64,000 nucleotides of DNA from Novosphingobium sp. 28-62-57 (GTDB lineage Bacteria > Pseudomonadota > Alphaproteobacteria > Sphingomonadales > Sphingomonadaceae). The translations under genes were made by a program, and so were the position numbers. The notes below the pieces were generated by a model. It was not told the DNA's origin, searched no databases, and saw nothing but the letters and a program-made list of their open reading frames with translations. Positions 1 to 64,000 of this stretch are shown one piece after another. The first letter of the stretch is position 1; each line of letters opens with the position of its first letter. The stretch is from the NCBI GenBank assembly GCA_002256985.1, contig NCGO01000018.1:1-64000 (forward strand), given 5' to 3'.

Positions 1-166
1 CGGGCTTGAAATATCGACATATTCCTGCGCCCTCCTTCCTTGCACCTGGCCGTTTTGCCTCAAACCTCGACGGTGTGGTTTATGAGTTTACGGCCTAGTG
101 AATTGATCTTGACATTCGCATTCCCTTGCGGTTGGGGCGAGTCCGCAAATGTCAAAATCGCAAAAT

Positions 167-192
167 CCACTAGAATCAGATATTTCTAGTGG
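167..192. repeat. 9-bp inverted repeat, 8-bp loop
   Basis: CCACTAGAA at 167-175 is exactly complementary to TTCTAGTGG at 184-192. There is no following T-tract, so it could be a regulator site or a hairpin rather than an intrinsic terminator. Confidence 0.6.
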
Positions 193-476
193 TCCATAAA
201 GATTCTGCCATTCGAGCGCAGCAGTGCTGCACACGATACCGAATGTCAGAACCGGACCACTGGAGGCAGCGGCACGCATCACGGCGATAGCTGATGGGGC
301 GGGCGGGCCTGCGCGGGCCATCTGTGCGCGTCAGGCCATTCTGGAAAGTCTCGAACGACAGTCAGTCCGGTCTTGGTTGGAAAAATGCTCGGGAACGGTC
401 CAAGACCCAAGTGCACGGATCGGTATTCCCGCTAAAATGGCTTGTCGGTTCATAATTCAAGCACTCAGGTTTTGCA

Positions 477-501
477 AGTTTCTTCCAAAATGGAAGAAAC
501 T
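477..501. promoter_or_regulatory. 11-bp perfect inverted repeat upstream of the LuxR-type gene
   Basis: AGTTTCTTCCA at 477-487 and TGGAAGAAACT at 491-501 are perfect reverse complements separated by AAA. The site ends 87 bp before the GTG start at 589. Its short spacer and position fit an operator for a dimeric regulator, possibly the adjacent HTH protein. That link is inference. Confidence 0.55.
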
Positions 502-588
502 CCACAATCCCTAACATTGGGCCAATGAATTCATGTCTGAGCGTTAATCGTTTTTCAGACAGACCTCTAAAAAACAAAGGAGCAATGA

Positions 589-1125
589 GTGGAGGCTGAG
601 CAAAAATCACAGTCTTCGGCTGAAAGCCTAAGCGAAAAGCAACGTGAAGTGCTTGATCTTGTTGTGGACAGACGAACGAACAAAGAAATCGCGGCCATGC
701 TCGGGATATCAGCATCGGCGGTGGAGCAGCGCCTCCAATCCGCGCGGCGCAAGCTTGGCGTTGATAGGCGTGGGGACCTTGCTCGAGCCTATCAGAGGCT
801 GCTTGATACCTGTGCAAACTCCACAGGAGGGAAATTTCAGGTCGATCAAAACGTCAATGAAATGGAAGCTGTTAACCAACAAGAGGGGCCTGATTCGGAC
901 GGAAGTGACGCCAGCAGACAACATGCCGAGGCTGGTCCCGCCAAAGGTCCGCCCGGCAGGGCAGGAAACGGGGGGCAGTCAGTTTTTGCAGGGGTTCGTA
1001 CCGATCGCAAGGGTTTGATCTTGACCACGATCGATGCTGGCGGCGCTCTAACGGGACGCTTGGCTGCAATTTGCGTGACAGCCACATCTTTGATGATGCT
1101 GGTTGTTATTGTGACGAAGTATTGA
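589..1125 (+). CDS. LuxR-type HTH protein with C-terminal membrane anchor
   Basis: 178 residues from a GTG start; AAGGAG (577-582) lies just upstream. Residues about 14-70 form a LuxR/GerE-type helix-turn-helix (LSEKQREVLDLV, NKEIAAMLGIS, VEQRLQSARRKLGV), normally used to bind DNA. A long low-complexity linker rich in G, P and Q follows, and then one hydrophobic segment near residues 150-175 that ends the protein. There is no receiver or autoinducer domain. This arrangement suggests a membrane-tethered DNA-binding protein with the HTH in the cytoplasm. It is the first of four same-strand genes (589-2503). Function is unknown; the domain call is firm. Confidence 0.75.
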   Translation: MEAEQKSQSSAESLSEKQREVLDLVVDRRTNKEIAAMLGISASAVEQRLQSARRKLGVDRRGDLARAYQRLLDTCANSTGGKFQVDQNVNEMEAVNQQEGPDSDGSDASRQHAEAGPAKGPPGRAGNGGQSVFAGVRTDRKGLILTTIDAGGALTGRLAAICVTATSLMMLVVIVTKY

Positions 1126-1215
1126 GCGGAGATTTCGGTCGTCTATTCCTTCGGCAGGCGCTGAATTTTTGGATAACCTGATCATGATCGAATTCTTTGG
1201 GGCGTGTAGTCATTG

Positions 1216-1635
1216 ATGACGGGATTGCTGGTAGCGACTTTCCTAAGCTTCTTTTCCGGTGTCGTGTCCGTGGGGTTTGGTGAAAGGGACGAAAAACTGG
1301 GTGGGTTTGTTTTGTTGCTTTCGATGATTTTTCATTTTGCGGCAGGAATGGCCGGTGGAACTATCCTTGAAAGATCAACACCCGTTTTTCTGACTTTGGC
1401 GATCATGGATTTGCTGCTGGTTCTGCCACTGGCCCTGACAGGCAGCAGTATCTGGCCGATTTTTGCAGCCGGGGCGCTCCTTGCCAGAATGACTGTTCTG
1501 TCGCTTTCCGTATTTGGTATGAATGTCCAAATAGCAGGCGATGAAAAAGCCTTGTTTTTATTGTGGACTTTGTTTCCAGCCAGTCTGTTTTTTGGGCTTA
1601 TTGCCGGAAAGTGGCGAAAGTTATCCCAAACTTGA
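1216..1635 (+). CDS. Small integral membrane protein, function unknown
   Basis: About 139 residues, starting at ATG 1216 (a TTG at 1213 immediately precedes it). Four hydrophobic stretches are visible (roughly residues 2-20, 30-48, 57-75 and 110-132), so it is probably a four-helix inner membrane protein. No family motif is recognised. It lies 90 bp downstream of the membrane-anchored LuxR-type gene and 47 bp upstream of a winged-helix gene on the same strand, so it may be part of the same regulatory group. Confidence 0.6.
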   Translation: MTGLLVATFLSFFSGVVSVGFGERDEKLGGFVLLLSMIFHFAAGMAGGTILERSTPVFLTLAIMDLLLVLPLALTGSSIWPIFAAGALLARMTVLSLSVFGMNVQIAGDEKALFLLWTLFPASLFFGLIAGKWRKLSQT

Positions 1636-1682
1636 TGGGTGAGATGCGGCCTAGGCAAAATTTTTAGTGGTTCACTTTGTGC

Positions 1683-2282
1683 ATGACAGGGGGCATTCTG
1701 GTGCAGCCATTCAAGAATGTGGCAGAGATTCAACACATCGAAAGAGCCTTGTCCAAGGTTTTGGATCTGTCTGAACAGATATCGTTGGCTTTATCTGCCG
1801 TACAAACCTCTGCCCCCGATAGCGGTAGCGGGCGTCGCCTGCGTGTCGGCGATCCTGGAAGCTTGGGCCTCGCCGACGAAGACCGGACGGTGCTCGCCTA
1901 CGCCAGACAGCTTTATGCGTTCCGCAGGCGGCGCGGAACACGTTTGCCGACCGAGATGTTTGGTGAGCCGGCCTGGGACATGCTGCTCGAACTGTTTGTT
2001 ATGCGAATGCAGGGGAGCCGCGTCAGGATCAAGAACGCCTGCATCGCGGCAAGCGTTCCGGCGACCACGGCTTTGCGCTGGATCGGCCTGCTTGAAGAGC
2101 ACGGCTTGATTATCCGGTCAGATGACACGGTCGATCATCGGGTGCGCTGGATCGAACTGACGGATCAAGCCTTCCATACGATGTATGATCTTCTGTTGGA
2201 ACAAGCGCTAAACGACCGGGCCGCGGCCGCTGCCGATGAACCGGGCGAACGTGCCCGCAGTTCCGCAGGGGGGCGGCGGTGA
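1683..2282 (+). CDS. Winged-helix (MarR-like) DNA-binding protein
   Basis: About 199 residues from ATG 1683 (a TTG six bases earlier and a GTG at 1701 are alternatives). Residues about 75-175 read as a winged helix: FGEPAWDMLLELFVM, then VKNA-like segment and AASVPATTALRWIGLLEEHGLI followed by a wing (DDTVDHRVRWIELTDQA). The N-terminus has a heptad-like helix (IERALSKVLDLSEQISLAL) that may dimerise. The C-terminus is low complexity. The next gene begins inside its stop codon (GTGA overlap), showing translational coupling. Target genes cannot be read from the sequence. Confidence 0.65.
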   Translation: MTGGILVQPFKNVAEIQHIERALSKVLDLSEQISLALSAVQTSAPDSGSGRRLRVGDPGSLGLADEDRTVLAYARQLYAFRRRRGTRLPTEMFGEPAWDMLLELFVMRMQGSRVRIKNACIAASVPATTALRWIGLLEEHGLIIRSDDTVDHRVRWIELTDQAFHTMYDLLLEQALNDRAAAAADEPGERARSSAGGRR

Positions 2283-2503
2283 CCGGGCAGGCTCCAGACT
2301 TGTGTGAGCCACCGACACCCGAAACCTGTGTTAAGGCAGAGGCGCTGGAGCAGGCCTTTGACGGCGGGGCGCCAGACATCGAAATCGTCCAGGACTGGAT
2401 CCCCACTGACCCGGCCCGTTCGATCGAAGCCATCCTTATTGCGGTGTTTCTGGTCTGCGGCTGGCTCTTGGCCTTGTGGGTCTATGCCAGCCTTTTGTCC
2501 TGA
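2279..2503 (+). CDS. Small single-pass membrane protein
   Basis: 74 residues from GTG 2279, overlapping the stop of the winged-helix gene by four bases. The first 45 residues are acidic and soluble. Residues about 48-72 (AILIAVFLVCGWLLALWVYA) form one transmembrane helix at the C-terminus. The tight coupling argues that it is expressed, and that it acts together with the DNA-binding protein. No family is recognised. Confidence 0.5.
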   Translation: MTGQAPDLCEPPTPETCVKAEALEQAFDGGAPDIEIVQDWIPTDPARSIEAILIAVFLVCGWLLALWVYASLLS

Positions 2504-3183
2504 CCGCCGCCTATCCCGGCCTGCTGGCGGTATGTTACGTTACGTACATCAGCATAGTTAGCTCCCTTGAACCGACGTCCATTGAGCCGGCGATGACTTT
2601 ACGGCGAACCTGACGTCCAGATCGCGCGCACCGCGGTTGGGCGCAGGTCATCATGGCGGCCTTCAGCGCGGATAGATAAAGCCACGTCGTCTTATGCGTC
2701 CGTGGCGCAATATTGGCGCATCAAGGCCGCACCACACATCTAAAGCTGATGTGCGTTGTTGCTGTTTGCTACCACTGGCTCGCGCGGCATCGGCACAAGA
2801 CAAAGAAACGATCCACAATGCTCATTGACACCGGTTACCGCTAACAGTTATTCAAAAAAGCACGATCCGGGAGAATCGTATGCTGCCAGTGGGATTAACT
2901 GTGGGATTAACCACATCCTTAACAAGACAAGACTGTGCACCGCTCGAAGCCGTTGCAGGCTTTTCGACGCAGTTTCTCATATTGCAATCGCGCGTGGACA
3001 CGTCGGATGTTCGCGACATCTCGGCATCTTCGGGGGGGCACTGTTGCAGCGTCGCTGACAGAAATCGCCCGTCACGGTCGATGCGCGCGGCATACGGAAA
3101 AGCTGCATCGGGGCCGAGGCCATTGGGCTGATCGCGCAATTAAAGGCAATTACGATGCTTGGGCATAAAAACAATACTTAGCT
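2504..3183. other. Intergenic stretch without a supportable gene
   Basis: About 680 bp between the small membrane protein and the operator of the TonB-dependent receptor. Short frames of 65-100 codons on both strands overlap each other, have no family resemblance and lack clear ribosome binding sites. It may be decayed coding DNA plus the upstream control region of the receptor gene. Confidence 0.5.
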
Positions 3184-3199
3184 CTGACACCGGTGTCAG
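3184..3199. promoter_or_regulatory. 16-bp perfect palindrome, likely LacI-family operator
   Basis: CTGACACCGGTGTCAG reads the same on both strands and has the central CG typical of LacI-family sites. It ends 32 bp before the ATG of the TonB-dependent receptor gene, where a bound repressor would block transcription. Because the next gene is a pectate lyase, a sugar-acid-responsive LacI-type repressor is the likely partner. No such repressor gene is in the window. Confidence 0.7.
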
Positions 3200-3231
3200 G
3201 CGCCAACAAGTAAACAGGGGAGAGCAAAAAA

Positions 3232-6200
3232 ATGCGTAAGATTTCTTTGCGGATCGGGGGATCCTTAATTGCGTTTGTGATGGCACACCCGGCCATGGCC
3301 AACGAATTGCAAGAAGCACCGCAAGATACTGTGGCGGCAGAGGGGCAGCCACAAGCCGCCAGCAATCAACAAGCGATTGATCAACAAGCGATTATTGTGA
3401 CCGGCTATCGGGCATCCTTGCGCAGCGCCATCAACGAAAAGCAGCGCGCCAATGTCCAGATCGATGCGATTACGGCCGAGGATATCGCTGATTTCCCTGA
3501 CAACAACCTGGCCGAATCCCTGCAGCGTCTGCCTGGCGTTTCGATTGACCGGGATAACGGCGAAGGCCGTTCCATCACCGTTCGCGGATTGGGCGGCGAC
3601 TTCAATCGCACACGGCTCAACGGTCTGGAGGCACTGTCCACTGCCGGCTCAAATGATTCTGGCGCTGGTCCGAACCGCAGCCGTTCGTTTGACTACAACA
3701 CCTTCGCATCCGAACTGTTCAATTCCTTGAAGGTGCAAAAGACACCGTCGGCCGAGACCGACGAGGGGTCGCTGGGAGCCACGATTGATCTTCAGACCGC
3801 GCGCCCGTTTGACTACAAGAAGGGCGCATTTGCCCTGTCTTCGGAAGGCAACTACCAGAAAAACAGCCAGCGTTGGCAGCCCCGTCTCGCCGGGCTCTTC
3901 TCTCGTCGGTTTGGTGACATGGGGCTGCTCGTTTCTGGCGCGTGGGCGCGTTCTGAAAACGAGATCGATCAGTATCGCAGGCCACCGGCCGCGTTCGATT
4001 ATGTCTATCGCGGTTCCACTTGGGCTGGAAACGAGAACCCCCAGCGAGCTGGATTTGCAGCACCTGCCGGAACGAATTTTGGCTCTGCCATCACCAATCC
4101 GCAAATCGCATCCCTGCTAAGTGGCTCCAACCCGGAAGCCTATGCCAAGCTTTATCCAGGTGCCCCGTTCAATACGCCCGGACGTTTTGATGATTCAACG
4201 CTACGGTTCCCCGGATTGCCCTCGCTTGAGCAGCAGGACGTGCGCTATCGCCGTCTTGGTTTGACGGCGGCTTACCAGTGGCAAATCAGCAACCGGACCA
4301 GGCTGTCGATTGATGGACTGTATTCGCAGTTCAGAAACAAATCGACGATCAATCAGATTTCGCCAGTAGGCCTTAACCGCAACAATACCAACACAACGCT
4401 GAACACAGCAGGAAACACCCTTACGCCGCTGCAGGCCCGTGCGCTTTATCCGGGACTTTGTGTGCCGCGCGAGGTTTCCGAATTTGTGCCTGCGCAGGAT
4501 TGCGGCAGTTCGTTGTACGGAACGACCCCTGCATTTTCGACTGCGCTGAATGCGCAGGGGCAAACCGTAGCATCCGTGCTTGGCCAAGCCGCTGTGGTTC
4601 CGGGAGGTGTGAATCCTTCGACCGCAAACATTTTCAGCAGCAACCCGTTCAATCTTGATCCTTACGATTATTACAACAACCCGAATTCGGTCGGATACAT
4701 TCCGTCATCCAACCGGCTCGCGTTTCGTGGCGCGCTGATCGGGCGTCCGGCAGTTAAAATTCAGGACGTGAATGTCGAAAATGGCCTGATCAACTACATG
4801 GCGGCAACGAATGTCGACTTCCGTTCTGCTGCCGACCAGTCCGAATATGAAACCAAGTTCAAGCAGGCTTCTCTGCAACTGGATCACGCGTTTACCGATA
4901 CGTTCCGCATGACATTCGTCGGGGGGGCATCTGAATCTCGCCTTCAACAGCAAGGTCTGCTGGTTGAATTCAACCGTATGGACTCGCCAGGTCTTTACGT
5001 CATCGACGAACGTGGCGGCGGCAGTATGCCGTCAATCGATTTTGGCTTCGATACGGCTAACCCGGCGAATTGGGACACGGTCAAAGGTTTTTCCGCGATG
5101 CGCCACTTCCAGCGGTCAACCAAAAACACCTACAAGCAGGCGAAGGTCGATTTCGATCTCGATCTTAGCAGTGAGCTGTCGCTGAGCTTTGGCGGAAATT
5201 ACCGCCAGTATGCCTTCAGGACAATCCAGTTCGAACGCAACGTCGACATTCTCAATCCGACTCTGGCCGAAGCCGGAGCAACGGCGGCGCAAGTAGGACG
5301 AGTGATCGACTTCGGGCAGGGGCTTAATGTTCCCGAGGGCACACTCACCAGTTTCTATGTCCCCAGCATCGAGGCGTTCGATCAACTATTTGATTTTACA
5401 TGCAACTGCGTAAACAAATGGGGTGACTGGACGATCACCAGTCTGCGCAATGGCGGTCGCGAGAACTTTTCCGTGCGCGAGACTTCAACCGGGTTCTATG
5501 GCCAGATCGATTGGAATACCGATCTTTTCGGGCGGAGCTTCCGGGGTAACCTGGGTGGACGTGTTGCGATCACTGACCTTGAATCAGACGGCACCACGCC
5601 GGGTGCTCGAACTATTCAAGGCCGGAACAAGTACACCGATTTTCTACCTTCGGTGAATCTTGTATACGAACCGGTTGATAAACTGCTGGTTCGCTTTGGT
5701 GTCTCGAAGGTCATGGCTCGCCCGTTGCTGGGCAACCTTTCGCCTTCGATCACAGGGATCTCCATCCCGAACAACGGCGATACTGTCGGTGGGAGCCTGA
5801 CCATCGGCAATCCAAGGCTGAAGCCATTCCGTTCGACCAATATTGACGCCAGTGTGGAGTGGTACTTTGGCCAAGGCGGGTTGCTTACCATCGCCGCGTT
5901 CAACAAGGACATCGCCAGCTTCCCGCAGACGGTGAACTTTTCTGCGCCTTTGAGCGAAATTGTTGGGGCAGAAAACGTTGCCGCCATTCGTCAGGGGTTC
6001 ACCAACGCGAACCAGCTTGCCTACATCGATGCTGATAATATCGTCACGGCGCGGCAATTCCGTGATGCTCCGGGCGGATATATCCGGGGCTTCGAAATCA
6101 GCTTCCAGCAGGAACTGGATTTTCTGCCATGGATCCTGAAAAACCTTGGCGTGCAGGTTAACTACACATACATCCAATCGGAACTGGAATACATCTTGGA

Positions 6201-6645
6201 TCCCGGCAACGCGACCGTGGCGCAAGTAACTGGCAAAGGACCGTTCCTTGGCGTGTCGCCGCAGGCTCTGAACGCTACTCTGTCCTATGAAACCAATCGC
6301 TTCAGGACGCGCGTCTCGGTGGCCCACCGCAAGGGGTATTCAACCAATTATCCGATTGCCGGGGGCACCTGTCAGCCGGGCCTTCAAAACAGCCCGGCAA
6401 CGCCTGCTACAGCAGGCACGCCTTGCGATTCCCCTTTGATCAACGACTTCCAGTACAGCCGGTCGACGACCAATGTGGACGCTTCTGCCAGCTACAAGTT
6501 CACCGACTGGTTCTCGATGACGGCAGAAGCGCTGAATATCACGAACCAGCCGAACGAGCGCTTTGCCTATGAAGGACAGGAAGCGATTACGCAGTACGGT
6601 AGCCCCGGCCCGATCTACCGGGTTGGCGCCCGCGTACGGTTCTGA
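3232..6645 (+). CDS. TonB-dependent outer membrane receptor, probably for pectin oligomers
   Basis: 1137 residues with a purine-rich ribosome site (GGGGAGAGC) before ATG 3232. A signal peptide (about 1-23, ending AMA) is followed by a TonB-box-like segment (IIVTGYRASLRSA, about 54-66) and a plug domain (DAITAEDIADFPDNNLAESL, RLPGVSIDRDNGEG, ITVRGLG). The rest is a long beta-barrel ending in the aromatic C-terminus VGARVRF used for outer membrane insertion. This is the large sphingomonad/Caulobacter type used for carbohydrate import. The pectate lyase 148 bp downstream and the palindrome upstream suggest oligogalacturonide uptake. The family is certain; the substrate is inferred from context. 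Confidence 0.93.
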   Translation: MRKISLRIGGSLIAFVMAHPAMANELQEAPQDTVAAEGQPQAASNQQAIDQQAIIVTGYRASLRSAINEKQRANVQIDAITAEDIADFPDNNLAESLQRLPGVSIDRDNGEGRSITVRGLGGDFNRTRLNGLEALSTAGSNDSGAGPNRSRSFDYNTFASELFNSLKVQKTPSAETDEGSLGATIDLQTARPFDYKKGAFALSSEGNYQKNSQRWQPRLAGLFSRRFGDMGLLVSGAWARSENEIDQYRRPPAAFDYVYRGSTWAGNENPQRAGFAAPAGTNFGSAITNPQIASLLSGSNPEAYAKLYPGAPFNTPGRFDDSTLRFPGLPSLEQQDVRYRRLGLTAAYQWQISNRTRLSIDGLYSQFRNKSTINQISPVGLNRNNTNTTLNTAGNTLTPLQARALYPGLCVPREVSEFVPAQDCGSSLYGTTPAFSTALNAQGQTVASVLGQAAVVPGGVNPSTANIFSSNPFNLDPYDYYNNPNSVGYIPSSNRLAFRGALIGRPAVKIQDVNVENGLINYMAATNVDFRSAADQSEYETKFKQASLQLDHAFTDTFRMTFVGGASESRLQQQGLLVEFNRMDSPGLYVIDERGGGSMPSIDFGFDTANPANWDTVKGFSAMRHFQRSTKNTYKQAKVDFDLDLSSELSLSFGGNYRQYAFRTIQFERNVDILNPTLAEAGATAAQVGRVIDFGQGLNVPEGTLTSFYVPSIEAFDQLFDFTCNCVNKWGDWTITSLRNGGRENFSVRETSTGFYGQIDWNTDLFGRSFRGNLGGRVAITDLESDGTTPGARTIQGRNKYTDFLPSVNLVYEPVDKLLVRFGVSKVMARPLLGNLSPSITGISIPNNGDTVGGSLTIGNPRLKPFRSTNIDASVEWYFGQGGLLTIAAFNKDIASFPQTVNFSAPLSEIVGAENVAAIRQGFTNANQLAYIDADNIVTARQFRDAPGGYIRGFEISFQQELDFLPWILKNLGVQVNYTYIQSELEYILDPGNATVAQVTGKGPFLGVSPQALNATLSYETNRFRTRVSVAHRKGYSTNYPIAGGTCQPGLQNSPATPATAGTPCDSPLINDFQYSRSTTNVDASASYKFTDWFSMTAEALNITNQPNERFAYEGQEAITQYGSPGPIYRVGARVRF

Positions 6646-6655
6646 AGCAGACCTG

Positions 6656-6690
6656 GGATTGCCCCGCGAGCGAAAGTCGCGGGGCAATCC
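6656..6690. terminator. Strong hairpin after the receptor gene
   Basis: A perfect 14-bp stem (GGATTGCCCCGCGA at 6656-6669 and its complement at 6677-6690) with a 7-nt loop, beginning 10 bp after the receptor stop codon. No T-run follows, so it may attenuate or stabilise the receptor transcript rather than fully terminate it before the pectate lyase gene. Confidence 0.6.
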
Positions 6691-6793
6691 ATCGCGATCA
6701 GGCCAGGCCGCGCCACAGGCTTTTCCAAGCGTGGACGAGCCATGGTCTGCACTGCAGAAAAGCCGCCAAAACAGACTGTGAGGGCATATTCGA

Positions 6794-8089
6794 ATGGTGA
6801 AGTTTTGCAGTTTTCCAGCCCTCCTCCTGGCTTCGGGTGCGGCGATGACGATGTCTCCACATGTTGCAATGGCCAAGAGAATTGGCACGATTGCGCCTTA
6901 CCGGATCGTTTCAGCAGCGCGCATACCAGAGGCTCCGGCCCATCTGCGGGCAAAGTGGCAGGCCTATCTTGAGACTTCGGCGAAACATGCCGTGCATGAC
7001 AAGCAGGCGCTTGCCGCCGAGACTGTCGCCGGTGTGCCCGTTCCTCCTTCACCTGCCGACGGTAACGGGCTTGCGACGATGCCGCTGGACCGAGACGCTG
7101 CATGGTATCGGACGTCTTCCGCCCTGGAAGTAGCCGATACGATCATGAGCTTTCAGACCCCCAGCGGTGGGTGGGGCAAAAACATGCCGCGCAATGTCGC
7201 CCCCAGGCTGCCCGGACAGCATTATGTCCACGACGCTTCACCCGCTGCTGGCAAGCGCAGCTGGGACTTTGTCGGGACGATAGACAATGGCGCGACGACA
7301 ACGGAGCTCTCCTTTCTTGCCCGGGTCGTCGAAGCTGGCGATGCCGCCACTGCAGCTCGTTATGGCAAAACGATTGCTCGCGGTATCGAATATCTGCTTG
7401 CAGCCCAAATGCCTAACGGCGGCTGGCCACAGGTATGGCCACTTGCCGGCGGATACCACGATGCCCTGACTTACAATGATGACGCCATGGTGCGTGTCAT
7501 GGGCATTCTTCTTGCCGCCGCCGAGGGACAAGGCGGTTTTGCTAGCCTGCCGGCGCATCTTCGCGAGAAATCGCGACAGGCGGTGGCAGACGGGATCACA
7601 TGCCTGCTGGATACGCAGATTGTCCACAAAGGGCAGCGCACCGGATGGGCGCAACAATACGATGCTCTCACGCTGGTGCCGGATTCGGCCCGAAACTATG
7701 AACCGGTCGCTTTGGCCAGTTCCGAGAGTTCCAGGATTTTGCTCTTTCTGATGGCGATTCCAGAACCCTCGCCTGAAGTGCAGGCAGCTGTGCAAGAAGG
7801 AGTCGGCTGGCTGCAGCGAGTTGCCATCACAGACCGCATCTGGGATCGTGCCGGAGGAGATCCGCAGCTCGTCGTGAGCAAGGGGGCCCGGCTGTTGTGG
7901 GCACGCTTTTACAGTATTCCCGACAACACTCCGGTGTTCGGTGATCGTGATCGGGCGCTGTATGACGATGTCCGTGATATCAGCCCCGAGCGCCGCCGTG
8001 GCTATTCCTGGTACAATTCAACCCCCGCAAGCGCGCTTGCTTCCTATGGTATCTGGCAAAAGCGGATTGCACGCGGCGAGGGCAAATAA
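6794..8089 (+). CDS. Pectate lyase, polysaccharide lyase family 10
   Basis: 431 residues. It cleaves alpha-1,4-polygalacturonate by beta-elimination. The N-terminus is a signal peptide (about 1-27, ending VAMA), so it acts in the periplasm or outside. Family features are FQTPSGGWGKNM (about 118-129), TIDNGATTTELSFL (about 157-170), GGWPQVWPL and the C-terminal FGDRDRALYDDVRDIS, ERRRGYSWY (about 377-400), the usual PL10 end. Length is normal for the catalytic domain alone. It follows the TonB-dependent receptor on the same strand, which fits the receptor importing its products. The downstream DNA is interrupted by an IS6-family element, so any further pectin genes were separated or lost. Confidence 0.9.
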   Translation: MVKFCSFPALLLASGAAMTMSPHVAMAKRIGTIAPYRIVSAARIPEAPAHLRAKWQAYLETSAKHAVHDKQALAAETVAGVPVPPSPADGNGLATMPLDRDAAWYRTSSALEVADTIMSFQTPSGGWGKNMPRNVAPRLPGQHYVHDASPAAGKRSWDFVGTIDNGATTTELSFLARVVEAGDAATAARYGKTIARGIEYLLAAQMPNGGWPQVWPLAGGYHDALTYNDDAMVRVMGILLAAAEGQGGFASLPAHLREKSRQAVADGITCLLDTQIVHKGQRTGWAQQYDALTLVPDSARNYEPVALASSESSRILLFLMAIPEPSPEVQAAVQEGVGWLQRVAITDRIWDRAGGDPQLVVSKGARLLWARFYSIPDNTPVFGDRDRALYDDVRDISPERRRGYSWYNSTPASALASYGIWQKRIARGEGK

Positions 8090-8276
8090 CCTGCCCCAAC
8101 GAGCGCGCTAGAGCCAGATGACGTTAGGTTGCACCACCGGGATTGCGTCAGGAAGCGTCTCGGCAAGGAGCATTGTGCAGGGCGGGCTGGTTGCCCGTCC
8201 AAGCGACGCGACGGGAGGTGTCAGTCTGATGCGAAACGTTCTCTGTTGAGAAAGCGCCCCCGTTGTGGGCCAGATC

Positions 8277-8993
8277 TCAGCTTGCAAGGGCCTGCCACTC
8301 GGCCAGCGCGGCCGAGCGGCGAAGCTTGTATGTTTGGCGGTCGACGAGGTGGCGTTCCTGGGAAAAGTGGTTGTGGATCGAGGCGTGCACTGAGGCAAAT
8401 TTCTGTAGCGACTTCATCTGCCGAAACCGCTGCATGGCGCGCTCTCGTCGGCGGAATGGCAAATGCGAGTTCTCGGCCCGATTGTTTGCATGGCGGCCAA
8501 CCTCACGGCGGTGCTCGTTGCCGAGGTCCTTCATCGCTGCAGGGTAGGATTTCAGGCCGTCAGTCACGATCGTTTCTGCCCGACCGTGCCGCTTCAATGC
8601 CTTGCGCATGAAGCGCAGGGCCGCTGCCTTGTCGCGACTTTTGGTGACGTAGGATTCCAGGATTTCGCCTTCCTGGTCCACCGCCCGCCAAAGGTAGTGC
8701 ATCTCGCCGTTGATCTTCACGTAGACCTCGTCGAGGTGCCACTTCCAATGCCTGAAACCGCGCATGCGGCTCACGCGCTGGCGCCGGATGTCAGCGGCGA
8801 ACATCGGCCCGAACCGGTTCCACCATAGCCGCACCGTTTCGTGGCAGATGTCTATGCCGCGCTCGAACAGCAGATCCTCCACGTTCCGTAGGCTCAGCGG
8901 AAAGCGAACGTACATCATGACCACGAGGCGGATCACCTCGGGCGAGGAGTGGAAATACCGGAACGGATTTGCTGGTTTGCGAGGTCGGCCCAT
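8277..8993 (-). CDS. IS6-family DDE transposase
   Basis: 238 residues, full family length. It catalyses replicative transposition of its element. A short N-terminal HTH region (about 30-60) precedes the DDE domain. Catalytic residues appear as D88 (WHLDEVYVK), D145 (ETIVTDGLKSYP) and E174 (NNRAENSHLPFRRRERAM). The frame is intact, so the element may still be active. Confidence 0.93.
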   Translation of the reverse strand: MGRPRKPANPFRYFHSSPEVIRLVVMMYVRFPLSLRNVEDLLFERGIDICHETVRLWWNRFGPMFAADIRRQRVSRMRGFRHWKWHLDEVYVKINGEMHYLWRAVDQEGEILESYVTKSRDKAAALRFMRKALKRHGRAETIVTDGLKSYPAAMKDLGNEHRREVGRHANNRAENSHLPFRRRERAMQRFRQMKSLQKFASVHASIHNHFSQERHLVDRQTYKLRRSAALAEWQALAS

Positions 8994-9038
8994 GAGCCGA
9001 GCCTACAACTCGCCCCACTCCACCGCCAGTGGTGCATT

Positions 9039-9064
9039 CCTTTTGACAGTGCCTTTTGACAGTG
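9039..9064. repeat. 13-bp tandem duplication at the IS6 right end
   Basis: CCTTTTGACAGTG occurs twice in immediate succession (9039-9051 and 9052-9064), followed by CC. The unit includes the putative terminal inverted repeat sequence. It could be a duplicated IS end or replication slippage. Confidence 0.7.
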
Positions 9065-9156
9065 CCGTCTGGTAGCATCGGACGCGGGGGGGATTCGCCT
9101 CGACCTCGCGTCACTGGGTCTCGACAGGTGACGCCAAACGAGTACAGAAGGTGAAC

Positions 9157-10122
9157 ATGAGCGCTGCGAAATATTTGAACGAGAACCGGATCGACGTCGC
9201 CGGAACCGGTTTCACGGTGCTCGACCGGGTCTACGCAGATGGGGACTTCGCCGGTGAGGCGTTGGGGGGATCCTGCGGCAACGTCCTGCTTTCGCTCGCC
9301 ATGCTCCACCGCCAGGTCGCACCCGTCCTGCTGCTGGGCGACGACGATGAGGGCGGGCGGCTCGTAGATGAGTTTATGGAGGCCGGTGCCATCACGGACT
9401 TCATTAGGCGTCGCGCCGATCTGCGCTCGCCGGTCCTGGCGCAGACGCTGGACACCGACCTGGGCCAGCATGACTTCAGCTTCGTATGCCCGGAGACGAG
9501 CGAGGATTTCCCGCGGTACGAGCCCATCGGTGTCGAGGAAGTCTCGTTGGCCAAATCGATGCTCGCCCAATGTGCCGTCTTCTATGCGGACCGGCTGTCG
9601 GAGAGCATACTGGTGGCCATGAGGACGGCGGGAGCGGCCGGCGCGGTGGTATTCTTCGAACCTTCGGACATTGAGTACGATGATTTGTTCGACGAGGCGC
9701 TTCGGATCGCGACGATCCTCAAGTTCTCGGAGGATCGCCTAGGCGGACGGCTTGCGGACCGTGTCTACAACTGCATCATGATCGTCACCCACGGAGCCGA
9801 TGGCCTCGAGGTGCGGGATGGCGAGCAGACGATCTGGTGCGACGCGATCGACGCACCGGAGGTTCTGGACACCTGCGGTTCAGGCGACATGGTCAGCGTC
9901 GGAGTGATCGACTGGGTGCTCGCGAACGGTTTCGGTACGGCGCGGCTCACGGCCGGGGCGCTCCTTGGAGGCGTCGTGGCCGGGCAGCGGCTGGCAGCGG
10001 AGAACTGCGCCTACGCCGGTGCGCGCGGGCTCTTCAGGAAGCGCGGCGCCGAATACGTCCGCGGGATACTCGGCGCCAGTGCGAGGCCGTTGTCAGGGGA
10101 TCACGCGGCGACCACGAGGTAG
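9157..10122 (+). CDS. PfkB-family (ribokinase-like) kinase
   Basis: About 321 residues; ATG 9157 is preferred over GTG 9151 because AGAAGGTG sits just before it. The ribokinase fold is shown by the N-terminal substrate motif GGSCGN (about 37-42), the ILKFSEDRL strand (about 187), IVTHGADGLEV (about 209) and the C-terminal anion-hole motif DTCGSGD (about 238-244), whose last Asp is the expected catalytic base. Family members phosphorylate sugars or nucleosides; the substrate is not readable. It converges on, and overlaps by 22 bp, a NADAR gene on the other strand, and is flanked by insertion sequences. A sugar-acid kinase for pectin breakdown is possible but less likely given that context. Confidence 0.8.
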   Translation: MSAAKYLNENRIDVAGTGFTVLDRVYADGDFAGEALGGSCGNVLLSLAMLHRQVAPVLLLGDDDEGGRLVDEFMEAGAITDFIRRRADLRSPVLAQTLDTDLGQHDFSFVCPETSEDFPRYEPIGVEEVSLAKSMLAQCAVFYADRLSESILVAMRTAGAAGAVVFFEPSDIEYDDLFDEALRIATILKFSEDRLGGRLADRVYNCIMIVTHGADGLEVRDGEQTIWCDAIDAPEVLDTCGSGDMVSVGVIDWVLANGFGTARLTAGALLGGVVAGQRLAAENCAYAGARGLFRKRGAEYVRGILGASARPLSGDHAATTR

Positions 10123-10592
10123 GCGTCGAATCCCGGAGCTTCGTTGCGCAGTTCCGCGCGGAGTTCCATCAGCATTACGCCCAGCATGTTGCGCCCGACG
10201 CCGTTGACCTCCCCCCAGAGACGGTTGACCTCGTTGTCAACCGTGGCCGTCTCGATGAGCCGCGCATCGCCGGTCGAGAGGAGAAGGTCGCGCAGGTCCG
10301 CGTGCTGGGTGAACTTGGCGCGCAGCACCGCCCGCATGCGGTCGAACTTGCTCGTCGACCAGCCGGGGGCGACGTCCCAGTAGTATAGGCCATGGGCCGC
10401 CATCGCTAGGAGCGAAGGCGACGGAGCCTCCATCAGCCACTTCTTGACCTCGGCCTTCCGTGCCTTCCCGGCCTGATAGGCGTGCTCGCTCGTCGGGTAG
10501 AGCTCGCCCTCAAACTCTATTTCGCGGCGGTAGAGGTTGCTGAAGGCGCCGAAGGGCTTCTCGCTAGCCCGATAAAATCGGATCTCGTCCAT
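10101..10592 (-). CDS. NADAR (YbiA-like) family protein
   Basis: 163 residues, a single NADAR domain. The family includes N-glycosidases acting on riboflavin-pathway intermediates (YbiA) and enzymes reported to remove ADP-ribose from guanine. Signature segments are FGAFSNLYRREIEFEGELYP (about 14-33), TSEHAYQAGKA (34-44), DNEVNRLWGEV (about 124) and GRNMLGVMLMELR (about 138-150). The gene is transcribed divergently from an HTH gene across an operator-like region and converges on the PfkB kinase gene. This suggests a role in NAD/ADP-ribose or modified-nucleotide metabolism, perhaps in conflict with phage or plasmids. Confidence 0.85.
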   Translation of the reverse strand: MDEIRFYRASEKPFGAFSNLYRREIEFEGELYPTSEHAYQAGKARKAEVKKWLMEAPSPSLLAMAAHGLYYWDVAPGWSTSKFDRMRAVLRAKFTQHADLRDLLLSTGDARLIETATVDNEVNRLWGEVNGVGRNMLGVMLMELRAELRNEAPGFDAYLVVAA

Positions 10593-10604
10593 CGATCACT
10601 CCTT

Positions 10605-10640
10605 GCAAATTTGCGTCACTTTAATCATGCTAATTTGCAT
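10605..10640. promoter_or_regulatory. Paired operator-like palindromes between NADAR and HTH genes
   Basis: GCAAATTTGC at 10605-10614 is a perfect palindrome. ATGCTAATTTGCAT at 10627-10640 is a palindrome with one mismatched pair and shares the AATTTGC core. Both lie in the divergent promoter region, and the second overlaps the ATG at 10639. Binding by the HTH product would control both genes. This is inference from position and symmetry. Confidence 0.6.
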
Positions 10641-11022
10641 GAAGCCAACAAGCAAGCAGTTAAGTTCGCTCCAGAGGAGAATTGCTGACAGGTATTCGGC
10701 CAGCGGGCGCAGCAATGCCGAGATCGGGCGGCTCGCGTCCGTGCATCCGAGCCAGGTCGGGCGCATCTGCTCCGGGAACTTCAAGACCGTCAGCGCCAAT
10801 GTGGTGCAGGTGTGCCGCGTTCTGGGGGTCAAGGTGCCGAAAATGGGGGAATCCTCGCGGATGGATCCAGAGTGGGCTAAGGCGAATGCCAGCCTGCGTC
10901 GGATCTGGGACCAGACGCCTCAGGGCGCGGCGACGATATGCAGGGTGCTGGACGCCATTGCAGATTTGCACGTTCCGGAAATGCACGCCGATAGCACCCG
11001 TTCGGAGAAGCAGGACGCGTGA
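10639..11022 (+). CDS. XRE-like HTH DNA-binding protein
   Basis: About 127 residues from ATG 10639; upstream ATG 10627 and TTG 10603 lie inside the operator-like repeats. Residues about 12-58 read as a helix-turn-helix (IADRYSASGRSNAEIGRLA, SVHPSQVGRICSGNF, VVQVCRVLGVKVP). The remainder is helical with no other domain. It is divergent from the NADAR gene and probably autoregulates through the palindromes over its start. With the kinase and NADAR genes it forms a three-gene cassette bounded by IS6 and an IS66 remnant. Confidence 0.7.
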   Translation: MKPTSKQLSSLQRRIADRYSASGRSNAEIGRLASVHPSQVGRICSGNFKTVSANVVQVCRVLGVKVPKMGESSRMDPEWAKANASLRRIWDQTPQGAATICRVLDAIADLHVPEMHADSTRSEKQDA

Positions 11023-11059
11023 GCGGATCGCCAAGAACTATCTGCAGGATGAGGAGATG

Positions 11060-11364
11060 GAGACGCTGACGCGTTCACACGCTTCCTCTACGATAGCCGG
11101 ATTTGCCTCACCAACAATGCCGCCGAGCGCGCGCTCCGCTGCATCCCGCTCAGCCGCAAGGCGTGGCTGTTCTGCGGCTCCGACCGCGGAGGGCAGCGCG
11201 CTGCGATCATCTACACCCTGATCCAGACCGCGAAGCTCAACGATATCGATCCGCAGGCCTGGCTCGCCGATGTCCTCGCCCGCATCGCCGATCACCCGGC
11301 AACCAAGCTCGACAAGCTCCTGCCGTGGAACTGGGCGCCGCGCACCACAGCCATCGCCGCCTGA
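11060..11364 (+). pseudogene. IS66-family transposase (TnpC) C-terminal remnant
   Basis: A frame with no start codon of its own encodes a typical TnpC end: ICLTNNAAERALRCIPLSRK, then WLFCGSDRGGQRAAIIYTLI and the tail LPWNWAPRTTAIAA before TGA 11362-11364. Intact TnpC proteins are about 500 residues; only about 100 remain, and an in-frame stop lies just upstream (about 11053). It marks a past insertion and deletion next to the kinase-NADAR-HTH cassette. Confidence 0.85.
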
Positions 11365-11370
11365 CCCGGT

Positions 11371-11718
11371 CTACGCGCCGACCAGCATCACACCGCGGTC
11401 TTCACCGGATGCATACGCTCGTCCCTGTTCCGAGCGATCTTCGCCTCTTCTCGGGTGCGGACCCGGATAAGTCGCTCTCGAACTCGGTGAAAGCTGTGAG
11501 TATGTCGAAGAAAACTCGATCTTCATTTGCGTCGCAATGATCTTGTGTGCAGCCCGTTCAAGATGGCGGAAATAGTCGCGATCTGCGATCACATACCGCT
11601 CGCGGCCGTGGCTGGTCAGGATCACGGGCTGCGTCTTTGCAAGCTCGAGGCACCCCTCAACGTCGCTGTGAAACCGGGTTATGGGAATCCTAGGGTGTTG
11701 GCTTGGAGCCGCTGGCAT
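11371..11718 (-). CDS. Phd/YefM-type antitoxin, apparently without a toxin
   Basis: About 115 residues from ATG 11718, preceded by AAAGGAGA. Residues about 10-60 match the prevent-host-death fold (IPITRFHSDVEGCLELAKTQ, PVILTSHGRERYVIADRDYF). Such proteins bind DNA and neutralise a partner toxin. The C-terminal 35 residues are basic and unusual and run up to the IS66 remnant, which ends only 7 bp away. No toxin gene follows, so the cognate toxin may have been deleted by that rearrangement. It may now be a residual antitoxin. Confidence 0.65.
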   Translation of the reverse strand: MPAAPSQHPRIPITRFHSDVEGCLELAKTQPVILTSHGRERYVIADRDYFRHLERAAHKIIATQMKIEFSSTYSQLSPSSRATYPGPHPRRGEDRSEQGRAYASGEDRGVMLVGA

Positions 11719-11930
11719 GGCGCATTCTCCTTTCGCAGCCAAGAATGGCGATATCTGCCAGATTGGCAAGATTTCCGGACCAGCGCTGGCGGTCAAAAAA
11801 CCTCCCGCCCTTCGGCAATGTTGAGCAGTTCGGAAAAGACCAACGTCGCCGGCGCGCGTCCCGATGCTGGGACTAATTCGCGCAGCAGCCCATTCGCTCA
11901 TCATAGGCAGGCGGGCGATCCGCGTGCTGC

Positions 11931-11999
11931 GTTTGATGATCGTGGAACAGGGTTCTGCCTACATCAAATTGCTTTGGTGTTCACAGACGATCATCAAAC
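11931..11999. repeat. 69-bp element with 13-bp perfect terminal inverted repeats
   Basis: GTTTGATGATCGT at 11931-11943 is the exact reverse complement of ACGATCATCAAAC at 11987-11999. The interior holds a weaker symmetrical stretch (ACATCAAA near 11961 and TTTGGTGT near 11973). It ends 14 bp before the stop of the DUF2384-type antitoxin gene. It could be a terminator hairpin or a small non-autonomous mobile element (MITE). Confidence 0.6.
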
Positions 12000-12013
12000 C
12001 CGATGGCTGGATG

Positions 12014-12364
12014 CTAGGCGTGAATGCCCGCGTCGACGGCGTCGATATAGGTCAACACCTCGTCGGCCCGGTTGCTCTGGACCAGATGCATCGCGGTTTG
12101 GCCGGAGAAACCCGGCAACGGTTCTGAGCGGTACCAGGCATAAGCCAAAAGGGGTGAACCGAGGCGTGGCTCGACCTTGCCAAGCACCTCGACCATGTGG
12201 CGGATGCGGCGCTGGGTGCGGGCGGAGGTGATCCGGTCCTTGCGCTGGATGGCGTCCTTGCCGAGGCCGAGCGTGCGGGCGAGTTCATCGCTGGTGGTGC
12301 GCAGCGCTGCGACAATCTTGCGCGGGGCAAAGGTGCCGTTCTCTGCGTAGGCTTGGATCGACAT
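12014..12364 (-). CDS. Xre/MbcA/ParS-type antitoxin (DUF2384), orphan
   Basis: About 116 residues from ATG 12364, with GCGGAGC as ribosome site. An N-terminal Xre-like helical region (APRKIVAALRTTSDELARTL) precedes the C-terminal DUF2384 portion (LGSPLLAYAWYRSEPLPGFS, GQTAMHLVQSNRADEVLTYI, DAVDAGIHA). The family neutralises RES-domain NAD-degrading toxins. No RES gene follows; the region downstream holds only the 69-bp inverted-repeat element. A complete Xre-RES pair exists at 18132-19114, so cross-protection is possible. Confidence 0.75.
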   Translation of the reverse strand: MSIQAYAENGTFAPRKIVAALRTTSDELARTLGLGKDAIQRKDRITSARTQRRIRHMVEVLGKVEPRLGSPLLAYAWYRSEPLPGFSGQTAMHLVQSNRADEVLTYIDAVDAGIHA

Positions 12365-12495
12365 CGCAATGCTCCGCTGCTTCTCGCCCCATATAGTGCC
12401 GCAGCTACCGTGAACCAAGCTGCGGACGACCTTAGCGTGGCGCTCACCGCCCCGCTCTCGGCCACGCCGATCTGGGCCAGATCCTTATGCGGAGG

Positions 12496-12882
12496 TCACC
12501 ACAGACGCTTGATCGCGAACCCGTCAAACAGCGCCTCGTTTGAAACCAGCACCATGTCTTCGGCCTGTGCCTGAGCGATCAGCAGACGATCGAACGGGTC
12601 CTTGTGGGCGATGTTCATTTCACCCGCGAGCCTAGCGTGGTGCACGCTGATTGGCAGTTCCCCAAAGCCCTGCTCGGCGATGATCGCTTCAAAATCTTGC
12701 GCCAGCACCGCTGCGCCGGGCAGTTTGCCGATCCGGAACTTGGTGGCGATCTCCATCGCCGAGGCGGCGCTGACGATGATCTCGTTGGCCTCATCGGCGA
12801 TGGCCTCGCGGGCGCGGCGGCTGAGAGCATCGTCACCCGCCAACCACCAGATCAGCGCGTGGGTATCGAGCAGAAGCCTCAA
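12496..12882 (-). CDS. vapC: VapC-type PIN-domain toxin
   Basis: 128 residues if started at TTG 12882, which overlaps the antitoxin stop (TTGA) and gives the family N-terminus MRLLLDTHALIWWL; a GTG at 12894 is the alternative. PIN ribonuclease residues are visible: D in LLLDTH, E in SAMEIATK, D in HKDPFDRLL and a final acidic site near VSNEALFDGF. The toxin would cleave RNA (often tRNA) when released from its partner. It is translationally coupled to the Phd-type antitoxin upstream, a usual module on plasmids and integrative elements. Confidence 0.9.
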   Translation of the reverse strand: MRLLLDTHALIWWLAGDDALSRRAREAIADEANEIIVSAASAMEIATKFRIGKLPGAAVLAQDFEAIIAEQGFGELPISVHHARLAGEMNIAHKDPFDRLLIAQAQAEDMVLVSNEALFDGFAIKRLW

Positions 12883-13112
12883 GCGAGACCCCACCCTTCG
12901 AGCTCATCTTCGGGCAGCGGCTCATCGAACCGGATGTCGACCGTGATCTTGCCCTTGAGTGCGCCGAAGCGGCGTTTGCCGCGCGGATTGACCGGCACCA
13001 GACGCACAGCCGGCACGTTGCCGCGCGCGATCACGACCTCACCGCCTGCCAAGGCTTCCGCGATGAGGCGAGAGAGGTTGGTCTTGGCGTCGTGAACCGA
13101 GAATTGGGCCAT
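12879..13112 (-). CDS. Phd/YefM-family antitoxin of the VapC pair
   Basis: 77 residues. Residues 1-50 form the Phd/YefM DNA-binding fold (FSVHDAKTNLSRLIAEALAG, GEVVIARGNVPAVRLVPV). The acidic C-terminus (DEPLPEDELEGW) should wrap and inhibit the PIN toxin. AAGGAG precedes ATG 13112. Its stop overlaps the start of vapC. TTAGC repeats just upstream are candidate autoregulatory sites. Confidence 0.88.
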   Translation of the reverse strand: MAQFSVHDAKTNLSRLIAEALAGGEVVIARGNVPAVRLVPVNPRGKRRFGALKGKITVDIRFDEPLPEDELEGWGLA

Positions 13113-13126
13113 GGGGCAACTCCTTG

Positions 13127-13148
13127 GCTAAGTATATAGCTAAGCTAA
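13127..13148. promoter_or_regulatory. GCTAA repeats upstream of the antitoxin gene
   Basis: GCTAA occurs at 13127-13131, 13139-13143 and 13144-13148, with an AT-rich TATATA between the first two. On the minus strand this reads as TTAGC repeats 15-36 bp before ATG 13112, a position suited to autorepression by the toxin-antitoxin complex. Confidence 0.45.
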
Positions 13149-13235
13149 GGTCTGGAGGCAAGAAGGGTGTGGGCAGGCACGGGATTAGTCCGCGCTCGCG
13201 ATGCTTCAGGCAGCGGCGCCGCGGGAAAGACATCC

Positions 13236-16200
13236 TCACCGCCCCCGTTCCATATCGCGCTCGCGATCGAGCTCGCGCCCACCCGATCCGCGCCCGGGTT
13301 CGCTGCGGTCCAGACCTTTTTCCAGCGTAAGTTCGCGCTCCTTGTTGGTCAGGACCGCCCGAACAAACTCGGGCCCGAGCGCAGCACCAAGTCGCCGTAG
13401 CTCGTCCGTTATGATGGGGCTGCGCTTATCCGGTTCGTTCTCAACCGCTTGCCCGCGGGCAATTTCGATGGCGCTGGTCTTGTCGCCGGGATTGCGCGCC
13501 ACATCGCGCTCGATCTTGTGCGCGTCGTCGACGATCAGGATGGCGTCGCCCGTGAACCGCGTCGCGGCGACGAGGAATGAGCGCGTGCTGTTCAGCAGCC
13601 GCTCGCTCTCGCTCAGCACCATGATGCCGTCCTTCGCGGTCATGCCCTGCGCAATGTGGGCGTTGACCGCGTAGGCGAGGTCGAGCCGCTCCAGCATCGG
13701 GTCTCCGTGCTTGAGGTCGATTGCCTCACCATCCTTGGTGGAGACGGTAATGCCGTGATTGCCGACGCTTTCGACCTTGGCCACATCACTATTGGCGAGG
13801 CCGCGCGCATGATCATTGGTCGTCCAGCGGATCGGATCGCCCGCGCGCAGTGCAAGGCGCTTCTCGGCGAAGACCGACACGGCATCGTGCCGCAGGTTGT
13901 GGGGCAGACGACCCGGGGTGAAAGTCTGCACCCGGCCGTCCTGCATCTCGAGCCTGACCCGCTCGCTATCATGGCTGAGCACGCGGCCGCGCTCACCTCG
14001 CGCAATGTTCTGGGCGCGCAGGTTGCTGTTGAAGGTGACTATGTGTCCCTCACGGTAGGCCCGCATCTGGCGGGCGCCTTCCTTGGTGATCGTCACCCGA
14101 TCGAGGACAGTCTGCACATGAGCCTGCTTGCCGAGCTCGCCCTTGTCGGCGCGCTGTTCCTGCACTGCGGTGTTGAGTGCACTTCGCATGGCGCGGCTCA
14201 AGGTGAGAAGCAGCGTCTGCTCGCGCTCTTCCGGTGACCGGCTGACCCAAATCGCTGCAGCGGTCTCGACCCCTTCAAGGCGCGGTAGTTCGAGCGTGCG
14301 ATCCTTGAGGGCGGCGAAAGCACCTGGCAGATCTTCGCGTTCGAGTGCCGCCGCAACTGCTTTCATCTGAGGCGAGGCAGCGCGAAGGTTTTCGGTAACG
14401 GGCGAGGTAGGAGTGCCGCGCTCCTGCGCCTGTTCGAAGGGCTTGCCAGCCGCAATGGCTTGCAACTGCTTCGTGTCGCCGATCATCACCAGCCGCTCGG
14501 CTCCGGCCAGATTGGCGAGGCGGACCAGCTTTTCGAATTGCTCGGTGCCGACCAGCGAGGTTTCGTCGACCATGATCCATGCGCCGCGCAGCTCCGTTGC
14601 CGTATTCGCGGCCTGCTCCGGACTGGCGGTGCCATCCAGCACCGGGCGGTGCCGCGCGAGGAAGGCGGCGACCGATTTGCCTTCAACGCCAAGCTTTTCG
14701 CCGAAATCACGTGCGGTGCGGGTGGCGATGGCCAGCGCATGTACCGGTTTGCCCTCTTCGCGCAGAAGTGCCGCGACTGGCACCAGTGCCGCTGATTTTC
14801 CTGTGCCAGCCCCGCCTTGCACCAGATGGACCCGGTCATTGGTCGCAAGAACGTCAACAGCGGCGCGCAGTTGGCCGGCGTTAAGCGGTCGCATGCCGAG
14901 GTCAGCCGCCGCTTGCTGAGCGCGCAATGCTGCTGTCGGTCGGTCGGCGAATGCTCCAACCGCTCCACGCCCTGCCGCGACCTCATGCGCGACGCGTTGC
15001 TCCAACGCCAGCATGCTGGCGGGCGTCACCATCCGCTCATTGCCGAGGAGCAGGCCTTTGTCCTGCAATTGCGCGATTCGGGCTTCCACGACATCGGCAT
15101 TGATGGGCCCGCGGCGTTCGAGAGCTGCGCGCACAAGATCGAGGCGGTTGAACCCTGCTTCGTTCTCACCGCGATCGCGGACGGCAGAGGCCACGGCGTG
15201 GGCCGCCGCGAAGGCCTGCGGAGCCAGCGCCCCCTTACGCTCTGGCACCATGGCATCCCCGTAGCGCGGGGTCAGTCCCATCGCTGCGGCCACCTCCAGC
15301 CCTCTTGCATGGATGCCGCGAACCCCCTCAACCATCCGCGACCACAACGTTTCTCCGCGCGCCGACCGCTCCATCGCCGCCGCAATGATCGGCTGCAGAT
15401 TGAGCCCCACCTGCGCCGCCTTCTGCGCCCACACCTTTCCGCGCTCTTCACGATCCATCGCGGGTTCCTTGTCCCGCCGCGTCGCCAGGGCGGCGATTTC
15501 CCGTTCTCGCGGGGAGGAACGGCCATCCTTGTCCAGTGCGGCAAGGATCTGCGCGCGGCGCTCGGAGAAGGCCTCGATCTGGGTGCGCGAGATGCCTGCG
15601 ATCTCGAACTCTCCCAACACGGGATTATTGCCCGGCACGAGTTCGTAGCCGAGTTTCTCCAAGCCCTCGCGCAGATAGGCGTTGTGCACGGCACCGAGCG
15701 TGCGCTGATGCTGATAGATCGCGTCATTCTTGAGCGCATGCCACTTGCCGTCGCTGGCCAGCGTTGCACCGGCCACCACCGCGTGGACGTGCAGTTGCGG
15801 GTCCAGTTGGCGGCTGACGTCATGGGTGAAGGTGGCGACGAGAAGGTTGCCGGTGTTTTCGGTGACCTGCCGACCGTCCCGCCAGACGCGGGCCTGCGCG
15901 AGGTTCTTTTCCGCCCACACGAGCGTCTGGGCGACGGACGCCCGGAACGCTTCCACCACGCGGTGATCCTTGCCGACGAGCGCGACCAGGCTGACTGATT
16001 TTGGCGCACTGAAGGTCAGATCGAGGCCGGCGCGGTGCTCGCCGCGACTGGCATTGATTTCACTGCCGTCGGGTAACTTGCCTTCCAGAATGCGCTCGAA
16101 GGTGGCGGTTTCAACCTTGCCCTCAAGGCCCAGCACCTGCGCGCCGCTGCCATGCCAAAGGCTCTGATCAGTGCCGTTCTCCAGCGAATAGTAGTTGTCC

Positions 16201-16253
16201 GAGGCGTAGTATTCGGCCGCACCGGCGGATGCGACGGGGCCGAGCGACATCAT
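13236..16253 (-). CDS. MobF-family conjugative relaxase with helicase domain (TrwC/TraA type)
   Basis: 1005 residues from ATG 16253, chosen because it overlaps the upstream stop (ATGA). The N-terminal relaxase domain nicks oriT. It has clustered tyrosines near the start (AAEYYASDNYYS) and the metal-binding histidines THDVSRQLDPQLHVHAVV (about 145-160). A RecD-like helicase follows with Walker A GGAGTGKSAAL (about 485), Walker B MVDETSLVG and the late motif YAVNAHIAQGMTAKDG (about 855). The C-terminus is charged. No coupling protein or type IV secretion genes are in the window, so the element is probably mobilisable rather than self-transmissible, unless it extends to the left. Confidence 0.93.
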   Translation of the reverse strand: MMSLGPVASAGAAEYYASDNYYSLENGTDQSLWHGSGAQVLGLEGKVETATFERILEGKLPDGSEINASRGEHRAGLDLTFSAPKSVSLVALVGKDHRVVEAFRASVAQTLVWAEKNLAQARVWRDGRQVTENTGNLLVATFTHDVSRQLDPQLHVHAVVAGATLASDGKWHALKNDAIYQHQRTLGAVHNAYLREGLEKLGYELVPGNNPVLGEFEIAGISRTQIEAFSERRAQILAALDKDGRSSPREREIAALATRRDKEPAMDREERGKVWAQKAAQVGLNLQPIIAAAMERSARGETLWSRMVEGVRGIHARGLEVAAAMGLTPRYGDAMVPERKGALAPQAFAAAHAVASAVRDRGENEAGFNRLDLVRAALERRGPINADVVEARIAQLQDKGLLLGNERMVTPASMLALEQRVAHEVAAGRGAVGAFADRPTAALRAQQAAADLGMRPLNAGQLRAAVDVLATNDRVHLVQGGAGTGKSAALVPVAALLREEGKPVHALAIATRTARDFGEKLGVEGKSVAAFLARHRPVLDGTASPEQAANTATELRGAWIMVDETSLVGTEQFEKLVRLANLAGAERLVMIGDTKQLQAIAAGKPFEQAQERGTPTSPVTENLRAASPQMKAVAAALEREDLPGAFAALKDRTLELPRLEGVETAAAIWVSRSPEEREQTLLLTLSRAMRSALNTAVQEQRADKGELGKQAHVQTVLDRVTITKEGARQMRAYREGHIVTFNSNLRAQNIARGERGRVLSHDSERVRLEMQDGRVQTFTPGRLPHNLRHDAVSVFAEKRLALRAGDPIRWTTNDHARGLANSDVAKVESVGNHGITVSTKDGEAIDLKHGDPMLERLDLAYAVNAHIAQGMTAKDGIMVLSESERLLNSTRSFLVAATRFTGDAILIVDDAHKIERDVARNPGDKTSAIEIARGQAVENEPDKRSPIITDELRRLGAALGPEFVRAVLTNKERELTLEKGLDRSEPGRGSGGRELDRERDMERGR

Positions 16254-17014
16254 GGCTTCGGCTTGTCCATCATGGGCACGGGCACCGGACAGGCTTTGGC
16301 TCCATGCTTGGCCTTCCAGAGTTCGCACATGGCCTGATCAGCGCTGCCGTACATCGCGCGCGCCATCGGATTGGCGATCCAGGCATCTGGGGTGAGGCGG
16401 GCAAGCGTCGTGATGACAACGGCTGCCGCGAACAGGGCGGTGACGGCGCCAACGCAGAGTTGCCAGGCAGGCATGCGCCAGTCTGGTGCAATCTCATATC
16501 TGTTCACGCTGCGCGGCGCCTTCGCAGCAGCTTCGATAACGTCGAGCCTTGCGTTGAACCCGGCGATCCAGTCCGGCGAGAGCGCCGCCGACATGACCTG
16601 TTTGTGCAGTTCTCCGACCTCTTCCAGATGCCCATCCAACAACTCTGAAAAGGGCGTTGCGCCTTGCGAGAACCGGGCTGCCAGCATTTCGCCAAGCCTG
16701 TTCATCGCTTCTCGGTTCGCTTCGTCGGTCGCGTTGAAGGCTTCCACCAGCCTCTTCTCACGTCGCTCCGCCGCGCGCAGGATGCGATCGAGGTCGATGC
16801 TGATTTGCTCGACTTTCAAGGCCAGGGTTACGGCCGTGCCGGGGTCGATCGGCAGTTTCGGCGGCTCGAACATCGCTCTGCCCTGTTCACCGGCGCGCAC
16901 CGCCTCCTCCGCAATGGCGCGCAGCAAGTCGGGGCGAGACAGGCCGCGACCTTCCGCGACCGCGTCGAGGTGGGCGAGCAGCCGGTCCTCGTAGGCGACA
17001 TTTACCTGTGCCAC
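16250..17014 (-). CDS. Relaxosome accessory protein with ribbon-helix-helix N-terminus
   Basis: 254 residues. Residues about 1-42 (VNVAYEDRLLAHLDAVAEGR, LSRPDLLRAIAEEAVRAG) resemble a ribbon-helix-helix DNA-binding fold, as in MobC/TraJ-type accessory proteins. A long helical, coiled-coil-like middle (about 65-165) and one hydrophobic segment (about 187-208) follow. A membrane-linked relaxosome component would fit. It is coupled to the relaxase gene by an ATGA overlap and lies directly beside the oriT-like repeats, its likely binding site. Confidence 0.72.
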   Translation of the reverse strand: MAQVNVAYEDRLLAHLDAVAEGRGLSRPDLLRAIAEEAVRAGEQGRAMFEPPKLPIDPGTAVTLALKVEQISIDLDRILRAAERREKRLVEAFNATDEANREAMNRLGEMLAARFSQGATPFSELLDGHLEEVGELHKQVMSAALSPDWIAGFNARLDVIEAAAKAPRSVNRYEIAPDWRMPAWQLCVGAVTALFAAAVVITTLARLTPDAWIANPMARAMYGSADQAMCELWKAKHGAKACPVPVPMMDKPKP

Positions 17015-17059
17015 CGCGCGCGCTCCCAGATCACCGAAATAGGCGAGAGATGGCGGAAT

Positions 17060-17215
17060 TCCCGGCTTCTACGAGGGAAGTAGGCGCAAGCGCTACGCCG
17101 CTGCCGCAAATCGCAGAGCTTTTGCGGGCAGCCTAGAGTTCTACCTAGGCCGTAGAACCGCAGAATTCCGGGACTTTCTGCTACCCGCAGGCCAGCTAGG
17201 CAGTAGCGTGGTGCG
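17060..17215. other. Candidate origin of transfer (oriT)
   Basis: The 355-bp gap upstream of the relaxase operon is rich in inverted repeats. CTGCCGCAAA at 17101-17110 pairs with TTTGCGGGCAG at 17121-17131 with one bulge. GTTCTAC at 17138-17144 pairs exactly with GTAGAAC at 17152-17158. GCTAC at 17180-17184 pairs with GTAGC at 17203-17207. Placement beside the relaxosome genes and the clustered hairpins fit a MobF oriT; the nick site cannot be assigned from sequence alone. Confidence 0.5.
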
Positions 17216-17369
17216 TGCAATTCACTTTGCTCAATCAAGCCAAGGGAAATTTGACTTTGGGAGTTTTGGGAGCGTCTGGATTTCCCGTGGGGGCCAAGGC
17301 GGCTGTTACGCCGCAACACGCTGCCACAAGGCCAGACCCCTGTGCTGCGAGGCCCGCTCATTGGCCCGC

Positions 17370-17636
17370 TCATTGGATTGTCGGCTTTACGGGCAGGGGG
17401 AGCGTCCCCAGAATGGCCGCATCGATGGCCTCACGGATCCTTTCCGCCAGGTTCTGCGCATGGGTGCAGCTGAGCGCGACGGAGACATCACCGATCCGCA
17501 AGACCCCGCCACGGCAGTCAGCCGGGCAGGCGATCTGACGATCACAGATGACCGTCAGCGAAGCGACATTCCCGATCAATACGATCGAATGCGTCGGGAC
17601 GCTGAAAAGCGGCAACCGGGCAACTGGCTCTGTCAT
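17370..17636 (-). CDS. Small protein coupled to the AlpA-type regulator
   Basis: About 88 residues from ATG 17636, which overlaps the preceding stop (TGATG) and follows a GGAGG ribosome site. It has a beta-rich core (HSIVLIGNVASLTVICDRQI, then GVLRIGDVSVAL) with four cysteines (C47-type spacing CDRQIACPADC), and a helical C-terminus. No family is recognised. Position in an operon with the AlpA regulator places it in the control region of the integrative element. Confidence 0.55.
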   Translation of the reverse strand: MTEPVARLPLFSVPTHSIVLIGNVASLTVICDRQIACPADCRGGVLRIGDVSVALSCTHAQNLAERIREAIDAAILGTLPLPVKPTIQ

Positions 17637-17893
17637 CACAGGAGCCTCCCGAAATCGCGCGGACGCTGTGCTGGCGGCGGTGGCGGGATCGGACACACCG
17701 GATCACTGACCGGGAGCCTGTCGATCCATTCGTCAATGTCGCGCCGCTTCCAGCGCAGCTGCCCGCCGCCGAGCGCGCAGGGCTTGGGGAAGTCCCCCGC
17801 CGCCCGCTTGCGCCAGATCGTGACCCTGCTCATGCGCAGGTGCCGGACGAGATCGTCCGTGGTCATCAGAGTGCTCGTTTCCTCGCGTTCCAT
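17636..17893 (-). CDS. AlpA/excisionase-type HTH regulator
   Basis: About 85 residues from ATG 17893; an upstream ATG at 17914 is possible. A MerR/AlpA-like winged HTH spans about 10-60 (LMTTDDLVRHLRMSRVTIWR, KRAAGDFPKPCALGGGQLRW, KRRDIDEWID). Such proteins activate integrase or act as excisionases in integrated elements. The tail is proline-rich. It is the first gene of a two-gene operon and lies between the relaxase genes and the Xre-RES pair, supporting a mobile element that spans this region. Confidence 0.8.
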   Translation of the reverse strand: MEREETSTLMTTDDLVRHLRMSRVTIWRKRAAGDFPKPCALGGGQLRWKRRDIDEWIDRLPVSDPVCPIPPPPPAQRPRDFGRLL

Positions 17894-18024
17894 CGCCGTT
17901 CCTCCACGTCGCAATGCGTGCAGAGGCTTTCACAGGGCGGGGAGCGGACGAAGCCGTTTCTGGGGATTCCTCAGAATTTCTGGGAATTCTCGCGTGGCTG
18001 ATGCAACATAATTCAGGCGATACC

Positions 18025-18106
18025 GCGCATTTGAACTCCAGCGGGTGATCGAAATGAGGTGGTAGGCACTTGACCAGTCCACCTTGAATGGTTTGCTCAA
18101 ATGCGC
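18025..18106. promoter_or_regulatory. Inverted 10-bp pair upstream of the Xre-RES operon
   Basis: GCGCATTTGA at 18025-18034 and TCAAATGCGC at 18097-18106 are exact reverse complements 62 bp apart. The second ends 25 bp before ATG 18132. Two half-sites on either side of a promoter would suit autorepression by the antitoxin, perhaps with DNA looping. A further GCTCAAA copy lies at about 18115. Confidence 0.5.
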
Positions 18107-18131
18107 TATGTGAATGCTCAAAGGAGCAATC

Positions 18132-18632
18132 ATGGCCACCTCTGCGATCTACAGCGGCAACGTCAGAACAGGGCGCAGCAGGAAACTTGCAACGCCCAAG
18201 ACAGGCGGCGGCTATCGCGAGCTCTTCGCCGCCTCCCCGCAGGCACGGATTGCGATGATCCGGCAGGGCGTCCCCGCCATCGAGGCCAAGCGGCTGGTGC
18301 AGGCGCTCGGGGTCGAGCAGAAGGTATTCTATCAGGCGCTCGGGCTGAAAACTGCCACCGTCAACCGTAAGATCACCCAGAGCGAGCAGCTCGCCAGTGA
18401 TGAAAGCGAGCGCCTGCTGGGCGTGGCGCGGTTGATTGGGCAGGTCGAGGCTATCGTGGCGGAGTCTGGCGATCCCAAGGGCTTCGATGCACCCGAATGG
18501 CTGTCGCGCTGGCTGCGAGAGCCACTGCCTGCGCTTGGCGGCACCCCGCCGATGGCTCTGCTTGATACGATGGAGGGTCAGGCCATGGTGGCCGAGGCGC
18601 TCGCCCGCATCCAAAGCGGAGCCTATGCGTGA
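18132..18632 (+). CDS. Xre/MbcA/ParS-family antitoxin of a RES toxin
   Basis: 166 residues from ATG 18132, with AAAGGAGC upstream; an ATG at 18114 is less well placed. An Xre-like helical domain (about 45-90: QGVPAIEAKRLVQALGVEQK, FYQALGLKTATVNRKI) is followed by the DUF2384 C-terminus (WLREPLPALGGTPPMALLDT, then EGQAMVAEALARIQSGAYA), which plugs the toxin active site. It overlaps the RES toxin start by four bases (GTGA), so the two are translationally coupled. Confidence 0.9.
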   Translation: MATSAIYSGNVRTGRSRKLATPKTGGGYRELFAASPQARIAMIRQGVPAIEAKRLVQALGVEQKVFYQALGLKTATVNRKITQSEQLASDESERLLGVARLIGQVEAIVAESGDPKGFDAPEWLSRWLREPLPALGGTPPMALLDTMEGQAMVAEALARIQSGAYA

Positions 18633-19114
18633 GTCTATCGGTCTGGCGGATTGCGACCGACACGAAGGACTACGAAGCGGACGATCTCAGCGGCAAGGGG
18701 GCGGAAATCACCGGCGGTCGCTGGAACGACAAGGGCACGCCGCTGGTCTACACCTCGACCAACCGCGCGCTCGCCGCGCTTGAGACCATCGTGCACCTCA
18801 ACTCGGGCGGCCTGCCGCTCAATCGCTATCTCGTCGAGATCGTCATCCCGGATGATGTCTGGAACGCGGCGGAAGGGATCGATCACATTACCGCGCCGGT
18901 CGGATGGGACGCCGAACCGGCGAGCCGCACATCATCGGACTATGGCACCCGCTGGGCCAGAGCTGCGACCAGCCTGCTGCTCCGCGTCCCCTCGGTGATC
19001 GTGCCGGAGGAAAGCAATGTGCTTATCAACCCGCGCCATCCCGATATCGCGGCGATCAAGGCCCGCAAGGTGCGCAAGTGGATCTATGATGCAAGGATCG
19101 TGCGGAGCATGTGA
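18629..19114 (+). CDS. RES-domain toxin
   Basis: 161 residues from GTG 18629. RES proteins act like ADP-ribosyltransferases and deplete cellular NAD. Conserved positions are the Arg in GGRWNDKGTPLVYTS (about 29-43), the Glu in ALETIVHL (about 50) and the Ser in VPSVIVPEESNVLINP (about 121-136). Length is normal. Expression is coupled to the antitoxin. It stabilises the plasmid-like element between the AlpA operon and the integrase. Confidence 0.92.
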   Translation: MSLSVWRIATDTKDYEADDLSGKGAEITGGRWNDKGTPLVYTSTNRALAALETIVHLNSGGLPLNRYLVEIVIPDDVWNAAEGIDHITAPVGWDAEPASRTSSDYGTRWARAATSLLLRVPSVIVPEESNVLINPRHPDIAAIKARKVRKWIYDARIVRSM

Positions 19115-19115
19115 C

Positions 19116-20108
19116 CTAGCGGCCTAGGCCCTGCTTGATCAGGAAGGCCTTGAACGCTCCATAGGTGCCACTGGCTGACCTGCCGACGATTTTGCCGAGC
19201 ACGTCGTCAGTGTAGTCGATGTGACGCTTGTGCTCCTCGGCGCCTTCCCTGACCCTGGCGGCGATTTGACCGGTCTGGAGGCAAGGATCCTTCTGAACGA
19301 TTTTCCAGGTTTCCATGTTCACAAAGCGGAACTGATCCTTCTCGCTCAGGGATTTTGGCGCGGCCTCGAGGTACGTATTCAGGGCTTGGGTGAATGCGCT
19401 TTCCGCGATGCCGGTGAAGGGGTGATCGGCTTCGCGGACCGGTGAAACAGGGACAATGCTGAGGCCCAAGTCATTCTCGTCAGCGTGAGGCTGTGGCATA
19501 GGTGCCGGGGCGCTGTCGCGAGATTTCACCCGCTCGTTCAAGACCGCCTTTGGCACCTCAACGAACAATTCCTGTGCCTGCGCCCGGGCGTCAATCGCGC
19601 CGCTGCGGACGATCAACCGCAGGCCGTTCAGTCCTGCAAATTCTTGTCTGGCGATGACCGACGCGCCGTCACCAGGTTGGCGCATGGCGCTGCTTTTGCC
19701 CGCTTCGAACTTTGCCCTGCAGGTTTCGAGGCGGACGAACCACTTATGCTGCTCGGACGTTCGCAAGCGTGCCTGAAGCTCCCGGTGGCTCGGTTTGCGC
19801 AGCCGCCGGTCACATTCCCGCGCGGCCGCGCCACTCAGGGCCGCCAGACACAGCCACTGGACGGGATTGCCGTCTCCGAACATCGTCAAAATCGTGAGGG
19901 CAGCACATACCACCGACAGACCAGCACTGGCCCATTTGCCCATATAGAGCCACGTCCACTCACCCTGCTCAGGGTCGAGCCGCTCAAGAAATGCGATGCC
20001 AAGGACCGATTCGGGGGTCTTCTGGGCGTCTTCACCATGCTCCTGAAGGAGTGCGGACCAAAGCGTGGGGAAGCGCTCCTCGCCCGTCCGCAAATCGAAT
20101 GTGCCCAT
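19116..20108 (-). CDS. Membrane-anchored protein of unknown function next to the integrase
   Basis: About 330 residues from ATG 20108; a TTG at 20159 would extend it into the integrase gene. Two hydrophobic segments (about 60-100, around GKWASAGLSVVCAALTILTM and PVQWLCLAALSGAAA) suggest a hairpin in the inner membrane. A basic cytoplasmic region and a C-terminal helical domain (about 230-330, ending ASGTYGAFKAFLIKQGLGR) follow. No family is recognised. It sits between the RES toxin (convergent, 1 bp apart) and the integrase, the usual place for cargo genes. Confidence 0.6.
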   Translation of the reverse strand: MGTFDLRTGEERFPTLWSALLQEHGEDAQKTPESVLGIAFLERLDPEQGEWTWLYMGKWASAGLSVVCAALTILTMFGDGNPVQWLCLAALSGAAARECDRRLRKPSHRELQARLRTSEQHKWFVRLETCRAKFEAGKSSAMRQPGDGASVIARQEFAGLNGLRLIVRSGAIDARAQAQELFVEVPKAVLNERVKSRDSAPAPMPQPHADENDLGLSIVPVSPVREADHPFTGIAESAFTQALNTYLEAAPKSLSEKDQFRFVNMETWKIVQKDPCLQTGQIAARVREGAEEHKRHIDYTDDVLGKIVGRSASGTYGAFKAFLIKQGLGR

Positions 20109-20137
20109 CGATGACTGGTCCAAGGGCGCCTCCGGCT

Positions 20138-21289
20138 TCAGCTCCTCGTTACAACGCAATAATCAGCCCAAAGATTCATCAACTTGCGCCGCTTTTGCAA
20201 GAGTTTTCCGCGCCGATAGGCCGCTTCAACCGGGTTCGCTATTGTGTGCGCCAAGGCCATCTCGGCAACATCGCGGTCAAAATCGGTCTCTTCCGATACC
20301 CAGTCACGAAAGCTGCTGCGGAAACCATGCGGCACCGCGTCGACATTCGCGTCGCGGCAGATCTTCGTCAGGGTCATGTCAGACATTGGTTTGCCATGGC
20401 GGGTGCCTGGAAACACAAGGTCATTGCTATCTTCCTTGTGAACTCGCGCCCGCTTCAACACATCCAGCGCGGCGTCGGACAAGGGCACGATGTGTTCCAC
20501 GTCGGCTTTCATGCGCTCGGCAGGAATCGTCCACGTGCGCTCCGTGAGATCGATTTCTGACCAGAGCGCTCCGCGCACCTCGCCGGAGCGCGCCGCTGTG
20601 AGGATAAGGAACTCAAACGCCAGGCGCCCGATGCTCTCACGTTCGCGGAGTTTCCCGACGAAAGCTGCGACCTTGGAATAGTGCAAGGCCGCGAGGTGAT
20701 TCTGGCGATTGCGCACTTTGGGAAGCGACTTGTTGATCGCATTCATCGGCAAGGGGTGCGCGCGATAGTTCTTCGCGATCGCCCAATCGATCACCATCCC
20801 GATCCGCTGACGTACCCGCCGTGCGGTCTCGTTCTTTTCGAGCCAGATCGCGATCAGGACGTCGCGGACGTGCGAACTCTCGATGTCGCTGACAGCGATG
20901 TCGCCAATCTTCGGAAAAGCGTAGGTCTGGAGCGAGGTCAGCCACTGGCTGCGGTGCTTCTTGTTTTTCCAGCTCTTGTTGTTCTCGTTGAAGACCTTGG
21001 CCGCCGCCTCCCGGAAGGTCGGGATCCCCTCGGCCTTCTTGCGCTGAAGTACGGGGTCGATTCCTGCCTCAACCTGCGCGCGGACTTCGGCTGACCGCTG
21101 CCGGGCCTGTGCGAGACTCACTTTCTTCGCGCTGCCGAGTCCGATATCCCTGCGACGGCCATTTTTCTGGACCCGGCAGATCCATGAACGGGCACCGGTC
21201 GGGGTGACGTTCAGGAACAGCCCATCGCCATCGTGATGGCGTCCAGGCTCAAGCGATCCCCTGAGCATGTTGGCGGTGAGATTGCCCAT
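20138..21289 (-). CDS. Tyrosine integrase (P4-type, DUF4102 arm domain)
   Basis: 383 residues. The N-terminal arm-binding domain (about 1-85: HHDGDGLFLNVTPTGARSWI, GLGSAKKVSLAQAR) is followed by a core-binding domain and the catalytic domain. Catalytic residues lie in LTAARSGEVRGALW (Arg), VPHGFRSSFRDWV (His-x-x-Arg) and ALAHTIANPVEAAYRRG (His and Tyr). It is complete and reads away from the second integrase across a 339-bp gap. It probably integrated the relaxase-bearing element to its left. Both integrases are of the tRNA-targeting class. Confidence 0.93.
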   Translation of the reverse strand: MGNLTANMLRGSLEPGRHHDGDGLFLNVTPTGARSWICRVQKNGRRRDIGLGSAKKVSLAQARQRSAEVRAQVEAGIDPVLQRKKAEGIPTFREAAAKVFNENNKSWKNKKHRSQWLTSLQTYAFPKIGDIAVSDIESSHVRDVLIAIWLEKNETARRVRQRIGMVIDWAIAKNYRAHPLPMNAINKSLPKVRNRQNHLAALHYSKVAAFVGKLRERESIGRLAFEFLILTAARSGEVRGALWSEIDLTERTWTIPAERMKADVEHIVPLSDAALDVLKRARVHKEDSNDLVFPGTRHGKPMSDMTLTKICRDANVDAVPHGFRSSFRDWVSEETDFDRDVAEMALAHTIANPVEAAYRRGKLLQKRRKLMNLWADYCVVTRS

Positions 21290-21427
21290 TTTTCCTTCCC
21301 CACATCCTTACCCACACGAGATTGCAACGGATCGCATCGGAAAGCAATAGCCCGAAACACAGGGAGCGCCCTAAGGCGCTGTTTTTATGTGATTTTGAAG
21401 CGGGGAGAAACAGCCAGAAAGGGGCTG

Positions 21428-21442
21428 TTGGCGGAGACGGAG
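21428..21442. repeat. Attachment-site repeat, distal copy
   Basis: TTGGCGGAGACGGAG, identical to the 3' end of the tRNA-Ser gene at 31771-31785. The match stops after this stretch (AGTCCGCC here, AGGGATTC in the tRNA). It lies about 140 bp from the first integrase and about 190 bp from the second. Confidence 0.85.
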
Positions 21443-21547
21443 TCCGCCGAACTCTCGTTCTTCAGTGTTCGGAATTGTTCTAAAACCCTATGAAAACCCT
21501 AAGGTTTATCAGAATGTAAATCCGCCTGTGTTCACACCTGAACATTC

Positions 21548-21621
21548 CCGTTCCCTTAAAGACGGAACTCTATTAAGGGTATCGATAAGGGAACGGCTGG
21601 TGCTGGTCCCTTAAAGGGAAC
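21548..21621. promoter_or_regulatory. Iterated GTTCCCTTA sites upstream of the second integrase
   Basis: CCGTTCCCTTA (21548-21558) and TAAGGGAACGG (21586-21596) are perfect inverted copies. TCCCTTAAAGGGA (21607-21619) is a third, self-symmetrical site ending 9 bp before ATG 21629. The repeated core could be bound by the island AlpA regulator or by the integrase arm domain, coupling integrase expression to excision. Confidence 0.6.
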
Positions 21622-21628
21622 CGAACCA

Positions 21629-22885
21629 ATGCCACGCAGACTGCAAAACGCCCTCACCCCGCTGTTCGTGAAGAATGCCAAGCCGGGACGCTATGCCGAT
21701 GGCGGGGGGCTTTATCTGCTGGTGAAGGATGGCGGGGCCAAGTCTTGGCTGTTCCGGGCAACGGTGGCGGGCAAGGTTCGGGATATTGGCTTAGGCTCGG
21801 CTGCACCGGGTGCAATCAGTCTGGCAAAGGCTCGGGAACTCGCTCGTGAAAAGGCGCAGGAAGTTGCCAGCGGTGCAATCCCGGTATCAGACCGTAAGAA
21901 GCGGGTTCAGGCTGCCAAGGCGGCGCAGGCCGAACAGGCCAAGGCCAAGACATTCAAGCAATTGGCCGAGGCCTTCATTGACCTGCGCGAAACCGGCTGG
22001 CGGAACGATAAGCATAAAGCGCAATGGCGCTCTACGCTGGAAACCTATGCCTATCCGGTGTTCGGCAATCTGCCAGTTTCGGATGTGACAACGGACCATG
22101 TGCTAGACGTGCTGCGCCCGATCTGGAGCGCAAAGCCGGAAACTGCCAGCCGGGTGCGGGGCCGAATTGAAAATATCATGGACGCAGCAAGGTTTCAGGG
22201 CCTGCGCACGGGTGACAATCCCGCGCGCTGGAAAGGCCATTTGGATTTTGTTCTGCCCAAGCCGAACAAGATGGCGCGCGGGCATCATGCTGCCCTGCCC
22301 TATGCCGAGTTACCGTCATTCATGGCCGATCTGGCAGGGCGGGAAGCGCTGGCGGCAAAGGCCCTGCAGTTTGCTATTTTGACAGCAACCCGCTCGGGCG
22401 AAGTGCTTGGCGCAACTTGGGCAGAAATTGATCTGGACGCGGCAATCTGGACCATCCCGGCGGACCGCATGAAAGCGGCCAAGGAACACCGCGTCCCCCT
22501 CTCGGCCCGTGCGGTGGAAATCCTGCAGGAAGTTCAGGGCCTGAACACATTGGACATGAAAAGCGCGGCGGTGTTTCCCGGCAATAGCGGCGGGAAACTG
22601 TCCGGTATGGCAATGGCAATGCTTTTGCGGCGCATGGAACGGGGGGACATTACGGTTCACGGTTTCCGCTCCACCTTTCGCGAATGGGCAGGTGAAACGA
22701 CCGCTTTCGCTCGGGAAGTGGTGGAACATGCCCTTGCGCACCAATTGGCGGACAAGGCCGAGGCGGCATACCAGCGCGGGAGCCTGTTCCCCAAGCGGGT
22801 GAAGCTTATGCAGGCATGGGCAGACTACTGCACTTCACCCCTAGCGGACTGTTCCAACGTAACGCCTATTCGGGCCGAGGCCTGA
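21629..22885 (+). CDS. Tyrosine integrase of the tRNA-Ser island
   Basis: 418 residues. Arm-binding domain (about 1-95: AKPGRYADGGGLYLLVKDGG, DIGLGSAAPGAISLAKAREL), core-binding region (about 105-200) and catalytic domain with Arg in LTATRSGEVLGATWAE, His-x-x-Arg in TVHGFRSTFREWAG and His/Tyr in ALAHQLADKAEAAYQRGS. The protein is complete. It is placed just inside the left att repeat and should catalyse integration into and excision from the tRNA-Ser 3' end. It is about 40 percent similar by eye to the integrase at 20138-21289, but clearly a different lineage. Confidence 0.95.
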   Translation: MPRRLQNALTPLFVKNAKPGRYADGGGLYLLVKDGGAKSWLFRATVAGKVRDIGLGSAAPGAISLAKARELAREKAQEVASGAIPVSDRKKRVQAAKAAQAEQAKAKTFKQLAEAFIDLRETGWRNDKHKAQWRSTLETYAYPVFGNLPVSDVTTDHVLDVLRPIWSAKPETASRVRGRIENIMDAARFQGLRTGDNPARWKGHLDFVLPKPNKMARGHHAALPYAELPSFMADLAGREALAAKALQFAILTATRSGEVLGATWAEIDLDAAIWTIPADRMKAAKEHRVPLSARAVEILQEVQGLNTLDMKSAAVFPGNSGGKLSGMAMAMLLRRMERGDITVHGFRSTFREWAGETTAFAREVVEHALAHQLADKAEAAYQRGSLFPKRVKLMQAWADYCTSPLADCSNVTPIRAEA

Positions 22886-22946
22886 TTGCCTTTTATTGGA
22901 CAACGAAAATGCGAGGGATTTTGAACAAGCCAATTACGGCATTCGG

Positions 22947-23135
22947 TTATCGGCCCAAGGGCGTTATGCGGGCATCGAGTGCAGCTTGGACCAGTTCCAA
23001 AGCCTCATTCAAATGAATACCGATAATGCACAATTCTAGTTCATCCGCCTGACTCAATGCGCCCCTTATCTGGGACGCAAGCGCAAGCAATTGGCGATCT
23101 GACTCAGGTATCGCGCGATCTACTGCATCAAGCAT
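22947..23135 (-). CDS. Possible small helical protein, doubtful
   Basis: 62 residues from ATG 23135. Composition and pattern are protein-like: amphipathic helices in RQLLALASQIRGALSQADEL and GIHLNEALELVQAALDARI. The open frame continues about 33 codons upstream (SRENGPQAEARKRM) without ATG, GTG or TTG, so the real gene could be longer and 5'-truncated. No family is recognised. Confidence 0.35.
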   Translation of the reverse strand: MLDAVDRAIPESDRQLLALASQIRGALSQADELELCIIGIHLNEALELVQAALDARITPLGR

Positions 23136-23438
23136 CCGTTTGCGCGCTTCTGCCTGAGGCCCATTTTCCCGCGAACTGCCTGTGCATTGGTTTCCTGCAA
23201 AACCGGCAAAATCCCGAATAGCCCCAATGCTCGTGCCTCACATGTTTTCGCTCGGGCACATGACGGCCAAATATGCACCTGATGCTGAACACGGCTGCAC
23301 CCCTTACGAATCGTGTGACAAAGTATTTCTGATTTGTATCCGATTTGGAGTGAGAGCAATTATCAATTCGCGTTAAATGCCCTCAATTGAGCCAGATAGG
23401 GCTAACGTCACGCCAATCAGGGCCGAGGGCTAAGCACT

Positions 23439-23461
23439 GCTACAATTGCGACATTGCGACA
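23439..23461 (+). repeat. Iteron-like repeat, copy 1
   Basis: A 23-bp stretch beginning GCTACAATTGCGAC and ending ATTGCGACA, containing the octamer ATTGCGAC twice (23445-23452 and 23453-23460). The reverse complement of 30328-30350 matches it at 20 of 23 positions. The period of 8-9 bp resembles replication iterons. Confidence 0.6.
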
Positions 23462-23606
23462 TAGGAAGCGGACGACGTCCATTAGACTTGCACAGACCTG
23501 CTATGTTTAGGCGCTGTATGTCGGAGCTAGTGGTGGCCAAAGGGCTACGCACGAGAAATGCCTTGATTGCCTTCTGTAACAAGGAAGCCCCGACAACCCG
23601 CACAAA

Positions 23607-24122
23607 TCAACAGGCAATCATCCCATACCGGCGGACCGCCTGCCCCGCGTCCAATTGCGCGCATGACAGGTCTTTCTTGCCAGCGGTGCAGCGCGCTACG
23701 GTTCGGCCATAGCTATCAACGTCAACCGCTCGGCATTGGACAGCGTTCCACTGGACCAGCCGTGCTAGGCTTTCGCTGCTGGCGGCACCATCGCCGGGGG
23801 TGCATTGGCGACCGGGGCGGCAATGTCCGGCAAGTTCGGGCGCGTCTATCCCCTGCAACCTGATCCTGCGCCCGTCACATGCGAACGTGTCACCATCGAT
23901 AACCCGCACAGTGGTGCAGCGGAATTGATCTGCACTGCCCTTTGATCCTGCCAGCAAATGCCAGCCGGACGCCCCTAGCAGGCCTGCAAAGGCAATCCCG
24001 AGGGTAGCAAGGCGGGCAGTGCCCCAACTGAAGCGGCGGGCAACCTTGGCCGATGGCAGGCGGCGGTTTCTACGGGGCCGGAACTGATGAACATTATTCT
24101 TGCGCATTCCCCTGCCTGTCAT
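23607..24122 (-). CDS. Membrane-anchored thermonuclease (SNase-like) protein
   Basis: About 171 residues from ATG 24122 (ATG 24107 is an alternative). A basic N-terminus precedes one transmembrane segment (about residues 36-58: TARLATLGIAFAGLLGASGW). The SNase fold follows: VRVIDGDTFACDGRRIRLQG, IDAPEL, then DVDSYGRTVARC with the catalytic-type Asp/Arg pair. The family hydrolyses DNA and RNA with calcium. Topology suggests an anchored domain facing the periplasm. It is divergent from the restriction-modification gene, 114 bp away, and may attack incoming DNA or process it; this role is inferred. Confidence 0.8.
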   Translation of the reverse strand: MTGRGMRKNNVHQFRPRRNRRLPSAKVARRFSWGTARLATLGIAFAGLLGASGWHLLAGSKGSADQFRCTTVRVIDGDTFACDGRRIRLQGIDAPELAGHCRPGRQCTPGDGAASSESLARLVQWNAVQCRAVDVDSYGRTVARCTAGKKDLSCAQLDAGQAVRRYGMIAC

Positions 24123-24236
24123 GCCTGATCGGCTGGACGCAAGGCACCTTGGCCGATCTGGCGGCAACTTTCGTCCTGGCCCCCTTGGCGGACGCGCTCG
24201 GGCGCATTAGGCCTATGGCGAACTCGGGGGAAATTC

Positions 24237-27035
24237 ATGCGCTTAGGCTGGGATGAAATCAAACGGCGGGCCAAGGCGTTCAGCGATGAATGGAAAGACG
24301 CCCATTACGAAAAGGGCGAAACGCAGACATTCTACAACGAATTTTTCGAACTGTTCGGCATCAAGCGCAAGCAGGTGGCGATTTATGAGCAGCGGGTAAA
24401 ACTGCTGTCAGACCGGCACGGCTTCATTGATCTATTCTGGCCCGGTGTGCTGCTGGTGGAACAGAAAAGCAGCCGTCTTGATCTGGGCAAGGCGCAAGGG
24501 CAGGCGCTGGACTATGTCGAAGGCATTCATCCGACCCTGCAACCGCGTTGGGTGCTTACCTGCGATTTCCAGAAATGGGTTCTGCTTGATCTGGAAACAG
24601 GCAGCGAACTGAAATTCCCGCTTGCCGACCTGCACAAGCATATCACCGCGTTTGATTTCATGCTCGGGCGCAAGGTGACGTTCGGGACGCAGGCCGGTGT
24701 TACGATCAAAGCGGCGGAACTCATGGGGCGGCTTCACGACGCCCTAGAGGATACCGGCTATACCGGGCACGATCTGGAACAATTGCTGGTGCGGTTGCTG
24801 TTCTGCCTCTTTGCCGACGATACCGGCATATTCCAGCCGAAAGACATTTTCCTGCAGCTTATCGATAATGACACAAAGCAGGACGGGAGCGATACCGGGC
24901 GTGTCCTGAACGAATTGTTCGATGTGCTGGATACGCCCGAGGGACAGCGCCAGCGGGGCCTTGCGGGCGAATTGGACGCCTTCCCCTACATCAATGGGGC
25001 CTTGTTCCGTGGCAGGCTGCGCACGCCCGTTTTTGACGCCAGCGCGCGAACGCTCTTGCTGGACGCGGCACGGCATGATTGGTCCGGCGTTTCCCCTGCC
25101 ATTTTCGGTTCGCTGTTCCAGTCCGTAATGGACGCCAAGGAAAGGCGGGCAAAGGGCGCGCATTACACAACCGAGGCCAATATCCTGAAAGTGATTGGCC
25201 CGCTGTTTCTGGACGATCTGAAAGCCGAACTGGCGGCCATCATCGCGCGGCGCACGGGGCGGGACAAAGAACTCGCCAAGTTTCAGGACAAGCTAACCCG
25301 GCTGACGTTTTTTGACCCTGCCTGCGGCTGCGGAAACTTCCTTGTGGTCGCTTACCGCGAAATCCGGCGGCTGGAACTCGAATGCTTGAAGGCCCAATAC
25401 GGGGACCAGCAGATTGACGCGGCGCTGCTGTCGCGCGTGAATGTCGGGCAATTCTATGGCATCGAATACGAGGAATTTCCCGCGCGCATAGCCGAGGTGG
25501 CCATGTGGATGATGGACCACATTGCGAACAATGAAATCAACGAAGCTTTCCGCCTGAACTACGCCCGCATTCCGTTGAAGGACAGCGCGCATATCCTGCA
25601 TGGGGACGCGCTGGAAACCGACTGGTCGCAATTGATCCCGCCCGAGCGGTGCAGCTACATCATGGGCAACCCGCCCTTTGTCGGGGCCAAATATCAGACG
25701 GAATTCCAGCGGGCGCAGGTTCGCCGGGTGGCAGGGCTTGGCGGCTCGGGGGGAACGCTCGATTACGTGGCGGCATGGTTCATCAAGGCGGCGCAGTTTG
25801 CGCAAGTGAACCGGCGAATTCGCATTGCGTTTGTTTCCACAAATTCGATTTGCCAAGGCGAACAGGTGGCGCAGCTTTGGCCAATTCTGTTTGACCGGCA
25901 CGGGCTGGAAATTGCCTTTGCGCACCGCACGTTCAGTTGGGGCAGTGAAGCGCGGGGCAAGGCCCATGTGCATGTGGTCATTGTCGGGCTGACACATCGG
26001 GACTTTGAACCAGCCGAGAAGCGCCTATTCAGCTATCCCGACATAAAGGGTGATCCTGTCGAGAGCCAGCATACGGCTTTGACGGCTTATCTGTTTGACG
26101 CGCGGGGCGTGGCTAATCGGCACTTGGTTGCCAAAGAGGAAGCTAGGCCGATTAATGGTGCGCGTCGGCTCGCAAGTGGAAGCCAGCCAATCGATGGCGG
26201 ATTTCTGATTTTCGACTCCAAGGAAAGAGCGCAATTTGTTCTAGATGAACCAGACGCAAAAAAATGGCTTAAGCGCTTTGTTGGAGCCGAAGACTTTATA
26301 AATGGGGGAGAGCGCTGGATTCTCGCGCTCCAAGAGGCTGCGCCTGACGAATTGCGGCGCATGCCAAAGACAATGGAGCGGCTGGCGTCTGTTCGGCGCT
26401 TTCGCATGCAAAGCCAACGCAAAAGCACCTTGGCAATCGCTGACCAACCAACTCGCTTCAATGTCGAAGTAATTCCTCAATCGCCATTTCTTGTGATTCC
26501 AGAAGTGAGTTCAGAGCGGCGCGAATACATTCCACTCGGCTGGCTTGAGCCACCGTCAATCCCAAGCAACAAGCTACGCATTCTTTTGAACGCTGACCTC
26601 TGGGAGTTCGGAATTTTGACGAGCCGCGCACATATGGCTTGGACTGCGCATATCGGCGGGCGGCTGAAGAGTGACTTTCAATATGGTATCGGCCTGAACT
26701 TCAACACCTTCCCTTGGCCTGACGCTACGCCAGCGCAGCGAGACAAAATAGAAACCTTGGCCCAAGCCGTGCTGGACGCCCGAGCGGCGCATCCAACGTC
26801 CAGCCTTGCCGATCTGTATGACCCAGACACTATGCCTGCAAACCTGCGTAAAGCCCATGCAGCGCTCGATACAGCAGTTGACCGGCTATACCGCGCTGCG
26901 CCTTTCGCATCGGACAGGGACCGCGTGGAACACCTGTTCGGGCGTTACGAAGCGCTCGTAAATCCCTTGGAGCGAATCGGCGCAGCAAAGAATCGGCGCG
27001 TGACGAAAAAGTTGGAGAAGGTGAACGAAGCCTAA
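24237..27035 (+). CDS. MmeI-like (type IIL) bifunctional restriction-modification enzyme
   Basis: 932 residues, close to MmeI (919). One chain holds nuclease, methyltransferase and target recognition. The N-terminal nuclease has D65-x9-E75-Q-K77 (FIDLFWPGVLLVEQK), the same spacing as the MmeI D-x9-ExK site. A helical spacer precedes the adenine methyltransferase with the SAM motif DPACGCGNF (360-368) and catalytic NPPF (478-481). The target recognition region lies about 640-850, and the helical C-terminus ends near KKLEKVNEA. Such enzymes methylate one strand and cut at a distance. All catalytic motifs are present. It is the main defence cargo of the tRNA-Ser island. Confidence 0.9.
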   Translation: MRLGWDEIKRRAKAFSDEWKDAHYEKGETQTFYNEFFELFGIKRKQVAIYEQRVKLLSDRHGFIDLFWPGVLLVEQKSSRLDLGKAQGQALDYVEGIHPTLQPRWVLTCDFQKWVLLDLETGSELKFPLADLHKHITAFDFMLGRKVTFGTQAGVTIKAAELMGRLHDALEDTGYTGHDLEQLLVRLLFCLFADDTGIFQPKDIFLQLIDNDTKQDGSDTGRVLNELFDVLDTPEGQRQRGLAGELDAFPYINGALFRGRLRTPVFDASARTLLLDAARHDWSGVSPAIFGSLFQSVMDAKERRAKGAHYTTEANILKVIGPLFLDDLKAELAAIIARRTGRDKELAKFQDKLTRLTFFDPACGCGNFLVVAYREIRRLELECLKAQYGDQQIDAALLSRVNVGQFYGIEYEEFPARIAEVAMWMMDHIANNEINEAFRLNYARIPLKDSAHILHGDALETDWSQLIPPERCSYIMGNPPFVGAKYQTEFQRAQVRRVAGLGGSGGTLDYVAAWFIKAAQFAQVNRRIRIAFVSTNSICQGEQVAQLWPILFDRHGLEIAFAHRTFSWGSEARGKAHVHVVIVGLTHRDFEPAEKRLFSYPDIKGDPVESQHTALTAYLFDARGVANRHLVAKEEARPINGARRLASGSQPIDGGFLIFDSKERAQFVLDEPDAKKWLKRFVGAEDFINGGERWILALQEAAPDELRRMPKTMERLASVRRFRMQSQRKSTLAIADQPTRFNVEVIPQSPFLVIPEVSSERREYIPLGWLEPPSIPSNKLRILLNADLWEFGILTSRAHMAWTAHIGGRLKSDFQYGIGLNFNTFPWPDATPAQRDKIETLAQAVLDARAAHPTSSLADLYDPDTMPANLRKAHAALDTAVDRLYRAAPFASDRDRVEHLFGRYEALVNPLERIGAAKNRRVTKKLEKVNEA

Positions 27036-27260
27036 GTATGCTTTTACGACCTGTGGATACGATTCGCCGATGCCATTGACCGCGTCTTGTCCACAATTTG
27101 GTGATCAGGCCCATCATCTTTCAGAAATGCAAACTTTTACTCTTGCAGCGCTGGTAAATCGGCGCGTCGCTGCGCTGCACAAAGGGATTTTGTGCGACGA
27201 AACGAATCGGGCGTGCGACGTTTCGAGTCTGCCCGGGTGTGCAAAACTGCGCCTATTTGC

Positions 27261-27290
27261 TTGGGGCATTCGCCATTTGTTCGCTATAGT
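27261..27290 (+). promoter_or_regulatory. Probable promoter of the AlpA-type gene
   Basis: TTGGGG (27261-27266) and TATAGT (27285-27290) are 18 bp apart, followed by GAAGGAG immediately before ATG 27323. The fit to a housekeeping promoter is moderate. Confidence 0.45.
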
Positions 27291-27322
27291 GCATACTTGC
27301 CCAAACGAACGAAGGAGACCGA

Positions 27323-27511
27323 ATGAATACCGCACCTGCACATCTCGAACCGCTCGCTTACAGCATTGCTGATGCTGTTCGCGTTTCTTCCATCGGTCGC
27401 ACCCGCCTTTATGCCCTGATTAATGAGGGCCGTCTTGAAGCGCGCAAGATTGGCAAGCGGACGCTGATCCCGGCTGCCAGCCTGCGCCGCCTTATCGAAG
27501 GGGACGCATGA
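27323..27511 (+). CDS. AlpA/excisionase-family HTH protein of the island
   Basis: 62 residues with GAAGGAG before the ATG. A MerR/AlpA-type HTH fills the protein: LAYSIADAVRVSSIGRTRLY, ALINEGRLEARKIGKRTLIP, AASLRRLIEG. In satellites such proteins switch on integrase or promote excision. It heads the replication gene group and is separated from it by a hairpin-rich gap (27512-27687). Confidence 0.82.
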   Translation: MNTAPAHLEPLAYSIADAVRVSSIGRTRLYALINEGRLEARKIGKRTLIPAASLRRLIEGDA

Positions 27512-27687
27512 TGCACACCGCATAAACGAAACCCCGACCACAGGGCCGGGGCTTCGCGCGATTTACTTGGCGGTTCGTCGCGCGACCTTCCTAACCCTGT
27601 CCGTCGCTGTTCGCAATTGTTCATTGCGACCGATCTGCACCCGGTTTCCGGGTGTGGACCGGCACGCCTGACAAGAGGCATGCTGTT

Positions 27688-27891
27688 ATGGAAAGTCATT
27701 CAATACCCAAGAAATGCGAAACCCCGCCGGTTCAGGGCGGGGCAACGCGCGATCAACATCCCGGCTGGTCGCACCCCTTCAATAGCGTTGACGCCTTGCG
27801 CACGCAAACCCTGATCCTTGCGCATTCTGTCCGGCCCGAGTGGGCGGCGATGATTGCGGCACTTGCTTTTGGGGGTGGCGCGCATGGCTGA
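27688..27891 (+). CDS. Small protein preceding the primase
   Basis: 67 residues from ATG 27688; its last 8 bases overlap the primase start. The C-terminal half (HPFNSVDALRTQTLILAHSV, RPEWAAMIAALAFGGGAHG) is strongly protein-like, while the first 25 codons cover a CCCCGCC/GGCGGGG hairpin and may not be translated. Coupling to the primase suggests a replication or control role. No family is recognised. Confidence 0.5.
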   Translation: MESHSIPKKCETPPVQGGATRDQHPGWSHPFNSVDALRTQTLILAHSVRPEWAAMIAALAFGGGAHG

Positions 27892-28798
27892 TCTGGACGC
27901 AATCCGCCGGGACAACCCCTTGCCCGAAGTAGCGGGCAAGCTGGTGGCACTTAGGCAGGCGGGCAAGGAATGGCTGGCTTGCTGCCCGTTCCATGCCGAT
28001 CGATCCCCAAGCTTCACCATCTTTGACGGGGGCCAGCGATTCCACTGTTTCGGGTGCGGGGCATCGGGCGATGTGCTGGACTTTGTGCAGCGCGCCTATG
28101 GTGTGGCGCTGCCCGAGGCGGCGCGAATGCTTGGCGCAGGCGATGTGCCCAAGCTGGACCTACCAGCCGCTCGGGAGTTTTCGGAAGCCGTAAAAGGGCA
28201 AGATTATAGCAAGGCGGCGCGGGCGATCTGGTCCCGCGCTGTTCCGGCGGCTGGAACGCTTGCCGAGGCCTATTTGCGGTTCCGGGGCATTCATCCCCCC
28301 TATCCGCCTGCCATTCGATTCCTGGCCCTTCCCTGCGACAATTTGGGGCCATTGCCCTGCCTTGTGCTGGCGGTGCGCGATGCGGACGGGGCGATTACGG
28401 GTATTCAGCGCATTTGGCTGGCCCATGATGGCTTGGGCAAGGCGGACGTTGCCAAGCCAAAGCGCTCGCTCGGCCAAGTGAAAGGCGGCGCTATCCAGTT
28501 CGGTGATCTGGACGGCTCGGGCGTGCTGACAGTCTGCGAAGGCCCCGAGGATGGGCTTTCCTTGCTGGACCTGTTCGGGGGGCCTGTTTGGGTAGCAGCA
28601 GGCGCGGTGTTCATGCCGCACATGCAGTTCCCGCCGGGGGTGCGCTCTATCGTGATCGGCGCGGACAATGATCCCGCCGGACGGGAAGCGGCGCAAAGCG
28701 CGGCGCAGGCCTTTGCAGCGCGGGGCCTGTCCGTTCGCATCATCCGGCCCGTGGAAGGGGCCAAGGACTTTAACGACGAACTACGGGGGGCAATCTGA
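27884..28798 (+). CDS. DnaG-like primase with CHC2 zinc finger and Toprim domain
   Basis: 304 residues from ATG 27884. The zinc-binding domain (about 30-80) has LACCPFHADRSPSFTI and RFHCFGCGASGDVLDFVQRA. The Toprim domain (about 200-290) has LTVCEGPEDGLSLLDL and IVIGADNDPAGREAAQSAA, with the Glu and Asp residues that bind magnesium. It would prime replication of the excised island. Its stop overlaps the DUF3987 start (TGATG), so the two probably act together, like the primase-helicase of P4-type elements. Confidence 0.9.
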   Translation: MADLDAIRRDNPLPEVAGKLVALRQAGKEWLACCPFHADRSPSFTIFDGGQRFHCFGCGASGDVLDFVQRAYGVALPEAARMLGAGDVPKLDLPAAREFSEAVKGQDYSKAARAIWSRAVPAAGTLAEAYLRFRGIHPPYPPAIRFLALPCDNLGPLPCLVLAVRDADGAITGIQRIWLAHDGLGKADVAKPKRSLGQVKGGAIQFGDLDGSGVLTVCEGPEDGLSLLDLFGGPVWVAAGAVFMPHMQFPPGVRSIVIGADNDPAGREAAQSAAQAFAARGLSVRIIRPVEGAKDFNDELRGAI

Positions 28799-30288
28799 TG
28801 GCTGCCAGACCGAACATGCAAGCGCGGCTGGAACAGGCCGAAACCATCACGCCAGACCAGCCGCAACCGCTGGTGCGGGAAATACCGGACGGGCTGCCCT
28901 ATCCCGTTGACGCGCTCGGGCCGCTGCAAAGCGCTGTGGAAGCGGTGCAGGCCATGACGCAGGCCCCTATGGCCATCCCTGCCCAATCGGCGCTGTCTAT
29001 CGCTGCGCTGGCCGTTCAGGGCTTTGCCAATGTGGAAACGCTCGGGGGTGATCGGCCCTTGTCGCTCTACTGCCTGACCATTGCGGAATCGGGGGAACGC
29101 AAAACGTCCTGCGATGAAAAGCTGGTGCAGACGTTGCGGGAATACGAAAAGGAACAGGCCAAGGCATACCGGGAAGAACGCAAGGCCTTTGGGCACGAAC
29201 ATGCGATCTGGAAAAAGCAGTATGACAAGGCTTTGACGCAGGTGAAAACCGGCAAGACGGGCAAGGCCGAACTGGCTGCACTTGGCCCCGAACCAGCCCC
29301 GCCAGCCATGCGGGACCGGCTGGTATCCGAACCAACGTATGAAGGCCTTACGCGCCTGTTTGCCGAGGGCCAGCCGAGCCTTGGCCTGTTCTCCGATGAA
29401 GGGGGGCAGTTCCTTGGCGGCTATGCGATGGCGAAGGACAACCGGCAAAAGACCCTGACTGCGCTTAACGACCTTTGGCAGGGCAATCCAATCAGGCGGA
29501 CCCGCCAAGGGGAAACGGCATTCGTGCTGCATGGGCGGCGGTTAAGCCTTCACCTGATGGCGCAACCGGTGGTCACCTATGGATTGCTGTCTGATCCCGT
29601 GGCGCGCGATTCCGGCTTTCTGCCCCGCTGCCTGATCTGCCAGCCCGTTTCCACCATCGGGACGCGGCTGCACCGGGAAACCCATGTCGATACTGCCCCG
29701 CTCTATGCCTTTGGCACACGGCTGGCGGACATACTGCACACCGGCATGGCAATGGACCCGGAAACGCGGGAACTGCACCCCAAAACATTGCGCCTGTCCG
29801 AGGAAGCACTGGCGCTGCTGATCGGCTTTAGCGATGAAGTGGAAAGGGCGCAGGCACCCGGCGGCGCGTTCGAACTGGTCCGGGGCTTTGCCAGCAAGGC
29901 GGCTGAACAGGCGGCGCGTATCGCTGGCGTTCTGTCGCTTTGGCAGGACATGAGCGCTTCCGAAGTCTCGATAGGCGCAATGCGGTGCGGTATACGGCTG
30001 GCGCAGTTCTACCTGTCCGAGGCCTTGCGCCTGTCTGGCGCGGCGCAGGTGTCCGAGGAAGTGGCGCAGGCCGAGGCCTTGCGGCTGTGGATGCTGTCAA
30101 CATCGCACGGCAAAGATTGGCTGCAGGCGCGCGATGTGGTGCAGCGGGGGCCAAACCGATTGCGGGAACAACCCAAGGCAATGAAGGCAATCGAAATGCT
30201 GACAGAAACGGGCTGGCTGGCACCCTATAAGCAGGGAACCGTGCTGGACGGTTCGGCGCGAAGGCAGGCTTGGCGAATAATCCGGTGA
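28798..30288 (+). CDS. DUF3987-domain protein, likely replication partner of the primase
   Basis: 496 residues. After a 40-residue lead, the DUF3987 fold runs to about residue 430 (PYPVDALGPLQSAVEAVQAM, YCLTIAESGERKTSCDEKL, FSDEGGQFLGGYAM, LNDLWQGNPI). These proteins occur beside CHC2/Toprim primases on phage and plasmid elements and look like modified helicase-primase partners. A GESGERKT segment (about 98-105) takes the place of a P-loop. The C-terminus is helical with a winged-helix-like end. Translational coupling with the primase supports a joint role in island replication. Confidence 0.85.
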   Translation: MAARPNMQARLEQAETITPDQPQPLVREIPDGLPYPVDALGPLQSAVEAVQAMTQAPMAIPAQSALSIAALAVQGFANVETLGGDRPLSLYCLTIAESGERKTSCDEKLVQTLREYEKEQAKAYREERKAFGHEHAIWKKQYDKALTQVKTGKTGKAELAALGPEPAPPAMRDRLVSEPTYEGLTRLFAEGQPSLGLFSDEGGQFLGGYAMAKDNRQKTLTALNDLWQGNPIRRTRQGETAFVLHGRRLSLHLMAQPVVTYGLLSDPVARDSGFLPRCLICQPVSTIGTRLHRETHVDTAPLYAFGTRLADILHTGMAMDPETRELHPKTLRLSEEALALLIGFSDEVERAQAPGGAFELVRGFASKAAEQAARIAGVLSLWQDMSASEVSIGAMRCGIRLAQFYLSEALRLSGAAQVSEEVAQAEALRLWMLSTSHGKDWLQARDVVQRGPNRLREQPKAMKAIEMLTETGWLAPYKQGTVLDGSARRQAWRIIR

Positions 30289-30327
30289 TCCCAAGCGGTT
30301 GCATTGCGACCAGCCGGGGCGGGCCAG

Positions 30328-30350
30328 TGTCGCAATGTAGCGAATGTAGC
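30328..30350 (-). repeat. Iteron-like repeat, copy 2 (inverted)
   Basis: Read on the minus strand it matches the repeat at 23439-23461 at 20 of 23 positions, ending in the same ATTGCGACA. A further ATTGCGAC lies at 30303-30310, forming a 9-bp inverted pair (CATTGCGAC/GTCGCAATG) across 18 bp. Another octamer lies at 27623-27630. All are between genes. Confidence 0.6.
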
Positions 30351-30384
30351 AAGGGGGGCGAACTTCTAACGGCAAGGATACGGC

Positions 30385-31041
30385 ATGGCGAAGAAAGACA
30401 CCAAGGCAGGGCAGACCCTGACAATTCCGGGGGAACCGGGGAAAACAAGTGCCAAGCAACTGGCAGAAATCGCAATTCATCCGGCGGCGCTTGGTTTGGG
30501 CACGGTGCAGCACTTCACGCGGCACTCTATGGGCGAACAGGATGCAACCGCCCTGTTCGAAGCCCTGATAGACCAGACCAACGCGGGCAAGAATGGCGAT
30601 CTGTCACAAGTGCGGGCAATGCTGGCAGGACAGGCCATTTCCCTGAACGCTATTTTTACGGAACTGGCCCGGCGCGCTGCCTGCAACATGGGCGATTATC
30701 TGCAGGCAACGCAGGTCTACATGCGGCTGGCCCTGAAGGCGCAGGCGCAATGCCGCTCCACCATCGAAGCGCTGGAACGGCTGACGAACGGCCATGTGCA
30801 GACCGTGAAGCACGTTCACGTAAGCGAAGGCGGGCAAGCGGTGATTGCGGACGAATTTCACCATCACACGGGGGGCAATGCAAATGGACAAAGTGGCGAA
30901 CAACCCCATGCACCCGGCAAGCTTAGCGGAACGGCTGGCGCAGGCACCGCGCTGTCTGGCCCGGACCCGCTCGGGCAAGGCGTGCCAATCGCCAGCGGTG
31001 AAGGGCAAGCAACGCTGCAGGATGCACGGGGGCAAGGGTAG
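30385..31041 (+). CDS. Island protein of unknown function, helical
   Basis: 218 residues. The first 150 residues form a regular helical domain (NAGKNGDLSQVRAMLAGQAI, LNAIFTELARRAACNMGDYL, QVYMRLALKAQAQCRSTIEA), with HVHVSEGGQAVIADEFHHH near 143-162. The last 55 residues are low complexity, because another gene is read in a different frame across the same DNA from about 30878. Similar genes are frequent in sphingomonad islands, but no function is known to me. Confidence 0.7.
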   Translation: MAKKDTKAGQTLTIPGEPGKTSAKQLAEIAIHPAALGLGTVQHFTRHSMGEQDATALFEALIDQTNAGKNGDLSQVRAMLAGQAISLNAIFTELARRAACNMGDYLQATQVYMRLALKAQAQCRSTIEALERLTNGHVQTVKHVHVSEGGQAVIADEFHHHTGGNANGQSGEQPHAPGKLSGTAGAGTALSGPDPLGQGVPIASGEGQATLQDARGQG

Positions 31042-31168
31042 CGGGGCACCGAAAGGCAACCGCAATGCCCGCAAGCATGGGGCACGATCTGCGGAAACAC
31101 GGCGCGCGCTGGCGCTGGTCCGGCAAATGGCAAAGTTGCTAAAGCAGGTGGAAGAATGGGCCGATTGA
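30878..31168 (+). CDS. HGG-motif small basic protein, overlapping gene
   Basis: About 96 residues from ATG 30878 (ATG 30884 is an alternative). It has CLARTRSGKACQSPAVKGKQ, then RCRMHGGKGSGAPKGNRNAR, KHG, a cysteine/histidine and glycine-rich signature seen in many phage-related small proteins, probably binding nucleic acid or metal. It shares 164 bp with the 3' end of the preceding gene in another frame, a long overlap for bacteria. The conserved signature supports this frame as real. Confidence 0.75.
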   Translation: MQMDKVANNPMHPASLAERLAQAPRCLARTRSGKACQSPAVKGKQRCRMHGGKGSGAPKGNRNARKHGARSAETRRALALVRQMAKLLKQVEEWAD

Positions 31169-31435
31169 TCTGCAAACAGGGGGGCTGGTGAAAGTTAGGC
31201 CTCTTTGGTGCTGACACCGGACCGGTCGCAAAATTCGTCCATCCACAGTTCAAAAAATGGGGGGTGGTCGAAAGTCTGCACCCCTTCGGATGAACACCGA
31301 ACCGGCTCTGCTTTGAAATCGCTAACACACATTTTTCCGGGTGATCTGGAATTTTTGGAAGCGATTACGCGCGCGCGCGCGAAGACCTGACAAAATGGCG
31401 CTGGCCGAATCGTTCTTGTTTCGTTCAATAGCCCT

Positions 31436-31666
31436 ATGGGTAGCAAGAGACTGGACGACCTTTCGGCATACCGGCGGCACGGTTACCGTTTGCAGGTTCG
31501 ATGCACGAACTGTGGGCGGGCGAAAATCTATGATCCCGAAACATTGATAGCCTTATGCCGTCAACGCGGTTGGTCCTTGCAACTGTTGCTACTGGAAACG
31601 CGGTTCCGCTGCACCGATTGTGGGAAACGGGAAGTCCAGTTCGGGCCGCTGTCTGGCATAGGTTGA
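31436..31666 (+). CDS. Small zinc-ribbon protein
   Basis: 76 residues. Two CxxC pairs (CTNCGR about 23-28 and CTDCGK about 59-64) flank a central helix-strand region (LIALCRQRGWSLQLLLLETR), the layout of a zinc ribbon. It is the last gene of the tRNA-Ser island, 106 bp from the att repeat. DNA or RNA binding is likely; the target is unknown. The stretch before it (31169-31435) shows no convincing gene. Confidence 0.65.
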   Translation: MGSKRLDDLSAYRRHGYRLQVRCTNCGRAKIYDPETLIALCRQRGWSLQLLLLETRFRCTDCGKREVQFGPLSGIG

Positions 31667-31770
31667 CCGGACACGTTCAGGGCCAGCCGCTCTAAGTCAG
31701 AGCACTATTAGGGGTATTTTTGAGGGTATTTGCAAAATCCGCTGATTTTTTCTAATAAAATCAAGCGGAT

Positions 31771-31785
31771 TTGGCGGAGACGGAG
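31771..31785. repeat. Attachment-site repeat, tRNA copy
   Basis: TTGGCGGAGACGGAG, covering the encoded CCA, discriminator and acceptor stem of tRNA-Ser on the minus strand. Identical to 21428-21442. Confidence 0.85.
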
Positions 31786-31864
31786 GGATTCGAACCCTCG
31801 GTACCGGATTTACCAGTACGACGGTTTAGCAAACCGTTGGTTTCAGCCACTCACCCACGTCTCC
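31772..31864 (-). tRNA. tRNA-Ser (anticodon GCT)
   Basis: 93 nt including an encoded CCA. The acceptor stem pairs GGAGACG (31864-31858) with CGTCTCC (31782-31776), with G as discriminator. The anticodon loop is TTGCTAA in the stem GGTTTGCTAAACC. The T-arm reads GGGTTCGAATCCC, and a long variable arm is present as expected for serine. It is the integration target of the island to its left and remains intact. Confidence 0.95.
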
Positions 31865-32093
31865 GGATCGCAGCGGCGAAGCGGGGCTATAGCGAGGGTC
31901 ATGGGGGGCGGCAAGGGCTTGGGTGGCAAAAATCGGCATCGGGCGAATTTCCGCACAAACTGGCGCTTGGGCGTGTTTCTGACTCGACTCATCGCCCGTT
32001 CATTGTCGGCAGGGCAGCCATCGATTCTGGTACAGGTTGCACAGCTGCGTGGCTGTCGTGCTTGCACGCTGCGTATGGGTGCGAAGGGACGGG

Positions 32094-32909
32094 ATGGGTA
32101 TCATGGTGATGAGACGACTGGTGAACCGGGTGATGGCCCCCGCCTTGGCAGCGATGCTGATGCTGGCGGGCAATCCGGTGGCGGCGCAAGTGGAATCGGT
32201 TGATCCCAATGCAGTGATTGACGGGGATCTGATTGCGCCGGGTTCTGCGCCTCCTGCCCCTGTCGCCACGCCTGCCGGATCGGAAGTGGGCACGCTTCCC
32301 GCTCTGCCCGCCGATCAGCCAGCGCCGCCGCCTGCAGGCGCGCCTTATGTTCCGCCCGTGAACGGCCAACCTGCGGATATGCTGCCAACGGGGCCCGCCC
32401 CTGCGGCCTCGCCATCGGCTGGCGCTGCGTCTTATAAAGAAGACGATCTGATCGGCGCGGCCGAGGGCGTGTTTGGCAAAGGTGCCGCTGGCCTTGCCGA
32501 TGTGATCAAGGATCTGCTGAAAAAGCAGGGTGAGCCCAATGCCTATATCGTCGGGCGCGAGGCGGGTGGTGCACTGGTGGTCGGCGTCCGGTATGGTTCG
32601 GGCACGCTGCATCATAAGGTTGAGGGTGAACTGCCGGTATATTGGACCGGGCCTTCGATCGGCTTTGATGCCGGGGCCAATGCCGCGAGCACCTTCGTGC
32701 TGGTCTACAACCTCTATGACAGCAACGATCTGTACACGCGGTTTGCCGCCGGAGAGGGCCAGGCCTATCTGATCGGCGGTTTCCACGTCAGCTATATGCG
32801 CAAGGGCGACAAAGTGCTGATCCCGGTGCGGTCCGGGGCGGGGCTGCGGCTGGGCGTCAACGGCGGCTACATGAAGTTCTCGCGCAAGCAGAACTGGTTC
32901 CCGTTCTGA
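32094..32909 (+). CDS. DUF1134 (EipA-like) periplasmic protein
   Basis: About 271 residues; ATG 32094 follows GAAGGGACGGG, and ATGs at 32103 and 32109 are alternatives. A signal peptide (VNRVMAPALAAMLMLAGNPV, then AAQ) is followed by about 100 residues of proline/alanine-rich linker. The DUF1134 domain (about 115-271) includes NAYIVGREAGGALVVGVRYG, YWTGPSIGFDAGANAASTFV and the end KFSRKQNWFPF. In Brucella the family member EipA supports cell envelope integrity. The linker is longer than usual. Confidence 0.85.
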   Translation: MGIMVMRRLVNRVMAPALAAMLMLAGNPVAAQVESVDPNAVIDGDLIAPGSAPPAPVATPAGSEVGTLPALPADQPAPPPAGAPYVPPVNGQPADMLPTGPAPAASPSAGAASYKEDDLIGAAEGVFGKGAAGLADVIKDLLKKQGEPNAYIVGREAGGALVVGVRYGSGTLHHKVEGELPVYWTGPSIGFDAGANAASTFVLVYNLYDSNDLYTRFAAGEGQAYLIGGFHVSYMRKGDKVLIPVRSGAGLRLGVNGGYMKFSRKQNWFPF

Positions 32910-33038
32910 GGCGTTTTAGCAACTTCCCACCGAAATTGGCGTTACCGCCCTTATAATCGCAATGCGGGGCTTGCTCCTGACAAGTTCCGGCGGCATGGAG
33001 CCGCCGCGTTTGCTCCCCGCAATGGAAGGCCCAAGCCC

Positions 33039-34208
33039 ATGCTCGAGAACCTTGCCGCACAGCCCGCCGATGCCCTGCTGGCGCTGATCAAGCTTCACAA
33101 TGCCGATCCGCGCGCCGACAAGATTGACCTGGGCGTGGGCGTTTACCGCACATCCGAAGGCGATACGCCGGTGTTCAAGGCGATCAAGGCGGCCGAAGCG
33201 CAACTGCTGGAGACGCAAGTCTCGAAGGCCTATCTTGGCCCCGAAGGCGACATGGGCTTTGTCCACGCGCTGATTCCCTATGTGTTCGGCAAGGATTTTG
33301 ACCGGTCGACTGTCGAGGGCATGCAGGCCCCCGGCGGTACCGGCGCGGTGCGGCTAGCGGTGGAAGTGGCCAAGCGTTCGGGTGTGAAGCGCATCTGGAT
33401 GGGCACGCCGTCTTGGCCCAACCACGCGCAGATCGTGGCCGCAGTGGGCGTTGAGCTCAAGACTTTCAGCCACATGACCGCCGATGGCTTTGCCGATCTC
33501 GAAGCGCTGAAGGCTGCGCTGGCGCAGGCCGAACCGGGCGATGCGGTGCTGCTGCACGGCTGCTGCCACAACCCTACGGGCGTGGACTATACCGAAGCGC
33601 AGTGGGACGAGATCGCGCCATTGCTGGCAGAGCGTAAGGTGCTGCCGCTGATGGACCTTGCTTATCAGGGCCTCGGCGCGGGCATGGAAGCCGATGCCTA
33701 TGGCCTGCGCAAGGTGCTGTCGGTGGTGCCAGAGGCGCTGGTCGCCTATTCGTGCGACAAGAACTTCGGGCTCTATCGCGATCGCGTTGGCGCGTTCTAC
33801 GCGGTGACGTCTGATGCGACCGCGCTCGCCAATGCGATGGCAAATGGCGCGACGATTGCGCGCGCGTCATGGTCGATGCCGCCTGATCACGGCGCGGCTG
33901 CGGTGCGCCTGATCCTTGCCGATGAAGCCTTGACCGCGATGTGGCTGGCCGAGCTTGACGACATGCGCGACCGGATGCGCTGGGTGCGCGATCGCTTGGC
34001 CGCAGCGCAGCAGGTGGGGCCGATCAACATGGCACCGCTGGGCGTGCAGAACGGTCTGTTCTCGATGCTGCCGCTGAAGGCGGAGCAGATCTTGGCGATC
34101 CGTGAGAAGCACGGCGTCTATATGGCAGGGTCGGGCCGCATCAACATTGCGGGGCTGACCACGGGCAATATCGACCAGTTCGTCGAGGCGCTGCGCGACG
34201 TTGCGTAA
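33039..34208 (+). CDS. Class I aromatic amino acid aminotransferase
   Basis: 389 residues, an AspC/TyrB-type PLP enzyme moving the amino group between aspartate or aromatic amino acids and 2-oxoglutarate. Landmarks are KIDLGVGVYRTSEGDTPVF (about 28-46), the cofactor-contacting LHGCCHNPTGVDYT (about 173-186), MDLAYQGLGAG and the PLP lysine in SCDKNFGLYRDRVG (about 239-252). The C-terminal Arg-containing substrate site lies in GSGRINIAGL. Length is normal. It is a stand-alone core gene followed by a palindromic repeat. Confidence 0.92.
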   Translation: MLENLAAQPADALLALIKLHNADPRADKIDLGVGVYRTSEGDTPVFKAIKAAEAQLLETQVSKAYLGPEGDMGFVHALIPYVFGKDFDRSTVEGMQAPGGTGAVRLAVEVAKRSGVKRIWMGTPSWPNHAQIVAAVGVELKTFSHMTADGFADLEALKAALAQAEPGDAVLLHGCCHNPTGVDYTEAQWDEIAPLLAERKVLPLMDLAYQGLGAGMEADAYGLRKVLSVVPEALVAYSCDKNFGLYRDRVGAFYAVTSDATALANAMANGATIARASWSMPPDHGAAAVRLILADEALTAMWLAELDDMRDRMRWVRDRLAAAQQVGPINMAPLGVQNGLFSMLPLKAEQILAIREKHGVYMAGSGRINIAGLTTGNIDQFVEALRDVA

Positions 34209-34230
34209 TTACCGCTGAGCCCAGCGTTGT

Positions 34231-34373
34231 AGCGCCCCCGCGAAGGCGGGGGCCTCAGGCCGTTTAAGCTGCCGTTGCGTAATGACCGGCGTTTGCAGCA
34301 AAGCCTCCGTAACACCGGCGTTTGCTACACCCCTTCCGTAACAACACCGAGGTCCCCGCCTTCGCGGGGACGC
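34231..34373. repeat. REP-like palindromic pair (family A)
   Basis: GCCCCCGC/GCGGGGGC hairpin at about 34234-34253 and GTCCCCGC/GCGGGGAC hairpin at 34352-34371, in opposite orientation with a spacer that contains repeated CGTAACACCGGCGTTTGC-like units. The same pair recurs at 41171-41253 and 42888-42972. Confidence 0.8.
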
Positions 34374-34403
34374 AGGGGTTTCTGGGTGGTGCGAGGTTTC
34401 TCG

Positions 34404-35330
34404 TCAGCCTTCCGCCTTGCGCGCTTTCTTCAACCTGCCTTGCCGCGCGATCTCTTCAGTAATCGCAGGATTGCGGAACAGCATCGCGAAAGTCTGCTTG
34501 TATTCCGGGTTCTCCGGCAGATGCGTTTGCACCGCAGCCGTGGTGGCAAGGCCGCGCTCTTCCACGCCGGTCAGGAATTCGGCGTGAGTCAGGATGTATA
34601 GCTCGTCGTTCAGGATGCCTTCGAGCACGCGTTCGCCCACCTGCTCCTTGGTCTGATACAGGTGCATGAAGTTGCCGCCCGATGCACGGCGCTTGTCCGC
34701 CTCGGCATAGCCGGTGTCGGCAAGGTCTGCGGGCCGGGTCTTGGCGGCATCGGCGATGTTCGATTGCACCGCACCGGGGCAAAAGGCGCTACAGATCACG
34801 CCGCGTGATTCCAGTTCGGGGCGCATGCATTCCATCATCGATGTGACGGCGGCTTTGCCCGAGGAATAGATCGTGGTCATGCCCACCGGCACCAGCGCGC
34901 TCATCGATGCGGTGCACACGATGTGTCCGCCTTCGCCGTGCGACAGAATGCGCGGTAGCATGGTGACGATGCCGTTGATCGTGCCGCCAAGGTTCACACC
35001 CATGACCCAGTCCCAATCGGCATAAGTCGCAAGCTCGGTCGGGCCGACGACAGCAACCCCGGCATTGTTGACCAGGATGTGAATTTTGCCGAACCGGGCC
35101 TCCACCGCGTCCGCAACGTCTGCGAATTGGGTGCGGTTGGTGACGTCCAGTTTCACTGCCAGCACGCGGTCCCCGCCTGCCAGTTCTTCCACCGCCGAAT
35201 CGAGGTGGTCCTGGCGGATATCGGCGATAGTCACGTTCATGCCCGCGCCCAACAGCGCCTTGGCAATGCCAAGCCCGATACCGCTGGCTCCGCCTGTCAC
35301 GAACGCCGTCTTGCCCGGCAGATTTTGCAT
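34404..35330 (-). CDS. Short-chain dehydrogenase/reductase in the lignin cluster
   Basis: 308 residues from ATG 35330, preceded by GAGGAGAGG. The Rossmann motif TGGASGIGLGIAKAL (about 12-26), LVNNAGVAVVGP (about 87-98), the catalytic Ser in TASMSALVPVG and Tyr/Lys in IYSSGKAAV (about 157-165) are intact. The C-terminal 60 residues extend beyond the classical length. It is divergent from an MFS gene, and the shared intergenic region contains the putative MarR operator. A role in oxidising or reducing a side-chain alcohol of lignin dimers is inferred from this context. Confidence 0.85.
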   Translation of the reverse strand: MQNLPGKTAFVTGGASGIGLGIAKALLGAGMNVTIADIRQDHLDSAVEELAGGDRVLAVKLDVTNRTQFADVADAVEARFGKIHILVNNAGVAVVGPTELATYADWDWVMGVNLGGTINGIVTMLPRILSHGEGGHIVCTASMSALVPVGMTTIYSSGKAAVTSMMECMRPELESRGVICSAFCPGAVQSNIADAAKTRPADLADTGYAEADKRRASGGNFMHLYQTKEQVGERVLEGILNDELYILTHAEFLTGVEERGLATTAAVQTHLPENPEYKQTFAMLFRNPAITEEIARQGRLKKARKAEG

Positions 35331-35413
35331 TGGCCTCTCCTCAAGTGTCTGCCCCGGCATGCCGATATCGGTGCCGGGAATCATTTTTCACACTTGGTAT
35401 TCACCAGCCGGGA

Positions 35414-35433
35414 ATTGTATGCAAGACTAACAA
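35414..35433. promoter_or_regulatory. Putative MarR operator 1 (SDR/MFS divergent promoter)
   Basis: ATTGTATG-N5-CTAACAA. The two conserved blocks are identical to those at 46280-46299, where the MarR gene is divergent from the lignostilbene dioxygenase operon. The motif is an imperfect palindrome (TTGTnnG...CTnACAA). Confidence 0.7.
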
Positions 35434-35488
35434 TATCGACGCTGCAAAAAGTCCGGGAATGGGCAGGTGCGGCAAGAGAGGAAACGTC

Positions 35489-36892
35489 ATGGCAGGTGTT
35501 GTCGCGCACATGGATTCTGAGGTGAGTCCCGAAGCGAATAGGGTGACGGAGCGTGAATGGCCGTCGAGCGGCTCGGCCTACTGGGCCTTGTTCGTGATCG
35601 TGCTGGCCACGTTCCTGACGTTCTTCGACGCAATCACGTTCGGCATGCTGGCTGAGCGGATAAAGCGCGATTTCGGGCTCACCGACTCGCAGCTGGGCTT
35701 TCTGGCCGGGCCTGCCAGCATCATCTGCTATTTCTTCGTTGGTATTCCGTTGGCGCGGTTGGCCGATATTTATCCGCGCAAATATGTGCTGGGGGCAGGG
35801 GCCGCGCTGGTCGGCGTGATTATCGCTGCGGGCGGCCTTGCGCAAAGCTTCGGGCAGTTCGTGGGCAGCCGCGTGTTTCTGGCGGCGGGGGGATCGGCCC
35901 ATGCGCCATCGTCCTATTCGCTGCTGGCCGATGCTTTCCCGCCCAAGAAGCTGACGCGCGCCTTTGCGCTGCTGCAGTTCGGTTTCATCGGCGGGACCAC
36001 GCTGGGGCCTTTGATCGGCGGAATGCTGGTCATGGCAACAGCAGGTTGGGGCTCAACGCAGCTTGGGCCGCTGACGATCCTTGGCTGGCAGTGGATCCTG
36101 ATTTTCATGGGGCTGCCATCGTTGCTGGTGGCGCTACTGTTCCTGACCGTGAAGGAGCCGATGCGGATGGCCCCGGTTGCAGATGCGCTGCAGGTTGTGA
36201 CCGGCGGCGGTTTCTGGCGCAGCGTGGCTACATTCATGGGCCTGGATGCATTCCGTGCGATCAATGCCAAACCGCGCGTTTATTACCCGCTGTTTGGCGC
36301 ATTGGCGCTCAGCGCGGTGGAAACATTTGGCCTGCAATTCTGGCGCGTGCCCTTCATGATTCGCACCTTCGGCTGGAATGAAGGGCAAATCGGTGCGGCG
36401 CTGGGCGGGACGATTCTGGTGGCTTCGCTTTCGGGGCTGCTGCTGGGCGGCATCCTGGTGGAATGGCTGGCCAAGCGCTACAAGGACGCCAATGTGCGGG
36501 CGGCCACGTGCTGCTTTGCCGGCGTTACCGTTTGCACCATCGCTGCCATCCTGATGCCGACCGCGTGGGGTTCGCTGATCCTATTCGGCTTGTCGGGCAT
36601 GTTCGGCATAGCAGGCGCGGTGCCGCAGAATGCTGCGGTCCAACGCGTGGCCCCCAATGACATGCGCGGGCAGGTGACGGCGTTCTACCTGTTCATGTTC
36701 ACGTTCTTTGGCGCGATGGGCAGCTATGTCGTGGGCAAAGTGCAGGATGTGGTGATCGGCGATCCGGCGCAATTGTGGAAGGCGCTGCTGATCACCGCCT
36801 GCGTGCTGATGCCGCTGGCCACCTTGCTGATGTTCCGCGCGATCAAGCCCTACCGCGAGGAAGTTGAACGACTTGAAGCGCTTGGCCGGTAG
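35489..36892 (+). CDS. MFS transporter, likely for lignin-derived aromatics
   Basis: 467 residues from ATG 35489, with GAGAGGAAAC before it. Twelve hydrophobic segments are visible. The loop 2-3 signature appears as GIPLARLADIYPRKYVL (about 95-111). The first helix carries FLTFFDAITFGML. It lies directly upstream of the NTF2-fold gene and behind the MarR-type motif, so it probably imports a lignin dimer or its product. MFS membership is firm; the substrate is inferred. Confidence 0.85.
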   Translation: MAGVVAHMDSEVSPEANRVTEREWPSSGSAYWALFVIVLATFLTFFDAITFGMLAERIKRDFGLTDSQLGFLAGPASIICYFFVGIPLARLADIYPRKYVLGAGAALVGVIIAAGGLAQSFGQFVGSRVFLAAGGSAHAPSSYSLLADAFPPKKLTRAFALLQFGFIGGTTLGPLIGGMLVMATAGWGSTQLGPLTILGWQWILIFMGLPSLLVALLFLTVKEPMRMAPVADALQVVTGGGFWRSVATFMGLDAFRAINAKPRVYYPLFGALALSAVETFGLQFWRVPFMIRTFGWNEGQIGAALGGTILVASLSGLLLGGILVEWLAKRYKDANVRAATCCFAGVTVCTIAAILMPTAWGSLILFGLSGMFGIAGAVPQNAAVQRVAPNDMRGQVTAFYLFMFTFFGAMGSYVVGKVQDVVIGDPAQLWKALLITACVLMPLATLLMFRAIKPYREEVERLEALGR

Positions 36893-36929
36893 CGCTTGGC
36901 CGTTGACAGGCGCGCTTTCATCCCGCAGA

Positions 36930-36949
36930 TTGTTAGTAACACAAACTAA
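36930..36949. promoter_or_regulatory. Putative MarR operator 3 (upstream of the NTF2-fold gene)
   Basis: Read on the minus strand, this 20-bp stretch (TTAGTTTG-N5-CTAACAA) matches the 46280-46299 motif at 14 of 20 positions, including the full CTAACAA half. A TTGACA hexamer lies just upstream at 36903-36908, so a repressor here would cover the promoter region; ATG 36967 is 17 bp downstream. Confidence 0.55.
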
Positions 36950-36966
36950 ATACTTGGGAGCTGGAT

Positions 36967-37707
36967 ATGTCCGACGATAACCAGATTGCCGCGCTCGAAG
37001 CGCGCCTGAACGACCTTGAAACGCGCCTGACGATCCGTGAGGACGAGCTGGACATCCGCAAACTGCAGCACCTCTACGGCTACCTGATCGACAAGTGCAT
37101 GTATAACGAGACGGTCGATCTGTGGACCGACGATGGCGAAGTGCGCTTTTTCGGCGGGGTGTGGAAAGGCAAGGAAGGCGTGCGCCGCCTCTATGTCGAA
37201 CGCTTCCAGAAGCGCTTCACTTATGGGAACAATGGCCCGATCGACGGCTTCCTGCTCGATCATCCGCAGATGCAGGACATCATCAACATCCAGCCCGATG
37301 GCGTAACCGCGCTGGGCCGCGCGCGCTCGATGATGCAGGCCGGGCGGCACAAGGATTATGAAGGCGATGCCCCGCACCTGAAGGCGCGCCAGTGGTGGGA
37401 AGGCGGCATTTACGAGAACACCTACAAGAAGGTGGACGGGGTGTGGCGGATGCACATCCTCAACTACATGCCGATCTGGCACGCCGATTTCGAACAGGGC
37501 TGGGCGCACACGCCGCACGAATATGTGCCGTTTCCCAAGGTTACCTATCCGACTGACCCCACCGGCCCAGATGAACTGCTCGAAGGGCACTGGCTGTGGC
37601 CGACGCACAAGGTCAACGCCTTCCACATGAAGCACCCGGTGACCGGCGCGGAAATGATTCCGCAGCGCTGGCAGGGCGATATCGACCGCGAGAACGCGAA
37701 GGGCTGA
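36967..37707 (+). CDS. NTF2-fold (SnoaL-like) protein, probable diarylpropane lyase of LdpA type
   Basis: 246 residues. An N-terminal coiled helix (about 5-28) is followed by an NTF2-like alpha/beta domain (IRKLQHLYGYLIDKCMYNET, VDLWTDDGEVRFFGGVWKGK, VDGVWRMHILNYMP) and a 60-residue tail. In Novosphingobium the NTF2-fold enzyme LdpA removes formaldehyde from the beta-1 dimer 1,2-diguaiacylpropane-1,3-diol, giving lignostilbene without a cofactor. The lignostilbene dioxygenase and LigW in the same cluster, and a shared operator motif, support that role. The related PhcF/PhcG-type decarboxylase activity is an alternative. Fold is confident, activity inferred. Confidence 0.72.
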   Translation: MSDDNQIAALEARLNDLETRLTIREDELDIRKLQHLYGYLIDKCMYNETVDLWTDDGEVRFFGGVWKGKEGVRRLYVERFQKRFTYGNNGPIDGFLLDHPQMQDIINIQPDGVTALGRARSMMQAGRHKDYEGDAPHLKARQWWEGGIYENTYKKVDGVWRMHILNYMPIWHADFEQGWAHTPHEYVPFPKVTYPTDPTGPDELLEGHWLWPTHKVNAFHMKHPVTGAEMIPQRWQGDIDRENAKG

Positions 37708-37725
37708 AGTCTCCCCTTTCCCGTT

Positions 37726-37843
37726 CGTGTCGAGCGAAGTCGAGACACGTAAGCGCTGGGTATTGTGTCTCGACTTCAGGCTTCGCCTGAAGTTCACCCT
37801 GAGCAAGTCGATGGGCTCGACACGAACGGACGTTAGGGGCAGT
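37726..37843. repeat. REP-like palindromic pair (family B)
   Basis: CGTTCGTGTCGAGC near 37732 is inverted as GCTCGACACGAACG near 37814, with an inner CTTCAGGC/GCCTGAAG hairpin. A related copy lies at about 42985-43033. Confidence 0.7.
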
Positions 37844-37871
37844 TTCAGGTGCTTGTTTTGGAGTTTGCTAC

Positions 37872-39302
37872 GTGACTGCTTATCCTTCGCTTCACATGAT
37901 CATCAACGGCGAACGGGTGAGCGGCGGCGGCCGTCGCACCCACGCGGTCGCCAATCCCGCCACGGGCGAGACCATTGGGGAACTGCCGCTAGCCGATGCT
38001 GCGGACTTGGACCGCGCGCTGGAAGTTGCAGCCGAGGGCTTTCGCATCTGGCGCAATTCAACGCCGCAGCAGCGCGCCGCCGTGCTGCAGGGCGCAGCGC
38101 GGCTGATGCTGGAGCGGCAGGAGGATCTGGCGCGGATCGCGGTGATGGAAGAGGGCAAGACTCTGCCCGAAGCGCGCATTGAAGTGATGATGAACGTCGG
38201 TCTGTTCAATTTCTACGCAGGCGAAGTGTTCCGGCTTTATGGCCGCACGCTGGTACGCCCGGCGGGGCAGCGCAGCACTGTCAGTCATGAACCTGTCGGC
38301 CCGGTAGCTGCCTTTGCGCCGTGGAACTTTCCGCTGGGCAATCCGGGGCGAAAGCTGGGCGCGCCGATTGCGGCAGGCTGTTCGGTGATTCTCAAGGCGG
38401 CGGAGGAGACGCCTGCATCAGCCTTGGGCGTGCTTCAGTGCCTTCTGGACGCCGGTTTGCCCGCGCAAGTGGCGCAGGCGGTGTTCGGCGTGCCCGATGA
38501 AGTCAGCCGCCACTTGCTCGGCTCACCCATCATTCGCAAGCTGTCGTTCACCGGATCGACCGTGGTCGGCAAGCACCTGATGCGGCTGGCGGCGGACAAC
38601 ATGTTGCGCACCACGATGGAACTGGGCGGGCATGGGCCGGTCTTGGTGTTCGGCGATGCCGATATCGACAAGGCGCTCGACACCATGGTCGCCTCCAAGT
38701 TCCGCAATGCGGGCCAAGTCTGCGTTTCCCCCACGCGCTTTATCGTGGAAGAGAACTTGTTCGAACGCTTCCGCGATGGCTTTGTGGAGCGGGCAGGGCG
38801 GATCAAGGTCGGCGATGGGCTGGAGGATGGCGTGCAGATGGGGCCAATGGCCAATCCCCGCCGCCCCGAAGCGATGGACCGCCTGATCGCCGATGCCAAG
38901 TCGCGCGGCGCGACATTGCACACAGGCGGTGAGCGGCTCGGCAACGCCGGGTATTTCTATGCGCCCAGCGTGCTGTCAGAAGTGCCCCTGGATGCCCAGA
39001 TCATGAACGAAGAGCCATTCGGCCCGGTCGTGATGATCAATCCGTATCGTGGTGAAGAGGCGATGATCGCCGAGGCCAATCGCCTGCCCTATGGCCTTGC
39101 CGCCTATGCCTGGACCGATAGTGCGGCGCGGCAGAAGCGCTTGGCGCGGGAGATCGAAACCGGGATGCTGGGCATCAACACCACGATGATCGGCGGGGCC
39201 GATGCGCCGTTCGGCGGGGTCAAATGGTCGGGCCACGGGGCAGAAGATGGGCCGGAAGGCGTGATGGCCTGCATGGTGACCAAGGCCGTGCACGAAGGCT
39301 GA
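37872..39302 (+). CDS. NAD(P)-dependent aldehyde dehydrogenase, possibly vanillin dehydrogenase
   Basis: 476 residues from GTG 37872. ALDH-superfamily catalytic parts are intact: Asn in FAPWNFPLGNP (about 146-156), the cofactor motif FTGSTVVGK (about 225), Glu in TMELGGHGPV (about 247-256) and Cys in NAGQVCVSPTRF (about 278-289). It resembles succinate-semialdehyde/vanillin dehydrogenase types. The dioxygenase in this cluster yields vanillin from lignostilbene, so oxidation of vanillin (or a 5-formyl/5-carboxy derivative) to the acid is the likely role. Confidence 0.82.
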   Translation: MTAYPSLHMIINGERVSGGGRRTHAVANPATGETIGELPLADAADLDRALEVAAEGFRIWRNSTPQQRAAVLQGAARLMLERQEDLARIAVMEEGKTLPEARIEVMMNVGLFNFYAGEVFRLYGRTLVRPAGQRSTVSHEPVGPVAAFAPWNFPLGNPGRKLGAPIAAGCSVILKAAEETPASALGVLQCLLDAGLPAQVAQAVFGVPDEVSRHLLGSPIIRKLSFTGSTVVGKHLMRLAADNMLRTTMELGGHGPVLVFGDADIDKALDTMVASKFRNAGQVCVSPTRFIVEENLFERFRDGFVERAGRIKVGDGLEDGVQMGPMANPRRPEAMDRLIADAKSRGATLHTGGERLGNAGYFYAPSVLSEVPLDAQIMNEEPFGPVVMINPYRGEEAMIAEANRLPYGLAAYAWTDSAARQKRLAREIETGMLGINTTMIGGADAPFGGVKWSGHGAEDGPEGVMACMVTKAVHEG

Positions 39303-39392
39303 CCGGAAAGGTGTCGAACCTGTTGTCCAATCCGGGGCGCTCGCCCTATGGAAGGCATCGCGCTCCTGCCCGATTCCCATACGGACTTTGCC

Positions 39393-40067
39393 ATGTTCAG
39401 ACGCCTTTCCGCCGGTGTCCTGCTTTCGCTTGTGCCCCTGTCAGCCGCGCACGCCGCGCAGGAGGACGAGCAGATCTGGCTGGCCCAATTCTCGACGATC
39501 AACCTCGACAAGCGCGTGCTGCTCTTCGCCGAAGCGCAGATGCGGCTGACCGATGGCGCGGACCGGCCCAGCCAGTTCTTTCTGCGCCCGGCGCTCGGCT
39601 ATCAGGTTACCGATGCGGTCAGCGTCTATGCCGGATATGCCTGGGTCCGCGTCGAGCCGCTGAACGGGGCGGCGGTGACCGAACATCGCGCTTTTCAGCA
39701 GTTGTCGGTGCGGCTGGTCGGTGGCCCCGGAAAAGTCACCGTCAACAGCCGCACCCGGCTGGAACAGCGGTTCATTGTGGGCCGGCCCGATATGGGTTGG
39801 CGCCTGCGCAGTCTGGTGCGGGTCGATGTGCCGCTGGGCAAGGGCTTTGGCGCTATCGTGACCACCGAACCCTTTGCCAATCTGGACACGACCACGTGGG
39901 GCCAGCGGGCCGGGTTCGATCAGATTCGCGGCTTTGCCGGGATCGGCATCCCGGTGGCGCGCGGGATCGCGCTGGAAGTGGGCTATGCCGGGCAATACAC
40001 CAAACGCTTTGCGGCCCCGGACCGCATGAATCATATCGGCAGCGTGTCGTTCAACATCCGGCGTTGA
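39393..40067 (+). CDS. DUF2490 outer membrane-type protein
   Basis: 224 residues from ATG 39393. A signal peptide (MFRRLSAGVLLSLVPLSAAH, cleavage after AHA) precedes alternating beta-strand sequence (VLLFAEAQMRLTDG, FFLRPALGYQVTDAVSVYAG, TVNSRTRLEQRF) ending in SVSFNIRR. The DUF2490 family is thought to form small beta-barrels. Sitting between the aldehyde dehydrogenase and ligW, it may be an outer membrane channel for aromatic compounds, which is inference. Confidence 0.75.
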   Translation: MFRRLSAGVLLSLVPLSAAHAAQEDEQIWLAQFSTINLDKRVLLFAEAQMRLTDGADRPSQFFLRPALGYQVTDAVSVYAGYAWVRVEPLNGAAVTEHRAFQQLSVRLVGGPGKVTVNSRTRLEQRFIVGRPDMGWRLRSLVRVDVPLGKGFGAIVTTEPFANLDTTTWGQRAGFDQIRGFAGIGIPVARGIALEVGYAGQYTKRFAAPDRMNHIGSVSFNIRR

Positions 40068-40104
40068 TGCGCGGCAGGCTGCCCTTGCCCAAAGGGAGGC
40101 CTGC

Positions 40105-41160
40105 TTGACCCATGACCTGAACACCGGCGGCGATCGCGGATACTTGCGCATCGCCACCGAAGAAGCCTTTGCCACGCAAGAGATCATCGACGTCTATCTG
40201 CGCATGATCCGCGAAGGGACCGCGGACAAGGGCATGGTCTCGCTCTGGGGCTTTTACGCCACGTCTCCTTCGGAACGGGCGATGCAGATCATGGAGCGGT
40301 TGCTCGATCTGGGCGAGCGGCGGCTGGCCGATATGGACGCCACCGGCATCGACAAGGCGATCCTGGCGCTGACCTCGCCCGGCGTGCAGCCCTTGCTGGA
40401 TGCAGGCGAGGCCAAGGCCATCGCCACGCGCGCCAACGATGCGCTGGCCGCTGCTTGCGAAAAGTACCCCAGCCGCTTCATCGGCATGGGCACCGTCGCA
40501 CCGCAAGACCCGGAATGGTCGGCGCAGGAAATCCGGCGCGGCGCGACCGAACTGGGCTTCAAGGGCATCCAGATCAACAGCCACACGCAGGGGCGCTATC
40601 TGGACGAGGAATTCTACGACCCGATCTTCCGCGCGCTCGTTGATATGGACCAGCCGTTGTATATCCATCCGGCAACGCCGCCCGATGCGATGATTGCACC
40701 GATGCTCGAAGCGGGGCTGGACGGCGCGATCTTCGGCTTCGGGGTGGAAACCGGCATGCACCTGCTGCGCCTGATCACCATCGGCATTTTTGACAAGTAC
40801 CCCAGCTTGCAGATCATGGTCGGCCACATGGGCGAGGCGCTGCCCTATTGGCTCTACCGGCTGGATTACATGCACCAGGCAGGGGTGCGCTCGCAGCGCT
40901 ATGAACGCATGAAGCCGCTGAAAAAGACCATCGCCGAATATATGCGCACCAACGTGCTGGTCACCAATTCGGGCATGGCGTGGGAGCCTGCGATCAAGTT
41001 CTGCCAGCAGGTGATGGGCGAGGATCGCGTGATGTATGCGATGGACTATCCCTATCAATATGTGGCGCAGGAAGTGCGCGATATGGATTCCATGGACATG
41101 AGCGCCGAAACGAAGAAGAAGTTCTTCCAGACGAATGCGGAGAAGTGGTTCAAGCTTTGA
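40105..41160 (+). CDS. ligW: 5-carboxyvanillate decarboxylase LigW
   Basis: 351 residues from TTG or nearby start at 40105. LigW is a manganese-dependent amidohydrolase-fold enzyme turning 5-carboxyvanillate into vanillate. The known metal and catalytic positions are all present at the published numbering: E19 (ATEEAF), H188 (YIHPAT), H241 (GHMGEALPYW) and D314 (AMDYPYQY), plus R58 in SPSERAM. The C-terminus FFQTNAEKWFKL is characteristic. The sequence is very close to what I recall of the Novosphingobium aromaticivorans enzyme. 5-carboxyvanillate arises from biphenyl and phenylcoumaran-type lignin dimers. Confidence 0.95.
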   Translation: MTHDLNTGGDRGYLRIATEEAFATQEIIDVYLRMIREGTADKGMVSLWGFYATSPSERAMQIMERLLDLGERRLADMDATGIDKAILALTSPGVQPLLDAGEAKAIATRANDALAAACEKYPSRFIGMGTVAPQDPEWSAQEIRRGATELGFKGIQINSHTQGRYLDEEFYDPIFRALVDMDQPLYIHPATPPDAMIAPMLEAGLDGAIFGFGVETGMHLLRLITIGIFDKYPSLQIMVGHMGEALPYWLYRLDYMHQAGVRSQRYERMKPLKKTIAEYMRTNVLVTNSGMAWEPAIKFCQQVMGEDRVMYAMDYPYQYVAQEVRDMDSMDMSAETKKKFFQTNAEKWFKL

Positions 41161-41170
41161 AGTAAGCGCT

Positions 41171-41253
41171 GCGTCCCCGCGAAAGCGGGGACCTCAGGGT
41201 TGTTACGGAACGCTTCAGCAAAACGCCTGAGGCCCCCGCCTCCGCGGGGGCGC
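41171..41253. repeat. REP-like palindromic pair (family A)
   Basis: GTCCCCGC GAAA GCGGGGAC hairpin at the left and GCCCCCGC/GCGGGGGC hairpin at the right, spaced by TGTTACGGAACGCTTCAG. Nearly identical to 42888-42972. Confidence 0.85.
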
Positions 41254-41299
41254 AGCGAAGGCTCTGGGTGGCGTTGAGAACAAGATGACGGGAGAGCCA

Positions 41300-42883
41300 A
41301 TGACCACGCAGCCGCGCCGTTCCCTCGCACCGGGAGCATGGTACGCGCTTGTCCTTGTCGCGCTGACCAATGCGATGAGCCTGCTGGACCGGCAGATTCT
41401 GGCGATCCTTGCCCCTGCCATCAAAAAGGACCTGAAGATCGGCGATGCCGAGATGGGGCTGCTCTATGGCACCGTCTTTGCCCTGTTCTATGCGCTGTTT
41501 TCACTGCCGGTGGGGCGCCTGGCCGATGGCTGGGTGCGCACGCGCTTGCTGGCGATCAGCCTGCTGTTCTGGTCTGCGGCAACGGGTCTTGCGGGCTTTG
41601 CCAGCAGCTTTGCGATGCTCGCCCTCTCGCGGCTGGGCGTGGGGATAGGCGAGGCGGCAACTGCGCCTGCGGGGACGTCGCTGCTTTATGACTTCTGGCC
41701 AAAGCACCGGCGCGGCTTTGTGATGTCGGTGATGGCATCGGCCATTGCGCTGGGCCTTGGCGGATCATTGGTGCTGGGCGGTGTGGCCGCCGGATGGTGG
41801 GACGCAAATCACGCGGCGGGTGGCCTGAAAGGCTGGCAATTTGCGTTTCTCGTCGCCGCCACGCCCGGCTTCGTGCTTGCCGTTTTCCTGTGGACGCTGA
41901 AAGAGCCGACGCGCGGCCAGATGGATGGGATCGATACGGCACCCGATCCGCGCCCGTTCCGCGCCAGCCTTGCGCTGCTTGGCTCGGTTACGCCGGGGGT
42001 GCACTGGATCGGCATGAAGGGCAGGGGGGCCAGCGCTGGCATGGTGCGCGGCAATCTGCTGGCGCTGGCGGGCATTGCCACCGCTGCTGTGCTGCTGACG
42101 ATGCTCAGCACGGCCATAAGCCCCAAACCCGCCATGGCTTTCGGCGCGATTTCGCTCAATCCCCATGCGCTGCAATGGACCGTGATCGGCCTTGGCGTGT
42201 TCGTGATCGTCAACCTGATGCAGGGTATGAAGCTGGGCGATGCCCAAGCGTTCCGCGTGATTTCGCGTTCGCCCACGCTGATGATGTGCATCGCGGTGGG
42301 TACGCTGCAATCGGTCCTGAACTATGGGATGATGGCCTTCAACCCCAGCTTCCTGATCCGCAGCTATGACCTGACGATGCAGGAAACCGCGCTGCAATTC
42401 GGCCTGCTGTCTGCCGCGATGGGCATTGTCGGGCCGCTGGTGTGGGGGCCGCTGTCGGACTGGCTGAACCAGCGTTTTCCCGGCGGCGGGCGGGCGTGGG
42501 TCGCGCTGTTTGCGATGGGCGTTTCGCCGCTCATGTCGTTCTGGGTCTATTACGCCGGTGATCCCGGCAGCTTCTACGCGCGGTTCATGATCTACAGCTT
42601 CATCCTCACCGGGTGGATGCCTCCGCTCTATGCGATCATGTATGATCAGGTGCTGCCCCGGATGCGCGGGCTGACGGCAAGCCTCTACCTGCTGGTGATG
42701 ACCATTCTGGGCATGGGCATCGGGCCCTATGTGGTGGGGTTGCTGTCCGACGCGACCGGATCTTTACGCACCGCGATGCTGTCGATCAACGTGGTGGCGA
42801 TCCCGATTGCCGTGCTGATGGTGCTGATTGCGCGCCGGGCGGAGCGCGACGAAGCGGCGCTGCTGGAGCGTGCCGCCCCATAA
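41300..42883 (+). CDS. MFS transporter (second carrier of the cluster)
   Basis: 527 residues from ATG 41300, with GGGAGAG upstream; ATG 41285 is an alternative. It has an N-terminal LDRQILAILAPAIKKDL segment, the loop 2-3 signature LPVGRLADGWVRTRLL (about 73-88) and an unusually long central loop (about 205-290). About 12-14 hydrophobic segments are visible. This spinster/ACS-like sphingomonad type often accompanies aromatic degradation genes. It is bracketed on both sides by near-identical REP-like pairs, so it forms a unit flanked by repeats. Substrate unknown. Confidence 0.85.
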   Translation: MTTQPRRSLAPGAWYALVLVALTNAMSLLDRQILAILAPAIKKDLKIGDAEMGLLYGTVFALFYALFSLPVGRLADGWVRTRLLAISLLFWSAATGLAGFASSFAMLALSRLGVGIGEAATAPAGTSLLYDFWPKHRRGFVMSVMASAIALGLGGSLVLGGVAAGWWDANHAAGGLKGWQFAFLVAATPGFVLAVFLWTLKEPTRGQMDGIDTAPDPRPFRASLALLGSVTPGVHWIGMKGRGASAGMVRGNLLALAGIATAAVLLTMLSTAISPKPAMAFGAISLNPHALQWTVIGLGVFVIVNLMQGMKLGDAQAFRVISRSPTLMMCIAVGTLQSVLNYGMMAFNPSFLIRSYDLTMQETALQFGLLSAAMGIVGPLVWGPLSDWLNQRFPGGGRAWVALFAMGVSPLMSFWVYYAGDPGSFYARFMIYSFILTGWMPPLYAIMYDQVLPRMRGLTASLYLLVMTILGMGIGPYVVGLLSDATGSLRTAMLSINVVAIPIAVLMVLIARRAERDEAALLERAAP

Positions 42884-42887
42884 TTTG

Positions 42888-43035
42888 CGCGTCCCCGCGA
42901 AAGCGGGGACCTCGGTGTTGTTACAGAACGCTTCAGTAAACCGCCTGAGGCCCCCGCCTTCGCGGGGGCGCGGGAAGTTTATCCTGAGCTTGTCGAAGGG
43001 CGGCGTCTCGACTTCGCTCGACACGAACGGGACAT
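42888..43035. repeat. REP-like palindromic pair (family A) followed by a family B copy
   Basis: 42888-42972 repeats the family A pair seen at 41171-41253. It is followed at about 42985-43033 by GGCGTCTCGACTTCGCTCGA and CACGAACGGG, the family B sequence of 37726-37843. Confidence 0.8.
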
Positions 43036-43080
43036 GTGTTGGATCAATGTCATGTCATCCCGGTCTAGAAATGCGCAGCG

Positions 43081-43193
43081 CTATCTCCCCCTCCTCTTCA
43101 GAGGAGGGGGCAGGGGGGTGGTGGGGGTTTCACACAAAGCTCAATGCCGCAGCACCACCCCCAACCCCCTCCTCTGAAGAGGAGGGGGCCTAA
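43081..43193. repeat. Large inverted repeat (family C)
   Basis: CTCCCCCTCCTCTTCAGAGG with a GGAGGGGG continuation at the left, and an inverted CCCCCTCCTCTGAAGAGGAG copy at the right end. GGGTGGTGGGGGT/ACCACCCCCAACC lies between them. It separates the MFS gene from the convergent DUF3237 gene and could terminate both transcripts. Confidence 0.75.
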
Positions 43194-43195
43194 GA

Positions 43196-43669
43196 TCACG
43201 TGACCCGCCACACCCACAGCTTGATTCCCAGCGGATACCTTGCGCCCGAGCAGACGAAAATCGACCGGTTCATCCAGTCATACTTGCCCACCGGCGCGAT
43301 GAATTCGGGCACCGTGCGGAAATAGTATTCCGCCGGGTCTACATCTTGCCCTGCTGCCAGCCGCTGCATCACCTCCGGCGGGCCATGGCGCAGGCCGCGG
43401 TTGCGGATCTGGATCACCACGCCATCATCGGTTTCCAGCGCATAGATCGCATCGGCGACGGTCACGCCATCGGGCCGGGTGACCTGCCAGTCGGCCGCAT
43501 TGCCGATCAGCTTGCCCTTGATCAGCGGACCTTCCACGCGCCCGCCACCCACGATGGGGATGATGCGGCGGGTGCCGTCAAAAGTTTCGCCAATGGGAAT
43601 TGGCGGTTCGAGTTCGCCATGCGCTTCGTAGACGAATTCAAGGGCCGGTTGGATTCGGGGCTGGATCAT
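43196..43669 (-). CDS. DUF3237-family protein
   Basis: 157 residues. The DUF3237 barrel is recognised from the opening PALEFVYEAHGELEPPIPIG, VGGGRVEGPLIKGKLIGNAA, DWQVTRPDGVTVADAIYALE, and AEYYFRTVPEFIAPVGKYDW followed by MNRSIFVCSG. The biochemical role is unknown; the family is frequent beside aromatic and lignin catabolism genes. It is the last gene of a three-gene operon: its ATG overlaps the stop of the alcohol dehydrogenase gene (ATGA). Confidence 0.85.
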   Translation of the reverse strand: MIQPRIQPALEFVYEAHGELEPPIPIGETFDGTRRIIPIVGGGRVEGPLIKGKLIGNAADWQVTRPDGVTVADAIYALETDDGVVIQIRNRGLRHGPPEVMQRLAAGQDVDPAEYYFRTVPEFIAPVGKYDWMNRSIFVCSGARYPLGIKLWVWRVT

Positions 43670-44781
43670 GCGGCTGAAACCCGAAGCACCGGCTTGATCA
43701 CGCGCCCGCTCTCGCTGGCTTCAAACGCTGCGTTGATATCGTCAAAGGCGAACATTTCCACCAGCCGATCAAACGGATAGCGGCCTTCCACATGGTGCGC
43801 GATCAGTTCGGGGATGAAGACTTGCGGGTCGCTGTCGCCTTCCAGAATGCCCATCACGCGCTTGCCGCCGCCCATCAGCGAGGTTTCGTTGAAATGGACC
43901 ATCGCGTCGGCATCGGACGCGCCGACAAGACCGAGAATGCCGCGCGGAGCCAGTTGTTCGAACGCCAGTTCGATCAGCTTGCCAAGCCCGGTGGTATCGA
44001 ACGCATAGTTGAGGCCCGTGGGGCATATCTCGCGCAGGGCGGCGGCCACATCGGCATCGCCCTTGATCGTGTGGGTCGCCCCCAGTTCGCGGGCAAGCGC
44101 GAGGCGGTTTTCGTGCAGGTCTATCGCGATGATCGGATCGGCCCCGGCAATGCGCGCGGCCATGATCGCCGAAAGGCCCACCGCGCCTGCGCCGAACACC
44201 GCGATGGAGCGCCCGGCCTTGACCGCCATCGAATTGAGCACCGCGCCAGCCCCGGTCTGCAGCCCGCAGCCCAGTGGGCCGAGCAGTTCGAGTGGCACAT
44301 GGGCCGCACTGGCGGGCACTTTCACCACGTTGCGCGCGGTGGCCATCGCGTGGGTGGCGAAGGATGACTGGCCGAAGAAATGGCTGTGGATCGGGCCGCT
44401 GTCTGTGCTGATCGCGGTGCTGCCATCTGCACGCGCGCTGGCAAAGTTGTGCAAGCCGAAGGCGTAGCAATAGGCGGGCGCATGGTCGGTGCAGTTCAGG
44501 CATTCGCCGCAACTGCCGAAGGTCAGCACCACCGCATCGCCGGGGGCAACATGGGTCACGCCTTCGCCGACGGCCTCGACAATGCCCGATCCTTCGTGGC
44601 CCAGCACCACCGGCAGCGGCACCGGCAATTGCCGGTCACGCACCGCCATATCGGTGTGGCACACGCCCGCGCCGACGATGCGCACCAGGACTTCGCCCGC
44701 GCGGGGGGCGTCGATTTGCGCGTCTTCGATGGAGAAAGCTGAAGAGCCCTCACGGCAGATGGCAGCGCGGATATCGGTCAT
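43666..44781 (-). CDS. Zinc-dependent aryl-alcohol-type dehydrogenase
   Basis: 371 residues from ATG 44781, overlapping the dioxygenase stop (ATGA). Catalytic zinc residues are in [13 protein letters not shown] (Cys38) and [15 protein letters not shown] (His-Glu), with a third in the [14 protein letters not shown] Cys. The structural zinc loop is [15 protein letters not shown] (about 87-101). The NAD site is [15 protein letters not shown] (about 186-200), followed by [10 protein letters not shown], where Asp suggests NAD. The family oxidises benzyl and cinnamyl alcohols; a lignin-derived alcohol is the probable substrate. Confidence 0.9.
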
Positions 44782-46262
44782 GCGGCAAGTTCCTTTGTTG
44801 CAAGGCCGATCTCGTCGGCATTCGCCCAATTGCCATGCAGGCCAAAGCGCAGGCGGATCGGGATGTTCACGGTTGCCACGGGGCCTTTTGCGATGTCGAG
44901 TGCATCAAAGATCAGGAGATCGCTGCGGTGGTCTTCCAGCCGGTTGCAGACTTGCACGATCCAGCCATCGCCTTCGGGCGCGTCCTTCGAGCGCGGGACG
45001 AAGCACGGTTCTTGCAAGGACGAGACCGGGCCGCACCACCAGTGCTGTTCGTGGCCTGTCTCAAAGTCCTTGTGGAACAGGCAGTTCATCAGCAACCCGC
45101 CCGCGCTGCCGCCGCGCAGTTCTACCGGGCGTTTCATGTCCATTTCAAGGAACCAGCCGTAGCGGGTCTTGCGCCCCACAAAGCGGTCATCGATGCGCGG
45201 GAATTCCGATGCCGTATCGGTCAGCCGCACCACCTCGGCAAAGTCCGTTCCGTTGCTCGCCATGTCCACCACCCAGTCGGTCGGGTAGCTCATCGCTTCC
45301 ATCCCATTGAATGGTGCACCGTGCACATCGGGGAAGAACGGGAACATGTTGTTCTTCGCCTCGCAGGTCACGAAGTGGATTTTCGTGCCGTCCTGCCATG
45401 CGTTCAGCACGTGGCTGGCAAAGCAGTTGTCGCGTGTGAACCAGCGGATGTCTTCGTTGGTCACCCCATCGCGGCGTGGGATCACGCCCAGATGCACCGG
45501 CATCGTTGTGTCAAAGCCGAAGTGCGGCATGCCCTTTTCCAGCCGCTCCCAGCTGCCGATCGAAGGCACGATATGCAGCACGAGGTAATCCTTGGTAATG
45601 CCGAAGTCGTGCATCATGCAGTAGTAGGGCACCTTGAACCACACCTCGCGGATCAGCTCGCCTTCAGGGCTCACCTCCATATAGGTCACGTCATCGGTGC
45701 ATAGCCCGCTTGCGGCATAACCTATGGCCACCATGTTGCCGGTTTTCGGATCGATCTTGGGATGCGAGGTAAAGGTCTGCCCGGTCATCTTGCCGCCGAA
45801 CTTTTCGAACCCGAACGTCTCCATCGTGGCCGGGTCCATCGTCAGGGCGGGGCTGTCTTCCTTCATCGCCCAGAGCTTTCCGGCAAAGAGGAAAGCGTTG
45901 GTGTTGGCGGTGGAGCGGTATTCACCTTGCACGCTTTCATCGTCGGTCAGCGGGTTGCGATAGGCCCCGAACAGTGCCTTTCCGGCGGCGTTCTCCAGCT
46001 TCCACTTGTCGGTCCGGGCCCAGCGCTGGCGGAAGTCCACTTGCCCGTCGTGGATGTGGAAACGGGTGATCATGCCATCGCCGTTGAAGGCGATATCGTC
46101 GGCCAGCCGGGGAGGAAACTGCGGGTCGGGCTGGACGCGATAGAATGCGCCGTTTAATCCTGCCGGAATCGTGCCTTCGTGTGCGAGGTTGGCAATGTCC
46201 GCCTCGATCCGTGAGGGCGTGTTGAATCCCGTAAAGCTGGGGGTGTTCGGAAATTGGGCCAT
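44778..46262 (-). CDS. Lignostilbene alpha,beta-dioxygenase (carotenoid oxygenase family)
   Basis: 494 residues, full length, with AAGGAGGATGCC upstream of the ATG. It cleaves the central double bond of lignostilbene with oxygen, giving two vanillin-type aldehydes. The four iron ligands are at the positions known for the Novosphingobium enzyme NOV1: H167 (TSHPKID), H218 (CMMHDF), H284 (ASHVLNA) and H476 (GLHGNW). F59, Y101 and K134, which contact the phenolic ring, are also conserved. It heads the operon with alcohol dehydrogenase and DUF3237 genes and is divergent from the MarR gene. Confidence 0.95.
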
Positions 46263-46279
46263 GGCATCCTCCTTGCAAC

Positions 46280-46299
46280 ATTGTATGTATTGCTAACAA
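46280..46299. promoter_or_regulatory. Putative MarR operator 2 (dioxygenase operon / marR)
   Basis: ATTGTATG-N5-CTAACAA, centred 27 bp upstream of the dioxygenase start and about 50 bp before the marR start. It has the same two blocks as 35414-35433. Position suits repression of the operon and autoregulation. Confidence 0.72.
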
Positions 46300-46339
46300 A
46301 TAGACAAGCGGATTTGCCAAGAGTTTCGGGAGCAGGGCA

Positions 46340-46813
46340 TTGATCAGAGACAAGTTTGCCGATGCCATTGCGCCGGCCGGGCACACTGATGAAGCTGATG
46401 TTGGTGCAATCAACGATATTCTGGGCTTCCACATCCGTCTGGCGCACGGCGCGTGTCTGCGGCACTTCACCGAAACCTTCACCGATCTGGACCTGACGCA
46501 AAAGCAGGTCTCGGTGCTGTGGCTGGTCGATGATCACCCCGGCATCGCGCAGACCGACCTGGCCCAGCGCCTGCGCATGGACCGCGCGACCACGATGGCC
46601 ATCATCAACCGCTTGCAGGCCAAGCATTTTCTGCGCCGCGACCGTTCGCCCAAGGATGGCCGCAAGCAGGCCCTGTTCCTCCAGCCGGAAGGCCAGGCCA
46701 TGCTCGCGCAGGCCAAAACCGCGATTGGTGAGCATGAGGCCTGGGTGAAAAACCGCTTTTCCGACAAGGAAGTGAAGCAGCTCATTGAACTGCTTTCGCG
46801 AATCCACGAATAA
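46340..46813 (+). CDS. MarR-family regulator of the lignin cluster
   Basis: 157 residues from TTG 46340; no in-frame ATG occurs before the DNA-binding domain. The winged helix is clear: LTQKQVSVLWLVDDHPGIAQ, TDLAQRLRMDRATTMAIINR, LQAKHFLRRDRSPKDGRKQA. Flanking helices provide the dimer interface. MarR proteins are usually repressors released by a phenolic ligand. Divergence from the dioxygenase operon and the repeated 20-bp motif make it the likely local regulator, perhaps sensing an aromatic-CoA or acid. Confidence 0.88.
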   Translation: MIRDKFADAIAPAGHTDEADVGAINDILGFHIRLAHGACLRHFTETFTDLDLTQKQVSVLWLVDDHPGIAQTDLAQRLRMDRATTMAIINRLQAKHFLRRDRSPKDGRKQALFLQPEGQAMLAQAKTAIGEHEAWVKNRFSDKEVKQLIELLSRIHE

Positions 46814-46860
46814 GTTATAAGCAATAGCAATTAACAGTTTGGACGAGGACCAAGGGCCGC

Positions 46861-48186
46861 ATGACACAGACCCCGCGCGAGGTGATCGAGCAGACGCCGA
46901 TGGGCGTGCGCCAATGGATCGTGGTGGTCCTGATGGTGCTGTTGAACGCGCTTGATGGGTTTGACGTCCTGTCGAGCGCCTTTGCCGCGCCGGGGATCAC
47001 CGCCGATTGGGGCATTGCCCGCCCGGCGCTGGGCGTTGTGCTTTCGGCCGAACTGCTCGGCATGGGCTTCGGTTCCGTGCTGCTGGGCGGGGCGGCAGAC
47101 CGCTATGGCCGCAAATTCACGATGATCGGCTGCCTCGTGCTGATGGCGATTGGCATGTATCTGGCGAGCATCGCGGCGTCGGTTCAGCCGATGGTGGCCT
47201 ACCGGTTCCTCACCGGCATCGGCATCGGCGGGATGCTCACCACCACCAACGCGGTGGTCGCCGAAAGCACCAACAGCCGTTGGCGCTCTGTTGCCATTGC
47301 GGTTTATGTGGCGGGCTATCCGCTGGGCGCGATCATTGGCGGAATTGCGGCATCGGAATGGCTGCTGCCGACCTATAGCTGGCATGCGGTGTTCGTGTTC
47401 GGCGCGGTGGTGACCGCAGTTCTGATCCCCGTCATTCTGGCGCTGGTGCCTGAAACAGCGGCCTATTGGGCGACGAAGCGCAATCTGGCGGGCGTGAACC
47501 GCACGCTCGCCGCTTTTGGCAAGCCTGCCATCAGCGATCTGCCGGTGATCGTGGCGGGCACCGTCAAGCCGCGCGTAACCGATATCCTCTCCAACCCCAG
47601 ACTGCGCCCTGTCACTCTGTTGTTGGCGTTCGGCTACACATTCCACTGCATCACTTTCTATTACATCCTGAAGTTTGGTGTGCAGATCGTGTCCGATTAT
47701 CCGCCCGGCTATCCGCCATCGCAGGCGGCCACGGTGCTGACATATGCCAACATCGGCGGGTTCATGGGCAGCGCGCTTTTCGGCTTTGTGATGGCGCGGC
47801 TGGGGGTCAGGTGGCCGACCGCGTTGATGTTGCTGATCGGCGCGATGCTGGTGGCCTGGTTCGGCACTGGCCGTGACACGCTGAACGCGTGGCAAATGGC
47901 GACGATGATCGCCGGTTTCTTCACCAATGCGGCGATCAGTGGCTTTTATGCCGCCTTTGCGCGCGGCTTCCCGGCTTATGCGCGGGCCACCGGCACAGGT
48001 TTCGCGCTGGGCGTGGGGCGGCTGGGCGCTGCGGGCAGTCCGTTGCTGGCGGGCACCCTGTTTGGCTGGTTGGGAGACGACCAACTGCTGACGGTGTCGA
48101 TCATCATGGCGATGGGCTCGGTTATCAGCCTAGCGCTGTTTCTGATGCTGCCCGAGCGCGATGGCGACGACGTGATGTCGGAATAG
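46861..48186 (+). CDS. AAHS-type MFS transporter for aromatic acids
   Basis: 441 residues. Aromatic acid:proton symporter signatures are NALDGFDVLSSAFAAPGI (about 28-45, the DGxD motif), [15 protein letters not shown] (about 78-92, loop 2-3) and FLTGIGIGGMLTTTNAVVAE (about 118-137). Twelve hydrophobic segments are present. It follows marR on the same strand, 47 bp away, and should import vanillate, benzoate-like or related acids. It differs from the two other MFS carriers of the cluster, suggesting separate substrates. Confidence 0.88.
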   Translation: MTQTPREVIEQTPMGVRQWIVVVLMVLLNALDGFDVLSSAFAAPGITADWGIARPALGVVLSAELLGMGFGSVLLGGAADRYGRKFTMIGCLVLMAIGMYLASIAASVQPMVAYRFLTGIGIGGMLTTTNAVVAESTNSRWRSVAIAVYVAGYPLGAIIGGIAASEWLLPTYSWHAVFVFGAVVTAVLIPVILALVPETAAYWATKRNLAGVNRTLAAFGKPAISDLPVIVAGTVKPRVTDILSNPRLRPVTLLLAFGYTFHCITFYYILKFGVQIVSDYPPGYPPSQAATVLTYANIGGFMGSALFGFVMARLGVRWPTALMLLIGAMLVAWFGTGRDTLNAWQMATMIAGFFTNAAISGFYAAFARGFPAYARATGTGFALGVGRLGAAGSPLLAGTLFGWLGDDQLLTVSIIMAMGSVISLALFLMLPERDGDDVMSE

Positions 48187-48257
48187 CTTGCCGAGTAAGA
48201 CCACCCTTTTTGCGCCGCACGGTTGAGTGCTGCGCCGGTTCGGGCAAGGATGCGGGC

Positions 48258-49514
48258 ATGAAACACGCGCTCATCCTCGCCCCGCTGGCCCTCGCCCTGA
48301 TCGCCGCCACTCCGCCCAAAAGCCCTGAGGCGGTGGCAGACGCCGCCTTGCGCGCTGCGCCCGTGTTCGATGGGCACAACGATGTGCCCGAACAGTTGCG
48401 CGAACGCCGCCGGGATATGCTCGAAGGCTTCGATTTCCGCGACACGCGCAGCACCGGCGATGCGGCCAAGGGCCTGCCGCCAATGATGACCGACATCACG
48501 CGTATGCGCACAGGCAAAGTCGGCGCGCAGTTCTGGTCGGTCTATGTCTCGGCCAATCTGCCCGAACCGCAGGCAGTGCAGGCCACGCTCGAACAGATCG
48601 ACGTGACGCGCCGATTGATCGCGCAATACCCCGCCGACCTGCAGCTGTGCACCGATAGCAAATGCGTCGAAGCCTCAGGCAAGGCCGGGCGCATTGCTTC
48701 GCTGATCGGCATGGAGGGTGGCCATTCGATCGGCGGATCGCTGGCCGTGCTGCGCCAGATGCACAGCCTTGGCGCGCGCTACATGACGCTCACCCACTTC
48801 AAGAACACCGCCTGGGCCGATAGCGCCACCGATGCCCCCGCGCATGATGGCCTCACCCCGTTTGGCGAACAGGTGGTGCGTGAAATGCAGCGGCTGGGCA
48901 TGCTGGTCGATCTGGCGCACGTAAGCGAGGCGACGATGCGCGATGCGCTGGCGCTGGGTGGCCCGCCGCCGATTGTCAGCCATTCCAATGCGCGCGCAAT
49001 CAACCACCATTCGCGCAATGTTTCTGACGAAACGCTGAAGGCTATCGGGGCCGCAGGCGGCATCGTGATGGTGAACTTCTATCCGCCCTATGTGGTCGAA
49101 GCCGCGCGCCAATGGTCGGCAGCACGCGATGCGCAAGCTGCACAGGCCAAGGCGCTCAACCGTGGCGATCCGGCCGCAGAAGCGGCTGATCTTGCCGCAT
49201 GGGACAAGGCCAATCCGATGCCTCGCGGCACCGTGGGCGATGTGGCAGATCACATCCAGCATATCGCCAAGCTGATCGGGGCGGACCATGTCGGCCTTGG
49301 CGGGGATCTCGATGGGGTGGAAACCACCGTCGCCGGGCTTGAGGACGTATCGACGTATCCCACCCTGTTCACCGAACTGGCGCGGCGCGGCTGGTCGCAA
49401 GCCGACCTTGAAAAGCTGGCAAGCCGCAACATGCTGCGCGTGATGAAAGCCGCCGAAGCCTATGCTGCGGCCCATCGTGCCGATCCTGCTCTGGAAAACC
49501 CGACAACTTTCTAA
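48258..49514 (+). CDS. Membrane dipeptidase (renal dipeptidase family, M19)
   Basis: 418 residues from ATG 48258. A signal peptide (MKHALILAPLALALIAATPP) precedes the zinc-dependent dipeptidase domain: FDGHNDVPEQLRER (metal-binding HxD), GMEGGHSIGGSLAVLRQMHS (bridging Glu), MLVDLAHVSEATMRDAL and PPIVSHSNARAINHHSRNVS (His ligands), and GLGGDLDGVETTV near the end. It acts on dipeptides outside the cytoplasm. An insertion rich in Ala/Gln (about 285-325) is typical of sphingomonad members. No link to the lignin genes is visible. Confidence 0.92.
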   Translation: MKHALILAPLALALIAATPPKSPEAVADAALRAAPVFDGHNDVPEQLRERRRDMLEGFDFRDTRSTGDAAKGLPPMMTDITRMRTGKVGAQFWSVYVSANLPEPQAVQATLEQIDVTRRLIAQYPADLQLCTDSKCVEASGKAGRIASLIGMEGGHSIGGSLAVLRQMHSLGARYMTLTHFKNTAWADSATDAPAHDGLTPFGEQVVREMQRLGMLVDLAHVSEATMRDALALGGPPPIVSHSNARAINHHSRNVSDETLKAIGAAGGIVMVNFYPPYVVEAARQWSAARDAQAAQAKALNRGDPAAEAADLAAWDKANPMPRGTVGDVADHIQHIAKLIGADHVGLGGDLDGVETTVAGLEDVSTYPTLFTELARRGWSQADLEKLASRNMLRVMKAAEAYAAAHRADPALENPTTF

Positions 49515-49613
49515 TGTCGCGCAGCGGAATATGTGCAGAAACCCTCTCGACGCAGGACCATGATCCGGGCAGAAATAGTTCGGTTCAATAACAATATGGA
49601 CGGAGAGTTCCCG

Positions 49614-49994
49614 ATGTTCACGCACAGCTTCCTGGGCACCAATGACGTTGAAAAGTCGCGCCAGTTCTACACCGCGGTCATGGGCGCGCTGGGCCACACC
49701 ACGGCCGTGCCGCTGCCGATGGGCACGGTGTTCCCTTCGACAGAAGGTTCCCTGATTGTCGGCACGCCTGCCAATGGCGAAGCGCACACGGTGTCCAACG
49801 GCCATACGCTGGGTTTCAAGGCCACGGATTTTGGCGCGGTCGATGCGTTCCACGCCGCAGGCCTTGCCAATGGCGGCACCTGCGAAGGCGCTCCGGGCGT
49901 GCGCGTGAATGCGCCGGGACAGCAATATGGCGCATACTTGCGCGATCCCGATGGCAACAAGATCTGCGCCTTCGCACCCAACCCCAACGCCTGA
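49614..49994 (+). CDS. VOC (glyoxalase/bleomycin resistance) family protein
   Basis: 126 residues from ATG 49614, with GGACGGAGAG upstream; earlier in-frame starts lack a good ribosome site. A single VOC fold: FTHSFLGTNDVEKSRQFYTA, MGALGHTTAVPLPMG, GHTLGFKATDFGAVDAFHAA and YGAYLRDPDGNKICAF with the usual metal-type Asp/Lys end. Substrate unknown; similar proteins are common stand-alone sphingomonad genes. Confidence 0.85.
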   Translation: MFTHSFLGTNDVEKSRQFYTAVMGALGHTTAVPLPMGTVFPSTEGSLIVGTPANGEAHTVSNGHTLGFKATDFGAVDAFHAAGLANGGTCEGAPGVRVNAPGQQYGAYLRDPDGNKICAFAPNPNA

Positions 49995-50049
49995 TCTAAC
50001 CCCCGTCCCGGTTGGCGATCATCCCGCTCGCATACGAAACTCTCAAATT

Positions 50050-50160
50050 CGTCATGCTGAACTTGTTTCAGCATCCATCTACCGACGCGCACGGCTGTTC
50101 GTGGGGAGAAATGGACCCTGAGCCACAAGGCCAGCGTAGCTAAACAAGTTCAGGGTGACG
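50050..50160. repeat. REP-like element (family D)
   Basis: CATGCTGAACTTGTTTCAGC at the left and AACAAGTTCAGGGTGACG at the right form an inverted pair. The same family occurs at about 58685-58780. Located between convergent genes. Confidence 0.75.
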
Positions 50161-50222
50161 GGAAGAGGGGTAACGTTTGCAAGCGGGATAGACGACGTCC
50201 CGGTTTCGAACCGGGGCGGGGC

Positions 50223-51638
50223 TTACAGATCGGTGATGCCATAGGGCACCAGATCGCGCGCGTGCGGATCGACCACGATGGCGCGGTCACTCGGCGGAAA
50301 GGCGCGCTGGTCGCAAGCATCGCGCGGGCAGATGCGGCAGGAAATGCCGATCCGGGTCACCGCTTCGGGCCGCGCCAGATTGATCCCGTCGGCATAGATG
50401 AACTCATCGGCCAGCGCCGCTTCGCACCCCAGCGCCACGGCATAGCGGCGCGGCGGGCGGTAAAAGCTGCCCGATGGTTTGACGAGGCCCTTGGCAATCG
50501 AAACATAGCGCACGCCATCGGGCATTTCGGCGGCTTGCACGTGTATGCGATCAGGAATCGCCACCGCTTCATGCACCACCCATAGCGGGCAGGCCCCGCC
50601 AAAGCGGGCGAATTGCAGGCGGGTGGCCGAATGGCGCTTGGTGATGTTCCCGGCCATATCCACGCGGCAGAAGAACATCGGAATGCCGCGCGCCTGCGGG
50701 CGTTGCAGCGTGGACAGGCGGTGGCAGACCTGTTCGAAGCTGGCCCCGAAGATCTGGCGCAACTGGTCTATATCGTGGCGCAGCGCGCGGGCGCGGGTGC
50801 GGAACCATTCATAGGGCATGATCAGCGCCCCTGCGGCGTAATTGCCAAGGCCCACGGTCAGCAACTGCCGCGCCGCGTCCGATTGCAGGGTTGCACTTTC
50901 CACAATCGCGGCAATTTCCTCGCGAAGGCCCTCGGCAGCCACCTGATAGGCCATCTGAAAGCGCCCGCTTTCAATCGGCTGGTTGGGATCAAGCGTCAGC
51001 CGCCGTGCATCGGGATCAAAGCGGCGCATCGCCCCGCCGCTCACTTGCTCCACTGCAATGCCCCGGCTTTCCAGCCAGATCGCCATCTGCCCCATCGTGG
51101 GCGACATGCCGGTGCCTGAAAGACGCACGGCGAGGCGTTCGGCAGACCGATCAATAGTGTCGACATAGTTGTTGGCGTGATGAAACCAGTCGCGCACTTC
51201 CTCCCACGGCAGGCGTCCGCCGGTAACATTGTCCGATCCCAGCGCCTCATCAATCGCTTCCAGCCGCTGCACAGACCGTCGGTGCTGTTCCCACAGCGTT
51301 GCAAAAGCCTGTGCGAAGGCCGGATATTGTTCGGCCACACGCTCCACCTGATCGCCGGGAAGCGCAGCGCCGATCATCGGGTCTGCGGCGGCATCACGCA
51401 AAGCGGTCAGCACCGGCTCCACCCGGTCGGCGGCGAAATCCTGCCATTCCACCGGGAAACTGTGTTGCAACCGGTCGGCCAGAACGGGCGTCAGCGGGCG
51501 TTCGTCGTTCTCGATCTGCGAGAGATAGGATGCGCTGATGCCCAGCAGGCTGGCCATTTCACCCTGACGCAACTTTCGCGTCGTGCGCAGGGCTTTGAGC
51601 TGTTCGCCTGCAAAGAGGCGGCGTCTTGCCATTTCCAA
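50223..51638 (-). CDS. pccR: Short-chain fatty acyl-CoA responsive regulator (ScfR/PccR family)
   Basis: 471 residues. An N-terminal XRE helix-turn-helix (about 10-65: [36 protein letters not shown]) is followed by an IrrE-like region (about 200-270: [20 protein letters not shown]) and the C-terminal cysteine-containing domain ([26 protein letters not shown]). This is the RamB/PccR family, which senses acyl-CoA and controls propionate assimilation. It is divergent from pccB, 216 bp away, with TTTGCAAA-like sites between them, so its target is evidently the neighbouring propionyl-CoA cluster. Confidence 0.88.
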
Positions 51639-51647
51639 CGATCCGAT

Positions 51648-51678
51648 TTTGCAAAGTTATCCTTCGCAAGTTTGCAGA
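51648..51678. promoter_or_regulatory. TTTGCAAA-type operator cluster for the PccR-like regulator
   Basis: TTTGCAAA (51648-51655), TTCGCAAG (51663-51670) and TTTGCAGA (51671-51678) lie immediately upstream of the regulator start and in front of the pccB transcript. I recall repeated TTTGCAAA as the motif of PccR/RamB-type regulators. The second and third copies are degenerate. Confidence 0.65.
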
Positions 51679-51854
51679 ATAACATTGGACTTGGCAAGCG
51701 CGCTGGCGCAGGTGGAGGGGCATTCCGCAGTATCACCTTGGGGCTCTTGCCCTGTGGCAAGGCTGCGGTTCCGGCTCTGGCCTTGCACCCCGGGGAGGGG
51801 GTGCGGGCCGGAACCGAGCATTTGATCCGGCTTATCAACAAAAGGGTGCCACGC

Positions 51855-53346
51855 ATGTCCGCCAATATTGCCGAGATGGAAAAACGCCGTCAGGCAGCAC
51901 GCATGGGCGGCGGGCAAAAGCGCATCGATGCGCAGCACGCCAAAGGCAAACTGACCGCGCGCGAGAGGCTGAAGGTCCTGCTCGACGAAGGCAGCTTTGA
52001 AGAAGTCGACATGTATGTCGAACACAACTGCGTCGATTTCGGCATGCCCGATACGGTCATTCCCGGCGATGGCGTGGTGACGGGTTCGGGCACGATCAAT
52101 GGCCGTCTGGTCTATGTGTTCAGCCAGGATTTCACCGTGTTCGGCGGCTCGCTGTCAGAGCGGCACGCGCAGAAGATCTGCAAGATCATGGACACCGCGC
52201 TGAAAGTCGGCGCACCAGTGATCGGCCTCAACGATTCCGGCGGCGCGCGCATTCAGGAAGGTGTGGCGTCCTTGGGCGGCTATGCTGAAGTGTTCCAGCG
52301 CAACGTGCTGGCCAGTGGTGTGGTGCCGCAGCTTTCATAGCCCTGCGATGACCGACTTCATCTTCATGGTGAAGGACAGCAGCTACATGTTCGTCACCGG
52401 CCCCGATGTGGTCAAAACCGTGACCAATGAGGTCGTGACGCAAGAAGAACTGGGCGGCGCGGTAACACACACCACCAAGACCTCGGTCGCCGATCTCGCG
52501 CTGGAAAACGACATCGAAGCGCTGCTGGCAGCGCGCGATTTCTTCGATTACCTGCCGCTGTCAAACCGCCACGACGTGCCCGAACGGCCCACGTCCGACC
52601 CCTATGACCGCGCCGAACACAGCCTTGACAGCATCGTGCCCGCATCGGCCAACCAGCCTTATGACATGCACGAAGTTATCGCCAAGACGGTGGACGAGGG
52701 CGAGTTCTTTGAGATTCAGCCCAAGCATGCGGGCAACATCATCTGCGGTTTCGGCCGCATCGAAGGCCGCACCGTGGGCATCGTCGCCAACCAGCCGATG
52801 GTGCTGGCTGGCGTGCTGGATATCAACTCCTCGAAAAAGGCCGCGCGGTTCGTGCGCTTTTGCGATGCCTTCAGCATCCCGATCGTGACCTTCGTCGATG
52901 TTCCCGGCTTCCTCCCCGGCACGGCGCAGGAACACAACGGCATCATCAAGCACGGCGCAAAGCTGCTGTTCGCCTATGCCGAAGCCACCGTGCCCAAGAT
53001 CACCGTCATCACCCGCAAGGCCTATGGCGGTGCCTATGACGTGATGGCCTCCAAGCACTTGCGCGGGGATTTGAACTACGCCTGGCCCACCGCCGAAATC
53101 GCGGTGATGGGTGCCAAGGGCGCGGTTGAAATCATCTTCCGCGGCCTGTCTGCTGAAGAGCAGGCGGTGAAGACCCGCGAATACGAAGACCGCTTCGCCA
53201 ACCCCTTCGTGGCGGCGAGCAAGGGCTTCATCGACGAAGTGATCCACCCCCATTCCACGCGGCGGCGCATCGCGCTGGGCTTGCGCAAGCTCAAGACCAA
53301 GAGCTTGGAAAACCCATGGAAAAAGCACGACAACATCCCGCTCTGA
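51855..53346 (+). pseudogene. pccB: Propionyl-CoA carboxylase beta subunit, broken by an internal deletion
   Basis: The frame from ATG 51855 encodes a normal N-terminus ([40 protein letters not shown]) but stops at 52338-52340. The next frame resumes with [20 protein letters not shown] and runs to a normal end KKHDNIPL. Comparison with the family indicates that about 35 bp encoding roughly SLIMGPCAGGAVY are missing at about 52336. That segment forms the glycine-rich acyl-CoA/oxyanion site, so neither fragment should work. The rest is intact, and pccA is intact at 59047. A sequencing or assembly error remains possible. Confidence 0.88.
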
Positions 53347-53374
53347 TTGAGCGCTTCAGTCTGGAAGAACTGAC

Positions 53375-54553
53375 ATGACCGACATTTTCATTATCTCGGG
53401 CGCGCGCACCGCCATTGGCTCATTCGGCGGCGGGCTCGCCTCGATGCGTCCGGCTGAAACCGGCGCGATTGTGATCAAGGAAGCCATCGCGCGCGCCGGG
53501 ATTACGCCTGACAAGGTGCAGAACGTGGTGATCGGCACCGTGGTGCCAACCCAGCCCAAGGACGCCTATGTCAGCCGTGTGGCCGCCGTAAACGCCGGCA
53601 TTCCGATTGAAGCGCCCGCGATGAACGTCAATCGCCTGTGCGGCTCGGGCCTGCAGGCCATCGTGTCGGCAGCGCAAGGGATTGCCCTTGGCGAACAAGA
53701 CATCGCCATCGGCGGCGGTGCGGAAAGCATGTCGAACGCGCCGCACATGGTGCTGACCGCGCGCAATGGCCAGAAGATGGGCGATCAGGTGCTGATGGAC
53801 GCCATGCTCGGCGCGCTGCACGATCCGTTTGAAGGCATCCACATGGGCGTGACCGCAGAAAACGTGGCCGAGCGCTGCAGCATCAGCCGTGAAGAGCAGG
53901 ACGCGCTGGCTGTGCAAAGCCACCATCGCGCTGCCGCGGCCATCGCGGCGGGCTATTTCAAGGACCAGATCGTCCCGGTTGAGATCAAGACGCGCAAGGG
54001 CGTGACAGTGTTCGACACCGACGAACACGTGCGTGCCGATGCCAGTGTCGAAGCGATGGCAGCCCTGCGCCCGGTCTTCAAGAAGGATGGCACCGTCACC
54101 GCAGGCAACGCCAGCGGCATCAACGATGGCGCAGCCGCAGTCGTGCTGGCCAGCGGCAAGGCGGTTGAAGAACATGGGTTAAAGCCGATGGCCAAGATCC
54201 TCGGCTGGGGCCACGCGGGCGTTGAACCGAATGTCATGGGCCTCGGCCCGGTCAAGGCCGTGCCGGTGGCGCTGCAGCGCGCCGGGCTGACGCTCGACCA
54301 GATCGACATTATCGAGAGCAACGAGGCGTTTGCGGCACAGGCCTGCGGCGTGGCCAAGGAACTGGGCTTCGATCCGGCCAAGACCAACGTCAACGGCTCG
54401 GGCATCTCGCTCGGCCATCCCATCGGTGCAACCGGCGCGATCCTGACGATCAAGGCGATGTACGAATTGCACCGCACCGGTGGCCGTTATGGCCTGATCA
54501 CGATGTGCATCGGCGGCGGTCAGGGCATCGCCATGGTCATCGAGAAGGTCTGA
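53375..54553 (+). CDS. Acetyl-CoA C-acyltransferase (thiolase)
   Basis: 392 residues. The nucleophile Cys is in NVNRLCGSGLQAI (about 85-97), the His in GSGISLGHPIGATGA (about 340-354) and the second Cys in TMCIGGGQGIAMV (about 376-388). This is the biosynthetic/beta-ketothiolase type (PhaA/BktB-like), condensing or splitting acetoacetyl-CoA or 3-ketovaleryl-CoA. It lies 28 bp after pccB and 2 bp before the epimerase gene, so it is an operon member. A beta-ketothiolase there can feed propionyl-CoA from odd-chain acids into the pathway. Confidence 0.93.
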   Translation: MTDIFIISGARTAIGSFGGGLASMRPAETGAIVIKEAIARAGITPDKVQNVVIGTVVPTQPKDAYVSRVAAVNAGIPIEAPAMNVNRLCGSGLQAIVSAAQGIALGEQDIAIGGGAESMSNAPHMVLTARNGQKMGDQVLMDAMLGALHDPFEGIHMGVTAENVAERCSISREEQDALAVQSHHRAAAAIAAGYFKDQIVPVEIKTRKGVTVFDTDEHVRADASVEAMAALRPVFKKDGTVTAGNASGINDGAAAVVLASGKAVEEHGLKPMAKILGWGHAGVEPNVMGLGPVKAVPVALQRAGLTLDQIDIIESNEAFAAQACGVAKELGFDPAKTNVNGSGISLGHPIGATGAILTIKAMYELHRTGGRYGLITMCIGGGQGIAMVIEKV

Positions 54554-54555
54554 TC

Positions 54556-54996
54556 ATGAAACTGGGCCGCCTCAACCACGTCGGCGTCGCCACGCCAGAT
54601 ATCGACGCTTCGATCGCGTTCTACCGCGATGTGATGGGCGCGAGCGACATTACCGAGCCGTTCGTGCTGGAAAGCCAGCAGGTGCGGGTGTGCTTCGTGA
54701 ACACGCCGGGTGAAAACGGGACCGCTGGCACGCAGATCGAGCTGATCCAGCCAACCAGTCCGGACAGCGCTGTGGGCAAGTGGCTCGCGGCCAACCCCTT
54801 GGGCGGCCAGCACCACCTTTGCTACGAAGTGCCCGATATTCACGCGGCCAAGGCGTGGTTCGAAAGCCAAGGCAAGCGCGTGCTGGGCGAACCCCGCATC
54901 GGTGCGCACGGGACGTTGATCTTCTTCGTCCACCCCAAGGACATGGGCGGGCAGCTGACCGAGATCATGGAAGTGCCTGCGGGCGGGCACCACTGA
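54556..54996 (+). CDS. mce: Methylmalonyl-CoA epimerase
   Basis: 146 residues from ATG 54556, 2 bp after the thiolase stop. It interconverts the 2S and 2R forms of methylmalonyl-CoA between the carboxylase and the mutase. The VOC fold shows LNHVGVATPDIDASIAFYRD (metal His), GTQIELIQPTSPDSAVGKWL, GGQHHLCYEVPDIHAAKAWF (metal His) and GGQLTEIMEV (metal Glu). All expected ligands are present, so this step is intact although the enzymes on either side are broken as written. Confidence 0.93.
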   Translation: MKLGRLNHVGVATPDIDASIAFYRDVMGASDITEPFVLESQQVRVCFVNTPGENGTAGTQIELIQPTSPDSAVGKWLAANPLGGQHHLCYEVPDIHAAKAWFESQGKRVLGEPRIGAHGTLIFFVHPKDMGGQLTEIMEVPAGGHH

Positions 54997-55004
54997 CCTT
55001 AAAG

Positions 55005-55125
55005 CCCTCGCCCCTTCAGGGGAGAGGGTTGGGAGAGGGGGCGTACCGCGCAAGGCCCCTCTCCAACTTCGGCTAGGCAGCAAGCTGCCAAGCCTGCGTA
55101 TCCTCTCCCCGACCGGGGAGAGGGC
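55005..55125. repeat. REP-like element between epimerase and mutase genes
   Basis: CCCCTTCAGGGGAGAGGGTT at the left and CTCCCCGACCGGGGAGAGGG at the right, with AGAGGGGG...CCCCTCTCC pairing inside. The hairpins lie just before the mutase start and could affect its expression. Confidence 0.65.
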
Positions 55126-55140
55126 ATGGAGATTGAGACG

Positions 55141-57221
<2,081 letters not shown>

Positions 57222-57255
57222 TAGGTTCGCGTAAATCACGCGAAGGAGAGATGCC

Positions 57256-58539
57256 ATGACGCAGAAGCTTGAAACGCTGTCAGTCCACGCCGGGTGTGAG
57301 CCTGACCCGACCACAAAGGCACGGATCACGCCGATTTACCAGACGGCCAGCTACGTGTTCGACAGTGCCGAGCACGCTGCGAACTTGTTCGCGCTGGCCG
57401 AATTCGGCAACATCTACACCCGCATCATGAACCCCACCAATGCCGCGCTGGAAGCCAAGATCGCGGCGCTTGAGGGCGGTGTAGGTGCACTTGGCGTCGC
57501 TTCAGGCCATGCCGCGCAGTTCATCGTGTTCCACACCCTGATGGAGCCAGGCTGCGAGATTGTGGCGGCCAAAAAGCTTTACGGCGGCACGCTCAACCAG
57601 TTCGCGCATAGCTTTGCCAAGTTCGGCTGGAAGGCGATATTCGTCGATGCCGATGATCCTGCTGCCGTTGCCGCTGCGATCACCGAAAAGACGCGCGGCG
57701 TGTTCATCGAAAGCCTCGCCAACCCCGGTGGCGTGGTGCAGGACATCGCGGCGATTGCCGAAGTCGCCCATGCCGCAGGCGTGCCGCTGATCGTGGACAA
57801 CACGATGGCCAGCCCCGCGCTGTGCCGCCCGATCGAACATGGCGCGGACATCGTCGTCCATTCGTGCACCAAGTTCCTTAACGGCCACGGCAATTCCATC
57901 GGCGGGCTGATTGTGGATTCGGGCAAGTTTGATTGGGCAGCGAGTGACAAGTTCCCCTCGCTCACGCAGCCCAACCCGAGCTACCACGGCGCGGTGCTGA
58001 CCGAGGCATTGAAGCCCGTCGGCCCCATCGCCTTCATCATCGGCTGCCGCGTGCTCGGCCTGCGCGATCTCGGTCCTTCGATGGCACCGATGAACGCATT
58101 CCTGACGCTGACCGGCATGGAAACGCTGGCGCTGCGCATGGAGCGGCACTGCAGCAATGCGCTGCATCTGGCGCAGTGGCTGCAGGCCCATCCCAAGGTG
58201 GCGTGGGTGTCCTACGCAGGTCTGCCGGAAGACCCCTATCACCAACTGGCCAAGCAATACCTTGGCGGCAAGGGCGGCGCGGTGTTCACCTTCGGCGTGA
58301 AGGGCGGCTACGAGGCGGGCGTGAAGCTGGTCCAGTCGGTCAAGCTGTTCAGCCACCTCGCCAACATCGGCGACACCCGCTCACTGATCATCCACCCCGC
58401 TTCGACCACGCACAGCCAGTTGGGCGAGGAAGAACTGGTGGCCGCAGGTGCAGGGCCGGATACGGTGCGCGTGTCGGTGGGCATCGAGCATATCGACGAC
58501 ATTGTGGCCGATTTGGCGCAGGCGTTGGAATTGGTGTGA
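57256..58539 (+). CDS. metY: O-acetylhomoserine sulfhydrylase (MetY)
   Basis: 427 residues. A PLP enzyme of the Cys/Met metabolism family making homocysteine from O-acetylhomoserine and sulfide. Features are FGNIYTRIMNPTNAALEAKI (about 54-73), SGHAAQFIVFHTLMEPG, VDNTMASPALCRPIEHGADI and the PLP lysine in VVHSCTKFLNGHGNSIGG (about 202-219). Length and C-terminus (LVAAGAGPDTVRVSVGIEHI) are normal. It follows the mutase by 34 bp. A GCGTGAT/ATCACGC inverted repeat (57216-57241) lies between them and may separate the transcripts. No SAM riboswitch fits in that gap. Confidence 0.93.
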   Translation: MTQKLETLSVHAGCEPDPTTKARITPIYQTASYVFDSAEHAANLFALAEFGNIYTRIMNPTNAALEAKIAALEGGVGALGVASGHAAQFIVFHTLMEPGCEIVAAKKLYGGTLNQFAHSFAKFGWKAIFVDADDPAAVAAAITEKTRGVFIESLANPGGVVQDIAAIAEVAHAAGVPLIVDNTMASPALCRPIEHGADIVVHSCTKFLNGHGNSIGGLIVDSGKFDWAASDKFPSLTQPNPSYHGAVLTEALKPVGPIAFIIGCRVLGLRDLGPSMAPMNAFLTLTGMETLALRMERHCSNALHLAQWLQAHPKVAWVSYAGLPEDPYHQLAKQYLGGKGGAVFTFGVKGGYEAGVKLVQSVKLFSHLANIGDTRSLIIHPASTTHSQLGEEELVAAGAGPDTVRVSVGIEHIDDIVADLAQALELV

Positions 58540-58565
58540 CCTTGCCTTTCGCCTCCCTCTTTCCC

Positions 58566-58780
58566 GTCGCCCCGGGCTTGACCCGGGGCCCCGCTACCTT
58601 TTTCGGCGGTGCGGAGAAAGCGGGACCCCGGGTCAAGCCCGGGGTGACGAGAGTTGTTGAGAAACGCCCAAGTCCCAACACACATCGTCATGCTGAACTT
58701 GTTTCAGCATCCATCTGTGGTCCGGCGACGTCCGTGCGAGCGGAGAAATGGACGCTGAAACAAGTTCAGCGTGACGTAGT
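58566..58780. repeat. Two REP-like elements (families E and D)
   Basis: CCCCGGGCTTGACCCGGGG near 58571 is inverted as CCCCGGGTCAAGCCCGGGG near 58625. It is followed at about 58687 by CATGCTGAACTTGTTTCAGC with an inverted copy GCTGAAACAAGTTCAGCGTG near 58755. Family D also occurs at 50050-50160. Confidence 0.85.
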
Positions 58781-58795
58781 GATGAAGAACTAAGG

Positions 58796-59047
58796 GTGAG
58801 TTTTGCCGATGAGCCTCAGACGGACACCATGCGCAAGGTCGGGTGTTTTCTGCTTGGTCTGATCGGGTGTGCTTTCGTGGCTTTCCTTCTGGTCGGAGCA
58901 GCAATGGGCGATTGCGCGCCGAACGCTGACGGCACGGGCTGCGAGAATGACGGATTGATCCGCTTCCTGATGTTTCCGGGAAGTCTGATCTTGTTGATTG
59001 CGATTGGTATCTTCGCCGCAAGGCGTGTGACGAAAGACAGGGACTAA
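58796..59047 (+). CDS. Small membrane protein upstream of pccA
   Basis: 83 residues from GTG 58796; ATG 58829 would give 72. Two transmembrane helices (about 14-36, VGCFLLGLIGCAFVAFLLVG, and 56-75, FLMFPGSLILLIAIGIFA) flank a short acidic loop with two cysteines (GDCAPNADGTGCEND). Its stop TAA shares one base with the pccA start. The coupling is tight, but no function is known. Confidence 0.6.
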   Translation: MSFADEPQTDTMRKVGCFLLGLIGCAFVAFLLVGAAMGDCAPNADGTGCENDGLIRFLMFPGSLILLIAIGIFAARRVTKDRD

Positions 59048-61068
59048 TGTTCAAGAAAATCCTCATCGCCAACCGTGGTGAAATTGCCTGCCGTGTGATC
59101 AAGACGGCCCGCCGCATGGGTATTGCCACCGTCGCGGTCTATTCGGATGCCGATGCGCGCGCGCCGTTCGTGCAGATGGCCGATGAAGCCGTGCACATCG
59201 GCCCTGCGCCTGCCGCGCAGTCCTACCTGATCGCTGACAAGATCATCGCAGCGTGCAAGCAGACGGGTGCGGATGCGGTGCATCCGGGCTACGGCTTCCT
59301 GTCAGAGCGTACCTCGTTTGCCGAAGCGCTGGCGGCTGAAGGCATCGCCTTTGTCGGCCCTCCGGTGAATGCCATTGCCGCGATGGGCGACAAGATCGAA
59401 TCCAAGAAGCTGGCGATGAAGGCAGGCGTCAACGTCGTGCCCGGTTTTGTGGGCGAGATCGAGGATACCGAACATGCCGTGCGCATTTCGGAAGAAATCG
59501 GCTATCCGGTGATGATGAAGGCCTCTGCTGGCGGCGGCGGCAAGGGCATGCGCCTTGCCTATTCCGAGCAGGACGTGCGCGAGGGCTTTGAAGCGACCAA
59601 GCGCGAAGGGCTGAACTCGTTCGGCGATGACCGCGTGTTCATCGAGAAGTTCATCCTCAACCCGCGCCACATCGAGATCCAGATCCTCGGCGACCAGCAC
59701 GGCAACATTCTGTACCTGAACGAGCGTGAATGCTCGATCCAGCGCCGCCATCAGAAGGTGGTGGAAGAAGCGCCTTCGCCCTTCGTCACGCCCAAGATGC
59801 GCAAGGCCATGGGCGAACAGTGCGTCGCGCTGGCCCGCGCGGTGGGCTATTACTCGGCAGGCACGGTGGAACTGATCGTTTCGGGCGCGGACCCCTCAGG
59901 CGAGAGCTTCTACTTCCTCGAAATGAACACCCGCCTGCAGGTGGAGCATCCTGTCACCGAAGCCATCACCGGCATCGACCTTGTCGAACAGATGATCCGC
60001 GTGGCCGCTGGCGAGAAGCTGGCGTTGACGCAGGATGATGTGAAGATCGACGGCTGGGCCATCGAAAACCGCGTCTATGCCGAAGACCCCTATCGCGGCT
60101 TCCTGCCCTCCACTGGCCGCCTGATCCGCTATCAGCCGCCACTGGCAGGCTGGACTGACGATGGGCACGCCAATGGCCGTCGCGGTGTGGACGGCGTGCG
60201 CGTGGACGATGGCGTCTATGAAGGCGGCGAAGTTTCGATGTTCTATGACCCGATGATCGCGAAGCTGATCACGTGGGGGGAAACGCGCGATGAAGCAGCG
60301 GACAAGCAGATCGCGGCATTGGATGCGTTTGAAATCGAAGGGCTTGGCCATAACATCGATTTCGTCTCGGCCATCATGCAGCACCCGCGCTTCCGCTCGG
60401 GCGAACTGACCACGGGCTTCATCGCCGAGGAATATCCGGAGGGCTTCCACGGGGCAGCTACTTCGGACGAATTGAAAGAGACACTGGCCGCGCTGGCAGG
60501 CTTCCTCGCCACCGCCCGCGCCGACCGCGCCCGCCGCGTCGACCAGCAACTGGGTGACGAGCTTGATCCGCCTTACGAATGGGCAGTGAAGATCGGCGAT
60601 ACGACGTATGCCGTCACGCTCGACGAAGATGAAGTGACGGTTGACGGCAAGGCCATCGACCTCGCGCTGGAATACACGCCGGGTGACCGGATCGTGCATT
60701 GCGAGATCGACGACAAGCCGCTGTCGGTAAAGGTCGAACCCACCCGCGCCGGCTTCAAGCTGACCACGCGCGGCGCGATTCAGCAGGTGCAGGTCCTGCC
60801 CGCCCACATCGCGCCGTACACGCAGCACATGATCGAAAAGATCCCGCCCGATCTTTCGAAGTTCCTGATCTGCCCGATGCCGGGCCTGCTCGTCACGCTC
60901 AACGTGGGCGAGGGCGATACGGTGGAAGCGGGCCAGCCATTGGCCGTGGTCGAAGCGATGAAGATGGAAAACATCCTGCGCGCGGAGAAGGCGGGCAAGG
61001 TGAAGTCGGTCAATGCCAAGGCGGGTGATAGCTTGGCCGTGGATGCGATCATTCTTGAGATGGAGTGA
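59047..61068 (+). CDS. pccA: Propionyl-CoA carboxylase alpha (biotin) subunit
   Basis: 673 residues, intact. It carboxylates biotin with ATP and bicarbonate and passes the group to PccB. The biotin carboxylase domain (1-450) has FKKILIANRGEIACRVIKTA, the ATP loop KASAGGGGKGMRLA (about 157-170) and EMNTRLQVEHPVTEAITG (about 291-308). A linker/BT domain follows. The C-terminal biotinyl domain has the target lysine in VVEAMKMENILRAEKAGKVK (about 633-652). Its partner pccB, 6 kb upstream, is frameshifted as written. Confidence 0.95.
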   Translation: MFKKILIANRGEIACRVIKTARRMGIATVAVYSDADARAPFVQMADEAVHIGPAPAAQSYLIADKIIAACKQTGADAVHPGYGFLSERTSFAEALAAEGIAFVGPPVNAIAAMGDKIESKKLAMKAGVNVVPGFVGEIEDTEHAVRISEEIGYPVMMKASAGGGGKGMRLAYSEQDVREGFEATKREGLNSFGDDRVFIEKFILNPRHIEIQILGDQHGNILYLNERECSIQRRHQKVVEEAPSPFVTPKMRKAMGEQCVALARAVGYYSAGTVELIVSGADPSGESFYFLEMNTRLQVEHPVTEAITGIDLVEQMIRVAAGEKLALTQDDVKIDGWAIENRVYAEDPYRGFLPSTGRLIRYQPPLAGWTDDGHANGRRGVDGVRVDDGVYEGGEVSMFYDPMIAKLITWGETRDEAADKQIAALDAFEIEGLGHNIDFVSAIMQHPRFRSGELTTGFIAEEYPEGFHGAATSDELKETLAALAGFLATARADRARRVDQQLGDELDPPYEWAVKIGDTTYAVTLDEDEVTVDGKAIDLALEYTPGDRIVHCEIDDKPLSVKVEPTRAGFKLTTRGAIQQVQVLPAHIAPYTQHMIEKIPPDLSKFLICPMPGLLVTLNVGEGDTVEAGQPLAVVEAMKMENILRAEKAGKVKSVNAKAGDSLAVDAIILEME

Positions 61069-61080
61069 TTTTCCAGATGT

Positions 61081-61168
61081 TCGTCATTGCGAGCGCAGCG
61101 AAGCAATCCAGTGCGGTTTATCCCGACTCTGGATTGCTTCGTCAGCTTCGCCTCCTCGCAATGACGAA
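61081..61168. repeat. REP-like element (family F)
   Basis: CGTCATTGCGAGCGCAGCGA followed by AGCAATCCAG at the left, and CTGGATTGCTTCGTCAGC with CTCCTCGCAATGACGA at the right, form a long inverted repeat. It lies between the convergent pccA and FAD-oxidase genes, where it can act as a bidirectional terminator. Confidence 0.85.
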
Positions 61169-61183
61169 GGTTGATCGAATTGG

Positions 61184-62587
61184 CTAAATTCGGAAAATCT
61201 TGCCCGGATTGAACAGGTTGTCCGGGTCCAGCGCCTGCTTGATCGTGCGCATCACATCCACCGCACCCTCGCCCAGTTCATCGATCAGGCACTGCTGCTT
61301 GCCAATGCCGATGCCGTGTTCGCCGGTGCAAGTGCCGTCCATCGCCAGCGCGCGGGCGACCATGCGGTGGTTGAGCGCTTCGACCTCGGCCATCTCCTCC
61401 GGCACGTTCGGATCGATCGAGAAGATCAGGTGGAAATTTCCATCACCCACATGCCCGACGATGGTGGCGGGCACGCTGCACACATCCAGCTCGGCCCGGG
61501 TGGCGAGGATACACTCGGCCAGACGGCTCATCGGCACGCATACATCGGTCGTCAGGCCAATAGCGCCGGGGCGTAGGGCGATGGCGGCGTAATAGGCCTC
61601 GTGCCGCGCGCGCCACAGGCGGTTGCGGTCTTCGGCCAGCGTGGCCCACTGAAACTCACCGCCGCCATTGGCCGCCGCCAGCGCCTTCACCGTCTCCACC
61701 TGCTCGGCCACGCCCGCCGTGCTGCCGTGGAATTCGAAAAACAGCGTCGGCACTTCGGGCAGGTCCAGCTTGCTGCGCAAATTCACCGCGCGCACCTGCA
61801 TCGCATCGAGCAGTTCGATCCGCGCCATCGGCACGCTGCAGTGGAAAGCCTGCACCACCGTCTCTACCGCACCCGCCAAAGTTTCGAACGGGCAGGTAGC
61901 GGCCAGGATCGCTTCGGGCACCGGGTGCAGCCGCAGCGTGATGCCGGTGATGACGCCTAGCGTGCCTTCAGACCCGATGTAGAGGCGCGTCAGATCATAC
62001 CCGGCGGCAGACTTCTTCGCCCGCCTGCCGGTGCGGATAACCTTGCCCTGCGCGGTGACGACTTCCAGCCCCAGGACCGCCTCGCGCATCGTGCCATAAC
62101 GCACCGCGTTGGTCCCCGAAGCCCGCGTCGCGGCCATGCCGCCGATGGTGGCGTTCGCGCCCGGATCGATCGGAAAGAACAGGCCGGTATCGCGCAAATG
62201 CGCGTTCAGCGCCTCGCGCCGGATGCCGGGCTGCACGGTGCAATCAAAGTCTGCGTGGTTCACGCTCAGCACCGCGTCCATGCGCGACAGGTCAAGGCTC
62301 ACCCCACCTTTCAGCGGCAGCGTATGCCCCTCCAGCGATGTTCCCGCGCCATAGGGCACGATGGCCACGCCGCCCTCGCGGCACAAGTTCACGCAATCGA
62401 CCACATCCAGTGTCGATCCGGCAAAGACCACCGCATCGGGCAGGACCGTGGCATATTGCGATTCGCTGGCCCCATGCTGCGCGCGGATCGCCTCGCCTGT
62501 CTGGCAAGCCTCGCCAAAGCGCTGGGCCAGATGGTCGAGAAAGCCGGGAGGCAGCGGGCGCGGGGGGTGAGCCATGTTCATGTCCAT
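61184..62587 (-). CDS. FAD-linked oxidase (GlcD / D-lactate dehydrogenase type)
   Basis: 467 residues from ATG 62587, with GGTGGAG upstream. The N-terminal FAD-binding domain has VNLCREGGVAIVPYGAGTSL, EGHTLPLKGGVSLDLSRMDA, PIDPGANATIGGMAATRASG and GYDLTRLYIGSEGTLGVITG. The C-terminal domain has VGHVGDGNFHLIFSIDPNVP and CTGEHGIGIGKQQCL. These proteins oxidise 2-hydroxy acids such as D-lactate or glycolate and pass electrons to quinone or cytochrome c. A cytochrome c gene lies next to it on the opposite strand. Substrate not determined. Confidence 0.92.
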   Translation of the reverse strand: MDMNMAHPPRPLPPGFLDHLAQRFGEACQTGEAIRAQHGASESQYATVLPDAVVFAGSTLDVVDCVNLCREGGVAIVPYGAGTSLEGHTLPLKGGVSLDLSRMDAVLSVNHADFDCTVQPGIRREALNAHLRDTGLFFPIDPGANATIGGMAATRASGTNAVRYGTMREAVLGLEVVTAQGKVIRTGRRAKKSAAGYDLTRLYIGSEGTLGVITGITLRLHPVPEAILAATCPFETLAGAVETVVQAFHCSVPMARIELLDAMQVRAVNLRSKLDLPEVPTLFFEFHGSTAGVAEQVETVKALAAANGGGEFQWATLAEDRNRLWRARHEAYYAAIALRPGAIGLTTDVCVPMSRLAECILATRAELDVCSVPATIVGHVGDGNFHLIFSIDPNVPEEMAEVEALNHRMVARALAMDGTCTGEHGIGIGKQQCLIDELGEGAVDVMRTIKQALDPDNLFNPGKIFRI

Positions 62588-62743
62588 GACTCCACCTAGC
62601 GGGCAATTCCACCTTTTTGAATGCGCACGCCCTTTTGGCACTGGTGCAAAACTGTTCAGGCAGGATAAAGCGCACGGGCTTGATATACCGCCGGGAGCCT
62701 CACAGTGAGGCTTTGACGGGTTTAGAACAGGGCAGGTTTCCAG

Positions 62744-63136
62744 ATGGGCAAATTGACGGGTGCAGTGTTGATTGCAGGTCTCGCGGTTTCAGCGCTTGCG
62801 GGCGGAACAGCTTTTGCGCAGGCAAAGGGTGATCCGGTCGCGGGCAAGAAGGTGTTCATGCGCTGCGTTGCCTGCCACGCCGTTCAGCCTTCTGCCGGTC
62901 CGAAGATGGGGCCAAACCTTGCTGGCGTCGCTGGCCGCAAGGCCGGTGCTGTTGCCACCTTCAAGTATTCCGCAGCCATGAAGAAGGCCAATCTCAAATG
63001 GGATGACGCCACGCTCGACAAGTGGCTGGCCAAGCCTTCGGCCGTCGTTCCCGGCACCTCGATGGCCTTTGCCGGGCTTTCAAACCCGGTCGAGCGTGCG
63101 AACGTGATCGCCTACCTCAAAAAGCCGGTCCCCTAA
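62744..63136 (+). CDS. Class I cytochrome c (c2/c550 type)
   Basis: 130 residues. A signal peptide (about 1-25, VSALAGGTAFAQA) exports it to the periplasm. The haem-binding CVACH lies at 41-45, with the distal methionine in GTSMAFAGLSNP (about 105). The pattern GPNLAGVAGRKAGAV and the final helix VIAYLKK are typical of soluble mitochondrial-like cytochromes c. It would carry electrons between membrane complexes or accept them from dehydrogenases. The stop overlaps by four bases that of the convergent alkyl sulfatase gene. Confidence 0.95.
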   Translation: MGKLTGAVLIAGLAVSALAGGTAFAQAKGDPVAGKKVFMRCVACHAVQPSAGPKMGPNLAGVAGRKAGAVATFKYSAAMKKANLKWDDATLDKWLAKPSAVVPGTSMAFAGLSNPVERANVIAYLKKPVP

Positions 63137-64000
63137 GGCGTCACGATATTGAAGGCAGGGTCCGGCTTGTCCAGCCAGCCGATCAGGCGGGCAAAGCCAG
63201 CCGGATCCCCTTCGATCTTCGCCTCACCCGAGGCGATTTTGGCCGCCAGCGGCTGTCCTGAAAACAGCGCGGCCAGCAAATCGGCATAGCGCACCGTCAA
63301 AGTCGCCTGCCGTCCCTCACGCAGGCCCGGACGGTGGATCAGCACCCCGTTGGCCACGCTCAGCGTATGGTGTGCGTCCTTGTCGGGGAACACGAACCCC
63401 AAAGTCACGGCACCATCGCCCGCTTTGGCCGGATCGAGCCTCACCGCCAGCACATCGAACAGATCGGAAGGCGGCAACTGGCTGACCAGCGCGGCCCCGC
63501 CAGTGGGATCGGACGCAGCAACGCCGTGTTCCAGTTCATCCGCGCCCGTCAGATACATGTTGCGCCACAGGGCATTTTCGCTCTGATAAGCCAGCTGCCG
63601 ATAGGCGCGTGCCAACAGGGCCTTGGCGTCCGTATCGGTGCTGTCTGCAAAGATCACCTTGTCGAGCAGTTCGGCGGTCCAAGCGTAATCGCCCTTGGCA
63701 AAAGCCTCCTGCGCCAAAGCCTTCACGCGCATAGCGCCGCCCATCGCCTCGACATAACGTTTGCCTCCGGTCTCGGGCGGCAGTGGCGCAAGGTGAACCG
63801 GGTTGCCATCATACCAACCCATGTAGAACTGATAGACCGCGCGCGCATTGAAGCTGTACGATCCGTAATAGGGCCGGTCGTACCACTGCTTGGCCAATGC
63901 CGGTGGCAGAGTCAGTGTCGCGGCGATTTCCGGCCCGGTCAGGCCCTTGTTCATCAGCCGCACCGTCTGATCGTGCAAAAAGGCATAAGCATCGCGATGC
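63133..64000 (-). CDS. Alkyl sulfatase (SdsA-type), C-terminal part, gene runs off the window
   Basis: About 289 residues of a protein that is normally about 650. The reading frame continues to the window edge (HRDAYAFLHDQTVRLMNKGL). The alkylsulfatase dimerisation domain is clear (QWYDRPYYGSYSFNARAVYQ, FYMGWYDGNPVHLAPLPPET, then YVEAMGGA), and the last 120 residues form the SCP2-like lipid-binding domain. The metal-binding lactamase-like catalytic domain lies outside the window. These enzymes hydrolyse sulfate esters such as dodecyl sulfate in the periplasm. Confidence 0.92.
   Translation of the reverse strand, partial: HRDAYAFLHDQTVRLMNKGLTGPEIAATLTLPPALAKQWYDRPYYGSYSFNARAVYQFYMGWYDGNPVHLAPLPPETGGKRYVEAMGGAMRVKALAQEAFAKGDYAWTAELLDKVIFADSTDTDAKALLARAYRQLAYQSENALWRNMYLTGADELEHGVAASDPTGGAALVSQLPPSDLFDVLAVRLDPAKAGDGAVTLGFVFPDKDAHHTLSVANGVLIHRPGLREGRQATLTVRYADLLAALFSGQPLAAKIASGEAKIEGDPAGFARLIGWLDKPDPAFNIVTP

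Follow-up and report, generated by a model that had tools for sequence, protein, structure and literature searches.

Gene content of the locus

Positions 34404–48186 of the window (the whole 64,000-nt stretch analyzed, from Novosphingobium sp. 28-62-57) hold a gene cluster whose order is conserved across many sphingomonads, which argues that the arrangement did not arise by chance. All genes listed for this region by a first-pass annotation were found as open reading frames at the coordinates given earlier. We amended two starts (35330 rather than 35384 for an SDR, and approximately 44781 for a Zn alcohol dehydrogenase) and added one gene that had been omitted, a MarR gene at 46340–46813 that likely encodes the regulator.

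Four enzymes of the cluster would act in one lignin-dimer pathway. On the forward strand, an NTF2/SnoaL-fold protein (36967–37707; SnoaL_4) predicted to be the phenylcoumaran gamma-formaldehyde lyase PcfL is followed by a FerD-position aldehyde dehydrogenase (37872–39302; Aldedh), predicted to act on 5-formylferulate and occupying the place of Saro_0797, and by LigW, a predicted 5-carboxyvanillate/5-carboxyferulate decarboxylase (40105–41160). LigW gave a near-full-length match to PDB 4inf/4qrn (E 5e-216) and, as first annotated, carries all four metal positions (E19, H188, H241 and D314). On the reverse strand lies the lignostilbene dioxygenase LsdD/NOV1 (44778–46262), which is 93% identical to NOV1 and passes the curated equivalog cut-off of NCBIfam NF053778; sequence alignment also confirmed the seven NOV1 positions claimed for it, including the iron ligands (F59, Y101, K134, H167, H218, H284 and H476). 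The closest NOV1 match among the genomes listed was 96% identical, with none at 100% in that listing. Ser283, considered as a beta-5 marker, was dropped because its place in our own alignment disagreed with the structural alignment in the literature.

The cluster also encodes two further dehydrogenases. The SDR at 34404–35330 (reverse strand) has C alpha-dehydrogenases as its top PDB matches and adjoins an MFS transporter gene in a conserved arrangement (~90% identity among Novosphingobium loci). Saro_0793 and Saro_0794 are LigO and LigN, and by its Saro_0794 position and its similarity to the Lig C alpha-dehydrogenases the SDR is a putative LigN, predicted to carry out beta-O-4 C alpha oxidation; its step, previously called undescribed, thus has a described counterpart. 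The Zn alcohol dehydrogenase (43666–44781, reverse strand) is of the benzyl-alcohol-dehydrogenase type. Benzyl alcohol dehydrogenase was by far the stronger match (1f8f, E 5e-107, versus ~1e-55 for class III), and we therefore did not retain the alternative of a formaldehyde dehydrogenase. This aryl-alcohol dehydrogenase adjoins lsdD in only three of 46 comparable loci (L004, L006 and L018).

Three MFS transporters, all on the forward strand, have homologues in the Sphingobium sp. SYK-6 locus: MFS1 (35474–36892, start uncertain; Pfam MFS_1; 58%), MFS2 (41285–42883; identified by domain search; 59%) and MFS3 (46861–48186; 62%). MFS2 is a conserved partner of a DUF3237 protein (43196–43669, reverse strand; PF11578; structure model pLDDT 92.7), and the pair is retained in four genomes at places away from LSD (genome counts for LSD and DUF3237, here and below, are lower bounds, as fragments of either may be missed). 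A DUF2490 protein (39348–40067, forward strand; PF10677) was modeled with 11 strands (pLDDT 82) and is a predicted outer-membrane beta barrel with an N-terminal helix; its fold matches to NanC, KdgM and OmpG are weak (best E 1.9e-3) and indicate an outer-membrane barrel only. As first annotated, DUF2490 is still undescribed.

A MarR regulator and a candidate operator

The MarR regulator (46340–46813, forward strand) belongs to the Saro_0803 family (NF053777, 244.2 bits; cut-off 200). A palindrome, ATTGTTAG-N5-CATACAAT, overlaps the lsdD promoter and recurs between the LigN-position SDR and MFS1, and its proposal as a candidate operator is new in this analysis. A perfect match (35414–35434, reverse strand) separates the divergent SDR and MFS1, with candidate operators at ≤3 mismatches in 39 of 55 such regions. 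A second predicted operator, with one mismatch (46280–46300, reverse strand), overlaps the likely -10 box of lsdD (promoter TTGTCT-16-TACAAT at 46307–46280) and has counterparts in 40 of 43 LSD|MarR regions. Lastly, a weak operator-like site with three mismatches (36929–36949, forward strand) precedes pcfL and recurs in 32 of 63 MFS1>PcfL regions. Across the window, three matches were found versus 0.12 expected, and the symmetric form of the palindrome gave one additional match outside the cluster, at 49575 with three mismatches. In the promoter scan, promoter-like sites were no more common than in shuffled sequence (3 versus 3.4).

Published passages report that Saro_0803 binds the nov1 promoter near its -10 box (PMC10046596). 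The inverted repeat published for nov1, GCAATA------TATTGC, overlaps the palindrome described here but is a different repeat. We infer that the window MarR is the most likely owner of the candidate operator.

Distribution of the palindrome across genomes

In the host genome, all six palindrome matches at ≤2 mismatches precede known or likely lignin-dimer genes, encoding LigN, LsdD, LdpA, a LigF, a LigF-related GST and an SDR, compared to one match for the reversed control. The same imbalance was seen in 80 loci (160 matches at ≤3 mismatches, some sites being counted on both strands, versus 1 for the reversed pattern) and in 12 further genomes (85 versus 1, two palindromic places being counted twice). 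At ≤1 mismatch, 53 of 149 genomes had a match and the control had none. The SYK-6 stretches L164, L165, L166, L169 and L171 contained no match at ≤3 mismatches; the SYK-6 lsdD promoter has a single match, at three mismatches.

Not every site stands before a dimer enzyme: of 48 operator places in relatives whose neighbors were inspected, three (L222, L224 and L225) precede FolD, what we take to be a GcvT-like gene, and glutathione reductase. Twelve of the 53 operator-positive genomes were without NOV1-type LSD, and in eight of these the match directly precedes an LdpA-type gene, which suggests that another regulator may use the palindrome.

In one relative (G098), the palindrome lies upstream of ligE, with 51 bp between its end and the start of the gene. 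A mutation located 55 bp upstream of ligE, inside an inverted repeat, is reported for three of four evolved N. aromaticivorans strains; LigE was ~1,000-fold higher in the two evolved strains measured, and the authors were unable to rebuild the ligE mutation alone. The relative's site lies at the distance where the activating mutation arose, the ligE promoter of strain DSM 12444 being known here from publication only. A literature search for an already described regulator returned the Saro_0803–nov1 pair, the ligE repeat and a LigR study, a passage of which reports no shift of the ligN promoter by LigR; subscription papers were mostly outside its scope, and an earlier description is possible.

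Pathway class and regulation

We assigned the cluster to the beta-5 locus because a PcfL-clade lyase occurs there together with LsdD/NOV1, a FerD-position ALDH and LigW. Judged by sequence and gene order, the cluster is a Novosphingobium version of the known beta-5 (phenylcoumaran) lignin-dimer locus, not a beta-1 locus. LsdD and LigW were recognized by sequence, and FerD by position and by 79% identity to the ALDH adjoining the SYK-6 LigW homologue; with PcfL, they stand in the same order as in the locus of Metz 2024. We base orthology to N. aromaticivorans on synteny, PDB sequences and locus numbers taken from the literature. The presence of LigW fits the beta-5 class, via 5-carboxyferulate.

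The product of 36967–37707 groups in the PcfL clade (support 100/100, the clade label being given by synteny) and not with characterized LdpA (8abt/8abv), with which the host's copy on contig C27 does group; we identify it as PcfL, predicted to convert dehydrodiconiferyl carboxylate to a stilbene and formaldehyde. The first-pass annotation had instead suggested that the cluster is a beta-1 (diarylpropane) route to vanillate using an LdpA-type lyase. PcfL and LdpA are indeed homologous (46% identity to 8abt), all three NTF2 clades have 50 positions in common (each kept in ≥97% of rows), and LSD4, a SYK-6 protein closely related to LsdD, has also been crystallized with lignostilbene. However, PcfL (66 rows) and LdpA (8 rows) differ in the fixed state of 20 positions, one of them a gap, and at these the window protein shows the PcfL state. 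The host's own LdpA orthologue lies elsewhere (C27:130184; 96% to 8abt), beside a NOV2-type dioxygenase, and an LdpA-type copy is also present in 38 of 39 genus genomes that carry PcfL. Moreover, we know of no beta-1 substrate for LigW or FerD and of no role for LigW in the beta-1 pathway. Tree placement, fixed residues and the separate LdpA locus led us to reject the LdpA identity, and a beta-1 route through this cluster is highly improbable. What stands of the original proposal is that an NTF2 lyase producing a stilbene works together with a lignostilbene dioxygenase, an ALDH, LigW and transporters in one lignin-dimer pathway, with beta-5 in place of beta-1 as the substrate class. The NTF2 protein had also been likened to PhcF/PhcG, which belong to the DUF3237 family.

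The DUF3237 protein shares family and fold with the PhcF, PhcG and PinX decarboxylases, and it could itself be a further alkene-forming decarboxylase, giving a CO2-releasing route parallel to formaldehyde-releasing PcfL. We offer this reading tentatively, at rather less than even chances. Against it, the protein falls in none of the PhcF, PhcG and PinX clades but forms its own LsdD-linked clade (support 100/95; long branches affect PhcF, the host's own paralogues and L063, not the core of this clade), it is only 34–39% identical to those proteins with several subfamily residues different, and the gene is missing from 19 of 46 comparable loci. Furthermore, SYK-6 has both PhcF and PhcG and still carries an orthologue (84%) next to LsdD, an arrangement that favors a different step for this protein; a JBC passage places phcFGH near lsd7. 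Tree and identity also exclude that the protein is simply PhcF or PhcG. Its description as undescribed therefore applies, as far as literature searches show, to the LsdD-linked clade and not to the family.

Since copies of this palindrome also stand upstream of ldpA, ligF and further dimer genes, the cluster is probably part of a genome-wide lignin-dimer regulon. In its full form, the hypothesis is that one stilbene-responsive MarR represses, via ATTGTTAG-N5-CATACAAT, genes for beta-5 (lsdD and, weakly, pcfL), beta-1 (ldpA) and beta-O-4 dimers (ligN, ligF, ligE and a PRK11752-type GST), a set that in some relatives would extend to glutathione reductase and FolD. Stilbenes would then signal dimers of several linkage types, and the evolved ligE mutation would be an operator mutation. 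We consider this full form evenly balanced between true and false. The palindrome might instead be read by a different regulator, such as the MarR that adjoins host ldpA with a weak site and that BLAST did not match to the window MarR (E ≤10), leaving the window MarR to control only lsdD; the persistence of pre-ldpA matches in the eight genomes without NOV1-type LSD points the same way. This is unlikely, though not markedly so, given that the best conserved cluster-promoter sites are those of the LSD|MarR (40/43) and SDR|MFS1 (39/55) regions and that the candidate operator is close to the -10 box, the part of the nov1 promoter to which Saro_0803 was shown to bind.

Taking these lines together, we are confident that the best joint explanation is uptake and degradation of beta-5 dimers via PcfL, LsdD, FerD and LigW, with predicted MarR/palindrome control and a probable dimer regulon. 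The cluster would take up phenylcoumaran dimers, whose alcohol side chain would be oxidized, probably by the in-cluster aryl-alcohol dehydrogenase and ALDHs. By orthology, PcfL would then release formaldehyde while opening the phenylcoumaran ring, yielding a stilbene, LsdD would split this into vanillin and 5-formylferulate, FerD would oxidize the latter to 5-carboxyferulate and LigW would decarboxylate it to ferulate. The steps from PcfL to LigW were demonstrated in N. aromaticivorans by other authors (Metz 2024; PMC11323797). LigN would handle beta-O-4 and related dimers, and the MarR, of the stilbene-responsive Saro_0803 family, is most likely a repressor that acts via the palindrome on lsdD, on ligN/MFS1 and on its own gene.

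The cluster enzymes are of interest for converting lignin fragments into chemicals, and the palindrome makes the regulator of lignin-dimer genes testable. If one operator does serve several linkage types, loss of a single repressor could switch on all dimer genes together in a production strain, and the regulator behind the ~1,000-fold LigE rise after laboratory evolution would be named. Further dimer chemistry is suggested by the DUF3237 clade that stands apart and by a third clade of NTF2 proteins, represented for instance by L161 16168–16929.

Comparison with known systems

The closest parallel is the beta-5 locus of N. aromaticivorans DSM 12444 (Saro_0793 to ~0804; PMC11323797), which has PcfL, FerD, LigW, LsdD, the LigN-position SDR and the Saro_0803-type MarR in matching order by locus number. 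Compared by published locus numbers, the window differs in that an aryl-alcohol dehydrogenase gene separates lsdD from DUF3237 and that the LigO place holds no second SDR. The LsdD–LigW2–FerD region of SYK-6 (G195) shares MFS1 (58%), ALDH (79%), LigW (66%), MFS2 (59%), DUF3237 (84%), LsdD (81%), MarR (60%) and MFS3 (62%), but PcfL is missing between MFS1 and ALDH in the SYK-6 stretch; ring opening in SYK-6 is by PhcC/D/F/G. The LdpA/LsdA beta-1 pathway follows the same logic of an NTF2 lyase and a lignostilbene dioxygenase, yet with a distinct lyase clade, and the host carries its beta-1 set separately on contig C27. Lastly, the Saro_0803/nov1 pair (PMC10046596) matches in regulator family and divergent promoter; the published passages concern the nov1 promoter only, whereas here the palindrome occurs at further dimer promoters.

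Gene content and pathway assignment

The cluster (34404-48186; assembly of 4.10 Mb in 39 contigs) encodes an SDR, three MFS carriers, a SnoaL/NTF2 protein whose nearest named relatives are from Novosphingobium, an ALDH, a DUF2490 protein, LigW, a DUF3237 protein, a Zn-ADH, a lignostilbene dioxygenase (LSD) and a MarR regulator. The genes listed in the first-pass annotation were all found, as was every NOV1 and LigW residue it named, while the MarR regulator was missing from its list.

In N. aromaticivorans, the beta-5 dimer dehydrodiconiferyl alcohol is degraded by PcfL (Saro_0796), FerD (Saro_0797), LigW (Saro_0799) and LsdD/NOV1 (Saro_0802) (Metz 2024, PMC11323797), a set with its counterpart in the window; the pathway is already known from that work. 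PcfL of that species shares 44% identity with the beta-1 lyase LdpA (PMC11323797). Against LdpA (8abt), identity is 46% for the window NTF2 protein and 96% for a second copy, which lies on another contig (C27) ~4.4 kb from a NOV2-type dioxygenase. In a tree of 93 sequences, the C27 copy groups with LdpA, whereas the window protein belongs to the PcfL-locus clade (branch 100/100); each of the two groups is fixed for a different state at 20 positions, one of which is a gap. PcfL (≥67% identity) occurs in at least 39 of 149 genus genomes sampled, at least 37 of which also carry a NOV1-type LSD and at least 38 an LdpA-type copy; because the genomes are related, Fisher values overstate the significance of these counts. 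On the strength of the shared gene set, the contrasting LdpA identities, the tree, the fixed positions and the genus co-occurrence, we identify the cluster as the predicted beta-5 locus and place the beta-1 locus of this genome apart from it. The NTF2 protein had been taken for an LdpA-type beta-1 lyase, a reading displaced by its position in the PcfL clade and by the LdpA orthologue on C27. Parallel PcfL and PhcF/PhcG routes have been proposed earlier as a possibility.

PcfL also has relatives in a third NTF2 clade (51-56% identity), which was found in at least 14 of the 149 genomes and, among the matches listed, never alongside PcfL. At 13 of the 20 separating positions, five of its sequences agree with PcfL, and in two loci (L161, 16168-16929; L163, 3364-4074) the gene is close to a PinX-like DUF3237 gene; the clade is a candidate PcfL substitute or beta-beta lyase. 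The tree also places the NTF2 protein of Marinicaulis flavus (L080) here and not with PcfL; this is probably the "Maricaulis flavus" (as printed) counted as PcfL-bearing by a >50% identity search (PMC11323797). A gammaproteobacterial MAG (L072) combines a PcfL homologue, a GMC oxidoreductase, an ALDH and a PinX-side DUF3237 in one locus.

Accessory genes

The window SDR is assigned to the LigN place (Saro_0793/0794 are LigO/LigN), where many Novosphingobium relatives have two SDRs and the window one, with ~90% identity to their MFS1-proximal SDR and ~39% to the other. Benzyl alcohol dehydrogenase 1f8f (5e-107) is a far stronger match for the Zn-ADH than class III enzymes are. Among the 46 loci in which the MFS2-LSD span is complete, 3 carry this gene (L004, L006 and L018). 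This stretch in L014, L016, L018, L019, L020 and L022 encodes a 409-410-residue protein with a signal-like start, by eye a putative beta-lactamase-type hydrolase. In the phc region of Sphingobium sp. SYK-6 (L164, 13323-14750), an ADH 47% identical to that of the window lies close to phcF/phcG and an LSD. Of the 59 loci in which ALDH and LigW were both identified, 15, all from Novosphingobium, have between them DUF2490, which is modelled as an outer-membrane barrel. The DUF3237 proteins of L061 and L062 (16829-17386) have, by eye, a signal-like N-terminus, which suggests export in those MAGs.

A predicted operator shared across dimer catabolism

The window MarR exceeds the family cut-off for Saro_0803, a regulator whose binding to the nov1 promoter, close to the -10 box, is relieved by resveratrol (PMC10046596). 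Comparison of lsdD promoters yielded a conserved palindrome, ATTGTTAG-N5-CATACAAT, with three matches in the window against 0.12 expected: 35414-35434 (no mismatches), 46280-46300 (one) and 36929-36949 (three). Its symmetric form finds the same places and one extra at 49575. Allowing three mismatches, it occurs in 40 of 43 divergent LSD-MarR regions, 39 of 55 divergent SDR-MFS1 regions and 32 of 63 MFS1-to-PcfL regions, and in none of 66 PcfL-to-ALDH or 51 LigW-to-MFS2 regions; 80 loci gave 160 matches (some sites on both strands) versus 1 with the reversed pattern. The lsdD palindrome overlaps a -35/-10-like pair, as a repressor site would, in a scan whose promoter total was no higher than in shuffles.

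Across the genome, six matches (≤2 mismatches; reversed control, one) fall between SDR (LigN) and MFS1, LsdD and MarR, and LdpA and an SDR, and at a LigF (4xt0, 5e-97), a LigF-related GST (4xt0, 3e-40) and an SDR 40% identical to that of the window. Twelve relatives gave 85 matches versus 1 for the control, and the flanks viewed at 48 places include these gene types, together with a beta-etherase (NF042997 and 4yam), a PRK11752-family GST, a DesA-type O-demethylase, FolD and glutathione reductase. Operator-like sites with two mismatches precede FolD (L222, 1966-2826) and glutathione reductase (L225, 1539-2912) in relatives, and would suit the C1 and glutathione requirements of dimer breakdown. 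At ≤1 mismatch, the palindrome occurs in 53 of 149 genus genomes (control, 0 of 149) and, among the matches listed, in 41 of 46 with a NOV1-type LSD and 48 of 52 that have an LdpA-type copy; Fisher values again overstate the significance of the last two counts because of relatedness. No prior description of a shared operator was found in the literature searched, mostly open-access papers.

Comparison with known systems

Of four strains evolved in the laboratory on a beta-O-4 dimer, three carried one common base change in an inverted repeat 55 bp before ligE, and LigE was ~1,000-fold higher in the two evolved strains measured; that study did not identify the regulator and could not rebuild the base change alone (PMC11837543). 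In one relative (G098) the palindrome stops 51 bp short of the ligE start, and the 55-bp distance therefore falls within a half-site.

The palindrome is well supported as a predicted operator. That the window MarR owns it we only infer, because 12 palindrome-bearing genomes lack a NOV1-type LSD among the matches listed (8 with a match directly before the LdpA-type gene), the MarR adjacent to ldpA differs from that of the window, and the SYK-6 stretches read hold at most one match, a weak one.
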